Source: Algicola sp. (GTDB taxonomy: Bacteria > Bacteroidota > Bacteroidia > Flavobacteriales > Flavobacteriaceae). Taken from it: DNA of 43,249 nt. Shown here piece after piece: positions 1-43,249 of the stretch. Each line of letters opens with the position of its first letter. The stretch's first letter is position 1. The stretch covers positions 1 through 43,249 of the forward strand of contig JAAEZI010000025.1 of assembly GCA_018222915.1 (NCBI GenBank), in the 5' to 3' direction. The position numbers and the translations under genes were made by a program. The notes below the pieces were generated by a model, which was not told where the DNA came from, searched no databases, and saw only the letters and a program-made list of their open reading frames with translations.

Positions 1-226
1 GCATCATTTCCTGTGTAATGTGTTTTAAAGTACGTATGAAATAAGAGCTATAGATTTTTTAAATGCCAGTTATACATTATTTATTACCAACCATACAAAT
101 AGGTATGCGTGGCAGCTTGTAATTTTTGATATTTGAACCGTAGTTAAGATGACCAAATCTTATTAATAGATTAAAAATAAAGTGATCGTGGGGATTCACT
201 AATTTGATTAAATGCTATTAATCAAT

Positions 227-256
227 AAAAAAGTCAGGGTCACACCTGACTTTTTT
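227..256. terminator. Bidirectional terminator hairpin
   Basis: A perfect 12-bp stem, AAAAAAGTCAGG (227-238) against CCTGACTTTTTT (245-256), has a 6-nt loop. A-runs and T-runs on the two sides make it usable on either strand. It probably ends a transcript entering from the left edge. Confidence 0.8.
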
Positions 257-322
257 TAATGGTATTTTAGTTATAGCGACTACATGTTAGCAAATAGTTT
301 TAGTTAGTTAATTATTAGGGAT

Positions 323-351
323 GAAAAGAGAGCGAAATTCGCTCTCTTTTC
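323..351. terminator. Second terminator hairpin upstream of nrdB
   Basis: GAAAAGAGAGCG (323-334) pairs with CGCTCTCTTTTC (340-351), leaving a 5-nt loop. The flanking A and T runs make it plausible on both strands. It lies about 70 nt after the first terminator, so the segment between them (257-322) would be isolated from read-through on both sides. Confidence 0.75.
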
Positions 352-657
352 TTATTTGAAACTATCCCTTTTTTTGAACGTAGAAAGACCTAGTAAAAAT
401 CACTTGCGACTGCTTATTTAATAGGATATTACTTACTTTTTTTGAGAAGCTTAAAAGTTTTTAAATATTTGAAAATCAAGCAATTAAAAATATTTTTAAC
501 AATTCTTTAGTTTTTTTGTGAAATCACCAATTGTTAAAAACTTGTTGAAAAGCTTTCGGTTAAAACTTCGAATTATCTCTTACATTTTTCAATCTTTGTT
601 AGTCCCGAATCACACGAAATTTTTCAGCTAATTTTTAAATAAAAAAAACCAATTATT

Positions 658-1647
658 ATGTCTCAAGTTGTAGAACCAATTTTGCAAGAAAACAAAGATC
701 GATTTGTAATATTCCCAATTCAACATCACGATTTGTGGGAGTGGTATAAGAAATCTGAAGCAAGTATGTGGACTGCAGAAGAGATTGATTTACATCAAGA
801 TTTAACAGATTGGACGGATAAATTAAATGATGATGAGCGCTATTTTATCAAGCATGTATTGGCGTTTTTTGCAGCAAGCGATGGGATCGTTAATGAAAAT
901 TTAGCTGAAAACTTTGTCAATGAAGTACAATACAGTGAAGCCAAGTTCTTTTATGGTTTTCAAATCATGATGGAGAACATTCATAGTGAAACCTATTCCT
1001 TGTTAATTGATACTTATGTAAAGGACGAAAAAGAAAAAAATAAGTTATTCCATGCCATTGAAACATTTCCTGCGATTAAGAAAAAAGCAGAATGGGCATT
1101 GAAATGGATAGAATCACCAAGCTTTGCAGAGCGATTGATAGCTTTTGCCGCAGTAGAAGGAATCTTCTTTTCAGGGTCGTTTTGTTCTATCTTCTGGTTG
1201 AAGAAACGTGGTTTAATGCCAGGACTTACCTTCTCGAATGAGTTAATTTCACGTGATGAAGGGATGCATTGTGACTTTGCCGTGCACCTGCATGAAAATC
1301 ACTTAGTGAATAAAGTGTCGAAAGAACGTATTAAGGAAATTATCATAGATGCTTTAAATATTGAAAGAGAGTTTATTACCGAATCACTTCCAGTGAGTTT
1401 AATTGGAATGAATGCGAAGCTGATGTCACAATACCTAGAGTTTGTAACGGATGGTTTGCTCGCTGATTTAGGTTGTGAAAAGGTATATAACACAGCAAAT
1501 CCTTTTGATTTCATGGATATGATATCATTGCAAGGAAAAACAAACTTCTTCGAAAAACGTGTTTCTGAATACCAAAAAGCAGGTGTTCTTAATAAGGAAG
1601 AAGAAGAAAATAAATACGACTTTGGTTCAGATAGTTTCGATTTCTAA
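658..1647 (+). CDS. nrdB: Class Ia ribonucleotide reductase, beta (radical) subunit
   Basis: This small subunit holds the diiron-tyrosyl radical that starts reduction of ribonucleotides to deoxyribonucleotides. The 329-residue protein is full length. Metal ligands are visible in order: D44 in EEIDLHQD, E106 and H109 in MENIHSETY, the Glu of FAAVEGIFF, and the Glu and His of [10 protein letters not shown]. The radical tyrosine is Y113. The C-terminal acidic-aromatic tail (DSFDF) is the alpha-subunit docking peptide. Many stretches ([42 protein letters not shown]) match the eukaryotic RRM2 type more closely than E. coli NrdB. It precedes nrdA by 210 bp, the reverse of the E. coli gene order. 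The family call is secure; radical and metal type are inferred from the conserved ligands. Confidence 0.97.
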
Positions 1648-1768
1648 CACCAAAGCAACCAAGACAAAATTATTTTAATTGACGTGTTTGCTAAAGTGGT
1701 CTTTGCACTATAGACAAAGTGTTGACCGTCAGTTTTAATTTCAGAATAAACCTAATAATTAATCCTTT

Positions 1769-1794
1769 GTTAATCAGATGTCTATTTGATTAAC
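1769..1794. repeat. Inverted repeat between nrdB and nrdA
   Basis: GTTAATCA (1769-1776) and TGATTAAC (1787-1794) are perfect 8-bp arms around a 10-nt spacer. The size and dyad geometry fit a dimeric regulator site or a weak RNA hairpin. It lies 64 nt before the nrdA start. It has no T-run and is not a terminator. I cannot tell which regulator, if any, binds it. Confidence 0.5.
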
Positions 1795-1810
1795 GATAAC
1801 TAACTAACCC

Positions 1811-1837
1811 TTTTTCTGAAAGGTAGCTTCAGAAAAA
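1811..1837 (+). promoter_or_regulatory. Hairpin in the nrdA leader
   Basis: TTTTTCTGAA (1811-1820) and TTCAGAAAAA (1828-1837) form a perfect 10-bp stem with a 7-nt loop. It ends 20 nt before the nrdA ATG. The T-run is on the wrong side for a plus-strand terminator, so a role in mRNA stability, processing between nrdB and nrdA, or translation is more likely. Confidence 0.55.
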
Positions 1838-1857
1838 AACTAAAAAATGTGTAACGT

Positions 1858-4335
1858 ATGTATGTATTAAAAAGAGATGGAAGAAAAGAGCCGATAATGT
1901 TTGACAAGATTACGGCTAGAGTTCGTAAACTATGCTATGGTCTTAATGAACTTGTAGACCCAATTAAAGTGGCCATGCGAGTAATTGATGGTCTATATGA
2001 TGGTGTTACAACCAGCGAATTGGATAATTTAGCGGCCGAACAGGCAGCAACTATGACCACTGCCCATCCCGATTATGCGCGTTTGGCAGCTCGTATATCT
2101 GTATCGAACTTACATAAAAATACAAAGAAGACCTTTAGTGAGGTCATGACTGATCTCTATACATACGTCAACCCAAGAACAGGGAAGAAAGCACCTCTAT
2201 TGAGCGATGAGGTTTATAAAGTCATTACCGATAATAAAGATAAACTGGACTCTGCGATTATTTATAATCGTGATTTTGGATATGACTATTTTGGATTTAA
2301 AACCTTAGAAAGATCTTACCTTTTGAAATTGAATGGTAAAATCGCGGAACGCCCTCAGCACATGTTGATGAGAGTTTCTATTGGGATTCACTTAAATGAT
2401 TTGGACGCTGCTATTGAGACTTATGAATTGATGTCCAAGAAATATTTTACACACGCTACACCTACATTATTTAATTCTGGAACACCAAAACCTCAAATGT
2501 CATCTTGTTTCTTATTAACCATGAAAGATGACAGTATTGATGGGATTTACGATACACTAAAGCAAACAGCAAAGATTTCCCAATCGGCTGGTGGTATAGG
2601 ATTGTCTATCCACAATATTCGTGCAACAGGGAGTTATATCGCTGGAACCAATGGTACGAGTAACGGTATTGTGCCAATGTTAAAAGTATTTAATGATACA
2701 GCGCGATATGTAGATCAAGGAGGTGGAAAGCGAAAAGGAAGCTTTGCGATGTATATTGAACCATGGCATGCAGATATCATGAGTTTCTTAGACTTGAAAA
2801 AGAATCATGGTGCCGAAGAATTGCGTGCGCGTGACTTGTTCTATGCGATGTGGATGCCAGACTTATTCATGAAACGCGTTCAGGAAAATGGTGAATGGAC
2901 ACTCATGTGCCCTAACGAATGTCCTGGTTTATGTGATGTGCATAGTGAAGAGTTTGAGGCATTATATACTAAATATGAATCTGAAGGAAGAGGCCGAAAA
3001 ACGATTAAGGCACGTGAGCTTTGGGAAAAAATATTAGAGTCACAAATTGAAACGGGTACGCCATACATGCTTTACAAAGATGCTGCTAACCGTAAATCAA
3101 ACCAGAAAAACTTAGGAACTATTCGTTCTTCGAATTTATGTACTGAGATTATGGAGTACACATCTCCAGATGAGGTGGCTGTGTGTAACTTGGCTTCTAT
3201 TGCCTTACCAATGTTCGTAAAGAATGGTGAGTTTGATCACAAGGAATTATTTAGGATTACAAAACGTGTGACTAAAAATTTGAACAGAGTCATCGATAGA
3301 AATTATTATCCGGTTAAAGAAGCTGAAAACTCTAACTTCCGTCATAGACCAGTTGGTTTAGGGGTACAAGGATTGGCAGATACGTTCATTAAATTGAGAA
3401 TGCCTTTTACAAGTGATGAAGCAAAAAAATTGAACCAAGATATCTTTGAAACACTTTATTTTGCTGCCGTTACAGCAAGTATGGAAGAAGCTAAAGCAGA
3501 TGGTCCATACCAGAGTTATGAAGGGTCTCCTATCAGTAAAGGAGAATTTCAGCATAACCTTTGGGGTATCAAAGATGAAGAGCTTAGCGGACTTTGGGAT
3601 TGGGAAAAACTGCGTAAACAAGTATTGAAACACGGTGTTCGTAACTCGCTTTTAGTAGCGCCAATGCCAACAGCTTCTACGTCACAAATCTTAGGAAACA
3701 ATGAATGTTTTGAGCCTTATACGTCTAATATTTATACAAGACGTGTATTGTCCGGTGAGTTTATTGTGGTTAACAAACATTTATTGGAAGACCTCGTAGA
3801 TCTTGGACTTTGGGATGAAAACCTCAAGAATGAAATCATGAGAGCTAACGGTTCTGTACAACATATTGATACGATTCCTCAGGATATCAAGGAACTTTAC
3901 AAAACCGTTTGGGAGTTGAGTATGAAAGATATTATTGATATGTCTCGTCATAGAGGTTATTTCATTGATCAATCTCAGTCCCTTAACTTATTTATGGAAG
4001 GTGCTACTATGGCGAAATTAACGTCTATGCATTTCTATGCTTGGAAGAGTGGTTTAAAGACAGGTATGTATTACTTGAGAACTAAGAGTGCTGTAGATGC
4101 TAAAAAGGTCACCATTTCTAGAGTTGCAAAAGCTGAGCCAGTTGCTCAAGTGCAAGAAGTAGCTGTAGATAATGTGGCTCAAAAACAACAAAAAGCGGCT
4201 GAGACAGCTGCGAAATTTGCTAAGAAAACTTCTGAAAAGTTAGAGGTAGAACCCATGAGTCCAGAAGAAATGAAGGCTTTAATCGCTCAAGCAAAAGAAG
4301 CGGAAGGCGACGATTGTTTAATGTGTGGGTCTTAA
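1858..4335 (+). CDS. nrdA: Class Ia ribonucleotide reductase, alpha (catalytic) subunit
   Basis: The large subunit binds the ribonucleotide and effectors and performs the reduction using a thiyl radical. The 825-residue protein begins with an ATP-cone ([18 protein letters not shown]), the overall activity site. Active-site cysteines are visible in MSSCFLL (around residue 217), in NLCTEI, which also carries the catalytic Asn and Glu, and in VCNLAS. The C-terminus ends CLMCGS, the redox-active cysteine pair reloaded by thioredoxin or glutaredoxin. The sequence parallels eukaryotic RRM1 along almost its whole length. An Ala/Lys/Gln/Glu-rich linker (about residues 755-805) precedes the tail. It is probably co-expressed with nrdB, although the 210-bp gap contains two inverted repeats. 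It is followed by a strong terminator. Confidence 0.97.
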
Positions 4336-4386
4336 ATCTATAATTTTATAGACTACTTGACTTAAGCATTTGTTATTAAGTGTTAT

Positions 4387-4417
4387 AAAAACCATCTTTT
4401 TTAAGATGGTTTTTTTT
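4387..4417 (+). terminator. nrdA terminator
   Basis: AAAAACCATCTT and AAGATGGTTTTT form a perfect 12-bp stem with a TTTT loop, followed by a T-run. It is a canonical Rho-independent terminator 51 nt after the nrdA stop codon. Confidence 0.9.
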
Positions 4418-4424
4418 ATGTTTG
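4417..4424 (+). promoter_or_regulatory. Candidate -7 element for the first RDD gene
   Basis: TATGTTTG matches the Bacteroidota TAnnTTTG consensus. It begins at the last T of the nrdA terminator, 22 nt before the ATG at 4447. No TTG is seen at the expected -33 distance, so the call rests on the -7 alone. Confidence 0.35.
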
Positions 4425-4446
4425 AAAGCTTATAAATAATCATCTC

Positions 4447-4959
4447 ATGAACTCCAATTTTCGTATTACCGAAGATTTACTAGCTAGTAAAGGACAGCGT
4501 TTGCTGCACCATTTTATAGATTTACTTCCACAATATGCCGTTATGTATGGTTGTGCTTACGGCTTTTATTATTTAGGAGAATTAACAGGGAATTATACTT
4601 TGAATGATCTATGGAACGGGATGTCTGATATTGAGGATTTAGTGGTCAGCTACGGTTTTATGTTTTTATATTATTTTTTAATGGAACGCTACACGTTTAG
4701 AACCTTAGGGAAATATGCGACTAATACGATGGTAGTCACTATAGAAGGTGATACACCAACCAATAAACATATCTTGTATAGAAGTTTAAGTCGGCTTATT
4801 CCTTTTGATGCCCTGTCATTTTTAGGGACCAATGGTAAAGGTTGGCATGATTCCATTGCTAAAACTTACGTGGTTAAAGCTGATAAGTTTTTAGAAAAGA
4901 AACGTACGGTTTTAGAATTAGAACAGATTGGAACTACAGGAGAACCAACTAGTTTTTGA
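4447..4959 (+). CDS. RDD family membrane protein
   Basis: This 170-residue protein has the RDD layout: a conserved N-terminal segment (LLASKGQRLLHHFIDLLPQY), two or three hydrophobic segments (about 25-50 and 70-90), a central RTLGKYATNTMVV block, and a C-terminal RSLSRLIPFDALSFLG block followed by GKGWHDSIAKTYVV. RDD proteins are small inner-membrane proteins, mostly of unknown function, some linked to ion homeostasis. It is clearly paralogous to the protein at 5759-6280; the shared blocks are ASKG-R, GKY-TNT/TKT-VV and GKGWHD-I-KTYVV. Its 3' end overlaps that of the opposite-strand gene by 11 bp. Substrate and role are unknown. Confidence 0.85.
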   Translation: MNSNFRITEDLLASKGQRLLHHFIDLLPQYAVMYGCAYGFYYLGELTGNYTLNDLWNGMSDIEDLVVSYGFMFLYYFLMERYTFRTLGKYATNTMVVTIEGDTPTNKHILYRSLSRLIPFDALSFLGTNGKGWHDSIAKTYVVKADKFLEKKRTVLELEQIGTTGEPTSF

Positions 4960-5671
4960 GAGTGTCGGTGCCTAAATAATGATCGTTTTTATTGTAATAC
5001 CAAGCTCTAACTTTTGGCATTTTTATGGCATTTATTTCTACCAAATCTGTAAGCAAAATATATTCACCAGTAGTGGGCTTCAACTGTCCTTTGTCATCAG
5101 TTTTAAAGAACTGATACACTTCCATTGCAAACGTATTTGGGTCAAAATAAAAGAACCATATATCGTTTCCTACCGCTTCTTCATAAGTAACTTTTAACAC
5201 CAAATACTCTTTTCCTTTAAATGTTTTTCGTGTCACGTCTGGAGCAATAATAGTTCCTGGATCTTTCAGTTTCATGGGTAACCCATACAAATAAGTGTAG
5301 TAATTTTTATAAAGCAAAGCTCTTTCGCAACTAAGATTGTTAGCTGCTAATTCTGCTTCGGTAAGATATTTATTACCGTTTAAGGCTATAGTGCATTCAC
5401 CCTTGTTTAGCGTGTAGGTCGTGGTGGTAGTATCTACGGTCGCTTGAACGGAAAAGAAGTCTTCAGGCAAATTAATCAGAATTTTGCTCTTTCGAGCCGG
5501 TTTATTAGGCGTGTTCATGGTTACTTTTAAGTCACCATTAAAGGTTGGCCAATTCTGATAAGGGTCGTGAAACGCGATGGCTTTATGCAATAGGTCTTGT
5601 CCTGTGAGTTCTTGACTAATCGCTACCGATGTTGCTAAAACGTAAAATAGAATAATCGAAAGGTATTTCAT
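4949..5671 (-). CDS. DUF6503-type secreted/periplasmic protein
   Basis: A 240-residue protein begins with a clear signal peptide (about residues 1-19, ending AISQ). The mature part has alternating beta-rich segments and resembles the Bacteroidota family annotated DUF6503, whose members look like LolA/LppX-type half-barrels. I assign this from general pattern (LLHKAIAFHDPYQNWP near the start, FYFDPNTFAMEVYQF later), not from a search. There is no lipobox, so it is probably periplasmic or outer-membrane associated. It lies convergent with the first RDD gene and divergent from the second. No enzymatic motif is visible. Confidence 0.65.
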   Translation of the reverse strand: MKYLSIILFYVLATSVAISQELTGQDLLHKAIAFHDPYQNWPTFNGDLKVTMNTPNKPARKSKILINLPEDFFSVQATVDTTTTTYTLNKGECTIALNGNKYLTEAELAANNLSCERALLYKNYYTYLYGLPMKLKDPGTIIAPDVTRKTFKGKEYLVLKVTYEEAVGNDIWFFYFDPNTFAMEVYQFFKTDDKGQLKPTTGEYILLTDLVEINAIKMPKVRAWYYNKNDHYLGTDTLKN

Positions 5672-5704
5672 GATAAAATAATTGATAACACGAAATTAAA
5701 CTAT

Positions 5705-5733
5705 TTGTTTTTATTTGAAGTATGCTATATTTG
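5705..5733 (+). promoter_or_regulatory. Promoter of the second RDD gene
   Basis: A -33 TTG (5705-5707), an 18-nt spacer and a perfect -7 TATATTTG (5726-5733) match the Bacteroidota housekeeping promoter. The predicted start is near 5739, giving a leader of about 20 nt before the ATG at 5759. Confidence 0.65.
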
Positions 5734-5758
5734 GAACTACTAACTAATATTTTAACTT

Positions 5759-6280
5759 ATGAATAGTATTAAATACACCGTATCAGACGATATTTTGGCG
5801 AGCAAAGGCCTACGTTTTGCAAATTTCATAATCGATTACATTGTACAGCTAATTCTTGGATTTGTAATCGGTTTTGTCATTATTATGATTTCAGATTTGA
5901 CAGGAAGTTATGGACTATCTGATTTTTTGTTTATGTCTGATAGCCGTCTGGTCGACTATATTTTTGCCTATATTGTTTTATTTATCTATTACACCACGAT
6001 AGAATCATTAACTGGACGGTCCATCGGGAAATATATCACAAAGACAAAAGTCGTTTTATATGATGGTTCTAAACCAACGTTTAATGAAATATTAGTACGG
6101 TCTTTGGCGCGAATGATTCCGTTGGAAGCATTTTCATTTTTAGGAGAATTAGGAAAAGGCTGGCACGATACGATATCTAAGACCTATGTGGTAGATATTG
6201 CTAAATTTGAAGCTAAGAAGGAGACCTTTGAAGGACTTGACGAAATAGGGAAAATAGGTGTTGATGAGGTGACATTCTAA
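5759..6280 (+). CDS. RDD family membrane protein (paralogue)
   Basis: A 173-residue RDD protein with hydrophobic segments at roughly 23-50 and 66-85, then GRSIGKYITKTKVV and RSLARMIPLEAFSFLG. It is paralogous to the protein at 4447-4959, with the same block order and nearly the same length, which suggests a local duplication later split by, or arising around, the opposite-strand gene. It has its own consensus promoter and a downstream terminator, so it is probably monocistronic. Function is unknown; RDD proteins are often transport-associated. Confidence 0.85.
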   Translation: MNSIKYTVSDDILASKGLRFANFIIDYIVQLILGFVIGFVIIMISDLTGSYGLSDFLFMSDSRLVDYIFAYIVLFIYYTTIESLTGRSIGKYITKTKVVLYDGSKPTFNEILVRSLARMIPLEAFSFLGELGKGWHDTISKTYVVDIAKFEAKKETFEGLDEIGKIGVDEVTF

Positions 6281-6300
6281 ACACCAAATAAAATGGAATA

Positions 6301-6332
6301 AAAAAGCCAGCTTTCTAGAAGCTGGCTTTTTT
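6301..6332. terminator. Bidirectional terminator between RDD gene and PiT transporter
   Basis: AAAAAGCCAGCTT (6301-6313) pairs with AAGCTGGCTTTTT (6319-6331), leaving a 5-nt loop. A- and T-runs on both sides let it serve both converging genes. Confidence 0.9.
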
Positions 6333-6353
6333 GTAAAATAGATGTCCCTTTAT

Positions 6354-8654
6354 TTATTCCTCAGAGTCCATAATTTTTGCTGGAGGTACTGTATCATCAT
6401 GAGAATTATGATACTCATCCAGTAAATTCATGGTAGCATTCAGAAGATCTTTAGTTTCTAAGAGTAAACTAAAATATAAGGTAGTGTTTTTCGGACTCGA
6501 TTCTTCTGTTCTTGTGCGTTCTACTTGCTTTTGGATTTTCTCTTTCACCAAGTTGTAAACTTCAGATTTTTCATTCAGAATAGCACCAATTTTCTCAAAT
6601 GATCGCGAGTCGAATGCCGCTTTAGTGTCATTAAATAACACTTCCATTTTTTCATCCACTTCCTTAAGCTCCTTTATTTGTGAGAACTTAAGCTTTTTGT
6701 GATTGTTATTAATATGCTTGTGGCTAACTTTTGAAATATACTCCAAAGACTGAGTCATGTCTTGTAGGTAACCTAAGACATTGATGTAAAAATTACTTGC
6801 TCCCACACTAGATTCGTCAAGGTTTTTGATAAAGTAAAAGATGTTGTCACGTAATTCGTCGATTTCATTAGACAATTTATTGACTTGTTTTTTATTCTTT
6901 TTTAGTAGACTCAAATCTTGTTTAGCAAGACCATTAATAGCGTTTGTGTAAATCTTATTACCGCGCTTTACGACATTAGCAATGTTTTTAGCGCTTTCGT
7001 GTATCACACCTTGAACAGAACTGCTTTCTGCTTTTGTCAAGCTATCTTCGGCTTTAGCTTCTTTCGACTTTTTACTGTGAGACAAATAGTTTCGCAATAA
7101 CAAACCGAACGCTGTTACTAGTAACAACGGAAACATTACTTGAAGATTTGTATTCAACAAATAGGCAACTAAAGCCGCTGCAAGAAATGCACTAATGGCT
7201 GTAAAGAACCAACCACCAATAACGTTAATAACACCTGCTACTCTATAAACAGCACTCTCTGCTCCCCATGCACGATCTGCCAAAGAAGTTCCCATGGCTA
7301 CCATGAACGTGACATACGTTGTTGATAAAGGTAATTTATAGGACGTTGCAATAGAGATCAATACTGCTGCCACCATAAGGTTAACAGCCGCTCTTACCAA
7401 GTCAAAAGCAGGTAACTCATACTTTTTATCTTTAGGTAGTGAGATGACTGGCGCTTCAAATTGCTTGTCAATTTTAGCCTGCCATGATTCTGGTAAAATG
7501 TAAGATGACATCTGTGACATTGCCATAGCAACTCTTACAAAACCACGTGATAAAAAATTAGGTTGAAAACGTTCCTTGGTTTCTCCTTGACTTGACAAGT
7601 CTAGAGAGGTTTTAACCACGTTTTTAGCTTTTGTTGAGAACCATAAAGTAAGTACCATAACCATTCCAGCACCAAAGAGCAAGAAGTTTTTTGTAGGGAC
7701 TTTTTCCGCTAACACATCCATTGGGAATTCTGTTGCAGGTAGTCCTGAAAGTGACCACTGCTCAAAGGCGTTATAAGCTGCTATTGGCACGCCTATAAAG
7801 TTCACTAAATCATTACCAGCAAATGCTAAAGCTAATGCAAATGTTCCAACGATAATGATGAGTTTATAAATATTGGTTTTGGCGAAAGCTATCAAAACAT
7901 AGGATAGCAAAGACCAAAATACCGAACTGACTAAGATAATGGATAACACTTCGGTTTCTAGGAAATCTTTCATGGTTGAACCACCGAGAATATCAAAGGA
8001 TTCTTTAGCGTATGGAGTCCCTTTTAGACCTTTCATAAATATGAAATAAGTGATGGCCGTAAGTGCTATACCACCAAAGAGTGCGCCCACCCACTGTGCT
8101 TTCTTTTCAAAGTTGTAAGAAAGCAGAAGCCTGGAGAACCATTGCACGACAGCACCAATGGAAAAGGCGACGACCACCGAGAGCAGAATACCAAAAATAA
8201 TCTGTGATGCTTTAGAGGTATTGATGTAACCGATAACGTCTGAAAAAGTTCCACCGTCATGACCTATTTTTATAAGAGCCATAGCAACGGCAGCACCTAA
8301 TAATTCAAATACAATAGATACCGTTGTAGATGTTGGCATACCAACGGTATTAAAAAAATCAAGCAGGAGAATATCCGTAATCATGACGGCCATAAAAATG
8401 ATCATGATTTCATTAAACATGAATTCGCCAGGATTAAAAATTCCTTTTCGAGCCACTTCCATCATACCACTAGAAAAGACGGCTCCAACTGCGACACCCA
8501 CACTTGCAACTATCATGATAGTGCGGAAGGATATGGCCTTTGAACCTATGGCGGAATTCAAAAAGTTAACAGCATCATTACTGACACCGACAACTAAATC
8601 GGCAATAGCTAAAATAGCTAAAGCGATAATCATATATAAATAAATATTGTCCAT
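6354..8654 (-). CDS. Inorganic phosphate transporter, PiT family, with PhoU-like C-terminal domain
   Basis: This 766-residue inner-membrane protein is a PiT (Pi:cation symport) transporter. The two family repeats are visible: VGVSNDAVNFLNSAIGSKA near the N-terminus and FAGNDLVNFIGVPIAA near residue 280. Multiple membrane segments run to about residue 515. The remaining 250 residues are charged and helical and resemble PhoU/DUF47-type domains, which are usually separate proteins coupled to PiT transporters. The fusion suggests built-in regulation of Pi uptake; this is inference. The gene lies 69 bp downstream of a phosphate-selective-type porin on the same strand, a natural outer plus inner membrane Pi route. 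A TAACA-type repeat with 11-bp period lies 50-65 nt upstream. Pyrophosphate or phosphonate transport is not suggested by anything I see. Confidence 0.9.
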   Translation of the reverse strand: MDNIYLYMIIALAILAIADLVVGVSNDAVNFLNSAIGSKAISFRTIMIVASVGVAVGAVFSSGMMEVARKGIFNPGEFMFNEIMIIFMAVMITDILLLDFFNTVGMPTSTTVSIVFELLGAAVAMALIKIGHDGGTFSDVIGYINTSKASQIIFGILLSVVVAFSIGAVVQWFSRLLLSYNFEKKAQWVGALFGGIALTAITYFIFMKGLKGTPYAKESFDILGGSTMKDFLETEVLSIILVSSVFWSLLSYVLIAFAKTNIYKLIIIVGTFALALAFAGNDLVNFIGVPIAAYNAFEQWSLSGLPATEFPMDVLAEKVPTKNFLLFGAGMVMVLTLWFSTKAKNVVKTSLDLSSQGETKERFQPNFLSRGFVRVAMAMSQMSSYILPESWQAKIDKQFEAPVISLPKDKKYELPAFDLVRAAVNLMVAAVLISIATSYKLPLSTTYVTFMVAMGTSLADRAWGAESAVYRVAGVINVIGGWFFTAISAFLAAALVAYLLNTNLQVMFPLLLVTAFGLLLRNYLSHSKKSKEAKAEDSLTKAESSSVQGVIHESAKNIANVVKRGNKIYTNAINGLAKQDLSLLKKNKKQVNKLSNEIDELRDNIFYFIKNLDESSVGASNFYINVLGYLQDMTQSLEYISKVSHKHINNNHKKLKFSQIKELKEVDEKMEVLFNDTKAAFDSRSFEKIGAILNEKSEVYNLVKEKIQKQVERTRTEESSPKNTTLYFSLLLETKDLLNATMNLLDEYHNSHDDTVPPAKIMDSEE

Positions 8655-8703
8655 AGTTTAAATTAAATAAGTTTGCAAATATCTATAGTGTTTTCGAGTG
8701 TTG

Positions 8704-8719
8704 TGTTACCTAATTGTTA
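8704..8719 (-). promoter_or_regulatory. 11-bp-period repeat upstream of PiT gene
   Basis: TGTTA occurs at 8704-8708 and 8715-8719, exactly 11 bp apart, which reads TAACA-N6-TAACA on the coding strand. The period and sequence resemble Pho-type boxes bound by PhoB/PhoP response regulators. It is 50-65 nt upstream of the transporter start. The same arrangement recurs at other genes of this block. Confidence 0.35.
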
Positions 8720-8723
8720 TATT

Positions 8724-9923
8724 TTAAAAATGAAGATCAAAGCCCATTCTAAACGTAATATTGTCGTCATTACCATCTAAAGTGGAATAGCTCAAATCTG
8801 TTTGTACTTTTAGTTTATGACCTACAATGTATTTGGAGGCTCCTAACGTGTATTGCTCTCTGGGAAGTCGACCTGTGACCGTCTCAAAATCTAGTGTGGT
8901 AAATCTTCCAGCGATTTCATAATTACTTTTAAAGAGGTAACCAGCCTGTAAGTTTAAGGCATTACCAGTTAAAACGACGTCACCTGTTGGTGAGCCATCG
9001 ACATCTAGTGCTATTGGATTTTCTGCAGTTCGCTTTGCGTATTCTCCCATAAATGAGAAGCCTTTGTATTTAAACATAGCATCCGCAAAGATGGTAGCGA
9101 TATCCGTCTCGTATAATGAACCATCACTTCGGAACATATAACTTCCTAAAACACTTCGTTCCTTTACAGCATCTTGGTTCAAGTCGTATGTGAAGCCAAG
9201 CATCAGTTTAGGTCGATTTTCCCTTTTTAAATCTGCTTGAACGTAGTCGCCTTTAGATTGAAAGGTGCCAAATGGTAAAAACTCTATGCGGGCTGTGTAT
9301 TGAAGTCCACCTTCATTGCCTTCAGTAACATTACGACCTTCACCTTGTGAAATGGCTAACTTTTCACGCATTAAAAATTGATTGCCAAATTTACTTTTAT
9401 GGCGTAATTGAATGCCAATATCACGGTCAATATTAAATCGACTATTTAATAATGAGCGATCGATAAGCTGCAAATTAGCAGAAGAGACCACACGCTCTAC
9501 GTTTCCAGGTAATTTGGTCTGACCTACCCAAAGCTCCCAGTTTTTGGCAAAATGCCACATGATGACGGCATCTAATATATAACGTGGCGTATTTCGATTG
9601 AATTCATTGGCTCCAGAAATATCACGATTGGATAGGCCTAGTTCAATTTTATATTTAAGTTTTGGACTGTAGGCAAATCCGTCAAATTTTAATCGAGCAC
9701 GTCTCACAATAAAATTGTATTCCGGACTTCCATATTGATTGCCATCATGATCCCAGGAAGCGTTCGTACGAACTTGAAATCGCGGAGCGAATTTAATACT
9801 GAAAGAACTGTCTTTAGCAGTAAAATTAATTAATCCTTTACCCAACGATGTGTCACTTATTTCTTGAGAAGTACCATGAGATATTATACACACGATGAGT
9901 GCTAGTGTTAGCCTGAATTTCAT
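8724..9923 (-). CDS. OprO/OprP-type outer-membrane porin
   Basis: A 399-residue protein with a signal peptide (about residues 1-19, ending GTSQ), followed by a beta-barrel of amphipathic strands and an aromatic C-terminal residue (GFDLHF). The block FIVRRARLKFDGFAYSPKLKYKIELGLSNRD and the later WVGQTKLPGNVERVVSSANL are typical of the phosphate-selective porin O/P family. It would let phosphate or polyphosphate cross the outer membrane. It lies directly upstream of a PiT phosphate transporter on the same strand, supporting a joint role. Its leader is unusual: a 15-bp inverted repeat, a terminator and an 11-bp-period box lie within 155 nt of the start codon. Substrate selectivity cannot be read from sequence. 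Confidence 0.88.
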   Translation of the reverse strand: MKFRLTLALIVCIISHGTSQEISDTSLGKGLINFTAKDSSFSIKFAPRFQVRTNASWDHDGNQYGSPEYNFIVRRARLKFDGFAYSPKLKYKIELGLSNRDISGANEFNRNTPRYILDAVIMWHFAKNWELWVGQTKLPGNVERVVSSANLQLIDRSLLNSRFNIDRDIGIQLRHKSKFGNQFLMREKLAISQGEGRNVTEGNEGGLQYTARIEFLPFGTFQSKGDYVQADLKRENRPKLMLGFTYDLNQDAVKERSVLGSYMFRSDGSLYETDIATIFADAMFKYKGFSFMGEYAKRTAENPIALDVDGSPTGDVVLTGNALNLQAGYLFKSNYEIAGRFTTLDFETVTGRLPREQYTLGASKYIVGHKLKVQTDLSYSTLDGNDDNITFRMGFDLHF

Positions 9924-9963
9924 TAAAAATTAGTTTTTGTCGAGTGCAAAGAACTAACTTTAA

Positions 9964-9979
9964 TGTTAATTGAATGTTT
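9964..9979 (-). promoter_or_regulatory. 11-bp-period repeat upstream of porin gene
   Basis: TGTTA (9964-9968) and TGTTT (9975-9979) are 11 bp apart; the full units are TTAATGTTAAT and TGAATGTTTCC. The site is 41-56 nt upstream of the porin ATG. A weak -7-like GTTCTTTG (9954-9947, minus strand) lies 9 nt downstream, the spacing seen when an activator box replaces the -35. Confidence 0.35.
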
Positions 9980-10007
9980 CCTAATAATTAAGTTTTAACT
10001 TGAAGGA

Positions 10008-10105
10008 CTAAAAAAAGACTGCTTTAAAAAAAGCAGTCTCATTAGTAATCATAATTATTGAGTCGACAAAAACTAATAATAAAAATGACATGCTAATTGT
10101 GTATG
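10008..10105 (-). ncRNA. Candidate short terminated RNA upstream of the porin gene
   Basis: A minus-strand terminator at 10039-10010 has no protein gene upstream on its strand; the next gene to the right (10327) is on the other strand. So a short RNA should start between about 10080 and 10300. It would contain the 15-nt antisense copy of the porin start region at 10077-10063. A 14-codon frame (ATG at 10052, stop at 10008, MITNETAFFKAVFF) spans the terminator exactly and could make it a leader-peptide attenuator instead. Only weak -7-like elements (such as the minus-strand reading at 10111-10118) are seen. The right end given here is an estimate. Confidence 0.35.
10010..10039 (-). terminator. 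Terminator in the porin leader (minus strand)
   Basis: AGACTGCTTT (10016-10025) and AAAGCAGTCT (10030-10039) form a perfect 10-bp stem with a 4-nt loop. On the minus strand the stem is followed by a run of six or more T. It terminates something transcribed leftwards about 90 nt before the porin start codon. Confidence 0.8.
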
Positions 10106-10233
10106 AAACACAAATACAAAGATGGTGATGAAAGGTAATTTTATTGTAATGTTAATATTATCTAATTATTAATTTGAAGCTTTTTATAAAAAAAAGAGTT
10201 AAGACATTGAAAAACAGACTAATAAAACGTTAA

Positions 10234-10260
10234 TGTTAATTTAATGTTACGAGAATGTTT
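10234..10260. promoter_or_regulatory. Triple 11-bp-period repeat
   Basis: TGTTA at 10234-10238, TGTTA at 10245-10249 and TGTTT at 10256-10260 are spaced exactly 11 bp, within units TTAATGTTAAT, TTAATGTTACG, AGAATGTTTGA. The last unit overlaps the -33 element of the promoter at 10259-10288. It is the strongest of the TGTTA repeats in this block and may serve the plus-strand gene at 10327, the minus-strand porin, or both. Confidence 0.45.
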
Positions 10261-10288
10261 GAATATTGTAAAGTTTTACATAACTTTG
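10259..10288 (+). promoter_or_regulatory. Promoter of the MORN-type gene
   Basis: A -33 TTG (10259-10261), a 19-nt spacer and a perfect -7 TAACTTTG (10281-10288) lie 38 nt before the ATG. This is one of the best promoter matches in the window. The upstream triple repeat abuts it. Confidence 0.75.
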
Positions 10289-10326
10289 ATGTATTGATTG
10301 TTTAATTTAAACCCAAATTTGAAGAT

Positions 10327-10683
10327 ATGAAAAAGATATGTACAGTTTTAGTGATGTTAAGTGTGATACTTACCTATGCTCAAGAGAAACCAAAAGTGGA
10401 AACACAAAAGGATGGTGATTTAACTATCGCGACATATTTTCATGATAATGGTCAAATAGAACAACAAGGAACCTTTAACAGCGATGGGGAGCTCCATGGA
10501 GTCTGGACCAGTTATGATACAACGGGTAAAAAAACAACTTTAGGAAATTACGAGAATGGAAAGAAAGTTGGTAGGTGGTTATTTTGGTCAGGAAATACGT
10601 TAAGAGAAGTAGAATATGTAGATTCCAGAATTGCCAGTGTGAGCGAATGGACTGATAAAGTGCAAGTGGCTATTAACAATTAA
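10327..10683 (+). CDS. Small exported MORN-type (YwqK-like) protein
   Basis: A 118-residue protein with a signal peptide (about residues 1-19, MKKICTVLVMLSVILTYAQ). The mature part has repeats of the MORN variant found in YwqK-type proteins: YFHDNGQIEQQGTFNSDGELHG, then SYDTTGKKTTLGNYENGKKVG, then a shorter WLFWSGNTLREVEY. These are often labelled antitoxins by homology, but no toxin partner is present and secretion argues against that role. It has its own promoter and terminator. The 11-bp repeats upstream hint at co-regulation with the neighbouring uptake genes. Function is unknown. Confidence 0.8.
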   Translation: MKKICTVLVMLSVILTYAQEKPKVETQKDGDLTIATYFHDNGQIEQQGTFNSDGELHGVWTSYDTTGKKTTLGNYENGKKVGRWLFWSGNTLREVEYVDSRIASVSEWTDKVQVAINN

Positions 10684-10708
10684 GACATTTTAAATTAAAT
10701 TATAAATA

Positions 10709-10738
10709 AAAAGTTCCCAATACCTATTGGGAACTTTT
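10709..10738. terminator. Bidirectional terminator between MORN-type gene and TonB-dependent receptor
   Basis: AAAAGTTCCCAAT (10709-10721) pairs with ATTGGGAACTTTT (10726-10738) around a 4-nt loop. It sits between two converging genes and has A/T runs on both sides. Confidence 0.9.
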
Positions 10739-10765
10739 CTTTTTTAGACCAAATCAACTTAATGT

Positions 10766-13594
10766 CTAGAACTTATACGTATATCCTAATGAAATCTCTG
10801 TACCAGGTTCTCTTAAAGAGAAAATCTGGTTTTGAGCCTCAAATGATTCGTATTCACTCTCTCTTTTGCTATTCAAAATATTGGATACTTTAAAGTCGAT
10901 AGACGATTTTCTGTTTTCTCCAAACGATTTGTTTAAGGTAAAGTTTAAGCTATTAAAAGGCTGCGTATATACATCTGGCGTAAGACCAATACCTACAACT
11001 TCTAAGGTTTTACCTTGAACGTTGTAAAACAGACCTGTTTGCAATCCCATATCCGAGTTGTTATAGTCGAATCCAAAGTTGATCACATAAGGTGCCTGAC
11101 CTTGTAAGTCACGTTCTCTACTAATAGTTTCACCATCTCTTGCGGCATTTTGACGACTTGTAAATTCGGCATCAGACATCGTTAATTCTGATTTTGTGTA
11201 AGAGATATTCGTTGTGAACTTCAAATCATTCAGTCCTTCCGTTATGAAACCCATGCGTTGTCTTAACTCAAATTCCAATCCATAAACTCTTGCATTTCCC
11301 AAATTGCCAACCGTAAGTTGCGTTGGTGCTTGTAGGAAGAAGGCTTGCTCAATGGGATCTTTAAAATCTTTGAAAAACCCACTAAAAGCAAACATTTGTC
11401 CTTCGTCTCCAAATCTTTCATATCTCAAATCAAAATTATTGACATAGGTAGGAACTAAATCGATATTTCCAATAAAGAGTCTATTAGTAATTGGATCAAA
11501 GATTCGCGCTACAGATGATTCTTTAAACGAAGGTCTTGCTGTGGTTCTTGAATATGACGTTCTCAAATTGGAGTTGTCTGTCACGGCATAGATTAAATTG
11601 GCAGAAGGAAACACATCAACTTCATCTAATATTTTGTCACGATTAAATTCGCGCTCGTTATTTCTACCTGTATAATAAGATGTAAAGAACTCTGTTCTAA
11701 CACCCAACACGGTTTTAAGTTTTTCTGACAAATTAAATTCTGCAGATAAGTAAGTGGCGCCAATCGTTTGTTCCCCTTCGTAAGCATCAATGGCGTTAAA
11801 TTGATCACCAAATACTAAAAAGGTTCCGGACTCTGTTGTTGGGTTCCAAATATTTTCAGAAGCCAATAGGTTATCAGCATTACCATCTGCGATAAAAGAA
11901 TCATCGCCTATCACATTAAATGTGTAATCATCAATACTGAAATCTCTAAACTTATAGGTATAACCTCCACCAAATTTAATTTTGGCTGGCTTACCAAAAA
12001 GCTCTACCGTTTTGTCAAAATCTACTTTACCAGCCCAGTTTTCTTCAATCAAGTTTCTCCAAAGCTGAATAGGATAAGTCGAGGCTGAAGGACTCACAAA
12101 ATAGTTACCACTTTCAGATAACTGAAACGGTGTGATACGATGCGCTTTATCCATCACTTTAGAAAATGTAGGTGATAGTTTCCATTCGAAATTTAAAGCA
12201 TTGTCATCACTGCTCAATCGGTGTTTACCATTTAACAATAAGTTTGTAATAGAGCGTTCTGTATAGGTTAAGGAGTTTTTAATCAATGGCTCAATACCTC
12301 CACCAACACCATCTTGTGAGATGTCTTGGTCAAAAAAACCAGCCGTAGACTCGCCATTTTGAATGTGCAACAAGTTAGCTTTAAACTTCGATTTATCCGT
12401 TTTATAGGTCAATCCAAGCATACCATTCAAGATGATATTATTAATCCCTTCGGAACCTCTCGAATCTAACACCGACTTTAATTCGGTATCTGAAGGATCT
12501 TCAAAGTTTTTCACATAAGCACCATCATTTCTATTCTCATAAAAGGTGGTTTCGTTCTTATAAGAGAACGAAGCTTGATAGCCTATTTTATCATCACCAA
12601 TATCATACTGATTTCCCAGTGTGAAACCTAAATCAAAATTCATTTGACTTTGCTCTTGTTTGGCTTGTAATTCCTTTTGAAATCGATTCGTTAATGAAGT
12701 TAGTAATAATGAATTTTCAAAAGTTCCAGGAATTTGTTGGTATCTATGAATAGGTAAGTCTCGTGTACCATCATCAAAACCAAACATATCGGTATCACTA
12801 CCTGTATAAGTTAAATAGTTGTCATTGAAATGCATATCTGGATTGTAACTAGTACCCAATGATAAGGTATATTCAGCAGAGGTTGGAAAATCTTTAGTCA
12901 CAATATCAACAATACCACCTGTAAAATCTGCTGGATATTCGGCTGAAGCCGATTTCATAACAATCACATTGTCTAAGATATTCGTTGGGAATAAATCCAT
13001 TTGTATGGTATTTCGATCTGGATCCAATCCAGGAATATCGATACCATTCAAAATTGATTTGGTATAACGATCTCCAAGTCCACGAACATAAACATATTTA
13101 CCACCTTGTACAGAAACACCAGGAACACTTTTAACAGCAGCTGCAAGGTTTCCTGCTCCTGAAGCTTTTATAGATTGTGCTGAAAGCCCATCCATAACAA
13201 CCACCGACTTTTTCTGAAGATTCAATACGGAATTTTCTGTGTTTCGTTTGACCGTTGTCTCTATGATCACCGTATCTAATGAATTGGTGTTTAAGGTCAC
13301 TTCTAATGTGGTGGTTTCACCAGCTTTTACAACGACATCTGCAACCTCTTGTGTGGTGTAGCCAACAAAAGAGAATACCAAGGTATAAGTGCCAGGATCT
13401 AATTCCAATGCGTACTTCCCATCAAAATCAGAGGTGGTTCCAGTGGTAGTGCCTTTTACTAAAACATTAGCAAAAGCCATAGGTTCTACAAATTCACCAT
13501 CAATTACACTTCCAGCTACAATTCCTTTTTGAGCATTGGCCAGACCAATACTGGAAAAAAGAAGCATGAGGAGTGCGAATAATTTATTTTTCAT
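10766..13594 (-). CDS. TonB-dependent outer-membrane receptor with carboxypeptidase-regulatory-like domain
   Basis: This 942-residue receptor would import a ligand across the outer membrane using TonB energy. Order of parts: signal peptide (1-21, ending ANAQ), a CarboxypepD_reg-like domain (about 24-105; GIVAGSVIDGEF, FDGKYALELDPGTYTLVFSFVGY), a plug (about 130-235; LQKKSVVVMDGLSAQSI, YVYVRGLGDRYTKSILNG), then a 22-strand barrel ending GYTYKF. It lacks the SusC-type signature and has no SusD next to it; its partner is the lipoprotein encoded just upstream at 13711-14985. The ligand is unknown. The surrounding phosphate genes suggest, without proving, a phosphorus-containing substrate. A hairpin separates it from the upstream gene. 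Confidence 0.93.
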   Translation of the reverse strand: MKNKLFALLMLLFSSIGLANAQKGIVAGSVIDGEFVEPMAFANVLVKGTTTGTTSDFDGKYALELDPGTYTLVFSFVGYTTQEVADVVVKAGETTTLEVTLNTNSLDTVIIETTVKRNTENSVLNLQKKSVVVMDGLSAQSIKASGAGNLAAAVKSVPGVSVQGGKYVYVRGLGDRYTKSILNGIDIPGLDPDRNTIQMDLFPTNILDNVIVMKSASAEYPADFTGGIVDIVTKDFPTSAEYTLSLGTSYNPDMHFNDNYLTYTGSDTDMFGFDDGTRDLPIHRYQQIPGTFENSLLLTSLTNRFQKELQAKQEQSQMNFDLGFTLGNQYDIGDDKIGYQASFSYKNETTFYENRNDGAYVKNFEDPSDTELKSVLDSRGSEGINNIILNGMLGLTYKTDKSKFKANLLHIQNGESTAGFFDQDISQDGVGGGIEPLIKNSLTYTERSITNLLLNGKHRLSSDDNALNFEWKLSPTFSKVMDKAHRITPFQLSESGNYFVSPSASTYPIQLWRNLIEENWAGKVDFDKTVELFGKPAKIKFGGGYTYKFRDFSIDDYTFNVIGDDSFIADGNADNLLASENIWNPTTESGTFLVFGDQFNAIDAYEGEQTIGATYLSAEFNLSEKLKTVLGVRTEFFTSYYTGRNNEREFNRDKILDEVDVFPSANLIYAVTDNSNLRTSYSRTTARPSFKESSVARIFDPITNRLFIGNIDLVPTYVNNFDLRYERFGDEGQMFAFSGFFKDFKDPIEQAFFLQAPTQLTVGNLGNARVYGLEFELRQRMGFITEGLNDLKFTTNISYTKSELTMSDAEFTSRQNAARDGETISRERDLQGQAPYVINFGFDYNNSDMGLQTGLFYNVQGKTLEVVGIGLTPDVYTQPFNSLNFTLNKSFGENRKSSIDFKVSNILNSKRESEYESFEAQNQIFSLREPGTEISLGYTYKF

Positions 13595-13616
13595 AATTGT
13601 ATATTGTCAAAACAAT

Positions 13617-13648
13617 GCTACTCGTTAATTTATTTGTCAACGAGTAGC
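13617..13648 (-). promoter_or_regulatory. Intercistronic hairpin between lipoprotein and receptor
   Basis: GCTACTCGTT (13617-13626) and AACGAGTAGC (13639-13648) form a perfect 10-bp stem with a 12-nt loop. The sequence after it on the minus strand is T-rich but not a run, so it is probably a processing or stabilising hairpin, or a weak attenuator, within the lipoprotein-receptor operon. Confidence 0.5.
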
Positions 13649-13710
13649 ACCATTTATATTGTATAGCATTTTCTTGTCATATAAATACAGTCTAACTCAA
13701 GTGGTTTTAA

Positions 13711-14985
13711 TTAAAACCCTAAGCCACCTGCTGTATTAGAATAAGTCCAAGCTAATTCTGAAGTTGTTGCTCCAACGGTGTTAGCACCTTGAGTAACCGC
13801 TGTTGCAGTTGAACCAAAACCAGTCACAGTAACAGTTTCGGCTTTGTTAGCAAAGATACTAGTCACATCTGTAACACCTTCTGGAAGTACAATTTCCCAA
13901 GCACCGAAGGTTAATAAACCATCATTGTAGTTCGTGGCAACACCATCGTTATCTAATTCTACATCAGAAGATGCTTTAAATCCGAAAGCATAAATGTTAT
14001 TTGTTGCACCTGTAGCACCACTTCTATAATCAGCATACTCCCCATTTTCTGTAGTTAGGTTTCCGATAATTGTGGCATTTTGAAGTGTAAATGAACCATC
14101 AGCAGTTCCTTCTGGACCATCAATTTCAAAAGCGTGATCCGAGAAATCACCTAGTACAACAACCGCATTATCAATAGTACCAGAATAAGCCTGATCGATA
14201 TCTAAAGCGTCATCTCCTTGTGCCCAAACCAATAGGTTAGAAGCGTTAACTGTTCCACCAAAAAATTCAATACCGTCATCAACATTGGCAACAACCTCAA
14301 CATTGTTAATAGTTGTTCCATTTCCAACACCACCTAATGTTAGACCGTTAATTTCATTACCTTCTCCGATAAGTGCGCCACCATGACGGATAGAGACATA
14401 AGAAATAACACCTGAGTTGTCAGCTGCATCACTTCCGCCGTAAAGGCCAAAGGTGTCATCTGCAGGAATTCCTTCTATTTGCGCTTCCGAAATGTCTCCT
14501 GAAAAAGAACATGGTGCATTTCCTAATACTATTAAGCCTCCCCAAAGTCCTCTGTCATTTTCATCTAAATTAGTGCCTGCAGTTTCTCCACAAGTAATAT
14601 TATCACTAGTAGATGTGAAGATTATTGGCGAAGTTGCTGTTCCAACCGCGTTGATTTTCGCATCTCTTGCGATAATTAAAGCAGAAGACAACGATCCTGT
14701 TCCTGGAGAACCTTTTATAATTGTTCCTGCTTCAATGGTTAATGTAGCGCCATTGTCAACAACGACTTTTTGGTTTAATTGATAGATAGTATCATTGTTC
14801 CAAGTCGTATCTTCAGTAATCGCACCTGTGACTGCCACTACTGGACAATCATTACCAGTGCCGTTACCGTTATTATTATTTATAATAGTGGTTTCTTCAA
14901 TTATTATAGGAGTATCATCGTCTTTAAAACATCCAGTAAACACTAGAGAAGAGGCGATTAAAGCGGATAAAAGTAATTTTTTCAT
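13711..14985 (-). CDS. Surface lipoprotein with parallel beta-helix-like body
   Basis: A 424-residue lipoprotein: signal peptide with lipobox FTGC (Cys19), then an Asp/Thr/Asn-rich spacer (DDDTPIIIEETTIINNNNG) of a kind that tethers flavobacterial surface lipoproteins, then a Gly/Asn/Val-rich body with short repeating hydrophobic turns (GGTVNASNLLVWAQGDDALDIDQ, GSFTLQNATIIGNLTTENG) as in right-handed beta-helices. Related proteins are commonly encoded beside TonB-dependent receptors like the one directly downstream, so it probably helps capture the receptor's ligand at the cell surface. No catalytic motif is seen. Pairing order here is lipoprotein first, receptor second. Confidence 0.75.
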   Translation of the reverse strand: MKKLLLSALIASSLVFTGCFKDDDTPIIIEETTIINNNNGNGTGNDCPVVAVTGAITEDTTWNNDTIYQLNQKVVVDNGATLTIEAGTIIKGSPGTGSLSSALIIARDAKINAVGTATSPIIFTSTSDNITCGETAGTNLDENDRGLWGGLIVLGNAPCSFSGDISEAQIEGIPADDTFGLYGGSDAADNSGVISYVSIRHGGALIGEGNEINGLTLGGVGNGTTINNVEVVANVDDGIEFFGGTVNASNLLVWAQGDDALDIDQAYSGTIDNAVVVLGDFSDHAFEIDGPEGTADGSFTLQNATIIGNLTTENGEYADYRSGATGATNNIYAFGFKASSDVELDNDGVATNYNDGLLTFGAWEIVLPEGVTDVTSIFANKAETVTVTGFGSTATAVTQGANTVGATTSELAWTYSNTAGGLGF

Positions 14986-15089
14986 GATATTTTTTTTTAA
15001 ATAGTTTTTCGTTATTAAAGTATCGGTGCAAAGAAAAGCGTGTATTGTAAAGTCAAGGTTAATTGGGTATTAAACCTAAATCATAAAAC

Positions 15090-15105
15090 TGTTAATGCAG
15101 TGTTA
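15090..15105 (-). promoter_or_regulatory. 11-bp-period repeat upstream of lipoprotein-receptor operon
   Basis: TGTTA at 15090-15094 and 15101-15105 are exactly 11 bp apart. A -7-like TAGGTTTA (15078-15071, minus strand) lies 11 nt downstream. An alternative basal promoter, TTG at 15056-15054 with TTTCTTTG at 15036-15029 and a 17-nt spacer, lies closer to the gene. Confidence 0.35.
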
Positions 15106-15133
15106 CCAAAAATTCAATTTTTTAGGTATTGGA

Positions 15134-15150
15134 AACATTAAATTAACATT
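15134..15150 (+). promoter_or_regulatory. 11-bp-period repeat upstream of dgt
   Basis: AACATT occurs at 15134-15139 and 15145-15150, exactly 11 bp apart, 35-51 nt before the dgt ATG and in the same orientation relative to its gene as the boxes at the porin and PiT genes. TATCTTGC (15159-15166) could be a degenerate -7. Confidence 0.3.
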
Positions 15151-15184
15151 GAAACTGTTATCTTGCTGCTGCTAAATTATTTCT

Positions 15185-16527
15185 ATGAATTGGGAACAGT
15201 TACTCTCCTTAAAACGTTATGGAGACGCTCATAAACGATTGCGAAAAGAACAAGATGAAACCCGTTTGGGGTTTGAGGTAGATTACGACCGAATTATTTT
15301 TTCTTCAGAATTTAGAAGTCTGCAAGACAAAACACAAGTTGTTCCTTTATCCAAGACAGATTTTGTACATACGCGATTGACCCATAGCTTGGAAGTAAGT
15401 GTGGTTGGCCGATCTCTAGGAAGAAAAGTTGGCCAAAAACTATTGCGCAAATATCCACATTTACGCGATGTTCACGGCTATCAAATCAATGATTTTGGTG
15501 CTATTGTTGCTGCGGCTGCTTTAGCTCATGATATTGGAAATCCACCTTTTGGACATTCTGGTGAAAAAGCCATTGGAGAATTTTTTAAAACGGGAGCAGG
15601 TCGCTATTTTGAGGATCAACTCACGGCCAAACAATATGAAGATCTCTGTAGCTTTGAAGGAAATGCTAACGGTTTTAAAATTTTAACGGAAAGTAGATTA
15701 GGTCGTATTGGAGGATTACGGTTGAGTTATGCAACACTAGGAGCCTTTACGAAATACCCTAAAGAGTCCTTACCAAAAAAACCTACTGCTCATATTGCCG
15801 ATAAGAAATACGGTTTTTTTCAGAATGATAAGGCTTTATTTGAGGAGATTGCTTCTGAATTAGGATTAGCAAAACGCGGAGCTGATGACACGATTAGTTT
15901 TAGTAGGCACCCACTCGCTTATTTGGTAGAAGCAGCAGATGATATTTGTTACACAATCATTGATTTTGAAGATGGGATTAATTTAGCCTGATCCAAGAAG
16001 AGTTTGCTCTAGAATACTTAATCAACTTGGTACGCGATGATATTCAAACTAAAACATATCAGGCATTAAGCAGTCCGCAAGATCGCTTAAGCTATTTGCG
16101 CTCATTGGCTATTAATACCTTAATCAATGAAGCAGTTGACCTATTCATGACCAATGAGTCATCCATTTTAGCGGGTGAATTCGAAAAAGCCTTGATGGAC
16201 AACAGTTCTTATGAAGCACAAATTAATGACATCATAAAATTAAGCGTGTCAAAAGTATATCGTTCATCGGAAGTCATAGATAAAGAGATTGTTGGTTATA
16301 AGGTAATTAATGAACTTTTAAATATCTTTACAAAATCGGTCATCAATAATCTTCAGGGTGAATTATCGAATTTCGATAAACTTATTCTGAAAGTTTTAGA
16401 GCCACATGTAGACTTAGAGAAAGATACTGTTTATGATAGCTTGTTATCAGTCTGTTTTTATATCTCTAAAATGTCTGATAGTAATGCTATGTTGACCTAT
16501 CAAAAATTAAAAGGAAACCATCTATAA
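15185..16527 (+). pseudogene. dgt: dGTP triphosphohydrolase, broken by a one-base frameshift
   Basis: dGTPase hydrolyses dGTP to deoxyguanosine and triphosphate. The N-terminal part (268 codons, 15185-15991) has the HD-domain residues HTRLTHSLEVS and ALAHDIGNPPFGHSG. It runs into TGA after GINLA. The continuation (LIQEEFALEYLINLVRDD and onward) is in another frame from 15988 to 16527. Adding one G after position 15986 (TTAG to TTAGG) restores GINLGLIQEEFALEYL and a single protein of about 447 residues, the usual length. So one base has been lost in an otherwise intact gene, by recent mutation or by sequencing/assembly error. There is no slippery sequence for programmed frameshifting. The gene ends 14 nt before the next gene and is probably co-transcribed with it. 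Confidence 0.85.
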
Positions 16528-16541
16528 TAAAAATTGAAAAA

Positions 16542-19310
16542 ATGAAAAGAAAATTATTATTGATATCTGCAATGGTTACATTAACTGTAGCGGCTGTAGT
16601 CATCTTTACAAGCAATTCAGAAAAAAATAATAGGGCAGAGAAGTTAAGGCAGCAACATGCTTTAAATTTAGAGAAAAGCCCTTTCAAGGAATCACAAAAA
16701 TTAAGTAGATCGGAAAGAAAAGCACAAGGGTTGCCGCCAAATGCTTACAATGAGCAATTATGGGAATTAACAATGGATCCTGCTACAGGTCGTCCAATGC
16801 CAGAGCGCGTTCTTGAATTACAAGAACAATTAAGAGCGCAAAGAGCCATTGAAAGAGGTGTTGGTGGAGAGAGTACCAACCCATGGATTGATAGAGGTCC
16901 AAATAATCAAGGTGGACGTACGCGAGGTATCATGTTTGATCCTAACGATGTAGGTAATGCTAATCCGAGTGACGATTATACACGAGTATTTGCTGGAGGC
17001 GTTTCAGGTGGACTATGGGTCAATGATGATATTACAGATCCTAATGCTTCTTGGTCACTCGTGACAGGATTACAAGCAAATATTTCAGTGATTAAGATAA
17101 TTGCAGATCCAAATGATAGTAATGTCTTTTACATTGCTTCAGGAGAGTCTTTTACGTTTCAATCCGTTGCTGTTGGTAGAGGCGTTTGGAAATCTGAAGA
17201 CGCAGGAGTGACATGGACCAATATTTTTGGTGGGTATGACAGTTTTGCAACCCTTGGCGGACAAGGATTTATCAATGGTATTTTTTATGTAAACGACATT
17301 GTAGCAAGAGATAATAATGGTGTTACTGAACTATACGCAGGTATTGTAGGTAAACAATATTTTGATGCAGCGAGTCCGGCTAATTTTCAAGGAATTGCAG
17401 AACAAGGTCTTTATAAATCCGTAGATGGTGGTGCTAATTGGAACCGCTTTAATATCACACATCCAGATGGCAGTTTTAAAAATCCAAGTGACATAGAAAT
17501 TGATATAAATAATAACATTTGGTTTACGACCACTAGTAATGCGCTGGGCAACTTAGGTGGTGATATCTATGTTTCAAGTGATGGTGTGACATTCAACCTT
17601 ATTCAGAACATCAGTAACGCAAGAAGAACAGAAATTGAAATATCAAGCACAGATCCTAATAGAATATGGGTAGCTGCAGCTGTTGGTAATGGTGTTGGGT
17701 TATTTACAACGACCGACGGATTTGCAATGCCTGCGAACTTCACTGCGATGAATTTACCTGTTGACGCAGATACTGCTACAATTCCTGCAGGGGATTTTAC
17801 TAGAGGTCAGGCATTTTATGATTTAGTCGTAGAGGCCGATGAAAATAATAAATTATATGTAGGTGGGATTGATTTATTTACATCAACTACAAACGGCGCG
17901 GTTTGGTCTCAAATATCGGAATGGTATAACATTGGTGGTTTTACAGCATCTTTAGTTCATGCCGATCAACATGCCATGGTGTTTAGACCTGGTTCTAATG
18001 GTAATGAAGCTGTTTTTGGAAATGATGGTGGTGTTTATTATGCCGCTAATTTAAATGCTGCGGTCAACAATACCAATATTATCCAGCCAAGAAATAAAGA
18101 TTACAATACGACCCAGTTTTATTTTGGAGCGATTGACGAGTCTAGTCTTGATGATAACTTTGGAGGAGGACTTCAAGACAACGGGTCTATGTTTATAACA
18201 AATGGGGTTGCAGGTGCTAATAGTTTTACTGAAATTAGAGGTGGAGATGGTGCATATACTGAAATTGATGATTCTGGGACTTATGCCATTTTATCGAACC
18301 CTGGGAATGATCATTATTTATATGCTTTTCCTAGCTTAACAGGAGGTTTGCCGCTTTCAAATAATGGCGGTGGTAGCTTCATAAACCAAGCGGCACTTGA
18401 TAAAAACTTAGATATCTTATATGTAAACTCAACTGCAGGTACAGCAAGTATTGAGCGAATAGCTGAGTTTTTACCGGGAGGTGCTGCACAAACAAATACG
18501 GCTATTACAAGTCCTTTATTGAATTCATCGCCTACTGCTATGAAAATATCTCCTTTTTCTACTGGTTCCTCAACCTTATTTGTGGGCTTGAGAAATGGTC
18601 GATTGTTGAAATGTACATTTGCTAATTTTAATCCAATTTTTACAAATATTTCTGGTCCTAGTTTTATTGGAAGTATCTCAGATATTGAGTTTGGAACTAG
18701 TGAAAATGAGATTTTTGTAACCGTTCATAATTACGGTGTTCAGAGTATTTGGTTTACCGATGATGGTGGTGCTTCTTGGAGAAGTTTAGAAGGTAACTTA
18801 CCAGATTTACCAGTGAAATGTATTTTACAAAACCCTCTTATACCACAAGAATTAATTATTGGTACAGATCTTGGTGTTTGGGCAACTGCAGATTACACAG
18901 TAACCAATCCAACTTGGGTACAAGCTTATAATGGGATGAGTGATGTACAGGTATTAGATTTAGATTTGAGAGCTTTAGATAACACGGTTTTAGCTACTAC
19001 TCATGGTAGAGGTTTATTTACAAGTCAATTCACAGCACAACCTTTGAGTGTCGTGGAAAGTGAATTTGATGCCAACTTAATATCCTTATTCCCAACAGTA
19101 TCTGAGGGATTAATTACAATTAAATCAGAAAAAGATCTCGGTGATTCAACAATTAGAGTGTATAACTTAAACGGTCAAAATATTTTCAATACACAAATGT
19201 ATTTATCTTCAAATAATAATGACTTAAACCTGAACCTAAGTGCAGGTATTTACTTTGTTAATATTAGTGTTGATAATTATTCTGAAACCAAGAAAATCAT
19301 CATTAAATAA
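16542..19310 (+). CDS. T9SS-secreted beta-propeller protein (VPS10/BNR type)
   Basis: A 922-residue secreted protein: N-terminal signal/membrane segment (about 4-24), a charged helical linker, then a long propeller region with Asp-box motifs (KSEDAGVTWTN, KSVDGGANWNR, FTDDGGASWRS) like sortilin/VPS10 and exo-sialidase-type propellers. The last 75-80 residues (LISLFPTVSEGLITIKSE through IRVYNLNGQNIF and NLSAGIYFVNIS to ETKKIIIK) form a type A sorting domain recognised by the type IX secretion system, so it should be exported and attached to the cell surface or released. No catalytic residues are identifiable, so I would not call it a glycosidase. It starts 14 nt after dgt and is followed by a terminator. 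Confidence 0.88.
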   Translation: MKRKLLLISAMVTLTVAAVVIFTSNSEKNNRAEKLRQQHALNLEKSPFKESQKLSRSERKAQGLPPNAYNEQLWELTMDPATGRPMPERVLELQEQLRAQRAIERGVGGESTNPWIDRGPNNQGGRTRGIMFDPNDVGNANPSDDYTRVFAGGVSGGLWVNDDITDPNASWSLVTGLQANISVIKIIADPNDSNVFYIASGESFTFQSVAVGRGVWKSEDAGVTWTNIFGGYDSFATLGGQGFINGIFYVNDIVARDNNGVTELYAGIVGKQYFDAASPANFQGIAEQGLYKSVDGGANWNRFNITHPDGSFKNPSDIEIDINNNIWFTTTSNALGNLGGDIYVSSDGVTFNLIQNISNARRTEIEISSTDPNRIWVAAAVGNGVGLFTTTDGFAMPANFTAMNLPVDADTATIPAGDFTRGQAFYDLVVEADENNKLYVGGIDLFTSTTNGAVWSQISEWYNIGGFTASLVHADQHAMVFRPGSNGNEAVFGNDGGVYYAANLNAAVNNTNIIQPRNKDYNTTQFYFGAIDESSLDDNFGGGLQDNGSMFITNGVAGANSFTEIRGGDGAYTEIDDSGTYAILSNPGNDHYLYAFPSLTGGLPLSNNGGGSFINQAALDKNLDILYVNSTAGTASIERIAEFLPGGAAQTNTAITSPLLNSSPTAMKISPFSTGSSTLFVGLRNGRLLKCTFANFNPIFTNISGPSFIGSISDIEFGTSENEIFVTVHNYGVQSIWFTDDGGASWRSLEGNLPDLPVKCILQNPLIPQELIIGTDLGVWATADYTVTNPTWVQAYNGMSDVQVLDLDLRALDNTVLATTHGRGLFTSQFTAQPLSVVESEFDANLISLFPTVSEGLITIKSEKDLGDSTIRVYNLNGQNIFNTQMYLSSNNNDLNLNLSAGIYFVNISVDNYSETKKIIIK

Positions 19311-19329
19311 ATAGCATCTTTGTTAGAAG

Positions 19330-19355
19330 AAGGGAACTTTAGGGTTCCCTTTTTT
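19330..19355 (+). terminator. Terminator of the T9SS protein gene
   Basis: AAGGGAAC (19330-19337) pairs with GTTCCCTT (19344-19351) and is followed by more T. It ends the dgt/T9SS transcription unit. Confidence 0.8.
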
Positions 19356-19382
19356 ATTCGATGTGCATTTCATCGAATAAAT

Positions 19383-19412
19383 TTGTATTTGAACGAGAAT
19401 TGGCTATATTTG
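19383..19412 (+). promoter_or_regulatory. Promoter of the 59-residue membrane protein gene
   Basis: TTG (19383-19385), a 19-nt spacer and a perfect TATATTTG (19405-19412) give a predicted start near 19418, about 22 nt before the ATG at 19441. This supports expression of a very small gene that length cutoffs would miss. Confidence 0.75.
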
Positions 19413-19440
19413 TTTAACCTTAATCATAAAACCTACTCTT

Positions 19441-19620
19441 ATGAAAAAAAATATTCTTGGCGCAGCTGTCATTTTTTTTGTAACGTTAGCCTTTCTGTTA
19501 ATGTTAGATGACATCACTAGCAATGGTCATCAAGAACCTCAAATTAATGTTGAGGTTTACGATTCGAATGTCAATGATCAACAACCAGATATGGCTACTA
19601 CTGATAACGAAGAACAATAG
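19441..19620 (+). CDS. Small single-pass membrane protein (59 residues)
   Basis: The frame reads MKKNILGAAVIFFVTLAFLL, then a polar acidic tail ending in TDNEEQ. Residues 5-22 form one hydrophobic segment, so it is a single-pass membrane protein or a peptide with an uncleaved signal. I do not recognise a family. The consensus promoter just upstream is strong evidence that it is real. A longer frame starting at 19320 overlaps it in another phase and is a shadow. Its last 23 bp overlap the 3' end of dxs on the opposite strand, and I see no terminator between the two. Confidence 0.65.
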   Translation: MKKNILGAAVIFFVTLAFLLMLDDITSNGHQEPQINVEVYDSNVNDQQPDMATTDNEEQ

Positions 19621-21376
19621 CGTTAAAAACCATAGATAAATTTTCAACATCAATCTTAACGGATTGATGTTGTTGTTTTATAGAGGCATGTTCTACAAAA
19701 TGATCTTGAACCCCCAAGATTTTAACAGGAATTGTATAGTCATGTTGAGATGCAAACTCTAAAATAGCACTACCAAAACCGCCAATAATAGTGCTATCTT
19801 CCACTGTAATAATATGTTTATAAGTTTGGAATATCGCATGAAGCAACGCCTCATCAAGGGGTTTGACAAATCGCATATCGTAATGTGCTATTTTATCAGA
19901 ACCTTGACATTTTAAAATGGCCTCTTCAACATTATAGGCGATGGTACCAATAGTAAGTACGGCAATGGTATCACCTTTTCTAATCATAGCACCTTTACCT
20001 ATTGTAATTTTAGAAAATGGCTGTTGCCAGTCTATGATATGCCCTCTACCGCGAGGGTATCTTATGGCTAATGGAGCGTTTAAACCTAATTGGGCGGTAT
20101 AGAGTATATTGCGGAGTTCCAATTCATTTCTTGGCGCAAATATGATCATGTTCGGCACACATCGTAAATATGCTAAATCATAAACACCATGATGTGTTGC
20201 ACCATCTTCACCAACCAGACCTGCGCGATCTAAACAAAAGATAACGGGTAGTTTTTGTATGGCAACATCATGAATGACTTGGTCGTAAGCGCGTTGAAGG
20301 AAGGTTGAATAAATATTGCAATAAGGGATTATTCCTTGTGTAGCCATACCTGCTGCTAAGGTCACGGCATGCTGTTCAGCAATACCGACATCAAACGCGC
20401 GATCAGGTATTTCCTCCATCATATATTTTAAAGAGCTTCCCGTGGGCATGGCAGGTGTAATTCCAATAATATTTTTATTGGTTTTAGCCAGTTCCACAAT
20501 GGTATGTCCAAACACATCTTGAAATTTTGGAGGCTCAACCCTGTCTTCTTTCGGTAAAAGATCTCCCGTTTGTGCATTGAACTTACCAGGAGCATGATAC
20601 CTCACCTGATCAGCTTCGGCTTGTTTTAGTCCTTTTCCTTTGGTAGTAATAACATGTAAAAACTTTGGTCCTTTGACCGTTTTTAAACGTTCTAATTCTG
20701 AAATTAAAGCCTTAAGATCATGACCATCTATGGGTCCTGAATAATCAAAGTTTAGTGCTTCAAATATATTGTCTTGCTTCTCTTTTCCTTTTTTAACGTT
20801 GGTTAAATATTGCTTCAAAGCTCCAACACTTGGATCAATACCAATAGCATTATCATTTAACACCACCAATAGGTTGGCCTTAGTGACACCTGCATGATTA
20901 AGACCTTCAAAGGCCATTCCGCTAGCAATGGAAGCATCACCAATGACGGCAATATGATGTTTGTCTTCACCTTTTAATTGAGAAGCAATCGCCATACCTA
21001 AGGCTGCCGATATAGAAGTTGAGGAGTGTCCAACACCAAACGTATCGTACTTACTCTCATCTCGCTTTGGAAAACCGCTAATGCCACCTTCTTGTCTGTT
21101 GGTATGAAAATTAGTTTTCCTGCCAGTTATAATTTTATGTCCGTACGCTTGATGTCCAACATCCCAAATAAGTTGGTCTTTAGGTGTGTTGAATACATAA
21201 TGAAGTGCTAAAGTTAATTCAATAACTCCTAGACTAGCACCTAAATGGCCTTCTTTAGTGGCAACAATATCAATAATGAATTCACGTAACTCTTTGGCGA
21301 GTTGTGGAAGTTGCTCTAGATCTAATTTTCGCAGATCTTTTGGGAAATTTATATGGTCTAATAATGAGTTGTGCAC
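19598..21376 (-). CDS. dxs: 1-deoxy-D-xylulose-5-phosphate synthase
   Basis: This enzyme condenses pyruvate and glyceraldehyde 3-phosphate using thiamine diphosphate, the first step of the MEP isoprenoid pathway. The 592-residue protein shows the family features: FPKDLRKLDLEQLPQLAKELR at the start, HLGASLGVIELTLALHYVF, WDVGHQAYGHKIITGR, the ThDP motif beginning GDASIASGMAFEGLNHAG and ending NDN, and the transketolase-type pyrimidine domain (DVGIAEQHAVTLAAGMA). The start codon is GTG at 21376; an ATG two bases upstream is out of frame and stops after seven codons. A TATTTTTG element ends 4 nt before the GTG, so the mRNA may be nearly leaderless. Its product feeds the polyprenyl synthase encoded at 34235. 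Confidence 0.96.
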   Translation of the reverse strand: MHNSLLDHINFPKDLRKLDLEQLPQLAKELREFIIDIVATKEGHLGASLGVIELTLALHYVFNTPKDQLIWDVGHQAYGHKIITGRKTNFHTNRQEGGISGFPKRDESKYDTFGVGHSSTSISAALGMAIASQLKGEDKHHIAVIGDASIASGMAFEGLNHAGVTKANLLVVLNDNAIGIDPSVGALKQYLTNVKKGKEKQDNIFEALNFDYSGPIDGHDLKALISELERLKTVKGPKFLHVITTKGKGLKQAEADQVRYHAPGKFNAQTGDLLPKEDRVEPPKFQDVFGHTIVELAKTNKNIIGITPAMPTGSSLKYMMEEIPDRAFDVGIAEQHAVTLAAGMATQGIIPYCNIYSTFLQRAYDQVIHDVAIQKLPVIFCLDRAGLVGEDGATHHGVYDLAYLRCVPNMIIFAPRNELELRNILYTAQLGLNAPLAIRYPRGRGHIIDWQQPFSKITIGKGAMIRKGDTIAVLTIGTIAYNVEEAILKCQGSDKIAHYDMRFVKPLDEALLHAIFQTYKHIITVEDSTIIGGFGSAILEFASQHDYTIPVKILGVQDHFVEHASIKQQHQSVKIDVENLSMVFNAIVLRYQ

Positions 21377-21380
21377 ATTG

Positions 21381-21388
21381 CAAAAATA
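21381..21388 (-). promoter_or_regulatory. -7 element next to the dxs start
   Basis: On the minus strand TATTTTTG ends 4 nt before the GTG start codon. The same element at the same 4-nt distance precedes the ATG codons at 34235 and 42237. Transcription would begin at or within a few bases of the start codon. Confidence 0.5.
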
Positions 21389-21398
21389 CGAGAATTAA

Positions 21399-22310
21399 TT
21401 AGTCTTCAATATCAAACATGATGGGTAAATTATACGTCATCTGAACAGGTTTACCATCATTTGTTGCTGGAATAAATTGCGGTAGTAATTCAATCACGCG
21501 CTTAGTCTCTTTTTCAAACCAGTTATGAGGTGCTCTTACAAGAATATTATTGACATTTCCATTTTCATCAATTGTAAACTGTGTGTGTATTCTTTGTCTT
21601 CCTTTAAGCGTTATAGGCCCTTGAGATATTTTGAAATTGTCATTAACAAATTGTGATATTTTGTTTTGGAAGCGTTCTCTTTTTTCTTGAATTGTTAAGC
21701 CTTGAGGCGTGTCTTTAAACTCAGGAGGTACTTCTACAGCATACCAAGACATAGGTTGCTTAGGATCCACTTCTTCTAAAATCATCATGCCTTCAACCAT
21801 TACGATATCTCCCATGACTGGAATTGTTGTTGCTTCTATTTTAGGTGTTTTAAGGATAGTGCTATCCGCCTTTTTAAGCGTAGTTGCATTAGTCGAAGAA
21901 TCAACGGCTGGCTCTACTTCAGTTTTTGTTGAGTTTATTCCCTGATCAATAATCTCCACACTATCTATTTTTTTAGGTTGTCCTTTGTTGTCAGAACAGC
22001 TTAACAACGATGTTCCCATGGCTAATAAAAGGGCGAGTAAGAACAGTTTATGAAAAGACATGCGCTCATCAAACACGGTATTATAAATCTGTAAATTAAC
22101 GGTGTCTAACTGTGATAGTTTGATATGTCCACAAATACGTTGTTGTTTATGATGATGAATAAAATCCTGCACTTCGGAAGCGGTCATCGTCGTGAAATCT
22201 ATAACCGTTTTTGAACAGGATTGACAAAAACGTCCTTTGTCACTAGGGGTCATATCAGACCAGTTCTCATGACATGGTTTAGGAATGGATAGAGCGTAGC
22301 GTGGTTTCAT
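21399..22310 (-). CDS. TonB C-terminal-domain protein with N-terminal cysteine motif
   Basis: A 303-residue protein with three parts. Residues 1-70 are cytoplasmic-looking with a Cys cluster (PKPCHENW, GRFCQSCSKTVIDF, RICGHI) that may bind metal. One hydrophobic segment follows at about 85-103 (LFLLALLLAMGTSLLSC). Residues about 205-303 form a TonB/TolA C-terminal-like domain (RIHTQFTIDENGNVNNILVRAP, RVIELLPQFIPATNDGKPV). Similar architectures are labelled energy transducer TonB in Flavobacteriaceae, but there is no ExbB/ExbD here and no proline-rich periplasmic spacer, so a role in energising transport is unproven. The segment LLSC could also be read as an internal lipobox. It is divergent from tadA with a 79-bp gap. 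Confidence 0.7.
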   Translation of the reverse strand: MKPRYALSIPKPCHENWSDMTPSDKGRFCQSCSKTVIDFTTMTASEVQDFIHHHKQQRICGHIKLSQLDTVNLQIYNTVFDERMSFHKLFLLALLLAMGTSLLSCSDNKGQPKKIDSVEIIDQGINSTKTEVEPAVDSSTNATTLKKADSTILKTPKIEATTIPVMGDIVMVEGMMILEEVDPKQPMSWYAVEVPPEFKDTPQGLTIQEKRERFQNKISQFVNDNFKISQGPITLKGRQRIHTQFTIDENGNVNNILVRAPHNWFEKETKRVIELLPQFIPATNDGKPVQMTYNLPIMFDIED

Positions 22311-22376
22311 AGTGGAATAGTTTCTTAAATAGCATCAAATGTCTTGCCATCTTTAGAACGAATTCATTAAGAATTG

Positions 22377-22384
22377 TATTTTTA
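22377..22384 (+). promoter_or_regulatory. -7-like element next to the tadA start
   Basis: TATTTTTA ends 5 nt before the tadA ATG. It differs from the consensus only in the last base and repeats the start-proximal arrangement seen at dxs, the polyprenyl synthase gene and tatD. Confidence 0.4.
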
Positions 22385-22389
22385 CAGCT

Positions 22390-22839
22390 ATGGAAAACCC
22401 ATTTGATGATACTTATTTTATGAAAAAAGCCTTGCAGGAGGCTGAAGATGCTTTTGACAAAGGTGAAATTCCTGTGGGTGCTGTGATCGTTATTAATGAT
22501 CGGATTATTGCCAGAGCGCATAATTTGACGGAACTTTTAAATGATGTCACAGCTCATGCTGAAATGCAAGCCATTACTGCAGCTGCTAATTTTTTAGGTG
22601 GTAAATACCTTCAGGATTGTACACTTTATGTGACTTTGGAACCGTGCCAGATGTGTGCTGGTGCCTTGTACTGGAGTCAGATTTCTAAAATAGTCTATGG
22701 TGCCAGGGATGAGCAACGTGGTTGTATTGCTTTGGCAAGTAAATTGCACCCAAAAACCGTGATGGTAGGAGGCGTACTTGAAGCAGAATCTGCCGAATTA
22801 CTGAAACGTTTTTTTATTCAAAAACGCAATCTCAACTAA
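22390..22839 (+). CDS. tadA: tRNA-specific adenosine deaminase
   Basis: TadA converts adenosine-34 of tRNA-Arg(ACG) to inosine. The 149-residue protein has the zinc deaminase signature: H56 and catalytic E58 in THE HAE motif (TAHAEMQAI), and zinc ligands C86 and C89 in PCQMC. GEIPVGAVIV near the N-terminus and QISKIVYGARDEQRGCI are also typical. Length is normal. The alternative, guanine or cytosine deaminase, is less likely given size and motif context. It is followed by a structured intergenic element and the converging csp terminator. Confidence 0.93.
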   Translation: MENPFDDTYFMKKALQEAEDAFDKGEIPVGAVIVINDRIIARAHNLTELLNDVTAHAEMQAITAAANFLGGKYLQDCTLYVTLEPCQMCAGALYWSQISKIVYGARDEQRGCIALASKLHPKTVMVGGVLEAESAELLKRFFIQKRNLN

Positions 22840-22851
22840 TGACATTTCTTT

Positions 22852-22938
22852 GCGTTAAGGATGGAGGTCTTGTTGGAGCTATCCCAAAGTATTGGGAAGC
22901 GACGACCGAGAGCCTGACCAAACAAGGTTTGGTAACGC
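22852..22938. ncRNA. Structured three-way-junction element downstream of tadA
   Basis: This 87-base stretch is visibly richer in G and C than its surroundings and folds on paper into a closed three-stem shape. The outer stem is GCGTT (22852-22856) with AACGC (22934-22938). Arm one stacks GGTC/GACC (22866-22869, 22904-22907), GTTG/CGAC (22872-22875, 22900-22903) and TCCCAA/TTGGGA with an AGTA loop. Arm two is ACCAAAC/GTTTGGT (22917-22933). It may be a small RNA, a tadA 3' UTR structure, or one copy of a dispersed palindromic repeat family. Strand cannot be decided from sequence. I see no second copy in this window. Confidence 0.45.
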
Positions 22939-22951
22939 CCAAAATAAGCAC

Positions 22952-22981
22952 AAAAAAAACGCCTAACTTTCGTTAGACGTT
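22952..22981 (-). terminator. Cold-shock gene terminator
   Basis: On the minus strand AACGTCTAAC, loop GAAA and GTTAGGCGTT form a 10-bp stem with one G-U pair and a GNRA loop, followed by eight T. It lies 24 nt beyond the csp stop codon. Confidence 0.85.
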
Positions 22982-23004
22982 GAAACTGTAATAAAGTATA
23001 TCTC

Positions 23005-23196
23005 TTAAAGAACTTGCACGTTAGCCGCGACCATTCCTTTTCTTCCTTCTTCTTCTGTGTACTCTACATTATCGCCTTCGCGCAATTCAACACCATTAAG
23101 GTTTGATACGTGTACGAAAATGTCTTTTCCTGTTTCTTCGTTGGTAATGAATCCAAATCCTTTTGAATCATTAAAAAATTTAACTGTTCCAGTCAT
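23005..23196 (-). CDS. Cold-shock-domain protein (CspA family)
   Basis: A 63-residue single cold-shock domain, the normal size. RNA-binding motifs are present: RNP1 KGFGFI and RNP2 DIFVHVS, with [11 protein letters not shown] at the start. It binds single-stranded RNA and acts as an RNA chaperone. A perfect -7 element TACATTTG lies at 23230-23223 (minus strand), giving a short leader of about 22 nt. That is unlike the long thermosensing leader of E. coli cspA, so the gene may be a constitutive family member. A strong terminator follows, so it is monocistronic. Confidence 0.95.
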
Positions 23197-23222
23197 TGTA
23201 AAAAAATATAAAAATTAAGTTA

Positions 23223-23230
23223 CAAATGTA
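23223..23230 (-). promoter_or_regulatory. -7 element of the cold-shock gene
   Basis: TACATTTG on the minus strand matches TAnnTTTG exactly, 26 nt before the start codon. No TTG is seen at the usual -33 distance. Confidence 0.4.
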
Positions 23231-23348
23231 CATTATAATATGATGCGATGTGTTAATTAATTGTAATTTTTTAAATAATTGAAAATTAACACATTAAATA
23301 CGGACTTTGTTATGAATTTCTGAAGTTATTAACCATAAAAGGTTAAAA

Positions 23349-23585
23349 TCAATACTTTTTTTCTTTTTGATTTTCACGCATCTTATCTAAGTTTTCTTGG
23401 CTGAGCATGTAATCTTTGATGTTTTTATCTTTCCAGCGATGGTAACCAAAAAGCGGAAAAACCACAACGAAAAGACCCATAACTCCAAATCCAATCAATT
23501 TTTCTGAATAGCTCACTTCAAGAAGGAAGCCACCAAGAATACTTCCTAAGGACAATAATAAACAGATAAGAATGATGTATTTCAT
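23349..23585 (-). CDS. Small two-helix membrane protein
   Basis: A 78-residue protein with two hydrophobic segments (about 2-20 and 30-48) and a charged tail (YHRWKDKNIKDYMLSQENLDKMRENQKEKKY). No family recognised; similar small proteins are common in Flavobacteriaceae. It starts 32 nt after the CLC gene on the same strand and is probably its operon partner. No conserved polar residues within the helices suggest transport. Confidence 0.65.
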   Translation of the reverse strand: MKYIILICLLLSLGSILGGFLLEVSYSEKLIGFGVMGLFVVVFPLFGYHRWKDKNIKDYMLSQENLDKMRENQKEKKY

Positions 23586-23617
23586 AGGTGTAGGGTTATG
23601 AACGTCTTTTAAGTCAT

Positions 23618-25396
23618 TTAAGATGTAAAATTAATTAATTCACGTCGATAAGCAGTGAGTAATTTTGATTTAGATACAAAGCCAAAATAACTGCCTTTTT
23701 TGATGACTGGAAGATTCCATGCACCGCTATCCTGAAATTTGCGCATCACTTCTTTCATGGAATCTGTTTCATAGAAAATATGATCAGGCGGACTATGCAT
23801 AAACGTTTCTACGGAAGTGGTGTCGTAAAGGGATTGATCAAACATCACGGTTCGAATATCATCTAAAAGGATGATACCTACGAGAAATTTATTTTCATCG
23901 ACGACAGGAAATAAGTTACGGCTAGATTTTGCGACACCTTGATGCAGCATGTCACCTAGAGACATTTCTGGATGAAGGATGGTGAAATCTTGTTCAATAA
24001 CAGTATCCAACTTCATAAGTGTCAATACCGATTGATCTTTGTCGTGTGTTAAAAGGGCTCCTTTTTCAGCAAGTTCTTTGGTGTAAATGGTATGATCAAC
24101 AGCATTTTTGGTAATGATAAAAGACATGGAAACCGTAATCATCAAAGGCACAAATAATTGATAGCCACCTGTAATTTCAGCGATTAAAAAAATAGCAGTT
24201 AAAGGTGCATGTAACACACCCGCAATTAGTCCTGCCATTCCAATGAGGGTAAAATTTGATTCAGACACTTGGAAACCAAAACCTAAATTATTGATAATTT
24301 TGGCGACGACATTTCCTAAGGCGCTTCCCATCACCATTGTAGGAATGATAATACCACCAGCACCTCCAGCAGCAAAGGTGGTCGTCATAGCAATCGCCTT
24401 AAAAATAGTAATACCAAAGAGTAGGGCAATGACCACCCAAATACTATCCAAATAATCATCGAAGGGTGTTTTCCCTAAGGCATGAAGATGGTTGCCATCG
24501 AGCAGGTCGTTAATAAAACCAAAGCCTTCACCGTATAGTGGAGGAATAAAATACAACATGACTCCTATCGCTAATCCGCCCACAATTAATTTTTGGCCAC
24601 TTGTTTTAAAGCGTTCAAAAAACTTATAAACGCCAAAATACATTTTGGAAAAATAGATGGAGGCAATACCAGTTCCAATACCAAGTACAATAAAAAAAAG
24701 GGTGTCTCTCAAAGCAAATGGTTGGGACACGTGATAATTAAATAAAACACCATTACCCAAGAAAAAGTAAGAGGTTAAAACCGATGACACCGAAGCAATC
24801 AATAAAGGTAATAGCGAAGCGAAGGTGAGGTCAAGACTGAATACTTCTACAGCAAATATGATAGCAGCGATAGGTGATTGAAAAATAGAGGCAATGGCAC
24901 CAGCAGCAGCACAGCCAATTAATAAGGTTCGTGTTTTTCTGTCTACATGAAAGAGTTGCCCAATATTGGAGCTCACTGCAGAAGCAGAAGCAATAGCTGG
25001 ACCGAGTAATCCTACCGAACCACCAAATCCAGCGGTTAGCGGAGCGGTTATTAAGGGGAGGTAGATTTTACTTCGTTTGAGCATGCCATTTTTTTTGGAT
25101 AGCGAAAATAAAATGCTCGGTATGGCGTGCTCCACTTTTTGTTTAGAAACATATTTGGCAAATAGATACACTAACCAAAGTCCGATAACCGGTAAGATGA
25201 AATAAATACTATTTTGAGAGATGATAATGCCTTTTTCCAAAAACCATTCAATAGCGTAGGTGATGTTTTTAATGGTTACTGATACCAAGCCGGAAAGCAG
25301 CCCGATAAGGATAGCCAATATAAGAATGAAGTTTTTCTGCGAGATATATTTATATCGCAAAATCAGCAAACGCTTTATGAGGTTTTGGTTTGGCAT
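23618..25396 (-). CDS. CLC-type chloride channel/antiporter with two CBS domains
   Basis: A 592-residue membrane protein of the CLC anion family, followed by two CBS domains (about residues 455-590; DFTILHPEMSLGDMLHQG and MKEVMRKFQDSGAWNLPVIKKG). The selectivity regions are recognisable: EHAIPSIL (equivalent to GSGIP), GGSVGLLGPAIAS (equivalent to GREGP) and GGAGGIIIPTMVMGSALG (equivalent to GxFxP). Notably the external gating glutamate of the second motif is replaced by Leu131; the codons read GGA TTA CTC GGT CCA. In known CLCs loss of this residue uncouples proton exchange, so this protein may be a passive channel or have altered selectivity. It lies 45 bp after aspS, beyond a terminator. 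Confidence 0.9.
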   Translation of the reverse strand: MPNQNLIKRLLILRYKYISQKNFILILAILIGLLSGLVSVTIKNITYAIEWFLEKGIIISQNSIYFILPVIGLWLVYLFAKYVSKQKVEHAIPSILFSLSKKNGMLKRSKIYLPLITAPLTAGFGGSVGLLGPAIASASAVSSNIGQLFHVDRKTRTLLIGCAAAGAIASIFQSPIAAIIFAVEVFSLDLTFASLLPLLIASVSSVLTSYFFLGNGVLFNYHVSQPFALRDTLFFIVLGIGTGIASIYFSKMYFGVYKFFERFKTSGQKLIVGGLAIGVMLYFIPPLYGEGFGFINDLLDGNHLHALGKTPFDDYLDSIWVVIALLFGITIFKAIAMTTTFAAGGAGGIIIPTMVMGSALGNVVAKIINNLGFGFQVSESNFTLIGMAGLIAGVLHAPLTAIFLIAEITGGYQLFVPLMITVSMSFIITKNAVDHTIYTKELAEKGALLTHDKDQSVLTLMKLDTVIEQDFTILHPEMSLGDMLHQGVAKSSRNLFPVVDENKFLVGIILLDDIRTVMFDQSLYDTTSVETFMHSPPDHIFYETDSMKEVMRKFQDSGAWNLPVIKKGSYFGFVSKSKLLTAYRRELINFTS

Positions 25397-25407
25397 AGAT
25401 TAAATCT

Positions 25408-25436
25408 ACTAAAAAATCCTGCATGAAGCAGGATTT
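25408..25436 (-). terminator. aspS terminator
   Basis: On the minus strand AAATCCTGC, loop TTCAT and GCAGGATTT form a perfect 9-bp stem followed by a T-run. It ends only 12 nt before the CLC start codon, so CLC expression depends on read-through or on a promoter hidden in or before this hairpin. Confidence 0.8.
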
Positions 25437-25441
25437 AATAT

Positions 25442-27196
25442 TTAAGATTTTAAGTTGAGTTTTAAACTCAATTCTTTTAGTTGATCATCATCAATTGGAG
25501 CAGGCGCATCAATCATGACATCGCGACCATTATTATTTTTAGGAAAGGCAATAAAATCCCTGATGGTTTCTTGTCCGCCCAATATGGCTACTAATCGGTC
25601 TAAACCAAATGCAAGTCCACCGTGAGGTGGTGCGCCATATTGAAAGGCATCCATTAAGAATCCAAATTGTGCTTTCGCTTCCTCTTCCGTAAAGCCGAGA
25701 TAGTCAAACATCAAGGCTTGCGTTTCTTTATCGTGGATACGAATAGAACCTCCACCAATTTCATTTCCGTTGAGTACCAAGTCATAGGCATTCGCTTTTA
25801 CAGCACCTGGATCTGTTTTTAATAATTCAATTTGTCCGGGTTTAGGAGCTGTAAATGGGTGGTGCATGGCATGGTAACGCTCAGTTTCTTCATCCCATTC
25901 TAAAAGCGGGAAGTCCATAACCCAAAGTGGTGCAAATTCATTTGGTTTGCGCAAGCCTAATCTTTCTGCCATTTCCATTCGGAGAGCGCTCAACTGCGTC
26001 CTTACTTTATCCCTGTTTCCAGAAAGCACACAAATTAAATCACCAGGTTGTGCGCCAGTGACTTCAGCCCATTTTGCTAAATCCTCTTGATCATAAAATT
26101 TATCTACTGAAGACTTGAAAGATCCATCTTCATTATATCTACAATACACCATACCCAACGCTCCAATCTGAGGTCTTTTGACCCAATCAATGAGTTTGTC
26201 AATCTCTTTTCTCGTATAACTATTTCCGCCAGGAACTGCTATACCTACGACTAATTCAGCACTGTTAAATACATTGAAGTCTTTATGTTGAGCAACCTCG
26301 TTTAATTCGCCAAATTGCATACCGAAGCGAATATCAGGTTTGTCATTTCCGTAGAGACGCATGGCATCGTCATACAATAATCGTGGGAATTTATCCACTT
26401 CAATACCATTAATTTCTTTTAATAAATGACGCGTAAGTCCTTCAAAAGCGTTGAGAATATCTTCTTGTTCGATAAAGGCCATTTCACAATCAATTTGCGT
26501 AAATTCTGGCTGTCTATCGGCACGTAAATCTTCATCTCTGAAGCATTTTACTATTTGAAAATACTTATCCATACCGCCTACCATCAACAATTGTTTGAAA
26601 GTTTGCGGTGATTGCGGTAAGGCATAAAACTGACCTTCATTCATACGAGAAGGCACCACAAAATCGCGAGCACCTTCAGGTGTTGATTTAATTAAATAAG
26701 GTGTTTCAACCTCGATAAACCCTTCTTTTGATAGATAGTTTCTTACTTCTTGAGTCACTTTATGTCTAAATATCAAGCTATTTTTTACAGGATTTCTACG
26801 GATATCCAAATAGCGATATTTCATTCGCAATTCTTCGCCACCATCGGTTTGGTCTTCAATTGTAAATGGCGGTAACAAGGCTTTGTTTAAAATGGTTAAT
26901 TCTGAAACGAGGATTTCGATATCACCTGTAGGGATATTTGGATTTTTAGACGCACGTTCAATCACTTTGCCCTTTACTTGAATCACGAATTCACGACCAA
27001 GATCCTGTGCTTGAGTCATCATTTCCTTGGAAGTACGCTCTTCGTCAAACACTAATTGTGTAATACCGTAACGATCTCTAAGATCAACCCAAACGATAAA
27101 TCCTTTATCTCGCGATTTTTGAACCCAACCAGCTAATGTAACCTCTGTATTGATGTGTGATGCTCTTAGCTCACCACAGTTATGACTTCTATACAT
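25442..27196 (-). CDS. aspS: Aspartyl-tRNA synthetase
   Basis: This enzyme charges tRNA-Asp. The 584-residue protein has the bacterial-type layout: N-terminal OB-fold anticodon domain (about 1-105; [24 protein letters not shown]), the class II catalytic core with motif 2 ([23 protein letters not shown]), an inserted GAD domain (about 290-410), and motif 3 ([15 protein letters not shown]). [13 protein letters not shown] is also characteristic. Length is normal. Whether it is discriminating or also charges tRNA-Asn cannot be decided here. A TAAATTTG element lies at 27222-27215 (minus strand). Confidence 0.97.
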
Positions 27197-27214
27197 ATCA
27201 AAATTTTAATCCTG

Positions 27215-27222
27215 CAAATTTA
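27215..27222 (-). promoter_or_regulatory. -7 element of aspS
   Basis: TAAATTTG on the minus strand matches TAnnTTTG exactly and ends 18 nt before the aspS start. No -33 TTG at standard spacing was found. Confidence 0.4.
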
Positions 27223-27245
27223 AGGAAGTTAAATGAGTATTGAAT

Positions 27246-27275
27246 AAAAAAGCCTCAACAATTGTCGAGGCTTTT
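27246..27275 (-). terminator. Terminator of the efflux operon
   Basis: On the minus strand AAAAGCCTC and GAGGCTTTTTT enclose an inner palindrome (ACAATTGT), giving a long stem followed by T. It lies about 85 nt beyond the RND stop codon. A second hairpin, CACAATG/CATTGTG (27321-27344), precedes it without a T-run and may protect the mRNA 3' end. Confidence 0.85.
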
Positions 27276-27358
27276 CTGCTATTAATCAAACCTTTTCTAA
27301 TTCCCTAAAAAGGTTCTTTTCACAATGATGAAACATCCATTGTGTTTTGTGAGAATTG

Positions 27359-30300
27359 TTATTCAATTCTTTTATCCATGTTAAAAATTTCTTGTTGCAG
27401 TAAGTCGTCTTCAAGTGTCTCGTTTTTGTGAGCACCTTTCATCCACATCTTAAGCCTAGTGGCTAAATAGAATAAAATAGGAACAACTATTAGTGTTAGG
27501 AAGGTTGCCACGAACAATCCGTAGATAACGGTCCATGCTAATGGTCCCCAAAACACGACGTTATCACCTCCCATATAAATATTTGGATCAAAATCTGAAA
27601 ACAGTGTAAAGAAGTTGATGTTCAGTCCGATAGCTAATGGTATCAATCCCAAAATGGTAGTGATGGCTGTTAATAGTACAGGTCTTAAACGCGCTTTACC
27701 AGCCTTAACAATTGCTTCAAAAAGATCGTCCTTAGTTAAAAATTCATCTTCGTCTAGATCCAGTTCATTCTTTTTTCTATCGATAAGAAGCTGTGCGTAA
27801 TCTAACAGTACTACACCATTATTCACAACAATACCTGCTAGGGAAATAATACCAACCATGGTCATCATAATCACGAAGGCTTTACCAGTGATTACCAAAC
27901 CTCCGAATACACCTATCAAACTCAAAAAGATTGCCAACATGATAATAGCAGGTTTGGAAATAGAGTTAAACTGAAATATCAAGATAAAGAAAATCAATCC
28001 TAAGCCCGTAAAAAATGCACCCATTAAGAAGGCCATTTGTTTATTCTGCTCTTCTATTTGTCCGGTATAATCAATCTTAATGTCTTCTGGAAGCTCGTCA
28101 TAGCTTTTCATTTCATTCTGAATTTGAGCTACAATCGCTCCGGCATCCGTGTAACCTGGTGCTAGTGCTGAATACACGGTAACGACACGCTTGGTGTCTT
28201 TGTGCTTGATGGCACTAAAGCCAGAATTATTTTTTTGTTTTGCTACTGCCGACAAAGGAATCTCCTTAATTTGTCCGGTATTATCCCTAAATGTAATATT
28301 CTGATTGAACAAGGCACTCACATTATAACGATTCGACTCATTAAATCGCACATAAATATCGTAGTCATCACCATCTTCTTTATAGATACCAGCTTTTGAA
28401 CCGAAAATTGAATTACGTAGCTGTTGTCCAACTTGAGAGGCACTAATACCGAGTTCCCCTGCCTTTTCACGGTCTACTTGAACGACCATAGTAGGTTTGT
28501 CCTTATTGACATCTATTTTAAGTTCGTCGATACCAGCGACATTTCTTGAGTTGATAAATTCCCGCATTTTTTCAGCAGTAGCAATCAATTCATTATAATC
28601 GTCACCTTCAATTTCAATATTGATTGGCGCTCCAGCTGGTGGTCCGTTAGCATCTTTTTCTACTGAAATTAAAACGCCTGGATAAATACCAACCAAAGCT
28701 TCCTGAACTTTTTGGCGTAACAATTCGCTATCTTCACCGCGACGATATTTATATTCACGCATCGAAGCTGTAATCTTTGCTTTATGTGGCATTTCTGCAG
28801 CAGAACCACCATCTGTCTGTGGGTTTCCTGCACCTTCTCCAACTTGAGACACAGCACTTTCCACTAAGAAGTTTCTACCATCATCCATGTACTGATCTTG
28901 ATTGATCACCTTATACACGCGTTCTTCAATCTGTTTTGTAATCGCATTTGTTTTCTCGATGGCAGTTCCTTGTGGGTATTCGATATAAACAATAATTTGA
29001 TTTGGCTTATTATCTGGGAAGAACTCTACTTTGGTTCGTTGCATCCCCAACGACATCCCGAAGGCTACTACGGCTGCGAATAAAAGGAAGAATGTCCCAA
29101 ACGTTAATAGGTACGGTTTTTTCTTAGACAAGGCCCAGCGCAGTTGATTTTCGTACCAACCTTCTAATCTTACTAGCGCTTTATTCTGGAAACTATTGGC
29201 CCAATCTCTAATGAAAAAACGGTAAGCCCATAACATGATGGCTGTAAAAATCATAATGGTTCCGAGTCCTCTGTAGGGTCCGCCAACCAGAAGAATTACG
29301 ATACCAATAACAGCCACAATACTCGTCGTTTTTATAATTTGTTTGAGAGGCATATCCTTATCTTCAATCGTCATGTATCTCGATACTAATACAGAGTTAA
29401 AGAAGATAGCTACGAATAACGATGAACCCAACACAATGGAGAGGGTGATTGGTAGAATTTTCATAAACTCACCCATAATTCCAGGCCAAAGTCCTAATGG
29501 AACAAAAGCTGCGACCGTAGTTAAGGTAGAGATGATAATTGGAAAGGCGATTTCTCCAATCCCTTTTTTAGCTGCTTCAATGCGGCTCATACCTTCTTCA
29601 TCCATCAAGCGGTAAACATTTTCTACGACTACAATCCCGTTATCTACTAACATTCCCAATCCCATAATCAGTCCAAATAAGACCATCGTATTCAAACTGT
29701 AACCTATAAGGTTTAGAATCATCAAGGACATAAACATGGACATAGGAATGGCAAATCCGACGAATAACGCATTTTTAAAGCCTAAGAAAAACATCAGAAC
29801 AGTGACCACTAGAATGACACCAAAAATAATGTTATTAACCAAGTCATCTACCTGTCCGATAGTTACTGAAGATTGGTCATTGGTAATGGATACTTCCAAG
29901 TCTTGAGGAAAGACATTTTCAACCGCATTTTGAACAATCACTTGAATTTGTTCTGCTGCGGCTACCATGTTTTTACCAGCTCGTTTTTTAACATCAAGCA
30001 TGACAACAGGCTCTCCAGATTTTCTCGCAAATGTCGTTTTGTCTTCTTCTTTGAAGGAGACTTCTGCCACATCCTTTAAATAAATGGCGTTACCATTTTC
30101 AGATTTTACGACAAAATTTTTCAACTCTGAAGGGTCATCAATTTCACCAAGGATTCGTATGGTACGACGTTGTCCACTGGCTTTCAAATTTCCGGCGGAC
30201 ATCGTCACATTACCTGCGTTTATAGCACCAATCACATCGTTAAAGGTCACTTTAGCAGCCATCATTTTATAGATATCCACAGCAACTTCTACTTCTTTTT

Positions 30301-30904
30301 CCTGAGCACCTCGAATATCGGCTTTTTTGATTTCCAATAAATCTTCAATTTCATCTTGAAGATATTCGGCATAATCTTTTAATTTTTCTACCGGGTAATC
30401 ACCAGAGATATTAATATTCAGGATGGGCATTTCTTCAGAAAGGCTAAGTTCAAACACATCAGGTTCGACTTTTGCACCGTTAAAGGTTGGCCAATCTTCA
30501 CTAGAGGTTTCAGAATCAATTTCATCTTTTACCTTTTGCTTTGCTTGTTCTACGGTAAGATGTTCATCAAATTCAACAATCAACATGGAATAATCTTCTT
30601 GCGATGTTGACGTAATTTCTACAACGTTACTCACTGTTTTAAGCTTATCCTCTAGAGGGTCAGTGATGAGTTTTTCGATATCTTCAGCGGTATTTCCAGG
30701 GAATACGGAACTTACATAGATCTTCGTTTCATTAACCTCAGGGAAGTTCTCTCGAGGCATGCTGAAAAATGCTGTAATTCCCAGATAGAAAAACACTGCA
30801 ATCAAGACATACATCGTTGTTTTATTGTTAATAGCCCACGACGACAGTCCAAATTCCTTGTCTGTATTTTTTTTCTTTTTAGTTGTCATTCGCTTCGGTT
30901 TCAT
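27359..30904 (-). CDS. RND efflux transporter, inner-membrane permease
   Basis: A 1181-residue HAE1/AcrB-type proton-driven efflux pump subunit. It has an N-terminal helix (WAINNKTTMYVLIAVFFYLG), two large periplasmic loops, and two bundles of membrane helices. The conserved helix region FGLIMGLGMLVDNGIVVVENVYR carries the acidic residue used in proton relay, and the second half has GIISLAGIVVNNGVVLLDYAQ. It is longer than AcrB because of an insertion after the first bundle (about residues 525-590) and a cytoplasmic tail. The first ATG overlaps the adaptor gene by 26 bp; a second ATG five codons later (MTTKKKKNT) is an alternative start. It is the last gene of the tetR-tolC-adaptor-RND operon. 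Substrates are unknown. Confidence 0.94.
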   Translation of the reverse strand: MKPKRMTTKKKKNTDKEFGLSSWAINNKTTMYVLIAVFFYLGITAFFSMPRENFPEVNETKIYVSSVFPGNTAEDIEKLITDPLEDKLKTVSNVVEITSTSQEDYSMLIVEFDEHLTVEQAKQKVKDEIDSETSSEDWPTFNGAKVEPDVFELSLSEEMPILNINISGDYPVEKLKDYAEYLQDEIEDLLEIKKADIRGAQEKEVEVAVDIYKMMAAKVTFNDVIGAINAGNVTMSAGNLKASGQRRTIRILGEIDDPSELKNFVVKSENGNAIYLKDVAEVSFKEEDKTTFARKSGEPVVMLDVKKRAGKNMVAAAEQIQVIVQNAVENVFPQDLEVSITNDQSSVTIGQVDDLVNNIIFGVILVVTVLMFFLGFKNALFVGFAIPMSMFMSLMILNLIGYSLNTMVLFGLIMGLGMLVDNGIVVVENVYRLMDEEGMSRIEAAKKGIGEIAFPIIISTLTTVAAFVPLGLWPGIMGEFMKILPITLSIVLGSSLFVAIFFNSVLVSRYMTIEDKDMPLKQIIKTTSIVAVIGIVILLVGGPYRGLGTIMIFTAIMLWAYRFFIRDWANSFQNKALVRLEGWYENQLRWALSKKKPYLLTFGTFFLLFAAVVAFGMSLGMQRTKVEFFPDNKPNQIIVYIEYPQGTAIEKTNAITKQIEERVYKVINQDQYMDDGRNFLVESAVSQVGEGAGNPQTDGGSAAEMPHKAKITASMREYKYRRGEDSELLRQKVQEALVGIYPGVLISVEKDANGPPAGAPINIEIEGDDYNELIATAEKMREFINSRNVAGIDELKIDVNKDKPTMVVQVDREKAGELGISASQVGQQLRNSIFGSKAGIYKEDGDDYDIYVRFNESNRYNVSALFNQNITFRDNTGQIKEIPLSAVAKQKNNSGFSAIKHKDTKRVVTVYSALAPGYTDAGAIVAQIQNEMKSYDELPEDIKIDYTGQIEEQNKQMAFLMGAFFTGLGLIFFILIFQFNSISKPAIIMLAIFLSLIGVFGGLVITGKAFVIMMTMVGIISLAGIVVNNGVVLLDYAQLLIDRKKNELDLDEDEFLTKDDLFEAIVKAGKARLRPVLLTAITTILGLIPLAIGLNINFFTLFSDFDPNIYMGGDNVVFWGPLAWTVIYGLFVATFLTLIVVPILFYLATRLKMWMKGAHKNETLEDDLLQQEIFNMDKRIE

Positions 30905-32069
30905 AGTTAATTACTTCAACAGATTGTCCGTCTTTAACACTTCTTGCGCCTTCCATGATAATTTCGGCACCACTGTCAATACCGTTTAAAACTTCAATGA
31001 CATCGCCTTGGGTTTTTCCGGTTTCCACGATAACACGCGTAGCCGTTCCAATACCTTCAGCATTTTTATTCATGACCACATAAATATATTGTTCTCCTTC
31101 AGCATTTTCAGAAATAACGCTTTGTGGAATCAACAAGGCATTCTCATTTGTATAGTCGTTAATCTGAAGTCTTGCCGTTAAATTAGGTTTGATACTTTTG
31201 TCATTGTTAGGGACACCTATTTCTACCTTAAATGTTCTATTTGCTGGATTAATCACGTCACCAGCTTGTCTGATTTTTGTGTCCAAAGTCTTTCCTAAAA
31301 CAGGAAGTTCAACCTTGACGTCTTTACCTTGAACGACATCAGAAACATAGCGTTCAGGAACTTCTGTCTCAATGTACATGTCATCTAAATTAACAATGCG
31401 CATCAAAGGAGTTTGACCTGCTGCTACAACACTTCCTTGTTCAGTAATTACATCATCAATAGAGCCAGAAAATGGCGCTCTAACCGTTGTTTTTGCGATT
31501 TGCTGTTGCAATTGACTCACGGCTTTTTGTTGTGATTCGTAGGTAGATTTAGCTTGTAAGTACTGAATTTCACTACCTATATTTTGTTCCCAAAGTCGCT
31601 TTTGACGTTCAAAGGTTGTTCGTGCTAATTCTGACTGTATTTCCAATTGGGCTAACTGCTGACTTAATCCACCGTCATCAATTTTAGCTAGTACTTGACC
31701 TCTACTCACTTTTTGTCCCTCTTTTACATACACGTTTGTTAAGATACCATTGTATTCTGGTGTAATGACCAAGAGGTTTTTAGTCGTCACATTTCCTTGT
31801 AATTCAAGAACGTGATGAAACACCTCGGTTTTAGCTTTGAAAGTGGTGATTAACGGGATGTGTTTGACTGTATCCAGCGTCTGTATTTTCTCATCCAATA
31901 GTTTGATTTGTTCATTAAGCGCTTGTTGCTGATTGACCAGTTCTCCTCTTTTTTTTCTTACGGTTTCTAGATTTTCACTTTCGAGCACATTCTCTACGGA
32001 ATTTTTCTTTTCACCTCCACAGGAGACCAATAAAAGTGTAAGGGCTATAATTGAATAGATATTTTTCAT
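30879..32069 (-). CDS. RND efflux periplasmic adaptor lipoprotein
   Basis: A 396-residue membrane-fusion protein. It has a lipobox (LLLVSC, Cys17), an N-terminal coiled-coil of Glu/Gln/Leu repeats (about 22-70), the lipoyl-like half motif GVLTNVYVKEGQKVSRGQVLAKIDD, a second helical hairpin (about 135-190), a matching half APFSGSIDDVITEQGSVVAAG, a beta-barrel and a membrane-proximal domain. It links the permease to TolC. The extra N-terminal coiled-coil is common in Bacteroidota adaptors. It starts 13 nt after tolC and its 3' end overlaps the permease gene, indicating translational coupling. Confidence 0.93.
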   Translation of the reverse strand: MKNIYSIIALTLLLVSCGGEKKNSVENVLESENLETVRKKRGELVNQQQALNEQIKLLDEKIQTLDTVKHIPLITTFKAKTEVFHHVLELQGNVTTKNLLVITPEYNGILTNVYVKEGQKVSRGQVLAKIDDGGLSQQLAQLEIQSELARTTFERQKRLWEQNIGSEIQYLQAKSTYESQQKAVSQLQQQIAKTTVRAPFSGSIDDVITEQGSVVAAGQTPLMRIVNLDDMYIETEVPERYVSDVVQGKDVKVELPVLGKTLDTKIRQAGDVINPANRTFKVEIGVPNNDKSIKPNLTARLQINDYTNENALLIPQSVISENAEGEQYIYVVMNKNAEGIGTATRVIVETGKTQGDVIEVLNGIDSGAEIIMEGARSVKDGQSVEVINYETEANDN

Positions 32070-32082
32070 GATGTCTGATTGA

Positions 32083-33501
32083 TTAGTATTGCGATGTTAT
32101 GGTATTTAGAACTGTTTCTAGTTCTGCTTTAGAATTTATCACGTCCAACATGGCCTGTAATAATTCCTGTTGAGCTGTGTAAAGTTGTGTTTGTGCCTGG
32201 CGCAATTCAAAACTAGAGCCAATACCTTCAAAGAATTTGGTCTCATTTTTTTGTTCAATACGCTCTGCCAATGCCAGATTGTCTTTTTTATTTTGATAAT
32301 CCTCTATGGCAAATTGATAGTTGCTCTTCGCAGATTCAATTTCCAACTGGAGACGTTGTTCGGTTTCAATAAGATCTGTTTCAGCTTTTTCAAGATTAAT
32401 TTTTGCGCGTTGAGTCGCTGCACTACGCATTCCAGAACTGAAGATGGGTATATTAAGACTAACGCCAACTAAGGCAGAACCAAACCACTGTTGATCACTA
32501 TTTAAAAAGGTAAAGGAATTACTATTGCCGTTGTATCCACCTCTTAAAAATGCGCTTAAGTTTGGAAGTGCTTTACTCTTTTCTAGTTTGACCAAAAGTT
32601 CTTTTGAAATTTTATCGTTTTCAGCAATTTGATAGTCTATTGTATTTTGGGCGTTAGTGTCGGCATTTAACAAAGCCATAGACATATTAGCATTAGTTAA
32701 AGTTTCCAAGTCATCTGTAATTTCGATAGCATCATACACGTCTAAGCCTAAAGTTATGTTGAGCATTTGATAGGCCAGTTTTTGTAGACGCTTCGTATTA
32801 TTAAGATTACTTTTAACACTCGACAGCGTAATTTGTAATTGCTCCACACTCTCTTCTTCACCCAAACCATTTTCATAGATTTTTTGAGTTTCGTAGAGGT
32901 TTTTTTCAAGGACAGCAATATTGCTTTCAAGGATTCCAACGCTTTCTTTGGCAAGAAGCACATTACCATAGGCATTTATCACGGATTTCCTGACTTCTAA
33001 ATCGGTTTTAGTTTTGGCGTTTTTTGAAATATCTAAGAATACTTTAGCCGATTGTAATCCAACGAGATATGAGCCATCAAAAATAAGCTGACTCAATGTT
33101 GCGGTTGCATTTACGGTTTGTTTTGTTCCGAAAGTCACAGGGATAAAACCTTCTGGTGCTGCAGGAAGTTCTTGTGTTTGTAAGGCATCCAAATCATAAT
33201 AGTCTTCGAGCTGACGAATACCTCCAAAGGGATCAAAAGCAGATGCAGGAAGCAAAGACACTTGCTGTTTTAAAAAGTTTTGATAGTCAATGTTGGCATT
33301 TAATTGTGGTAAGCCAGTAGCCGTAGTTTCCCATTTTTGCTGTTTTGCTGCTTCAATATCTCGTGAAGCATTCATAGCGGTTCGATTATTTTCTAGAGCA
33401 AAATCAATGGCTTCCTGAAGGGTGAAACTTTTTGGTTCCTGTTGTGAGAATCCAATGGAAGAGCTGATTATTGCCGTGAAAATTATGAGTAGTTTTCTCA
33501 T
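32083..33501 (-). CDS. TolC-family outer-membrane efflux channel
   Basis: A 472-residue TolC-type protein with a signal peptide (1-19, ending GFSQ), two homologous halves of long alpha-helices (FTLQEAIDFALENNRTAMNASRDIEAAKQQ at the start of the first) and beta-strand segments (NATATLSQLIFDG; VGVSLNIPIFSSG) that form the outer-membrane barrel. It completes the tripartite pump with the two downstream genes. It starts 3 nt after the tetR stop, so the two are co-transcribed. Confidence 0.92.
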   Translation of the reverse strand: MRKLLIIFTAIISSSIGFSQQEPKSFTLQEAIDFALENNRTAMNASRDIEAAKQQKWETTATGLPQLNANIDYQNFLKQQVSLLPASAFDPFGGIRQLEDYYDLDALQTQELPAAPEGFIPVTFGTKQTVNATATLSQLIFDGSYLVGLQSAKVFLDISKNAKTKTDLEVRKSVINAYGNVLLAKESVGILESNIAVLEKNLYETQKIYENGLGEEESVEQLQITLSSVKSNLNNTKRLQKLAYQMLNITLGLDVYDAIEITDDLETLTNANMSMALLNADTNAQNTIDYQIAENDKISKELLVKLEKSKALPNLSAFLRGGYNGNSNSFTFLNSDQQWFGSALVGVSLNIPIFSSGMRSAATQRAKINLEKAETDLIETEQRLQLEIESAKSNYQFAIEDYQNKKDNLALAERIEQKNETKFFEGIGSSFELRQAQTQLYTAQQELLQAMLDVINSKAELETVLNTITSQY

Positions 33502-33504
33502 AGG

Positions 33505-34110
33505 TTATGATTGATTTTTAGTGGTGTATTGATTGATTTGTTCTATGCCTTTTGTGGTGCAAATACCGCGTAAATGGTATTCTAAATAGTGGTTCATTAA
33601 AGTTTGCATTGAGAAATTGTTAAGCGGAAATAACTCTTTGTCTTTTAAAGCTATCATGCCGGTAAAATAGATTTTAGATACAAATTCTATATTGATACTT
33701 TTCCTGTACAGACCTTGTTCTAAACCACGCTTTAAATTTTCAATGACACAACCTTGCATCACTTCGTACTGTTTACTTTTTAAGGTTGCAAAAATTTTGG
33801 GGTAATATTTTTGAAGCTGGTATTGTGGTGAAGATTTCTCATTTTTCAAATGCTCCATGACGAATTGTTTGATCTCAAAAATTTCCTGTATTGGATTCTT
33901 TTTTAGTTCACAAATACAGTCAATACCACAGGAGATGGTTTCAAACATATGCATGGTAGTGGCTTCAACGAGTTTGGTCTTATTCGGGAAATGAACATAA
34001 ATAGTTTTCTTGGATATACCCATTTCACTGGCTATATCGTCCATGGTCACACTTTTAAAACCTAAGGTTAAAAAAAGCTCTGCCGACTTATGTAATATTT
34101 TTTCTCTCAT
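33505..34110 (-). CDS. TetR/AcrR-family transcriptional regulator
   Basis: A 201-residue repressor-type protein. The N-terminal helix-turn-helix is clear: MREKILHKSAELFLTLGFKSVTMDDIASEMGISKKTIYVHFPNKTKLVEATT (residues 1-52). The C-terminal ligand-binding part is variable, as usual. It is the first gene of the efflux operon, so it probably represses its own operon until a pump substrate binds. A perfect 10-bp inverted repeat sits within its promoter (34134-34163). The -7 element ends about 12 nt before the ATG, so the leader is very short. Confidence 0.92.
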   Translation of the reverse strand: MREKILHKSAELFLTLGFKSVTMDDIASEMGISKKTIYVHFPNKTKLVEATTMHMFETISCGIDCICELKKNPIQEIFEIKQFVMEHLKNEKSSPQYQLQKYYPKIFATLKSKQYEVMQGCVIENLKRGLEQGLYRKSINIEFVSKIYFTGMIALKDKELFPLNNFSMQTLMNHYLEYHLRGICTTKGIEQINQYTTKNQS

Positions 34111-34121
34111 AATTTAGGGGA

Positions 34122-34151
34122 CAAAACTACGACAGGAAACTTTAAAAACAA
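34122..34151 (-). promoter_or_regulatory. Promoter of the tetR efflux operon
   Basis: On the minus strand a -33 TTG (34151-34149), a 19-nt spacer and a perfect -7 TAGTTTTG (34129-34122) match the Bacteroidota consensus. The operator palindrome covers the -33 and most of the spacer. Confidence 0.8.
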
Positions 34152-34163
34152 AAAAAGTTTCCT
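34134..34163. promoter_or_regulatory. Operator palindrome, probable TetR-family binding site
   Basis: AGGAAACTTT (34134-34143) and AAAGTTTCCT (34154-34163) are perfect 10-bp inverted repeats separated by 10 nt. They cover the -33 element and spacer of the tetR promoter, so bound protein would block RNA polymerase. The adjacent tetR product is the obvious ligand. The site is about 70-100 nt from the divergent polyprenyl synthase gene, probably too far to control it. Confidence 0.7.
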
Positions 34164-34222
34164 TAGTTTTAACAATTATTTAATATTGGAAGATGAGGTG
34201 CGGTAGATTTCTGCATTTACAT

Positions 34223-34230
34223 TATTTTTG
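34223..34230 (+). promoter_or_regulatory. -7 element next to the polyprenyl synthase start
   Basis: TATTTTTG ends 4 nt before the ATG at 34235. If this is the promoter, the longer start at 34193 cannot be used, and the mRNA would be leaderless or nearly so. Confidence 0.5.
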
Positions 34231-34234
34231 CATC

Positions 34235-35209
34235 ATGCAAAATTTTCAATCCTATCATGATGCTTTTGTAAAGCATTTGGAATCTTATATCGTTCCAAAA
34301 GAACCGAAGTCACTCTACGAGCCCATCCATTATATTCTAGAATTAGGAGGTAAACGATTAAGACCTATTCTAACTTTAATGACTGCCGAAATCTTTGGAG
34401 GATCGTGTTCAAATGCCTTGGATGCAGCGTTGAGCGTTGAGGTATTTCATAACTTTTCATTGGTACACGATGACATTATGGATGATGCGCCAATTCGTAG
34501 AGGAAAGGATACAGTTCATGAAAAATGGGATATCAATACGGGTATTTTATCTGGCGATGCCATGTTAATCATGGCTTACCAATTATTTGAAAATTATGAG
34601 TCTGTCATTTTTCAGGATTTAGCAAAGTTATTCAGTAAAACAGCCTTAGAAGTTTGTGAGGGTCAGCAATACGACGTAGATTTTGAAACTCGAGATGATG
34701 TGACCATTCCAGAATATTTGAAAATGATCGAATATAAAACTGCGGTTTTAGTTGGTGCTGCCATGAAAATGGGAGCCATTGTTGCAAAGGCATCCAATAC
34801 CTGTCAGACATCTATTTATGATTTTGGTCGTTATCTAGGCATTGCCTTTCAATTACAAGATGATTATCTAGATGCCTTTGGAGATTCAGTAACATTCGGA
34901 AAACAAATTGGAGGTGACATCATTGAGAATAAAAAAACATTTTTATACCTCAAGGCTTTAGAATTTTCTGAGCCAGAAGAAAAGACCCAATTGAGACATT
35001 TATATGGTATTAACCCATCAGATCCTACGGATAAGATTCATACGGTTAAACAATTATTTGTGTCGAGTGGTGCTGCAGATGCCACCAAGAAAGAAATTGA
35101 GCACTACACGAATAAAGCGTTTTCAGTTTTAGAGTCGCTTGATATTTCTGAAGCCCATAAAAACGATCTGAAGACTTTTGGTAAAGATTTAATGAATAGA
35201 AGTGTTTAA
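34235..35209 (+). CDS. Polyprenyl diphosphate synthase (short-chain type)
   Basis: It joins isopentenyl diphosphate to allylic diphosphates. The 324-residue protein has the first Asp-rich motif in SLVHDDIMDDAPIRRG, GGKRLRPILTL upstream of it, and the second motif in QLQDDYLDAFGD. An aromatic residue (Phe) five positions before the first motif is the pattern seen in synthases that stop at C15-C20, so an FPP or GGPP product is more likely than long quinone side chains; this is inference. An in-frame upstream ATG at 34193 adds 14 residues (MRCGRFLHLHYFCI) that do not resemble the family, and the -7 element lies inside that extension, so I chose 34235. The stop codon overlaps the next start by one base. 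Confidence 0.93.
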   Translation: MQNFQSYHDAFVKHLESYIVPKEPKSLYEPIHYILELGGKRLRPILTLMTAEIFGGSCSNALDAALSVEVFHNFSLVHDDIMDDAPIRRGKDTVHEKWDINTGILSGDAMLIMAYQLFENYESVIFQDLAKLFSKTALEVCEGQQYDVDFETRDDVTIPEYLKMIEYKTAVLVGAAMKMGAIVAKASNTCQTSIYDFGRYLGIAFQLQDDYLDAFGDSVTFGKQIGGDIIENKKTFLYLKALEFSEPEEKTQLRHLYGINPSDPTDKIHTVKQLFVSSGAADATKKEIEHYTNKAFSVLESLDISEAHKNDLKTFGKDLMNRSV

Positions 35210-35562
35210 TGCAATTGCCTGCAACTTTTAAGGACCTTATTACAGAGGCAGAGGAACTAAACTTGTATGGTAAACTGGTGCAACAGTTGAACAAGGATTT
35301 TTTATTGGCTAATATCGATCTCGATTTTGAGGAGGCAATCTTGCCGTTGCGTTTAAAACAGGAACTTCATGATGTCATCTTTCATCTCATACAAGAAAAA
35401 TTCGCAGAATATCTTAATTTGCTTTACATCATAGATGTTTCAGAAGCTAAAGTAAAACAGCTCGATGGTAGTGATACACTGAAGTTGTCAGAGCAAGTGA
35501 CTTTTCTGATATTACTGAGAGAATGGCAAAAAGTATGGTTTAAAAACCATTACAAACATTGA
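35209..35562 (+). CDS. Conserved hypothetical protein, coupled to polyprenyl synthase
   Basis: A 117-residue soluble, mostly helical protein (TFKDLITEAEELNLYGKLVQQLNKDF; LKQELHDVIFHLIQEKFAEYLNLLYIIDVSEAKVKQL). No signal peptide or membrane segment and no family I can name. Its ATG shares a base with the stop of the upstream gene (TAATG), so the two are translationally coupled. It converges with the 35572 gene, with only 9 nt between stops. Context suggests a housekeeping role in isoprenoid or envelope metabolism, but this is weak. Confidence 0.75.
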   Translation: MQLPATFKDLITEAEELNLYGKLVQQLNKDFLLANIDLDFEEAILPLRLKQELHDVIFHLIQEKFAEYLNLLYIIDVSEAKVKQLDGSDTLKLSEQVTFLILLREWQKVWFKNHYKH

Positions 35563-35571
35563 ATACATTGC

Positions 35572-36105
35572 TTAGAAAAACACTCTCACAAAAGGCATCC
35601 ACGGATCTGCATAGACACTTTTATTTCTATTGTAGAGTAAATCGTATCGCATGCCAAAAATCACATTGTTAGCGCGATAGCCCAATCCAACAAACAGCGC
35701 TGGAACCCAGTACCTGTCGTTTTCAAATTGGCTGTCATCAAAGCTCGTATTCACATGGAGTTCCTCAAATTCACCAGAAACTTGTAATTCGGGAATGGGA
35801 TTATAGAGGCCAATGACACTGGCTCCAAAAATCGTCGATTTATAAAATCCTTTTTGTTTATTGTATGTCCCATTAAGACCTAGTCCTAGAGCAAATCTAG
35901 GATTAAATTCGTAAACAGCATTAGGTGCTAAAGTCCCACTAAAAAAACCATCTCCAAAACTTAATCCTACACCACCACCAAATCTCACATGCTTCCAAAA
36001 TTGATTTTCATTGACGTCATCCTGAGAATGGGATTGATATGACAAACTCACAATCAAGGCCGTTATAATTGCTGTTTTAATTTTTAAGTGACCAGAAATT
36101 TTCAT
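35572..36105 (-). CDS. Small outer-membrane beta-barrel protein
   Basis: A 177-residue protein with an N-terminal signal peptide (about 1-28, ending SHSQ) and a body of alternating amphipathic strands (VRFGGGVGLSFGDGFFSGTLAPNAVYEF, ALGLGLNGTYNKQKGFYKS, VPALFVGLGYRANNVIFGMRYDLLYN) ending in aromatic FVRVFF, as expected of an 8-strand outer-membrane barrel. Homologues next to sucA in Flavobacteriaceae are sometimes labelled alpha-ketoglutarate decarboxylase; nothing in this sequence supports an enzyme. It is divergent from sucA with a 115-bp gap. Confidence 0.75.
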   Translation of the reverse strand: MKISGHLKIKTAIITALIVSLSYQSHSQDDVNENQFWKHVRFGGGVGLSFGDGFFSGTLAPNAVYEFNPRFALGLGLNGTYNKQKGFYKSTIFGASVIGLYNPIPELQVSGEFEELHVNTSFDDSQFENDRYWVPALFVGLGYRANNVIFGMRYDLLYNRNKSVYADPWMPFVRVFF

Positions 36106-36173
36106 AATCCAAAAATTGCGTTAATTATGGTTGATAAATATACCAAAAAGGTATCTATTTTTAGTAAATGTTG

Positions 36174-36181
36174 TATTTTTG
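36174..36181 (+). promoter_or_regulatory. Candidate -7 element of sucA
   Basis: TATTTTTG ends 39 nt before the sucA ATG. No TTG at standard -33 spacing is seen, so confidence is limited. Confidence 0.35.
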
Positions 36182-36220
36182 ACTAAATTTTGTTGAAGCG
36201 AAAACGACTTACACCATATA

Positions 36221-38977
36221 ATGGATAAATATTCCTTTTTAAACGCAGCACATACAGCATACTTTGCTGATTTATACGACCTATACCTGAAAAATCCTGA
36301 TTCTGTAGAACCTAGTTGGAGAGCCTTTTTTCAAGGTTACGATTTTGGAAGCGAAAGCTTTGGTACGGATGGCGAAGTTGTTGAAGGTGTTTCCACTCAA
36401 ATCCCTGAGCACGTCCAAAAAGAATTTCAAGTAGTGAAACTTATCGATGGTTATCGAAGCCGTGGACATTTATTTACTAGAACTAATCCGGTTCGTGAGA
36501 GACGTAAGTATGCACCAACCTTAGACATTGAGAATTTCGGTTTGGCTCAAGACGATATGGATACCATGTTTTCTGCTGGTGAAATCTTGGGTATAGGAAG
36601 AGCCTCTCTAAAAAATATCATCAGCCACCTCGAACGCATTTATTGCGATTCGATTGGCGTTGAATACATGTATATCAGAAAACCCGAGGAGATTCAATGG
36701 ATTCAAAATAAATTGAATGTCAACGACAATCAACCGCAATTTTCTGCAGATGAAAAAAAACACATACTAAGAAAATTAAATGAAGCGGTCTCTTTTGAAA
36801 GCTTTTTACACACGAAATATGTAGGGCAAAAGCGATTCTCTTTGGAAGGTAATGAATCTCTGATTCCAGCTTTAGATTCTTTAATTGAAAATGCGTCTGA
36901 GCATGGCGTTAAAGAATTTGTGATGGGAATGGCACACCGTGGGCGTTTGAGTACATTAACTAATATTTTTGGAAAATCAGCCAAAGATATTTTTAGTGAA
37001 TTTGATGGTAAAGATTACGAGCAAGAAGTATTTGATGGAGATGTGAAGTACCATTTGGGTTGGACGAGTAATCGTGTAACGGATCGTGGTAAAAAAATCA
37101 ACCTCAATATTGCGCCTAACCCGTCTCACTTAGAAACTGTTGGTGCGGTAGTTGAAGGAATCGCAAGAGCGAAACAAGATGATAAATACCGTGATAATCC
37201 ATCACAAGTATTGCCAATTATAGTGCATGGTGATGCTGCTATTTCTGGACAAGGACTCGTATACGAATTAGTCCAAATGGCACAATTAGACGGTTACAAA
37301 ACTAATGGAACTATCCATATTGTTGTAAATAATCAAATTGGATTTACGACTAATTATTTAGACGGAAGGTCTAGTACTTATTGTACAGACGTAGGAAAAG
37401 TGACCTTATCGCCAGTACTTCATGTTAATGCAGATGACGCTGAAGCAGTGGTTCATGCAATGCTGTTTGCACTTCATTTTAGAATGAAATTCAAGCGCGA
37501 CGTCTTTATTGATTTGTTGGGTTACCGAAAGTATGGTCATAATGAAGGCGATGAACCTCGATTTACGCAGCCAAAATTGTATAAAGCTATTTCAAAGCAC
37601 AAAAACCCGAGAGACATCTACGCTGAAAAACTTAAGAAGGAAGGTGTCATTGATGCGGATTATGTGGCTCAATTGGAAAAGGATTATAAAGATAAACTCG
37701 AAGAGAATTTAGAAGATTCTAGAAAAATAGATAAAACGGTCATTACGCCTTTTATGCAAGATGAGTGGGTTGATTTCCATACAGTGATTGAAGATAAAAT
37801 GATTCAGGATATTGATACGACTTATCCTAAGGATGGTTTGGCAAAAATCACGAAGGTTATCTCCAACTTACCTGAAAATAAGAAATTTATTCGCAAAATT
37901 GAGCGTTTAGTGCAGTCACGTCAAACCATGTTTGATGAGAATGAATTGGACTGGGCAATGGCGGAGCATTTAGCTTATGGAACTTTGTTAGAAGAAGGAT
38001 ACGACGTGCGAATTTCCGGTCAGGATGTGGAACGTGGAACGTTCTCGCATCGACATGCCGTTGTGAAAGTAGAGGATAGCGAGGAAGAAATTTTATTGTT
38101 GAATCAAATTAGTGATGAGCAAGGCACTTTCTATATATATAACTCATTATTATCCGAGTATGGCGTTGTAGGTTTTGATTATGGTTATGCCATGGCAAGT
38201 CCAAAAACGCTGACCATTTGGGAAGCGCAGTTTGGTGATTTCAGCAATGGTGCGCAAATTATGATTGATCAATATATTTCTGCAGCTGAAGATAAGTGGA
38301 AACTTCAAAATGGTTTAGTAATGTTGTTGCCGCATGGTTATGAAGGTCAAGGTGCTGAGCATTCTTCAGCAAGAATGGAACGCTATTTACAATTGTGTGC
38401 AAAGGACAATATGTTTGTTGCCGATTGTACAACGCCTGCCAACATGTTTCACTTGTTACGTAAGCAGATGAAGGCCGAATTTAGAAAACCGCTTATTGTG
38501 TTTACCCCTAAGAGTTTATTGAGGGATAAACGTGTGGTTTCAACGGTGGATGAATTTGCCAATGGTAGCTTTAAGATGTTGATTGATGATGATTCTGTAA
38601 AGAAGGAAAAGGTGAAAACCTTGGTCTTTGTTACTGGGAAATTTTATTATGACTTGCATGAAGAACGCGGACAATTGGAGCGAGAGGACGTAGCTTTAGT
38701 CAGAATTGAACAACTATTCCCGCTACCAGAAAAACAGATTAAAGATATCCTAAAAAAATACAGTAACGCCGAGGATGTGGTTTGGGCGCAAGAAGAACCG
38801 AGAAATATGGGTGCTTACAGTCATATGTTAATGCATTTGGATGAAGCTAAAACATTTCGAGCTGCAACACGTAGACCTTATGGCGCGCCAGCAGCAGGAA
38901 GTAGTGTGCGTTCAAAGAAACGTCATCAAGAAGTGATTGATTATGTTTTTGATAAGTCAAAAAACAACCAACGCTAA
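36221..38977 (+). CDS. sucA: 2-oxoglutarate dehydrogenase E1 component
   Basis: The thiamine-diphosphate subunit of the TCA-cycle complex decarboxylates 2-oxoglutarate and passes the succinyl group to E2. The 918-residue length is typical. N-terminal E2-binding segment: SFLNAAHTAYFADLYDLYLKNPDSVEPSWRAFFQGY. Catalytic landmarks: GMAHRGRLSTLTNIFGK, IAPNPSHLETVGAVVEG, VHGDAAISGQGLVYE, IHIVVNNQIGFTTN (ThDP-binding), GHNEGDEPRFTQP, and C-terminal HGYEGQGAEHSSARMERYLQ. It is followed after 72 bp by the E2 gene, as expected for an operon; E3 is not in the window. Confidence 0.97.
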   Translation: MDKYSFLNAAHTAYFADLYDLYLKNPDSVEPSWRAFFQGYDFGSESFGTDGEVVEGVSTQIPEHVQKEFQVVKLIDGYRSRGHLFTRTNPVRERRKYAPTLDIENFGLAQDDMDTMFSAGEILGIGRASLKNIISHLERIYCDSIGVEYMYIRKPEEIQWIQNKLNVNDNQPQFSADEKKHILRKLNEAVSFESFLHTKYVGQKRFSLEGNESLIPALDSLIENASEHGVKEFVMGMAHRGRLSTLTNIFGKSAKDIFSEFDGKDYEQEVFDGDVKYHLGWTSNRVTDRGKKINLNIAPNPSHLETVGAVVEGIARAKQDDKYRDNPSQVLPIIVHGDAAISGQGLVYELVQMAQLDGYKTNGTIHIVVNNQIGFTTNYLDGRSSTYCTDVGKVTLSPVLHVNADDAEAVVHAMLFALHFRMKFKRDVFIDLLGYRKYGHNEGDEPRFTQPKLYKAISKHKNPRDIYAEKLKKEGVIDADYVAQLEKDYKDKLEENLEDSRKIDKTVITPFMQDEWVDFHTVIEDKMIQDIDTTYPKDGLAKITKVISNLPENKKFIRKIERLVQSRQTMFDENELDWAMAEHLAYGTLLEEGYDVRISGQDVERGTFSHRHAVVKVEDSEEEILLLNQISDEQGTFYIYNSLLSEYGVVGFDYGYAMASPKTLTIWEAQFGDFSNGAQIMIDQYISAAEDKWKLQNGLVMLLPHGYEGQGAEHSSARMERYLQLCAKDNMFVADCTTPANMFHLLRKQMKAEFRKPLIVFTPKSLLRDKRVVSTVDEFANGSFKMLIDDDSVKKEKVKTLVFVTGKFYYDLHEERGQLEREDVALVRIEQLFPLPEKQIKDILKKYSNAEDVVWAQEEPRNMGAYSHMLMHLDEAKTFRAATRRPYGAPAAGSSVRSKKRHQEVIDYVFDKSKNNQR

Positions 38978-39048
38978 TTAAAAGCCTTCATTGTAAGGTA
39001 GAATAATAACATAAATTGAGATAACACTTAAAATAAAATTATAACACG

Positions 39049-40323
39049 ATGATTTTAGAAATGAAAGTCCCTTCACCAGGAGAGTCAATCACCGAAGTTG
39101 AAATTGCAGAATGGTTAGTGCAAGATGGCGATTATGTAGAGAAAGATCAAGCCATAGCTGAAGTTGATAGTGACAAGGCCACACTAGAATTACCAGCGGA
39201 AGCCAGCGGTACTATTACGCTTAAAGCGGAAGAAGGTGATGCTGTGGAAGTTGGCGCTATCGTATGTTTAATTGATACAGCAGCAGAGAAACCTAGTGGC
39301 GAAGCAGCCAAAGATGTTTCAGATACTTACGATAAAGGAGATGAAGGTGGTGATAACAATGCTGAAGAAGATTTAGCTGAAGACCAAAAGGCAACACCAA
39401 ATTCAGATGATCATAAAAAGGCACCTAATCCTGCTCAAGAGACGTATGCATCTGGTGTAGCGAGTCCAGCGGCTAAGAAAGTATTGGCTGAAAAAGGGAT
39501 GGACCCATCTACGGTTACTGGTACAGGAAAGGATGGACGCATCACAAAAGATGATGCTGTAAATGCGGTGCCTTCTATGGGAACACCTTCTGGTGGCAAT
39601 CGTGGTTCTTCGAGAAGTAAAATGTCCATGCTACGACGCAAGGTGGCAGAACGTTTGGTAGAAGCAAAGAACACAACAGCGATGTTGACGACTTTCAACG
39701 AAGTAGACATGTCACCAATTTTCGAATTGAGAAAGCAATACAAAGAAGACTTTAAAGCAAAGCATGGTGTGAGTCTCGGTTTTATGAGTTTCTTTACCTT
39801 GGCTGTAGTCCGTGCCTTAAAATTGTATCCTGCTGTTAACTCGATGATTGATGGTAAAGAGATGATTTCTTATGATTTTTGTGATATCAGTATCGCGGTT
39901 TCAGGGCCAAAAGGATTGATGGTACCGGTAATTAGAAATGCCGAAAATTTAAGTTTTAGAGGTGTTGAGTCGGAAGTGAAACGTTTAGCATTACGTGCGA
40001 GAGATGGGAAAATTACAGTAGATGAAATGACGGGAGGTACGTTTACTATATCTAATGGTGGTGTTTTCGGAAGTATGTTGTCTACTCCTATTATTAATCC
40101 TCCACAAAGTGGGATTTTGGGAATGCACAATATTGTGGAGCGTCCAGTTGCCATTGATGGTCATGTAGAAATTAGACCAATTATGTATGTGGCATTATCT
40201 TATGATCATAGAATTATTGATGGTAAAGAATCTGTAGGGTTTCTTGTTGCGGTGAAAGAAGCTTTAGAAAATCCAACGGAATTACTTATGGATAACGATG
40301 TGAAAAGAGCCTTGGAAATGTAA
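39049..40323 (+). CDS. sucB: 2-oxoglutarate dehydrogenase E2, dihydrolipoyl succinyltransferase
   Basis: E2 accepts the succinyl group on a lipoyl arm and transfers it to CoA. The 424-residue protein has one lipoyl domain (about 1-77) with the lipoylated Lys43 in [10 protein letters not shown], an acidic linker (about 85-130), an E1/E3-binding domain ([33 protein letters not shown]), a second linker, and the acyltransferase core ending [18 protein letters not shown] with the catalytic His and Asp. One lipoyl domain and the HRIIDGKE form fit the succinyltransferase, not the acetyltransferase. It follows sucA by 72 bp and ends in a strong terminator. Confidence 0.96.
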
Positions 40324-40344
40324 TCAAGATCTCTAGTTAGAAAT

Positions 40345-40384
40345 AAAAAAAAAAGCGCAATTCCAGTAATGGGTTGCGCTTTTT
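40345..40384. terminator. Bidirectional terminator after sucB
   Basis: AAAAGCGCAA (40351-40360) pairs with TTGCGCTTTT (40374-40383), with a short inner CCA/TGG pairing. About ten A precede it, giving a long T-run on the minus strand. The minus-strand strength supports a leftward transcript arriving from the 40413-40523 gene. Confidence 0.88.
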
Positions 40385-40412
40385 CTCCCTAATAAAAATA
40401 ACTAACTAATAA

Positions 40413-40523
40413 CTAAAAAAAATTTACAAGAATATTTATTGATATAATTAAAATGGCACTAAAAATTAAGCCAACTATAAATAGCTTATTGGTTAGACTC
40501 TGTTTGTTTTTCATCGTTTCCAT
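40413..40523 (-). CDS. Small single-pass membrane peptide (36 or 33 residues)
   Basis: The frame reads METMKNKQSLTNKLFIVGL, then IFSAILIISINILVNFF. A basic N-terminus precedes one hydrophobic helix, typical of a small inner-membrane protein oriented N-in. A second ATG three codons in (MKNKQ) is an equally good start. No family recognised. It lies between the third operator-promoter unit (about 120-140 nt upstream) and a terminator that is strong on its strand, which supports transcription. The overlapping plus-strand frame 40453-40539 is also hydrophobic but has no promoter and is probably a mirror image. Confidence 0.5.
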   Translation of the reverse strand: METMKNKQSLTNKLFIVGLIFSAILIISINILVNFF

Positions 40524-40554
40524 TTTATTTGTGTTTTAAAGATTCAATTTCGTT

Positions 40555-40653
40555 TTTAATAAAGCTCTGGGATTATGAAGATACCCAGAGCCTTATATAC
40601 CCTAATTAATTAATAGAGTTACCATAAAAAAATCCCTCTATTTCTAATAACTC
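40555..40653 (-). ncRNA. Candidate RNA 1 of the response-regulator array
   Basis: Leftward transcription from the promoter at 40659-40707 should start near 40653. The RNA begins AGTTATTAGAA and contains AGAGTTA/TAACTCT pairing, then a hairpin GCTCTGGG/CCCAGAGC (40564-40591) with a poor T-run. It may stop there at about 98 nt or continue into the small membrane peptide gene at 40523. A 21-codon frame (ATG at 40671) begins upstream of the predicted start and so would not be translated from this RNA. Confidence 0.35.
40564..40591 (-). terminator. Hairpin between RNA 1 and the small membrane peptide
   Basis: GCTCTGGG and CCCAGAGC form a perfect 8-bp stem with a 12-nt loop. The following minus-strand sequence, TTTATTAAAAA, is a weak T-run, so termination may be partial. 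Confidence 0.5.
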
Positions 40654-40658
40654 TGATG

Positions 40659-40707
40659 TAAAATTCGCCATAATACCTATATCAAACAATACGTAGTTCT
40701 ACGTATT
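40659..40707 (-). promoter_or_regulatory. Operator-promoter unit 1 (leftward)
   Basis: Palindrome AATACGTAG-TT-CTACGTATT at 40688-40707 has perfect 9-bp arms. Read leftwards its end supplies TTG (40689-40687), followed by a 20-nt spacer and GAATTTTA (40666-40659). The 7-2-7 core TACGTAG-TT-CTACGTA has the geometry of NarL-family sites, and the adjacent gene encodes a NarL/FixJ-type regulator. Confidence 0.6.
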
Positions 40708-40765
40708 TTTAAGATTTAAATGTTAAAGTTTCCAATATTGAAGACTTATGATGACATTCTGGTAT

Positions 40766-40801
40766 AAAAAAAGCTCTAAACGTTTTAAGGCTTAGAGCTT
40801 T
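40766..40801 (-). terminator. Terminator of RNA 2
   Basis: AAAGCTCTAA (40770-40779) and TTAGAGCTTT (40792-40801) form a perfect 10-bp stem. On the minus strand it is followed by a run of T (complement of the A-run 40766-40772). The orientation supports leftward transcription. Confidence 0.8.
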
Positions 40802-40837
40802 AATCCTTTTTTTTCAAAAAGGAAATTGATTAATAGC
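40766..40837 (-). ncRNA. Candidate small RNA 2 of the response-regulator array
   Basis: From the promoter at 40842-40890 an RNA of about 72 nt should start near 40837 with GCTATTAATC. It contains a CCTTTTT/AAAAAGG hairpin and ends in a canonical terminator. No ATG-initiated frame fits in it, so a regulatory RNA is the simplest reading. The single-stranded 5' end resembles those of RNA 1 and RNA 3. Confidence 0.5.
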
Positions 40838-40841
40838 GATA

Positions 40842-40890
40842 CAAACTTCGGTATATTTAGCGTATCAAACAATACGTAGTTCTACGTATT
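40842..40890 (-). promoter_or_regulatory. Operator-promoter unit 2 (leftward)
   Basis: Palindrome AATACGTAG-TT-CTACGTATT at 40871-40890, TTG (40872-40870) at its left end, a 20-nt spacer and GAAGTTTG (40849-40842). The 31 bp around the palindrome (40863-40893) are identical to those at 40680-40710. Spacing and element type are the same as in units 1 and 3. Confidence 0.65.
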
Positions 40891-40926
40891 TTTTGCTTTT
40901 TTGAGTATTTCTTTGTCCTAAAAACC

Positions 40927-40962
40927 AAAAAAAACTCTGAATCAAATAATGATCCAGAGTTT
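40927..40962 (-). terminator. Terminator of response regulator gene / RNA 3
   Basis: AAACTCTG (40932-40939) and CAGAGTTT (40955-40962), with inner ATC/GAT pairing, form a strong stem followed on the minus strand by eight T. It would end both the response regulator mRNA and the short RNA 3. Confidence 0.85.
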
Positions 40963-40997
40963 CGAGTAATTAAATCCTCCCTATAAGGACTAATAGC
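40927..40997 (-). ncRNA. Candidate small RNA 3 of the response-regulator array
   Basis: From the promoter at 41003-41051 an RNA of about 70 nt should start near 40997 with GCTATTAGTC and run to the terminator at 40962-40927. There is no ATG-initiated frame. The region from the -7 element through this 5' end aligns well with unit 2, while the 3' halves differ, so the units share promoter and 5' end only. Confidence 0.45.
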
Positions 40998-41002
40998 TAA
41001 TA

Positions 41003-41051
41003 CAAATATCAGTATTAAAACCTATAGGAACAATACGTAGTTCTACGTATA
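41003..41051 (-). promoter_or_regulatory. Operator-promoter unit 3, overlapping the response regulator stop codon
   Basis: Palindrome at 41032-41051 (one mismatch in the outermost base), TTG (41033-41031), a 20-nt spacer and GATATTTG (41010-41003). The response regulator stop codon (41043-41045) lies inside the palindrome. Confidence 0.6.
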
Positions 41052-41678
41052 TTTCGATAAAAATTCTTCATGCTCTTTAGCATACAAAACGATGCTGTTA
41101 GCTTTAGACTCTAATTGAAGTTTTGTTCTTATGTTACTTTTGTGTTTTTCTACGGTACGATCAGAAATAAATAATTCACTCGCTATTTCTTTGGCAGTTT
41201 TATTTTCAGCGATGTGTTTAAAAACTTTTAATTCTGTATCGGTTAAGTTCTTTAGTGCCTCAGGAGTCTCTTTAATTTCAAGGTATTCTATTAATTCAGG
41301 ACTGAAATAAGATTTTTCTTGAAGAACAGATGCTATGCAATGCTCGATTTCGGCAATGGCGAACTCCTTTAAGATATAACCATAAATTCCTAAGGACTTC
41401 GCTTGATTGTAAATCTCCTCACTTTTTTCAAATGTGATGATGATAATCTTGGTGTTCAATCCAGATTCTTTACATTTTTCTGCCACTTGTAATCCAGTAA
41501 GGATTGGCATTTGAATATCTAAAATAGCGATATCAGGTTGATGTGCACTAATTAAAGTGAATGCTTCCTTTCCGTTTTTGGCACTAGCAATGACATTGAA
41601 GTTTTTTTCTATAAGGAAATCATTGAGACCTTTCAGGATAAGCGGATGATCGTCTGCTGTTATAATTGACGTTGCCAT
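41043..41678 (-). CDS. NarL/FixJ-family response regulator
   Basis: A 211-residue two-component regulator. The receiver domain (1-120) has the acidic pair D9-D10, the phosphate-accepting D54 in DIAILDIQMP, the switch Thr of IIIITFEK and the conserved Lys of YGYILKEF. The LuxR-type helix-turn-helix (about 142-205) is clear: LTDTELKVFKHIAENKTAKEIASELFISDRTVEKHKSNIRTKL. No histidine kinase gene lies in the window, so it is an orphan here. Three copies of a 7-2-7 palindrome lie at and beyond its 3' end, and it is the obvious candidate to bind them. Its own start is preceded by TATCTTTA (41714-41707, minus strand), a near -7. Confidence 0.94.
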   Translation of the reverse strand: MATSIITADDHPLILKGLNDFLIEKNFNVIASAKNGKEAFTLISAHQPDIAILDIQMPILTGLQVAEKCKESGLNTKIIIITFEKSEEIYNQAKSLGIYGYILKEFAIAEIEHCIASVLQEKSYFSPELIEYLEIKETPEALKNLTDTELKVFKHIAENKTAKEIASELFISDRTVEKHKSNIRTKLQLESKANSIVLYAKEHEEFLSKYT

Positions 41679-41743
41679 GGGACTATTAATCTGAGGGATT
41701 GAAGTCTAAAGATAAAGACTTTTTGTAAAACGTCTATGAATTT

Positions 41744-42184
41744 CTAGATTTTTAGATAGAGATATTTCTTTTCATAATCGATGATGGCCTTCGAACGTTT
41801 CAATAAATCGGCTCCAATAATACCATCAACAGGTTTCGCATCGTGACTGGTAAGTGCGGTATTTACATGGGTGAGATTAAAAAGTATTAAAGACACTTTC
41901 TCTTTTTTCCATTTACCAATTTTCACCGTATTTTTTTTGGATACTTGAGTAAGCATATCTGTGGCACCAGCTCCAGCAGCTTTTACTTCAGAATCTTTTG
42001 CTTTCAGCATAAATGTTTCAATGGCTTCAAATCCAACACAGGAATTGGAAGCACCCGTATCTAAAATAAAAAGCCCTTTCACACCATTAATAGAAGCTTT
42101 GATTTCAAAATGATTGGTCTTGGTCAGTTTTAACTTGACCTTTGTGTAGCCTTTACTCAATAGATAATCTTGTAAAGTATCCAT
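41744..42184 (-). CDS. Retropepsin-like aspartic protease
   Basis: A 146-residue single-domain aspartyl protease fold. The active-site triad is LFILDTGASNSCVG (Asp42-Thr-Gly), and the flap-side and hydrophobic-hydrophobic-Gly element is PVDGIIGADLLKRSKAIIDYEKKYLYLKI at the end. Such proteins work as homodimers. There is no signal peptide, so it is probably cytoplasmic. Substrate is unknown. It is divergent from tatD and has a perfect -7 element upstream. Confidence 0.88.
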   Translation of the reverse strand: MDTLQDYLLSKGYTKVKLKLTKTNHFEIKASINGVKGLFILDTGASNSCVGFEAIETFMLKAKDSEVKAAGAGATDMLTQVSKKNTVKIGKWKKEKVSLILFNLTHVNTALTSHDAKPVDGIIGADLLKRSKAIIDYEKKYLYLKI

Positions 42185-42201
42185 AACTTTCCTTTTTCAC
42201 A

Positions 42202-42209
42202 CAAAGATA
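42202..42209 (-). promoter_or_regulatory. -7 element of the retropepsin gene
   Basis: TATCTTTG on the minus strand matches the consensus exactly and ends 17 nt before the start codon. It lies back to back with the tatD element at 42225-42232. Confidence 0.45.
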
Positions 42210-42224
42210 GTTTAATAAAACAAT

Positions 42225-42232
42225 TATTTTTG
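42225..42232 (+). promoter_or_regulatory. -7 element next to the tatD start
   Basis: TATTTTTG ends 4 nt before the ATG at 42237, predicting an mRNA with essentially no leader. Confidence 0.5.
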
Positions 42233-42236
42233 CAGA

Positions 42237-43004
42237 ATGATATTGACAGACACACATACCCATTTATATAGCGAGGCTTTTGATGATGATAGAAAAGACA
42301 TGATGACACGTGCCAAAGAGGCCAATGTATCTCGTTTTTTTATTCCAGCTATAGATTCAAATTATACAGAGGCCATGCTTCAATTGGAAGCTGACTATCC
42401 TGACCAAGTTTACTTAATGATGGGTTTGCATCCAACTTCTGTTAAGGCTAATTATAAAGAAGAACTGAAACATGTCGCTACTTGGCTAGAAAAACGGCAT
42501 TTTTATGCTGTTGGTGAAATTGGCATCGATTTATATTGGGATACGTCTACTTTAGACATCCAAAAGGAAGCTTTCAAGTACCAGATTGAATTAGCCAAAC
42601 ATTATAATTTACCAATCGTTATTCATTGTCGTGAAGCCTTTGATGAAATTTTTGAGGTTCTGGAAGACGTTAATGATGATAAATTATTCGGGATTTTTCA
42701 TTGTTTCACTGGGACATTAGAACAGGCTGAAAGGGCCATCGCTTTGGGCATGAAATTAGGTATTGGAGGTGTCGTTACATTTAAAAATGGTAAAATTGAT
42801 CAGTTTCTTTCACAAATCGACTTAAAGCACATTGTCTTGGAAACAGACGCGCCGTATTTGGCTCCAAAACCGTATAGAGGGAAACGAAATGAAAGTGCCT
42901 ACCTCACAAAGATTTTAGAAAAATTGTCTGAGATTTATTCCGTATCCGAAGAAAAAATTGCCGAAATTACCACCGCAAATTCTAAAGAAATATTCGGAAT
43001 ATAA
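42237..43004 (+). CDS. tatD: TatD-family metal-dependent deoxyribonuclease
   Basis: A 255-residue TIM-barrel hydrolase of the TatD family, acting as a 3'-5' DNase in DNA repair or turnover. Metal-binding residues are visible in order: H7 and H9 in DTHTHLYSEAF, the Glu of AVGEIGIDLYW, the His of PIVIHCREAFDE, the His of GIFHCFTG, and the Asp of LETDAPYLAPKPYRGKRNE. Length and motifs are typical. The following asparaginase gene starts one base after its stop, so they form an operon. Confidence 0.94.
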   Translation: MILTDTHTHLYSEAFDDDRKDMMTRAKEANVSRFFIPAIDSNYTEAMLQLEADYPDQVYLMMGLHPTSVKANYKEELKHVATWLEKRHFYAVGEIGIDLYWDTSTLDIQKEAFKYQIELAKHYNLPIVIHCREAFDEIFEVLEDVNDDKLFGIFHCFTGTLEQAERAIALGMKLGIGGVVTFKNGKIDQFLSQIDLKHIVLETDAPYLAPKPYRGKRNESAYLTKILEKLSEIYSVSEEKIAEITTANSKEIFGI

Positions 43005-43005
43005 C

Positions 43006-43249
43006 ATGTCAGCATCACAACCACATATTTTAATTATCTATACTGGAGGTACTATTGGGATGATAAAAGACGCTGAAACGGGTGCATTGAAATCATTTGA
43101 TTTTAAAAACTTGTTGAAACGTATTCCTGAATTAAAGCTCTTAGATTGTCACATTGAAACCATCTCCTTTGAAGAACCTATTGATTCCAGTAATATGAAT
43201 CCAACCTATTGGGTTCGAATGGCAGAGATGATTGAGGACAACTATGAAC
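43006..43249 (+). CDS. Type I L-asparaginase, N-terminal part (cut by window end)
   Basis: The first 81 codons are present, starting MSASQPHILIIYTGGTIGMI. The TGGTIGM motif carries the first catalytic Thr of asparaginases (asparagine to aspartate plus ammonia). There is no signal peptide, fitting the cytoplasmic type I enzyme. SNMNPTYWVRMAEMIEDNY is also typical of the type I family. The gene starts one base after the tatD stop. The second catalytic motif lies outside the window. Confidence 0.9.
   Translation, partial: MSASQPHILIIYTGGTIGMIKDAETGALKSFDFKNLLKRIPELKLLDCHIETISFEEPIDSSNMNPTYWVRMAEMIEDNYE

Follow-up and report, generated by a model that had tools for sequence, protein, structure and literature searches.

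A response-regulator-linked operator array in Flavobacteriaceae predicted to direct a family of paralogous small RNAs

Introduction

Multi-copy small RNAs (sRNAs) controlled by response regulators (RR) are already known as a kind. In E. coli, the twin sRNAs OmrA and OmrB are activated by EnvZ-OmpR and are described as exerting negative feedback on the ompR-envZ mRNA (PMC12692685). In Bacteroides thetaiotaomicron, the paralogous FopS sRNAs and GibS consist of a single-stranded 5' stretch and a terminator and pair with surface-transporter mRNAs; FopS has 14 members with canonical promoters, and its further regulator is given as unknown (PMC11697453). The same paper names Qrr (Vibrio), the Cia-dependent sRNAs (Streptococcus), and LhrC (Listeria) as multi-copy sRNAs (PMC11697453). 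Rfp18 of Flavobacterium psychrophilum is a conserved sRNA with predicted adhesin and protease targets (PMC9723704).

Post-transcriptional control is little known in Bacteroidota outside Bacteroides, and the genus considered here is one in which neither of the two RNA-binding partners searched for (CsrA and RRM_1) was found. RbpB, the FopS-binding partner, is an RRM protein. Qrr, the Cia-dependent sRNAs, and LhrC are controlled by LuxO, CiaR, and LisR, while the GacA-controlled RsmX/Y/Z system combines a LuxR/NarL-type RR, an upstream palindromic operator, and several sRNAs with GGA loops. NarL-type operators are inverted heptamers (7-2-7) with TAC/GTA at the outer ends, and an operator centered near -42 that abuts the -33 region is in the classical class II activator position.

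The circuit that we propose would share with OmrA/B its RR-activated paralogous sRNAs, conserved pairing ends, outer-membrane or surface targets, and feedback on the regulator mRNA (PMC12692685). It differs in that OmpR is a winged-helix protein and Hfq takes part there, whereas a NarL-type HTH is found here, with no sequence relation known; moreover, the array here lies directly behind the RR gene, its two to four operators are almost the same as one another, and a small membrane protein would be under the same control. By analogy, the circuit resembles OmrA/B in its predicted working, with no evidence of membership in the OmrA/B family. With FopS/GibS, it shares Bacteroidota multi-copy sRNAs that carry a single-stranded 5' stretch and a terminator (PMC11697453). 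A partner of the RbpB kind was not found here, with PF00076 in 0/23 genus genomes. The likeness to GacA-RsmX/Y/Z extends to the regulator type, the palindromic operator, and several sRNAs with GGA motifs, which sit in the loop in class A units and in a stem in the class B units of the genus; CsrA/RsmA was not found in the genus (0/23). Qrr, the Cia-dependent sRNAs, and LhrC are alike in being multi-copy and different in phyla, promoters, and sequences. Rfp18 is unlike the array sRNAs in pairing via its third stem-loop and is described as conserved in Flavobacterium (PMC9723704).

No description of the operator, the array, or the sRNA was found in the open-licence PMC text searched, which consisted mostly of listings and the beginnings of abstracts; nor did that text describe the operator array behind the RR, the two-element pairing, the anti-sRNA, or their occurrence in Flavobacteriaceae. 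Viral contigs gave one partial match of 31% only.

Three identical operators behind a response regulator gene

The window, that is, the whole stretch of 43,249 nucleotides analyzed, holds the following features.

41043..41678, reverse strand: NarL/LuxR-type RR (P0001), 211 aa, REC and GerE HTH (Pfam and genus orthologues)
41034..41049, no strand: operator 1, TACGTAGTTCTACGTA, overlapping the RR stop codon (zero mismatches)
41003..41033, reverse strand: inferred unit 1 promoter, TTG 41031-41033, 20 nt, GATATTTG 41003-41010 (sequence reading)
40928..40997, reverse strand: predicted small RNA unit 1 (class A), 5' GCUAUUA, UAUAGGG-loop hairpin, terminator (covariance model, fold)
40873..40888, no strand: operator 2, TACGTAGTTCTACGTA (zero mismatches)
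40842..40872, reverse strand: inferred unit 2 promoter, TTG 40870-40872, 20 nt, GAAGTTTG 40842-40849 (sequence reading)
40766..40837, reverse strand: predicted small RNA unit 2 (class B), 5' GCUAUUAAUCAAUUUCC, hairpin, terminator (covariance model, fold)
40690..40705, no strand: operator 3, TACGTAGTTCTACGTA (zero mismatches)
40659..40689, reverse strand: inferred unit 3 promoter, TTG 40687-40689, 20 nt, GAATTTTA 40659-40666 (sequence reading)
40524..40655, reverse strand: structured leader of unit 3, containing an attenuator-like hairpin and an element similar to class A; model match 40557-40620 (fold, model)
40413..40523, reverse strand: 36-aa single-helix membrane protein METMKNKQSLTNKLFIVGLIFSAILIISINILVNFF (ORF with genus counterparts)
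40352..40384, no strand: terminator-like hairpin 3' of the small ORF, common to the convergent sucB (sequence)
41683..41698, reverse strand: RR mRNA leader UCCCUCAGAUUAAUAG, which lies 4 nt upstream of the AUG and is complementary to the loop and the 5' end of the sRNA (sequence, duplex energy)

The original prediction had placed the palindrome TACGTAG-TT-CTACGTA at three positions, and TACGTAGTTCTACGTA was indeed recovered without mismatch at each of them (40690-40705, 40873-40888, and 41034-41049); the 20-nt spans first given for it are TACGTAGTTCTACGTA plus two bases on either side. Reading all three copies leftward confirmed that TTG is followed after exactly 20 nt by GATATTTG, GAAGTTTG, or GAATTTTA. 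The palindromes are not a product of chance, as the window contains 6 strand-matches at ≤3 mismatches against 0.21 expected, and 0/100 shuffles reached 6. In units 1 and 2, GCTATTA begins exactly at the transcription starts that had been predicted (40997 and 40837), and the two short terminated RNAs envisaged there fit these units, by sequence and without transcript data. Unit 3 leads to a 36-aa ORF at 40413-40523, which did not appear in that prediction.

The link between the regulator and the array is conserved

The RR gave Pfam matches to Response_reg (1.2e-24) and GerE (2.2e-15), both above the cut-off, and qualifies as a NarL/FixJ (LuxR-type) regulator; D9, D10, D54, T82, and K104 do not vary among the 7 rows of alignment A1. 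Its orthologue was found in 22/23 genus genomes (68-100% identity), and it is these 22 genomes that contain one or more exact palindromes. The proposed association of palindrome and regulator was borne out in all of them, with 2-4 operators or near-operators behind the RR (22/22). The first operator lies at most about 310 nt from the RR stop codon and overlaps it in 16/22. In one genome (L054), all three units carry an altered operator, TACGTAAAGTTACGTA, and the single exact palindrome stands elsewhere.

A third operator type, AGGTAAATATACCT or AGGTATATATACCT, replaces TACGTAG..CTACGTA in L037, L038, L040, L041, L054 (second class A unit), and L192 (genome G011). In G011, no RR match was obtained at E ≤ 1e-40, and no RR gene is present between the asp-protease gene and the array. 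The array itself is kept, with AGGTAAATATACCT as the operator of unit A, a hybrid of TACGTAG..CTACGTA and the third type at unit B, and a 1-mismatch operator at unit C. A co-deletion of RR and array in this genome was thus ruled out, as the RNA array is present under altered operators.

The family sample consisted of the best 80 RR loci from a search of named genomes, two of which (L097 and L098) duplicate genus members. Among these best 80, at least one operator-like palindrome within ~1 kb after the RR was found in 69, which extends the link to the family; two or more operators were found in 42 and none in 11. Operators resemble each other within a locus (mean mismatch 0.83 nt, 70 pairs) far more than between loci (3.29 nt, 7556 pairs). 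When relatives were compared, the flanks diverged while the operator, its spacing, and the RNA 5' end were retained, the very pattern that was to support the claim. The neighbors in the best 80 loci were the asp-protease gene (78), sucB (66), sucA (64), and TatD (64), counts that are limited by the 4-kb flanks.

Residue 177 of the RR, which we take to align to a DNA-contact residue of NarL, was compared with operator base 5 in 91 rows. Rows with E177 have no C arm (68/68), those with H177 have C in both operator arms (5/5), and 11/17 rows with D177 have it in a single arm. This could not be retained as decisive proof, since the tree gives 2 independent pairs on supported branches; with so few independent changes, the covariation is consistent with the RR-operator link and does not prove it.

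Operators elsewhere keep a promoter-like spacing

The whole genome contains 6 exact copies of the palindrome, the 3 of the array and 3 elsewhere, against 0 for the reversed control pattern. At 2 mismatches, the control outnumbers the palindrome (15 vs 11), so only exact or near-exact copies are meaningful. The three exact non-array copies lie near genes that we presume to be acyl-CoA-binding protein-, heme peroxidase-, and AraC+BLUF-like.

Promoter geometry was assessed in 34 regions picked among the matches listed, which gave 37 distinct non-array sites (74 sides); some of these are closely related (for example, L083/L084, two in L073, and L078/L086). A box that agrees with TAnnTTTG at 5 or 6 of its 6 positions stands at offset 22 or 23 in 24/37 sites, so that the spacing noted in the array recurs elsewhere: there were 11 matches at offset 22 and 13 at 23, and 0-4 at every other offset from 0 to 49. 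The box is missing at 13/37 sites. The non-array operators stand before varied genes.

TACGTAG-TT-CTACGTA conforms to the 7-2-7 layout of NarL-type operators, and its species variants keep TACG/CGTA, which the search pattern demanded. We infer that TACGTAG-NN-CTACGTA is the operator of the RR, on evidence of co-occurrence and covariation only, without binding data. Because the operator abuts the -33 TTG, activation is inferred and is more likely than repression; promoter activity and direction are themselves inferences, for lack of transcript or DNA-binding data.

The units are predicted to encode a covarying RNA family

The units are predicted from sequence to encode a family of ~70-nt RNAs that begin with 5'-GCUAUUAAU, continue with a hairpin that covaries and has (U)AGGG(A) as its loop, and end in a terminator. 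Class A units come first and are sometimes doubled, class B units follow, and the last unit leads to the small ORF; some loci are without one class. The (U)AGGG(A) loops are found in class A units, and genus class B units carry GGA in the stem. The motif [GT]CTATT[AT] occurs 28-42 nt downstream of the palindrome in 39/62 genus and 90/124 family units, against 1.6% in shuffles, a count anchored on the palindrome with no selection on the motif. By contrast, the 52-unit alignment was drawn from GCTATTA-bearing units, and the invariance of GCTATTA there reflects this selection.

The 52-unit alignment folds as a small hairpin plus terminator, with 94.5% of cells paired. Two-sided changes were seen in 13/19 pairs, and 118 two-sided cells were counted against 40.2 in shuffled alignments, slid versions being far lower. 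This covariation is mostly in the terminator; in the small hairpin, only two pairs have two-sided changes (6 cells). Fold z-scores were -5.43 for unit 1, -4.47 for unit 2, and -4.43 for unit 3 (40555-40655). The covariance model built from the alignment (R1) scored 52.9, 54, and 39.3 bits on units 1, 2, and 3 of the window; the first two of these had been part of the alignment behind the model, and unit 3 had not. Structured and covarying, the units support the small-RNA reading that had been put forward.

R1 matches were found in 20/20 sampled genus genomes, and 57 of the 65 listed matches lie in the array by coordinates; array matches were also present in G004, G011, and G022. At E ≤ 5e-4 with stricter filters, 29/80 sampled family genomes had matches. 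An RR-type operator stands at 47 of 49 printed R1 units, which were printed partly because they had one, and several listed matches stand elsewhere. In Rfam, the array had no match at the gathering score; tRNAs and a single DUF805b motif were all that was found there for the window and six relatives.

A dispersed sRNA of the array type (GCTATTAATTCAGAGGGA) is present in the window's genome at C2:75623 (G000, L233, reverse strand) behind a different palindrome, TACTCAAATTGAGTATTG. This copy stands under TACTCAAATTGAGTA, and the dispersed copies in L254-L256, L259, L271, and L278 have the same operator type. The pattern TACTCAANNTTGAGTA gave no matches, as the actual spacer is one base. The C2:75623 site had been a candidate sRNA target and was ruled out as such, being the antisense of another sRNA of the array type.

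Complementarity to the leader of the regulator mRNA

The window RR leader, UCCCUCAGAUUAAUAG-UCCC-AUG, matches GCUAUUAAU...AGGGA of the sRNA by complementarity. Its duplex with unit 1 was computed at -16.4 kcal/mol, and 10/100 shuffles were as good. The element ATTAATAG occurs no more than 70 nt upstream of the RR start in 10/22 genus loci (an eleventh has it in the first codons) and in 23 of the best 80 family loci. Within 40 nt of the RR start, it is found in 33/79 sRNA-bearing loci vs 0/21 loci without sRNAs, and TCCCT in 42/79 vs 0/21. The 33/79 vs 0/21 contrast is confounded, because sRNA-less loci are often leaderless, with a kinase overlapping the RR start.

No more than 5/100 shuffles pair as well as the RR leader in only 40/79 loci, and the window locus is not one of them; in L039, L041, L047, L048, L050-L052, L117, L126, L127, L139, and L156, 63 or more of 100 do. 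In family loci, the RR leader outpairs the leaders of the asp-protease gene (48/54), TatD (39/43), and sucB (42/47). The Algibacter-type RR leaders have the two elements in swapped order. The sRNAs probably act through base pairing, although no transcripts attest to it, and the RR's own mRNA is a likely target, inferred while the pairing in the window is non-significant.

Further candidate targets and a putative anti-sRNA

The pattern TCCCTN{0,8}ATTAATAG gave 130 matches in 23 genomes vs 30 for the reversed control, and these were assigned by sequence and place. At least 16 are antisense to sRNAs, 14 of them on the antisense strand of the array and 2 opposite dispersed sRNA-like copies (G000 C2 and G002 C10). 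RR leaders account for 8, the HU leader for 18 (8 loci read, 8/8 before HU), the anti-sRNA candidate for 16 (11 read), and adhesin-like leaders for 7 (5 read), while 65 remain unassigned. In 58 genomes outside the genus, a slightly longer pattern gave 53 matches vs 8 for the control; 25 of the 53 are antisense of sRNA units, and several others read sit inside genes.

One adhesin-like protein (L216), the only one searched in Pfam, matched HYR_4C (3.2e-20), its other matches being weak; the remaining ones were grouped by their similar N-termini. In the window's genome, the adhesin-like gene (L236) extends past the contig end, and unit 1 is predicted to pair with its leader over about 20 pairs (-31.9 kcal/mol). 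For HU, pairing of the window's unit 1 with the HU leader of G001 gave -13.0 kcal/mol. HU is possibly an sRNA target, and the conservation of its leader may have other reasons.

In the anti-sRNA candidate, UCCCUA(A)UGAUUAAUAGC leads into a strong terminator (11/11 read: L235 at G000 C25:38414, L065, L237-L244, and L251). The 3' arm of this terminator is ACUUGCGCUU, and a TAnnTTTG box stands about 40-50 nt upstream; the RNA would be about 55 nt long if counted from UCCCU, and closer to 100 nt should that box serve as promoter. Its pairing with window unit 1 was computed at -22.8. We infer that this conserved short RNA, with the target sequence before a terminator, probably sequesters the sRNAs. 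The gap between the two halves is 3 nt in the window RR leader, 4 in HU, 3-4 in the anti-sRNA candidate, and 6-7 in adhesin-like leaders. A separate observation near one anti-sRNA locus is an Rfam DUF805b RNA motif above its gathering score (L239:2192-2229).

A proposed circuit and its alternatives

We regard as the best explanation, and as a probable one, an RR-activated operator array that would yield paralogous sRNAs and a small membrane protein, the sRNAs pairing with RR, adhesin-like, and possibly HU leaders; our confidence was lowered slightly because the window RR leader misses the shuffle cut. In this circuit, a signal would phosphorylate the RR, which would bind TACGTAG-NN-CTACGTA and activate 2-4 near-identical abutting -33/-7 promoters, with the operator centered near -42. 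The promoters would yield two or more paralogous ~70-nt sRNAs and the mRNA of a ~36-aa membrane protein. The sRNAs would expose 5'-GCUAUUAAU and the (U)AGGG(A) loop, both of which would pair with leaders carrying UCCCU...AUUAAUAG and thereby repress the RR's own mRNA (a negative feedback), adhesin-like mRNAs, and possibly HU. The anti-sRNA would buffer the sRNAs, and the small membrane protein would work in parallel. The operators, the RR link, the promoter-like spacing, the RNA covariation, and the recurrent complementarity can be read from the DNA itself; that the RR binds DNA and activates, that the sRNAs pair and repress inside the cell, and that the anti-sRNA and the small protein have the roles given here is inferred in the absence of expression or binding data.

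Multi-copy RNAs under a LuxR/NarL-type RR, with an ANGGA-like loop within a conserved hairpin, could also be protein sponges in the style of CsrB/RsmZ under GacA, their (A)NGGA loops titrating an RNA-binding protein and mRNA pairing being secondary. We consider this improbable: a sponge for CsrA or RRM_1 proteins is unlikely because neither CsrA (PF02599) nor RRM_1 (PF00076) was found in 23 genus genomes (0/23 each, the RRM_1 positive control being detected in a Bacteroides), a sponge would leave the 5' GCUAUUAAU unexplained, and complementarity to leaders is recurrent. The test covered these two families only, not Hfq, ProQ, or cold-shock proteins. Somewhat less remote, though still unlikely, is that GCTATTAAT...AGGGA and its reverse complement form a near-+1 DNA site for a second transcription factor at the sRNA, RR, adhesin, and HU promoters, with RNA complementarity as a by-product. 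The elements do lie near a presumed start or promoter box in the sRNA genes, HU, adhesin-like genes, and the anti-sRNA, and their orientation differs between sRNA and target genes. Yet the gap between the halves varies among gene groups (3, 4, 3-4, and 6-7 nt), the order of the elements is swapped in some RR leaders, the sRNA stem covaries, and unit 1 matches the adhesin-like leader of its own genome over about 20 pairs.

That the RR represses these promoters, the sRNAs being made while it is inactive, is about as doubtful as a second factor: an operator abutting the -33 element could occlude RNA polymerase, but all three window -7 boxes begin with G instead of T, as suits promoters that depend on an activator, and class II activators classically bind with the center of their site near -42. 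As for palindromes that are merely mobile or structural repeats without relation to the RR, tandem copies of identical sequence are what one would expect of them; position, spacing, and RR association are nevertheless kept over many genera, and the operator sequence changes together within a locus, which leaves this reading barely tenable.

If the RR-activated circuit is correct, a two-component output would be written largely as small RNAs, and with the operator, the RNAs, the feedback site, the targets, and the antagonist all proposed from sequence, it would form a compact, testable marine circuit tying an unknown signal to surface adhesins and perhaps to chromatin. Covariance model R1 enables annotation across the family. 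We advance only tentatively, at somewhat under even chances, the wider proposal of a family-wide Bacteroidota hub, in which a GCUAUUAAU plus AGGGA-loop seed, placed under TACGTAG..CTACGTA, TACTCAA-N-TTGAGTA, or AGGTAnATATACCT, would repress its own RR, adhesins, and HU by two-site pairing without CsrA or RRM proteins and would be buffered by the anti-sRNA.

The small membrane protein, adjacent kinases, and other operator-borne genes

A 36-37-aa single-helix protein is encoded after the last unit in 22/22 genus loci, and 70 of the best 80 family loci have a hydrophobic ORF of 26-62 aa after the RR, a count without background control. The loci of Altibacter and Aequorivita lack an sRNA, and the operator there immediately precedes an ORF of this kind, with hardly any leader in between; the small protein is therefore possibly the ancestral output, to which the sRNAs may have been added later. 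It is perhaps a feedback partner of the kinase; this, like the order of events, is an inference.

For three loci, from Altibacter, Galbibacter, and Aequorivita (L128, L162, and L164; about 1.95-4.0 kb), a further ~2 kb upstream of the RR was read; in each, a kinase of 672-677 aa overlaps the RR start, and that of Altibacter (L128) matched TPR, HisKA_3, and HATPase_c in Pfam. No kinase is present beside the RR in the window, and the window's genome contains no close relative of the Altibacter kinase, the best match being 34% over the ATPase end. The "orphan" RR probably lost an adjacent kinase, an inference made without a rooted tree.

At one of the non-array sites (L007:2381, G000 C49), the operator lies between a lipoprotein-like gene and the presumed AraC-BLUF gene, whose product we take by its look to be AraC fused to a BLUF blue-light domain. 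Operators also precede defence-like genes in L064, L074, L075, and L091, which presumably resemble SLATT, HSP90-like ATPase, SIR2-like, and AAA/OLD-like defence genes, and the RR regulon may take in such genes.
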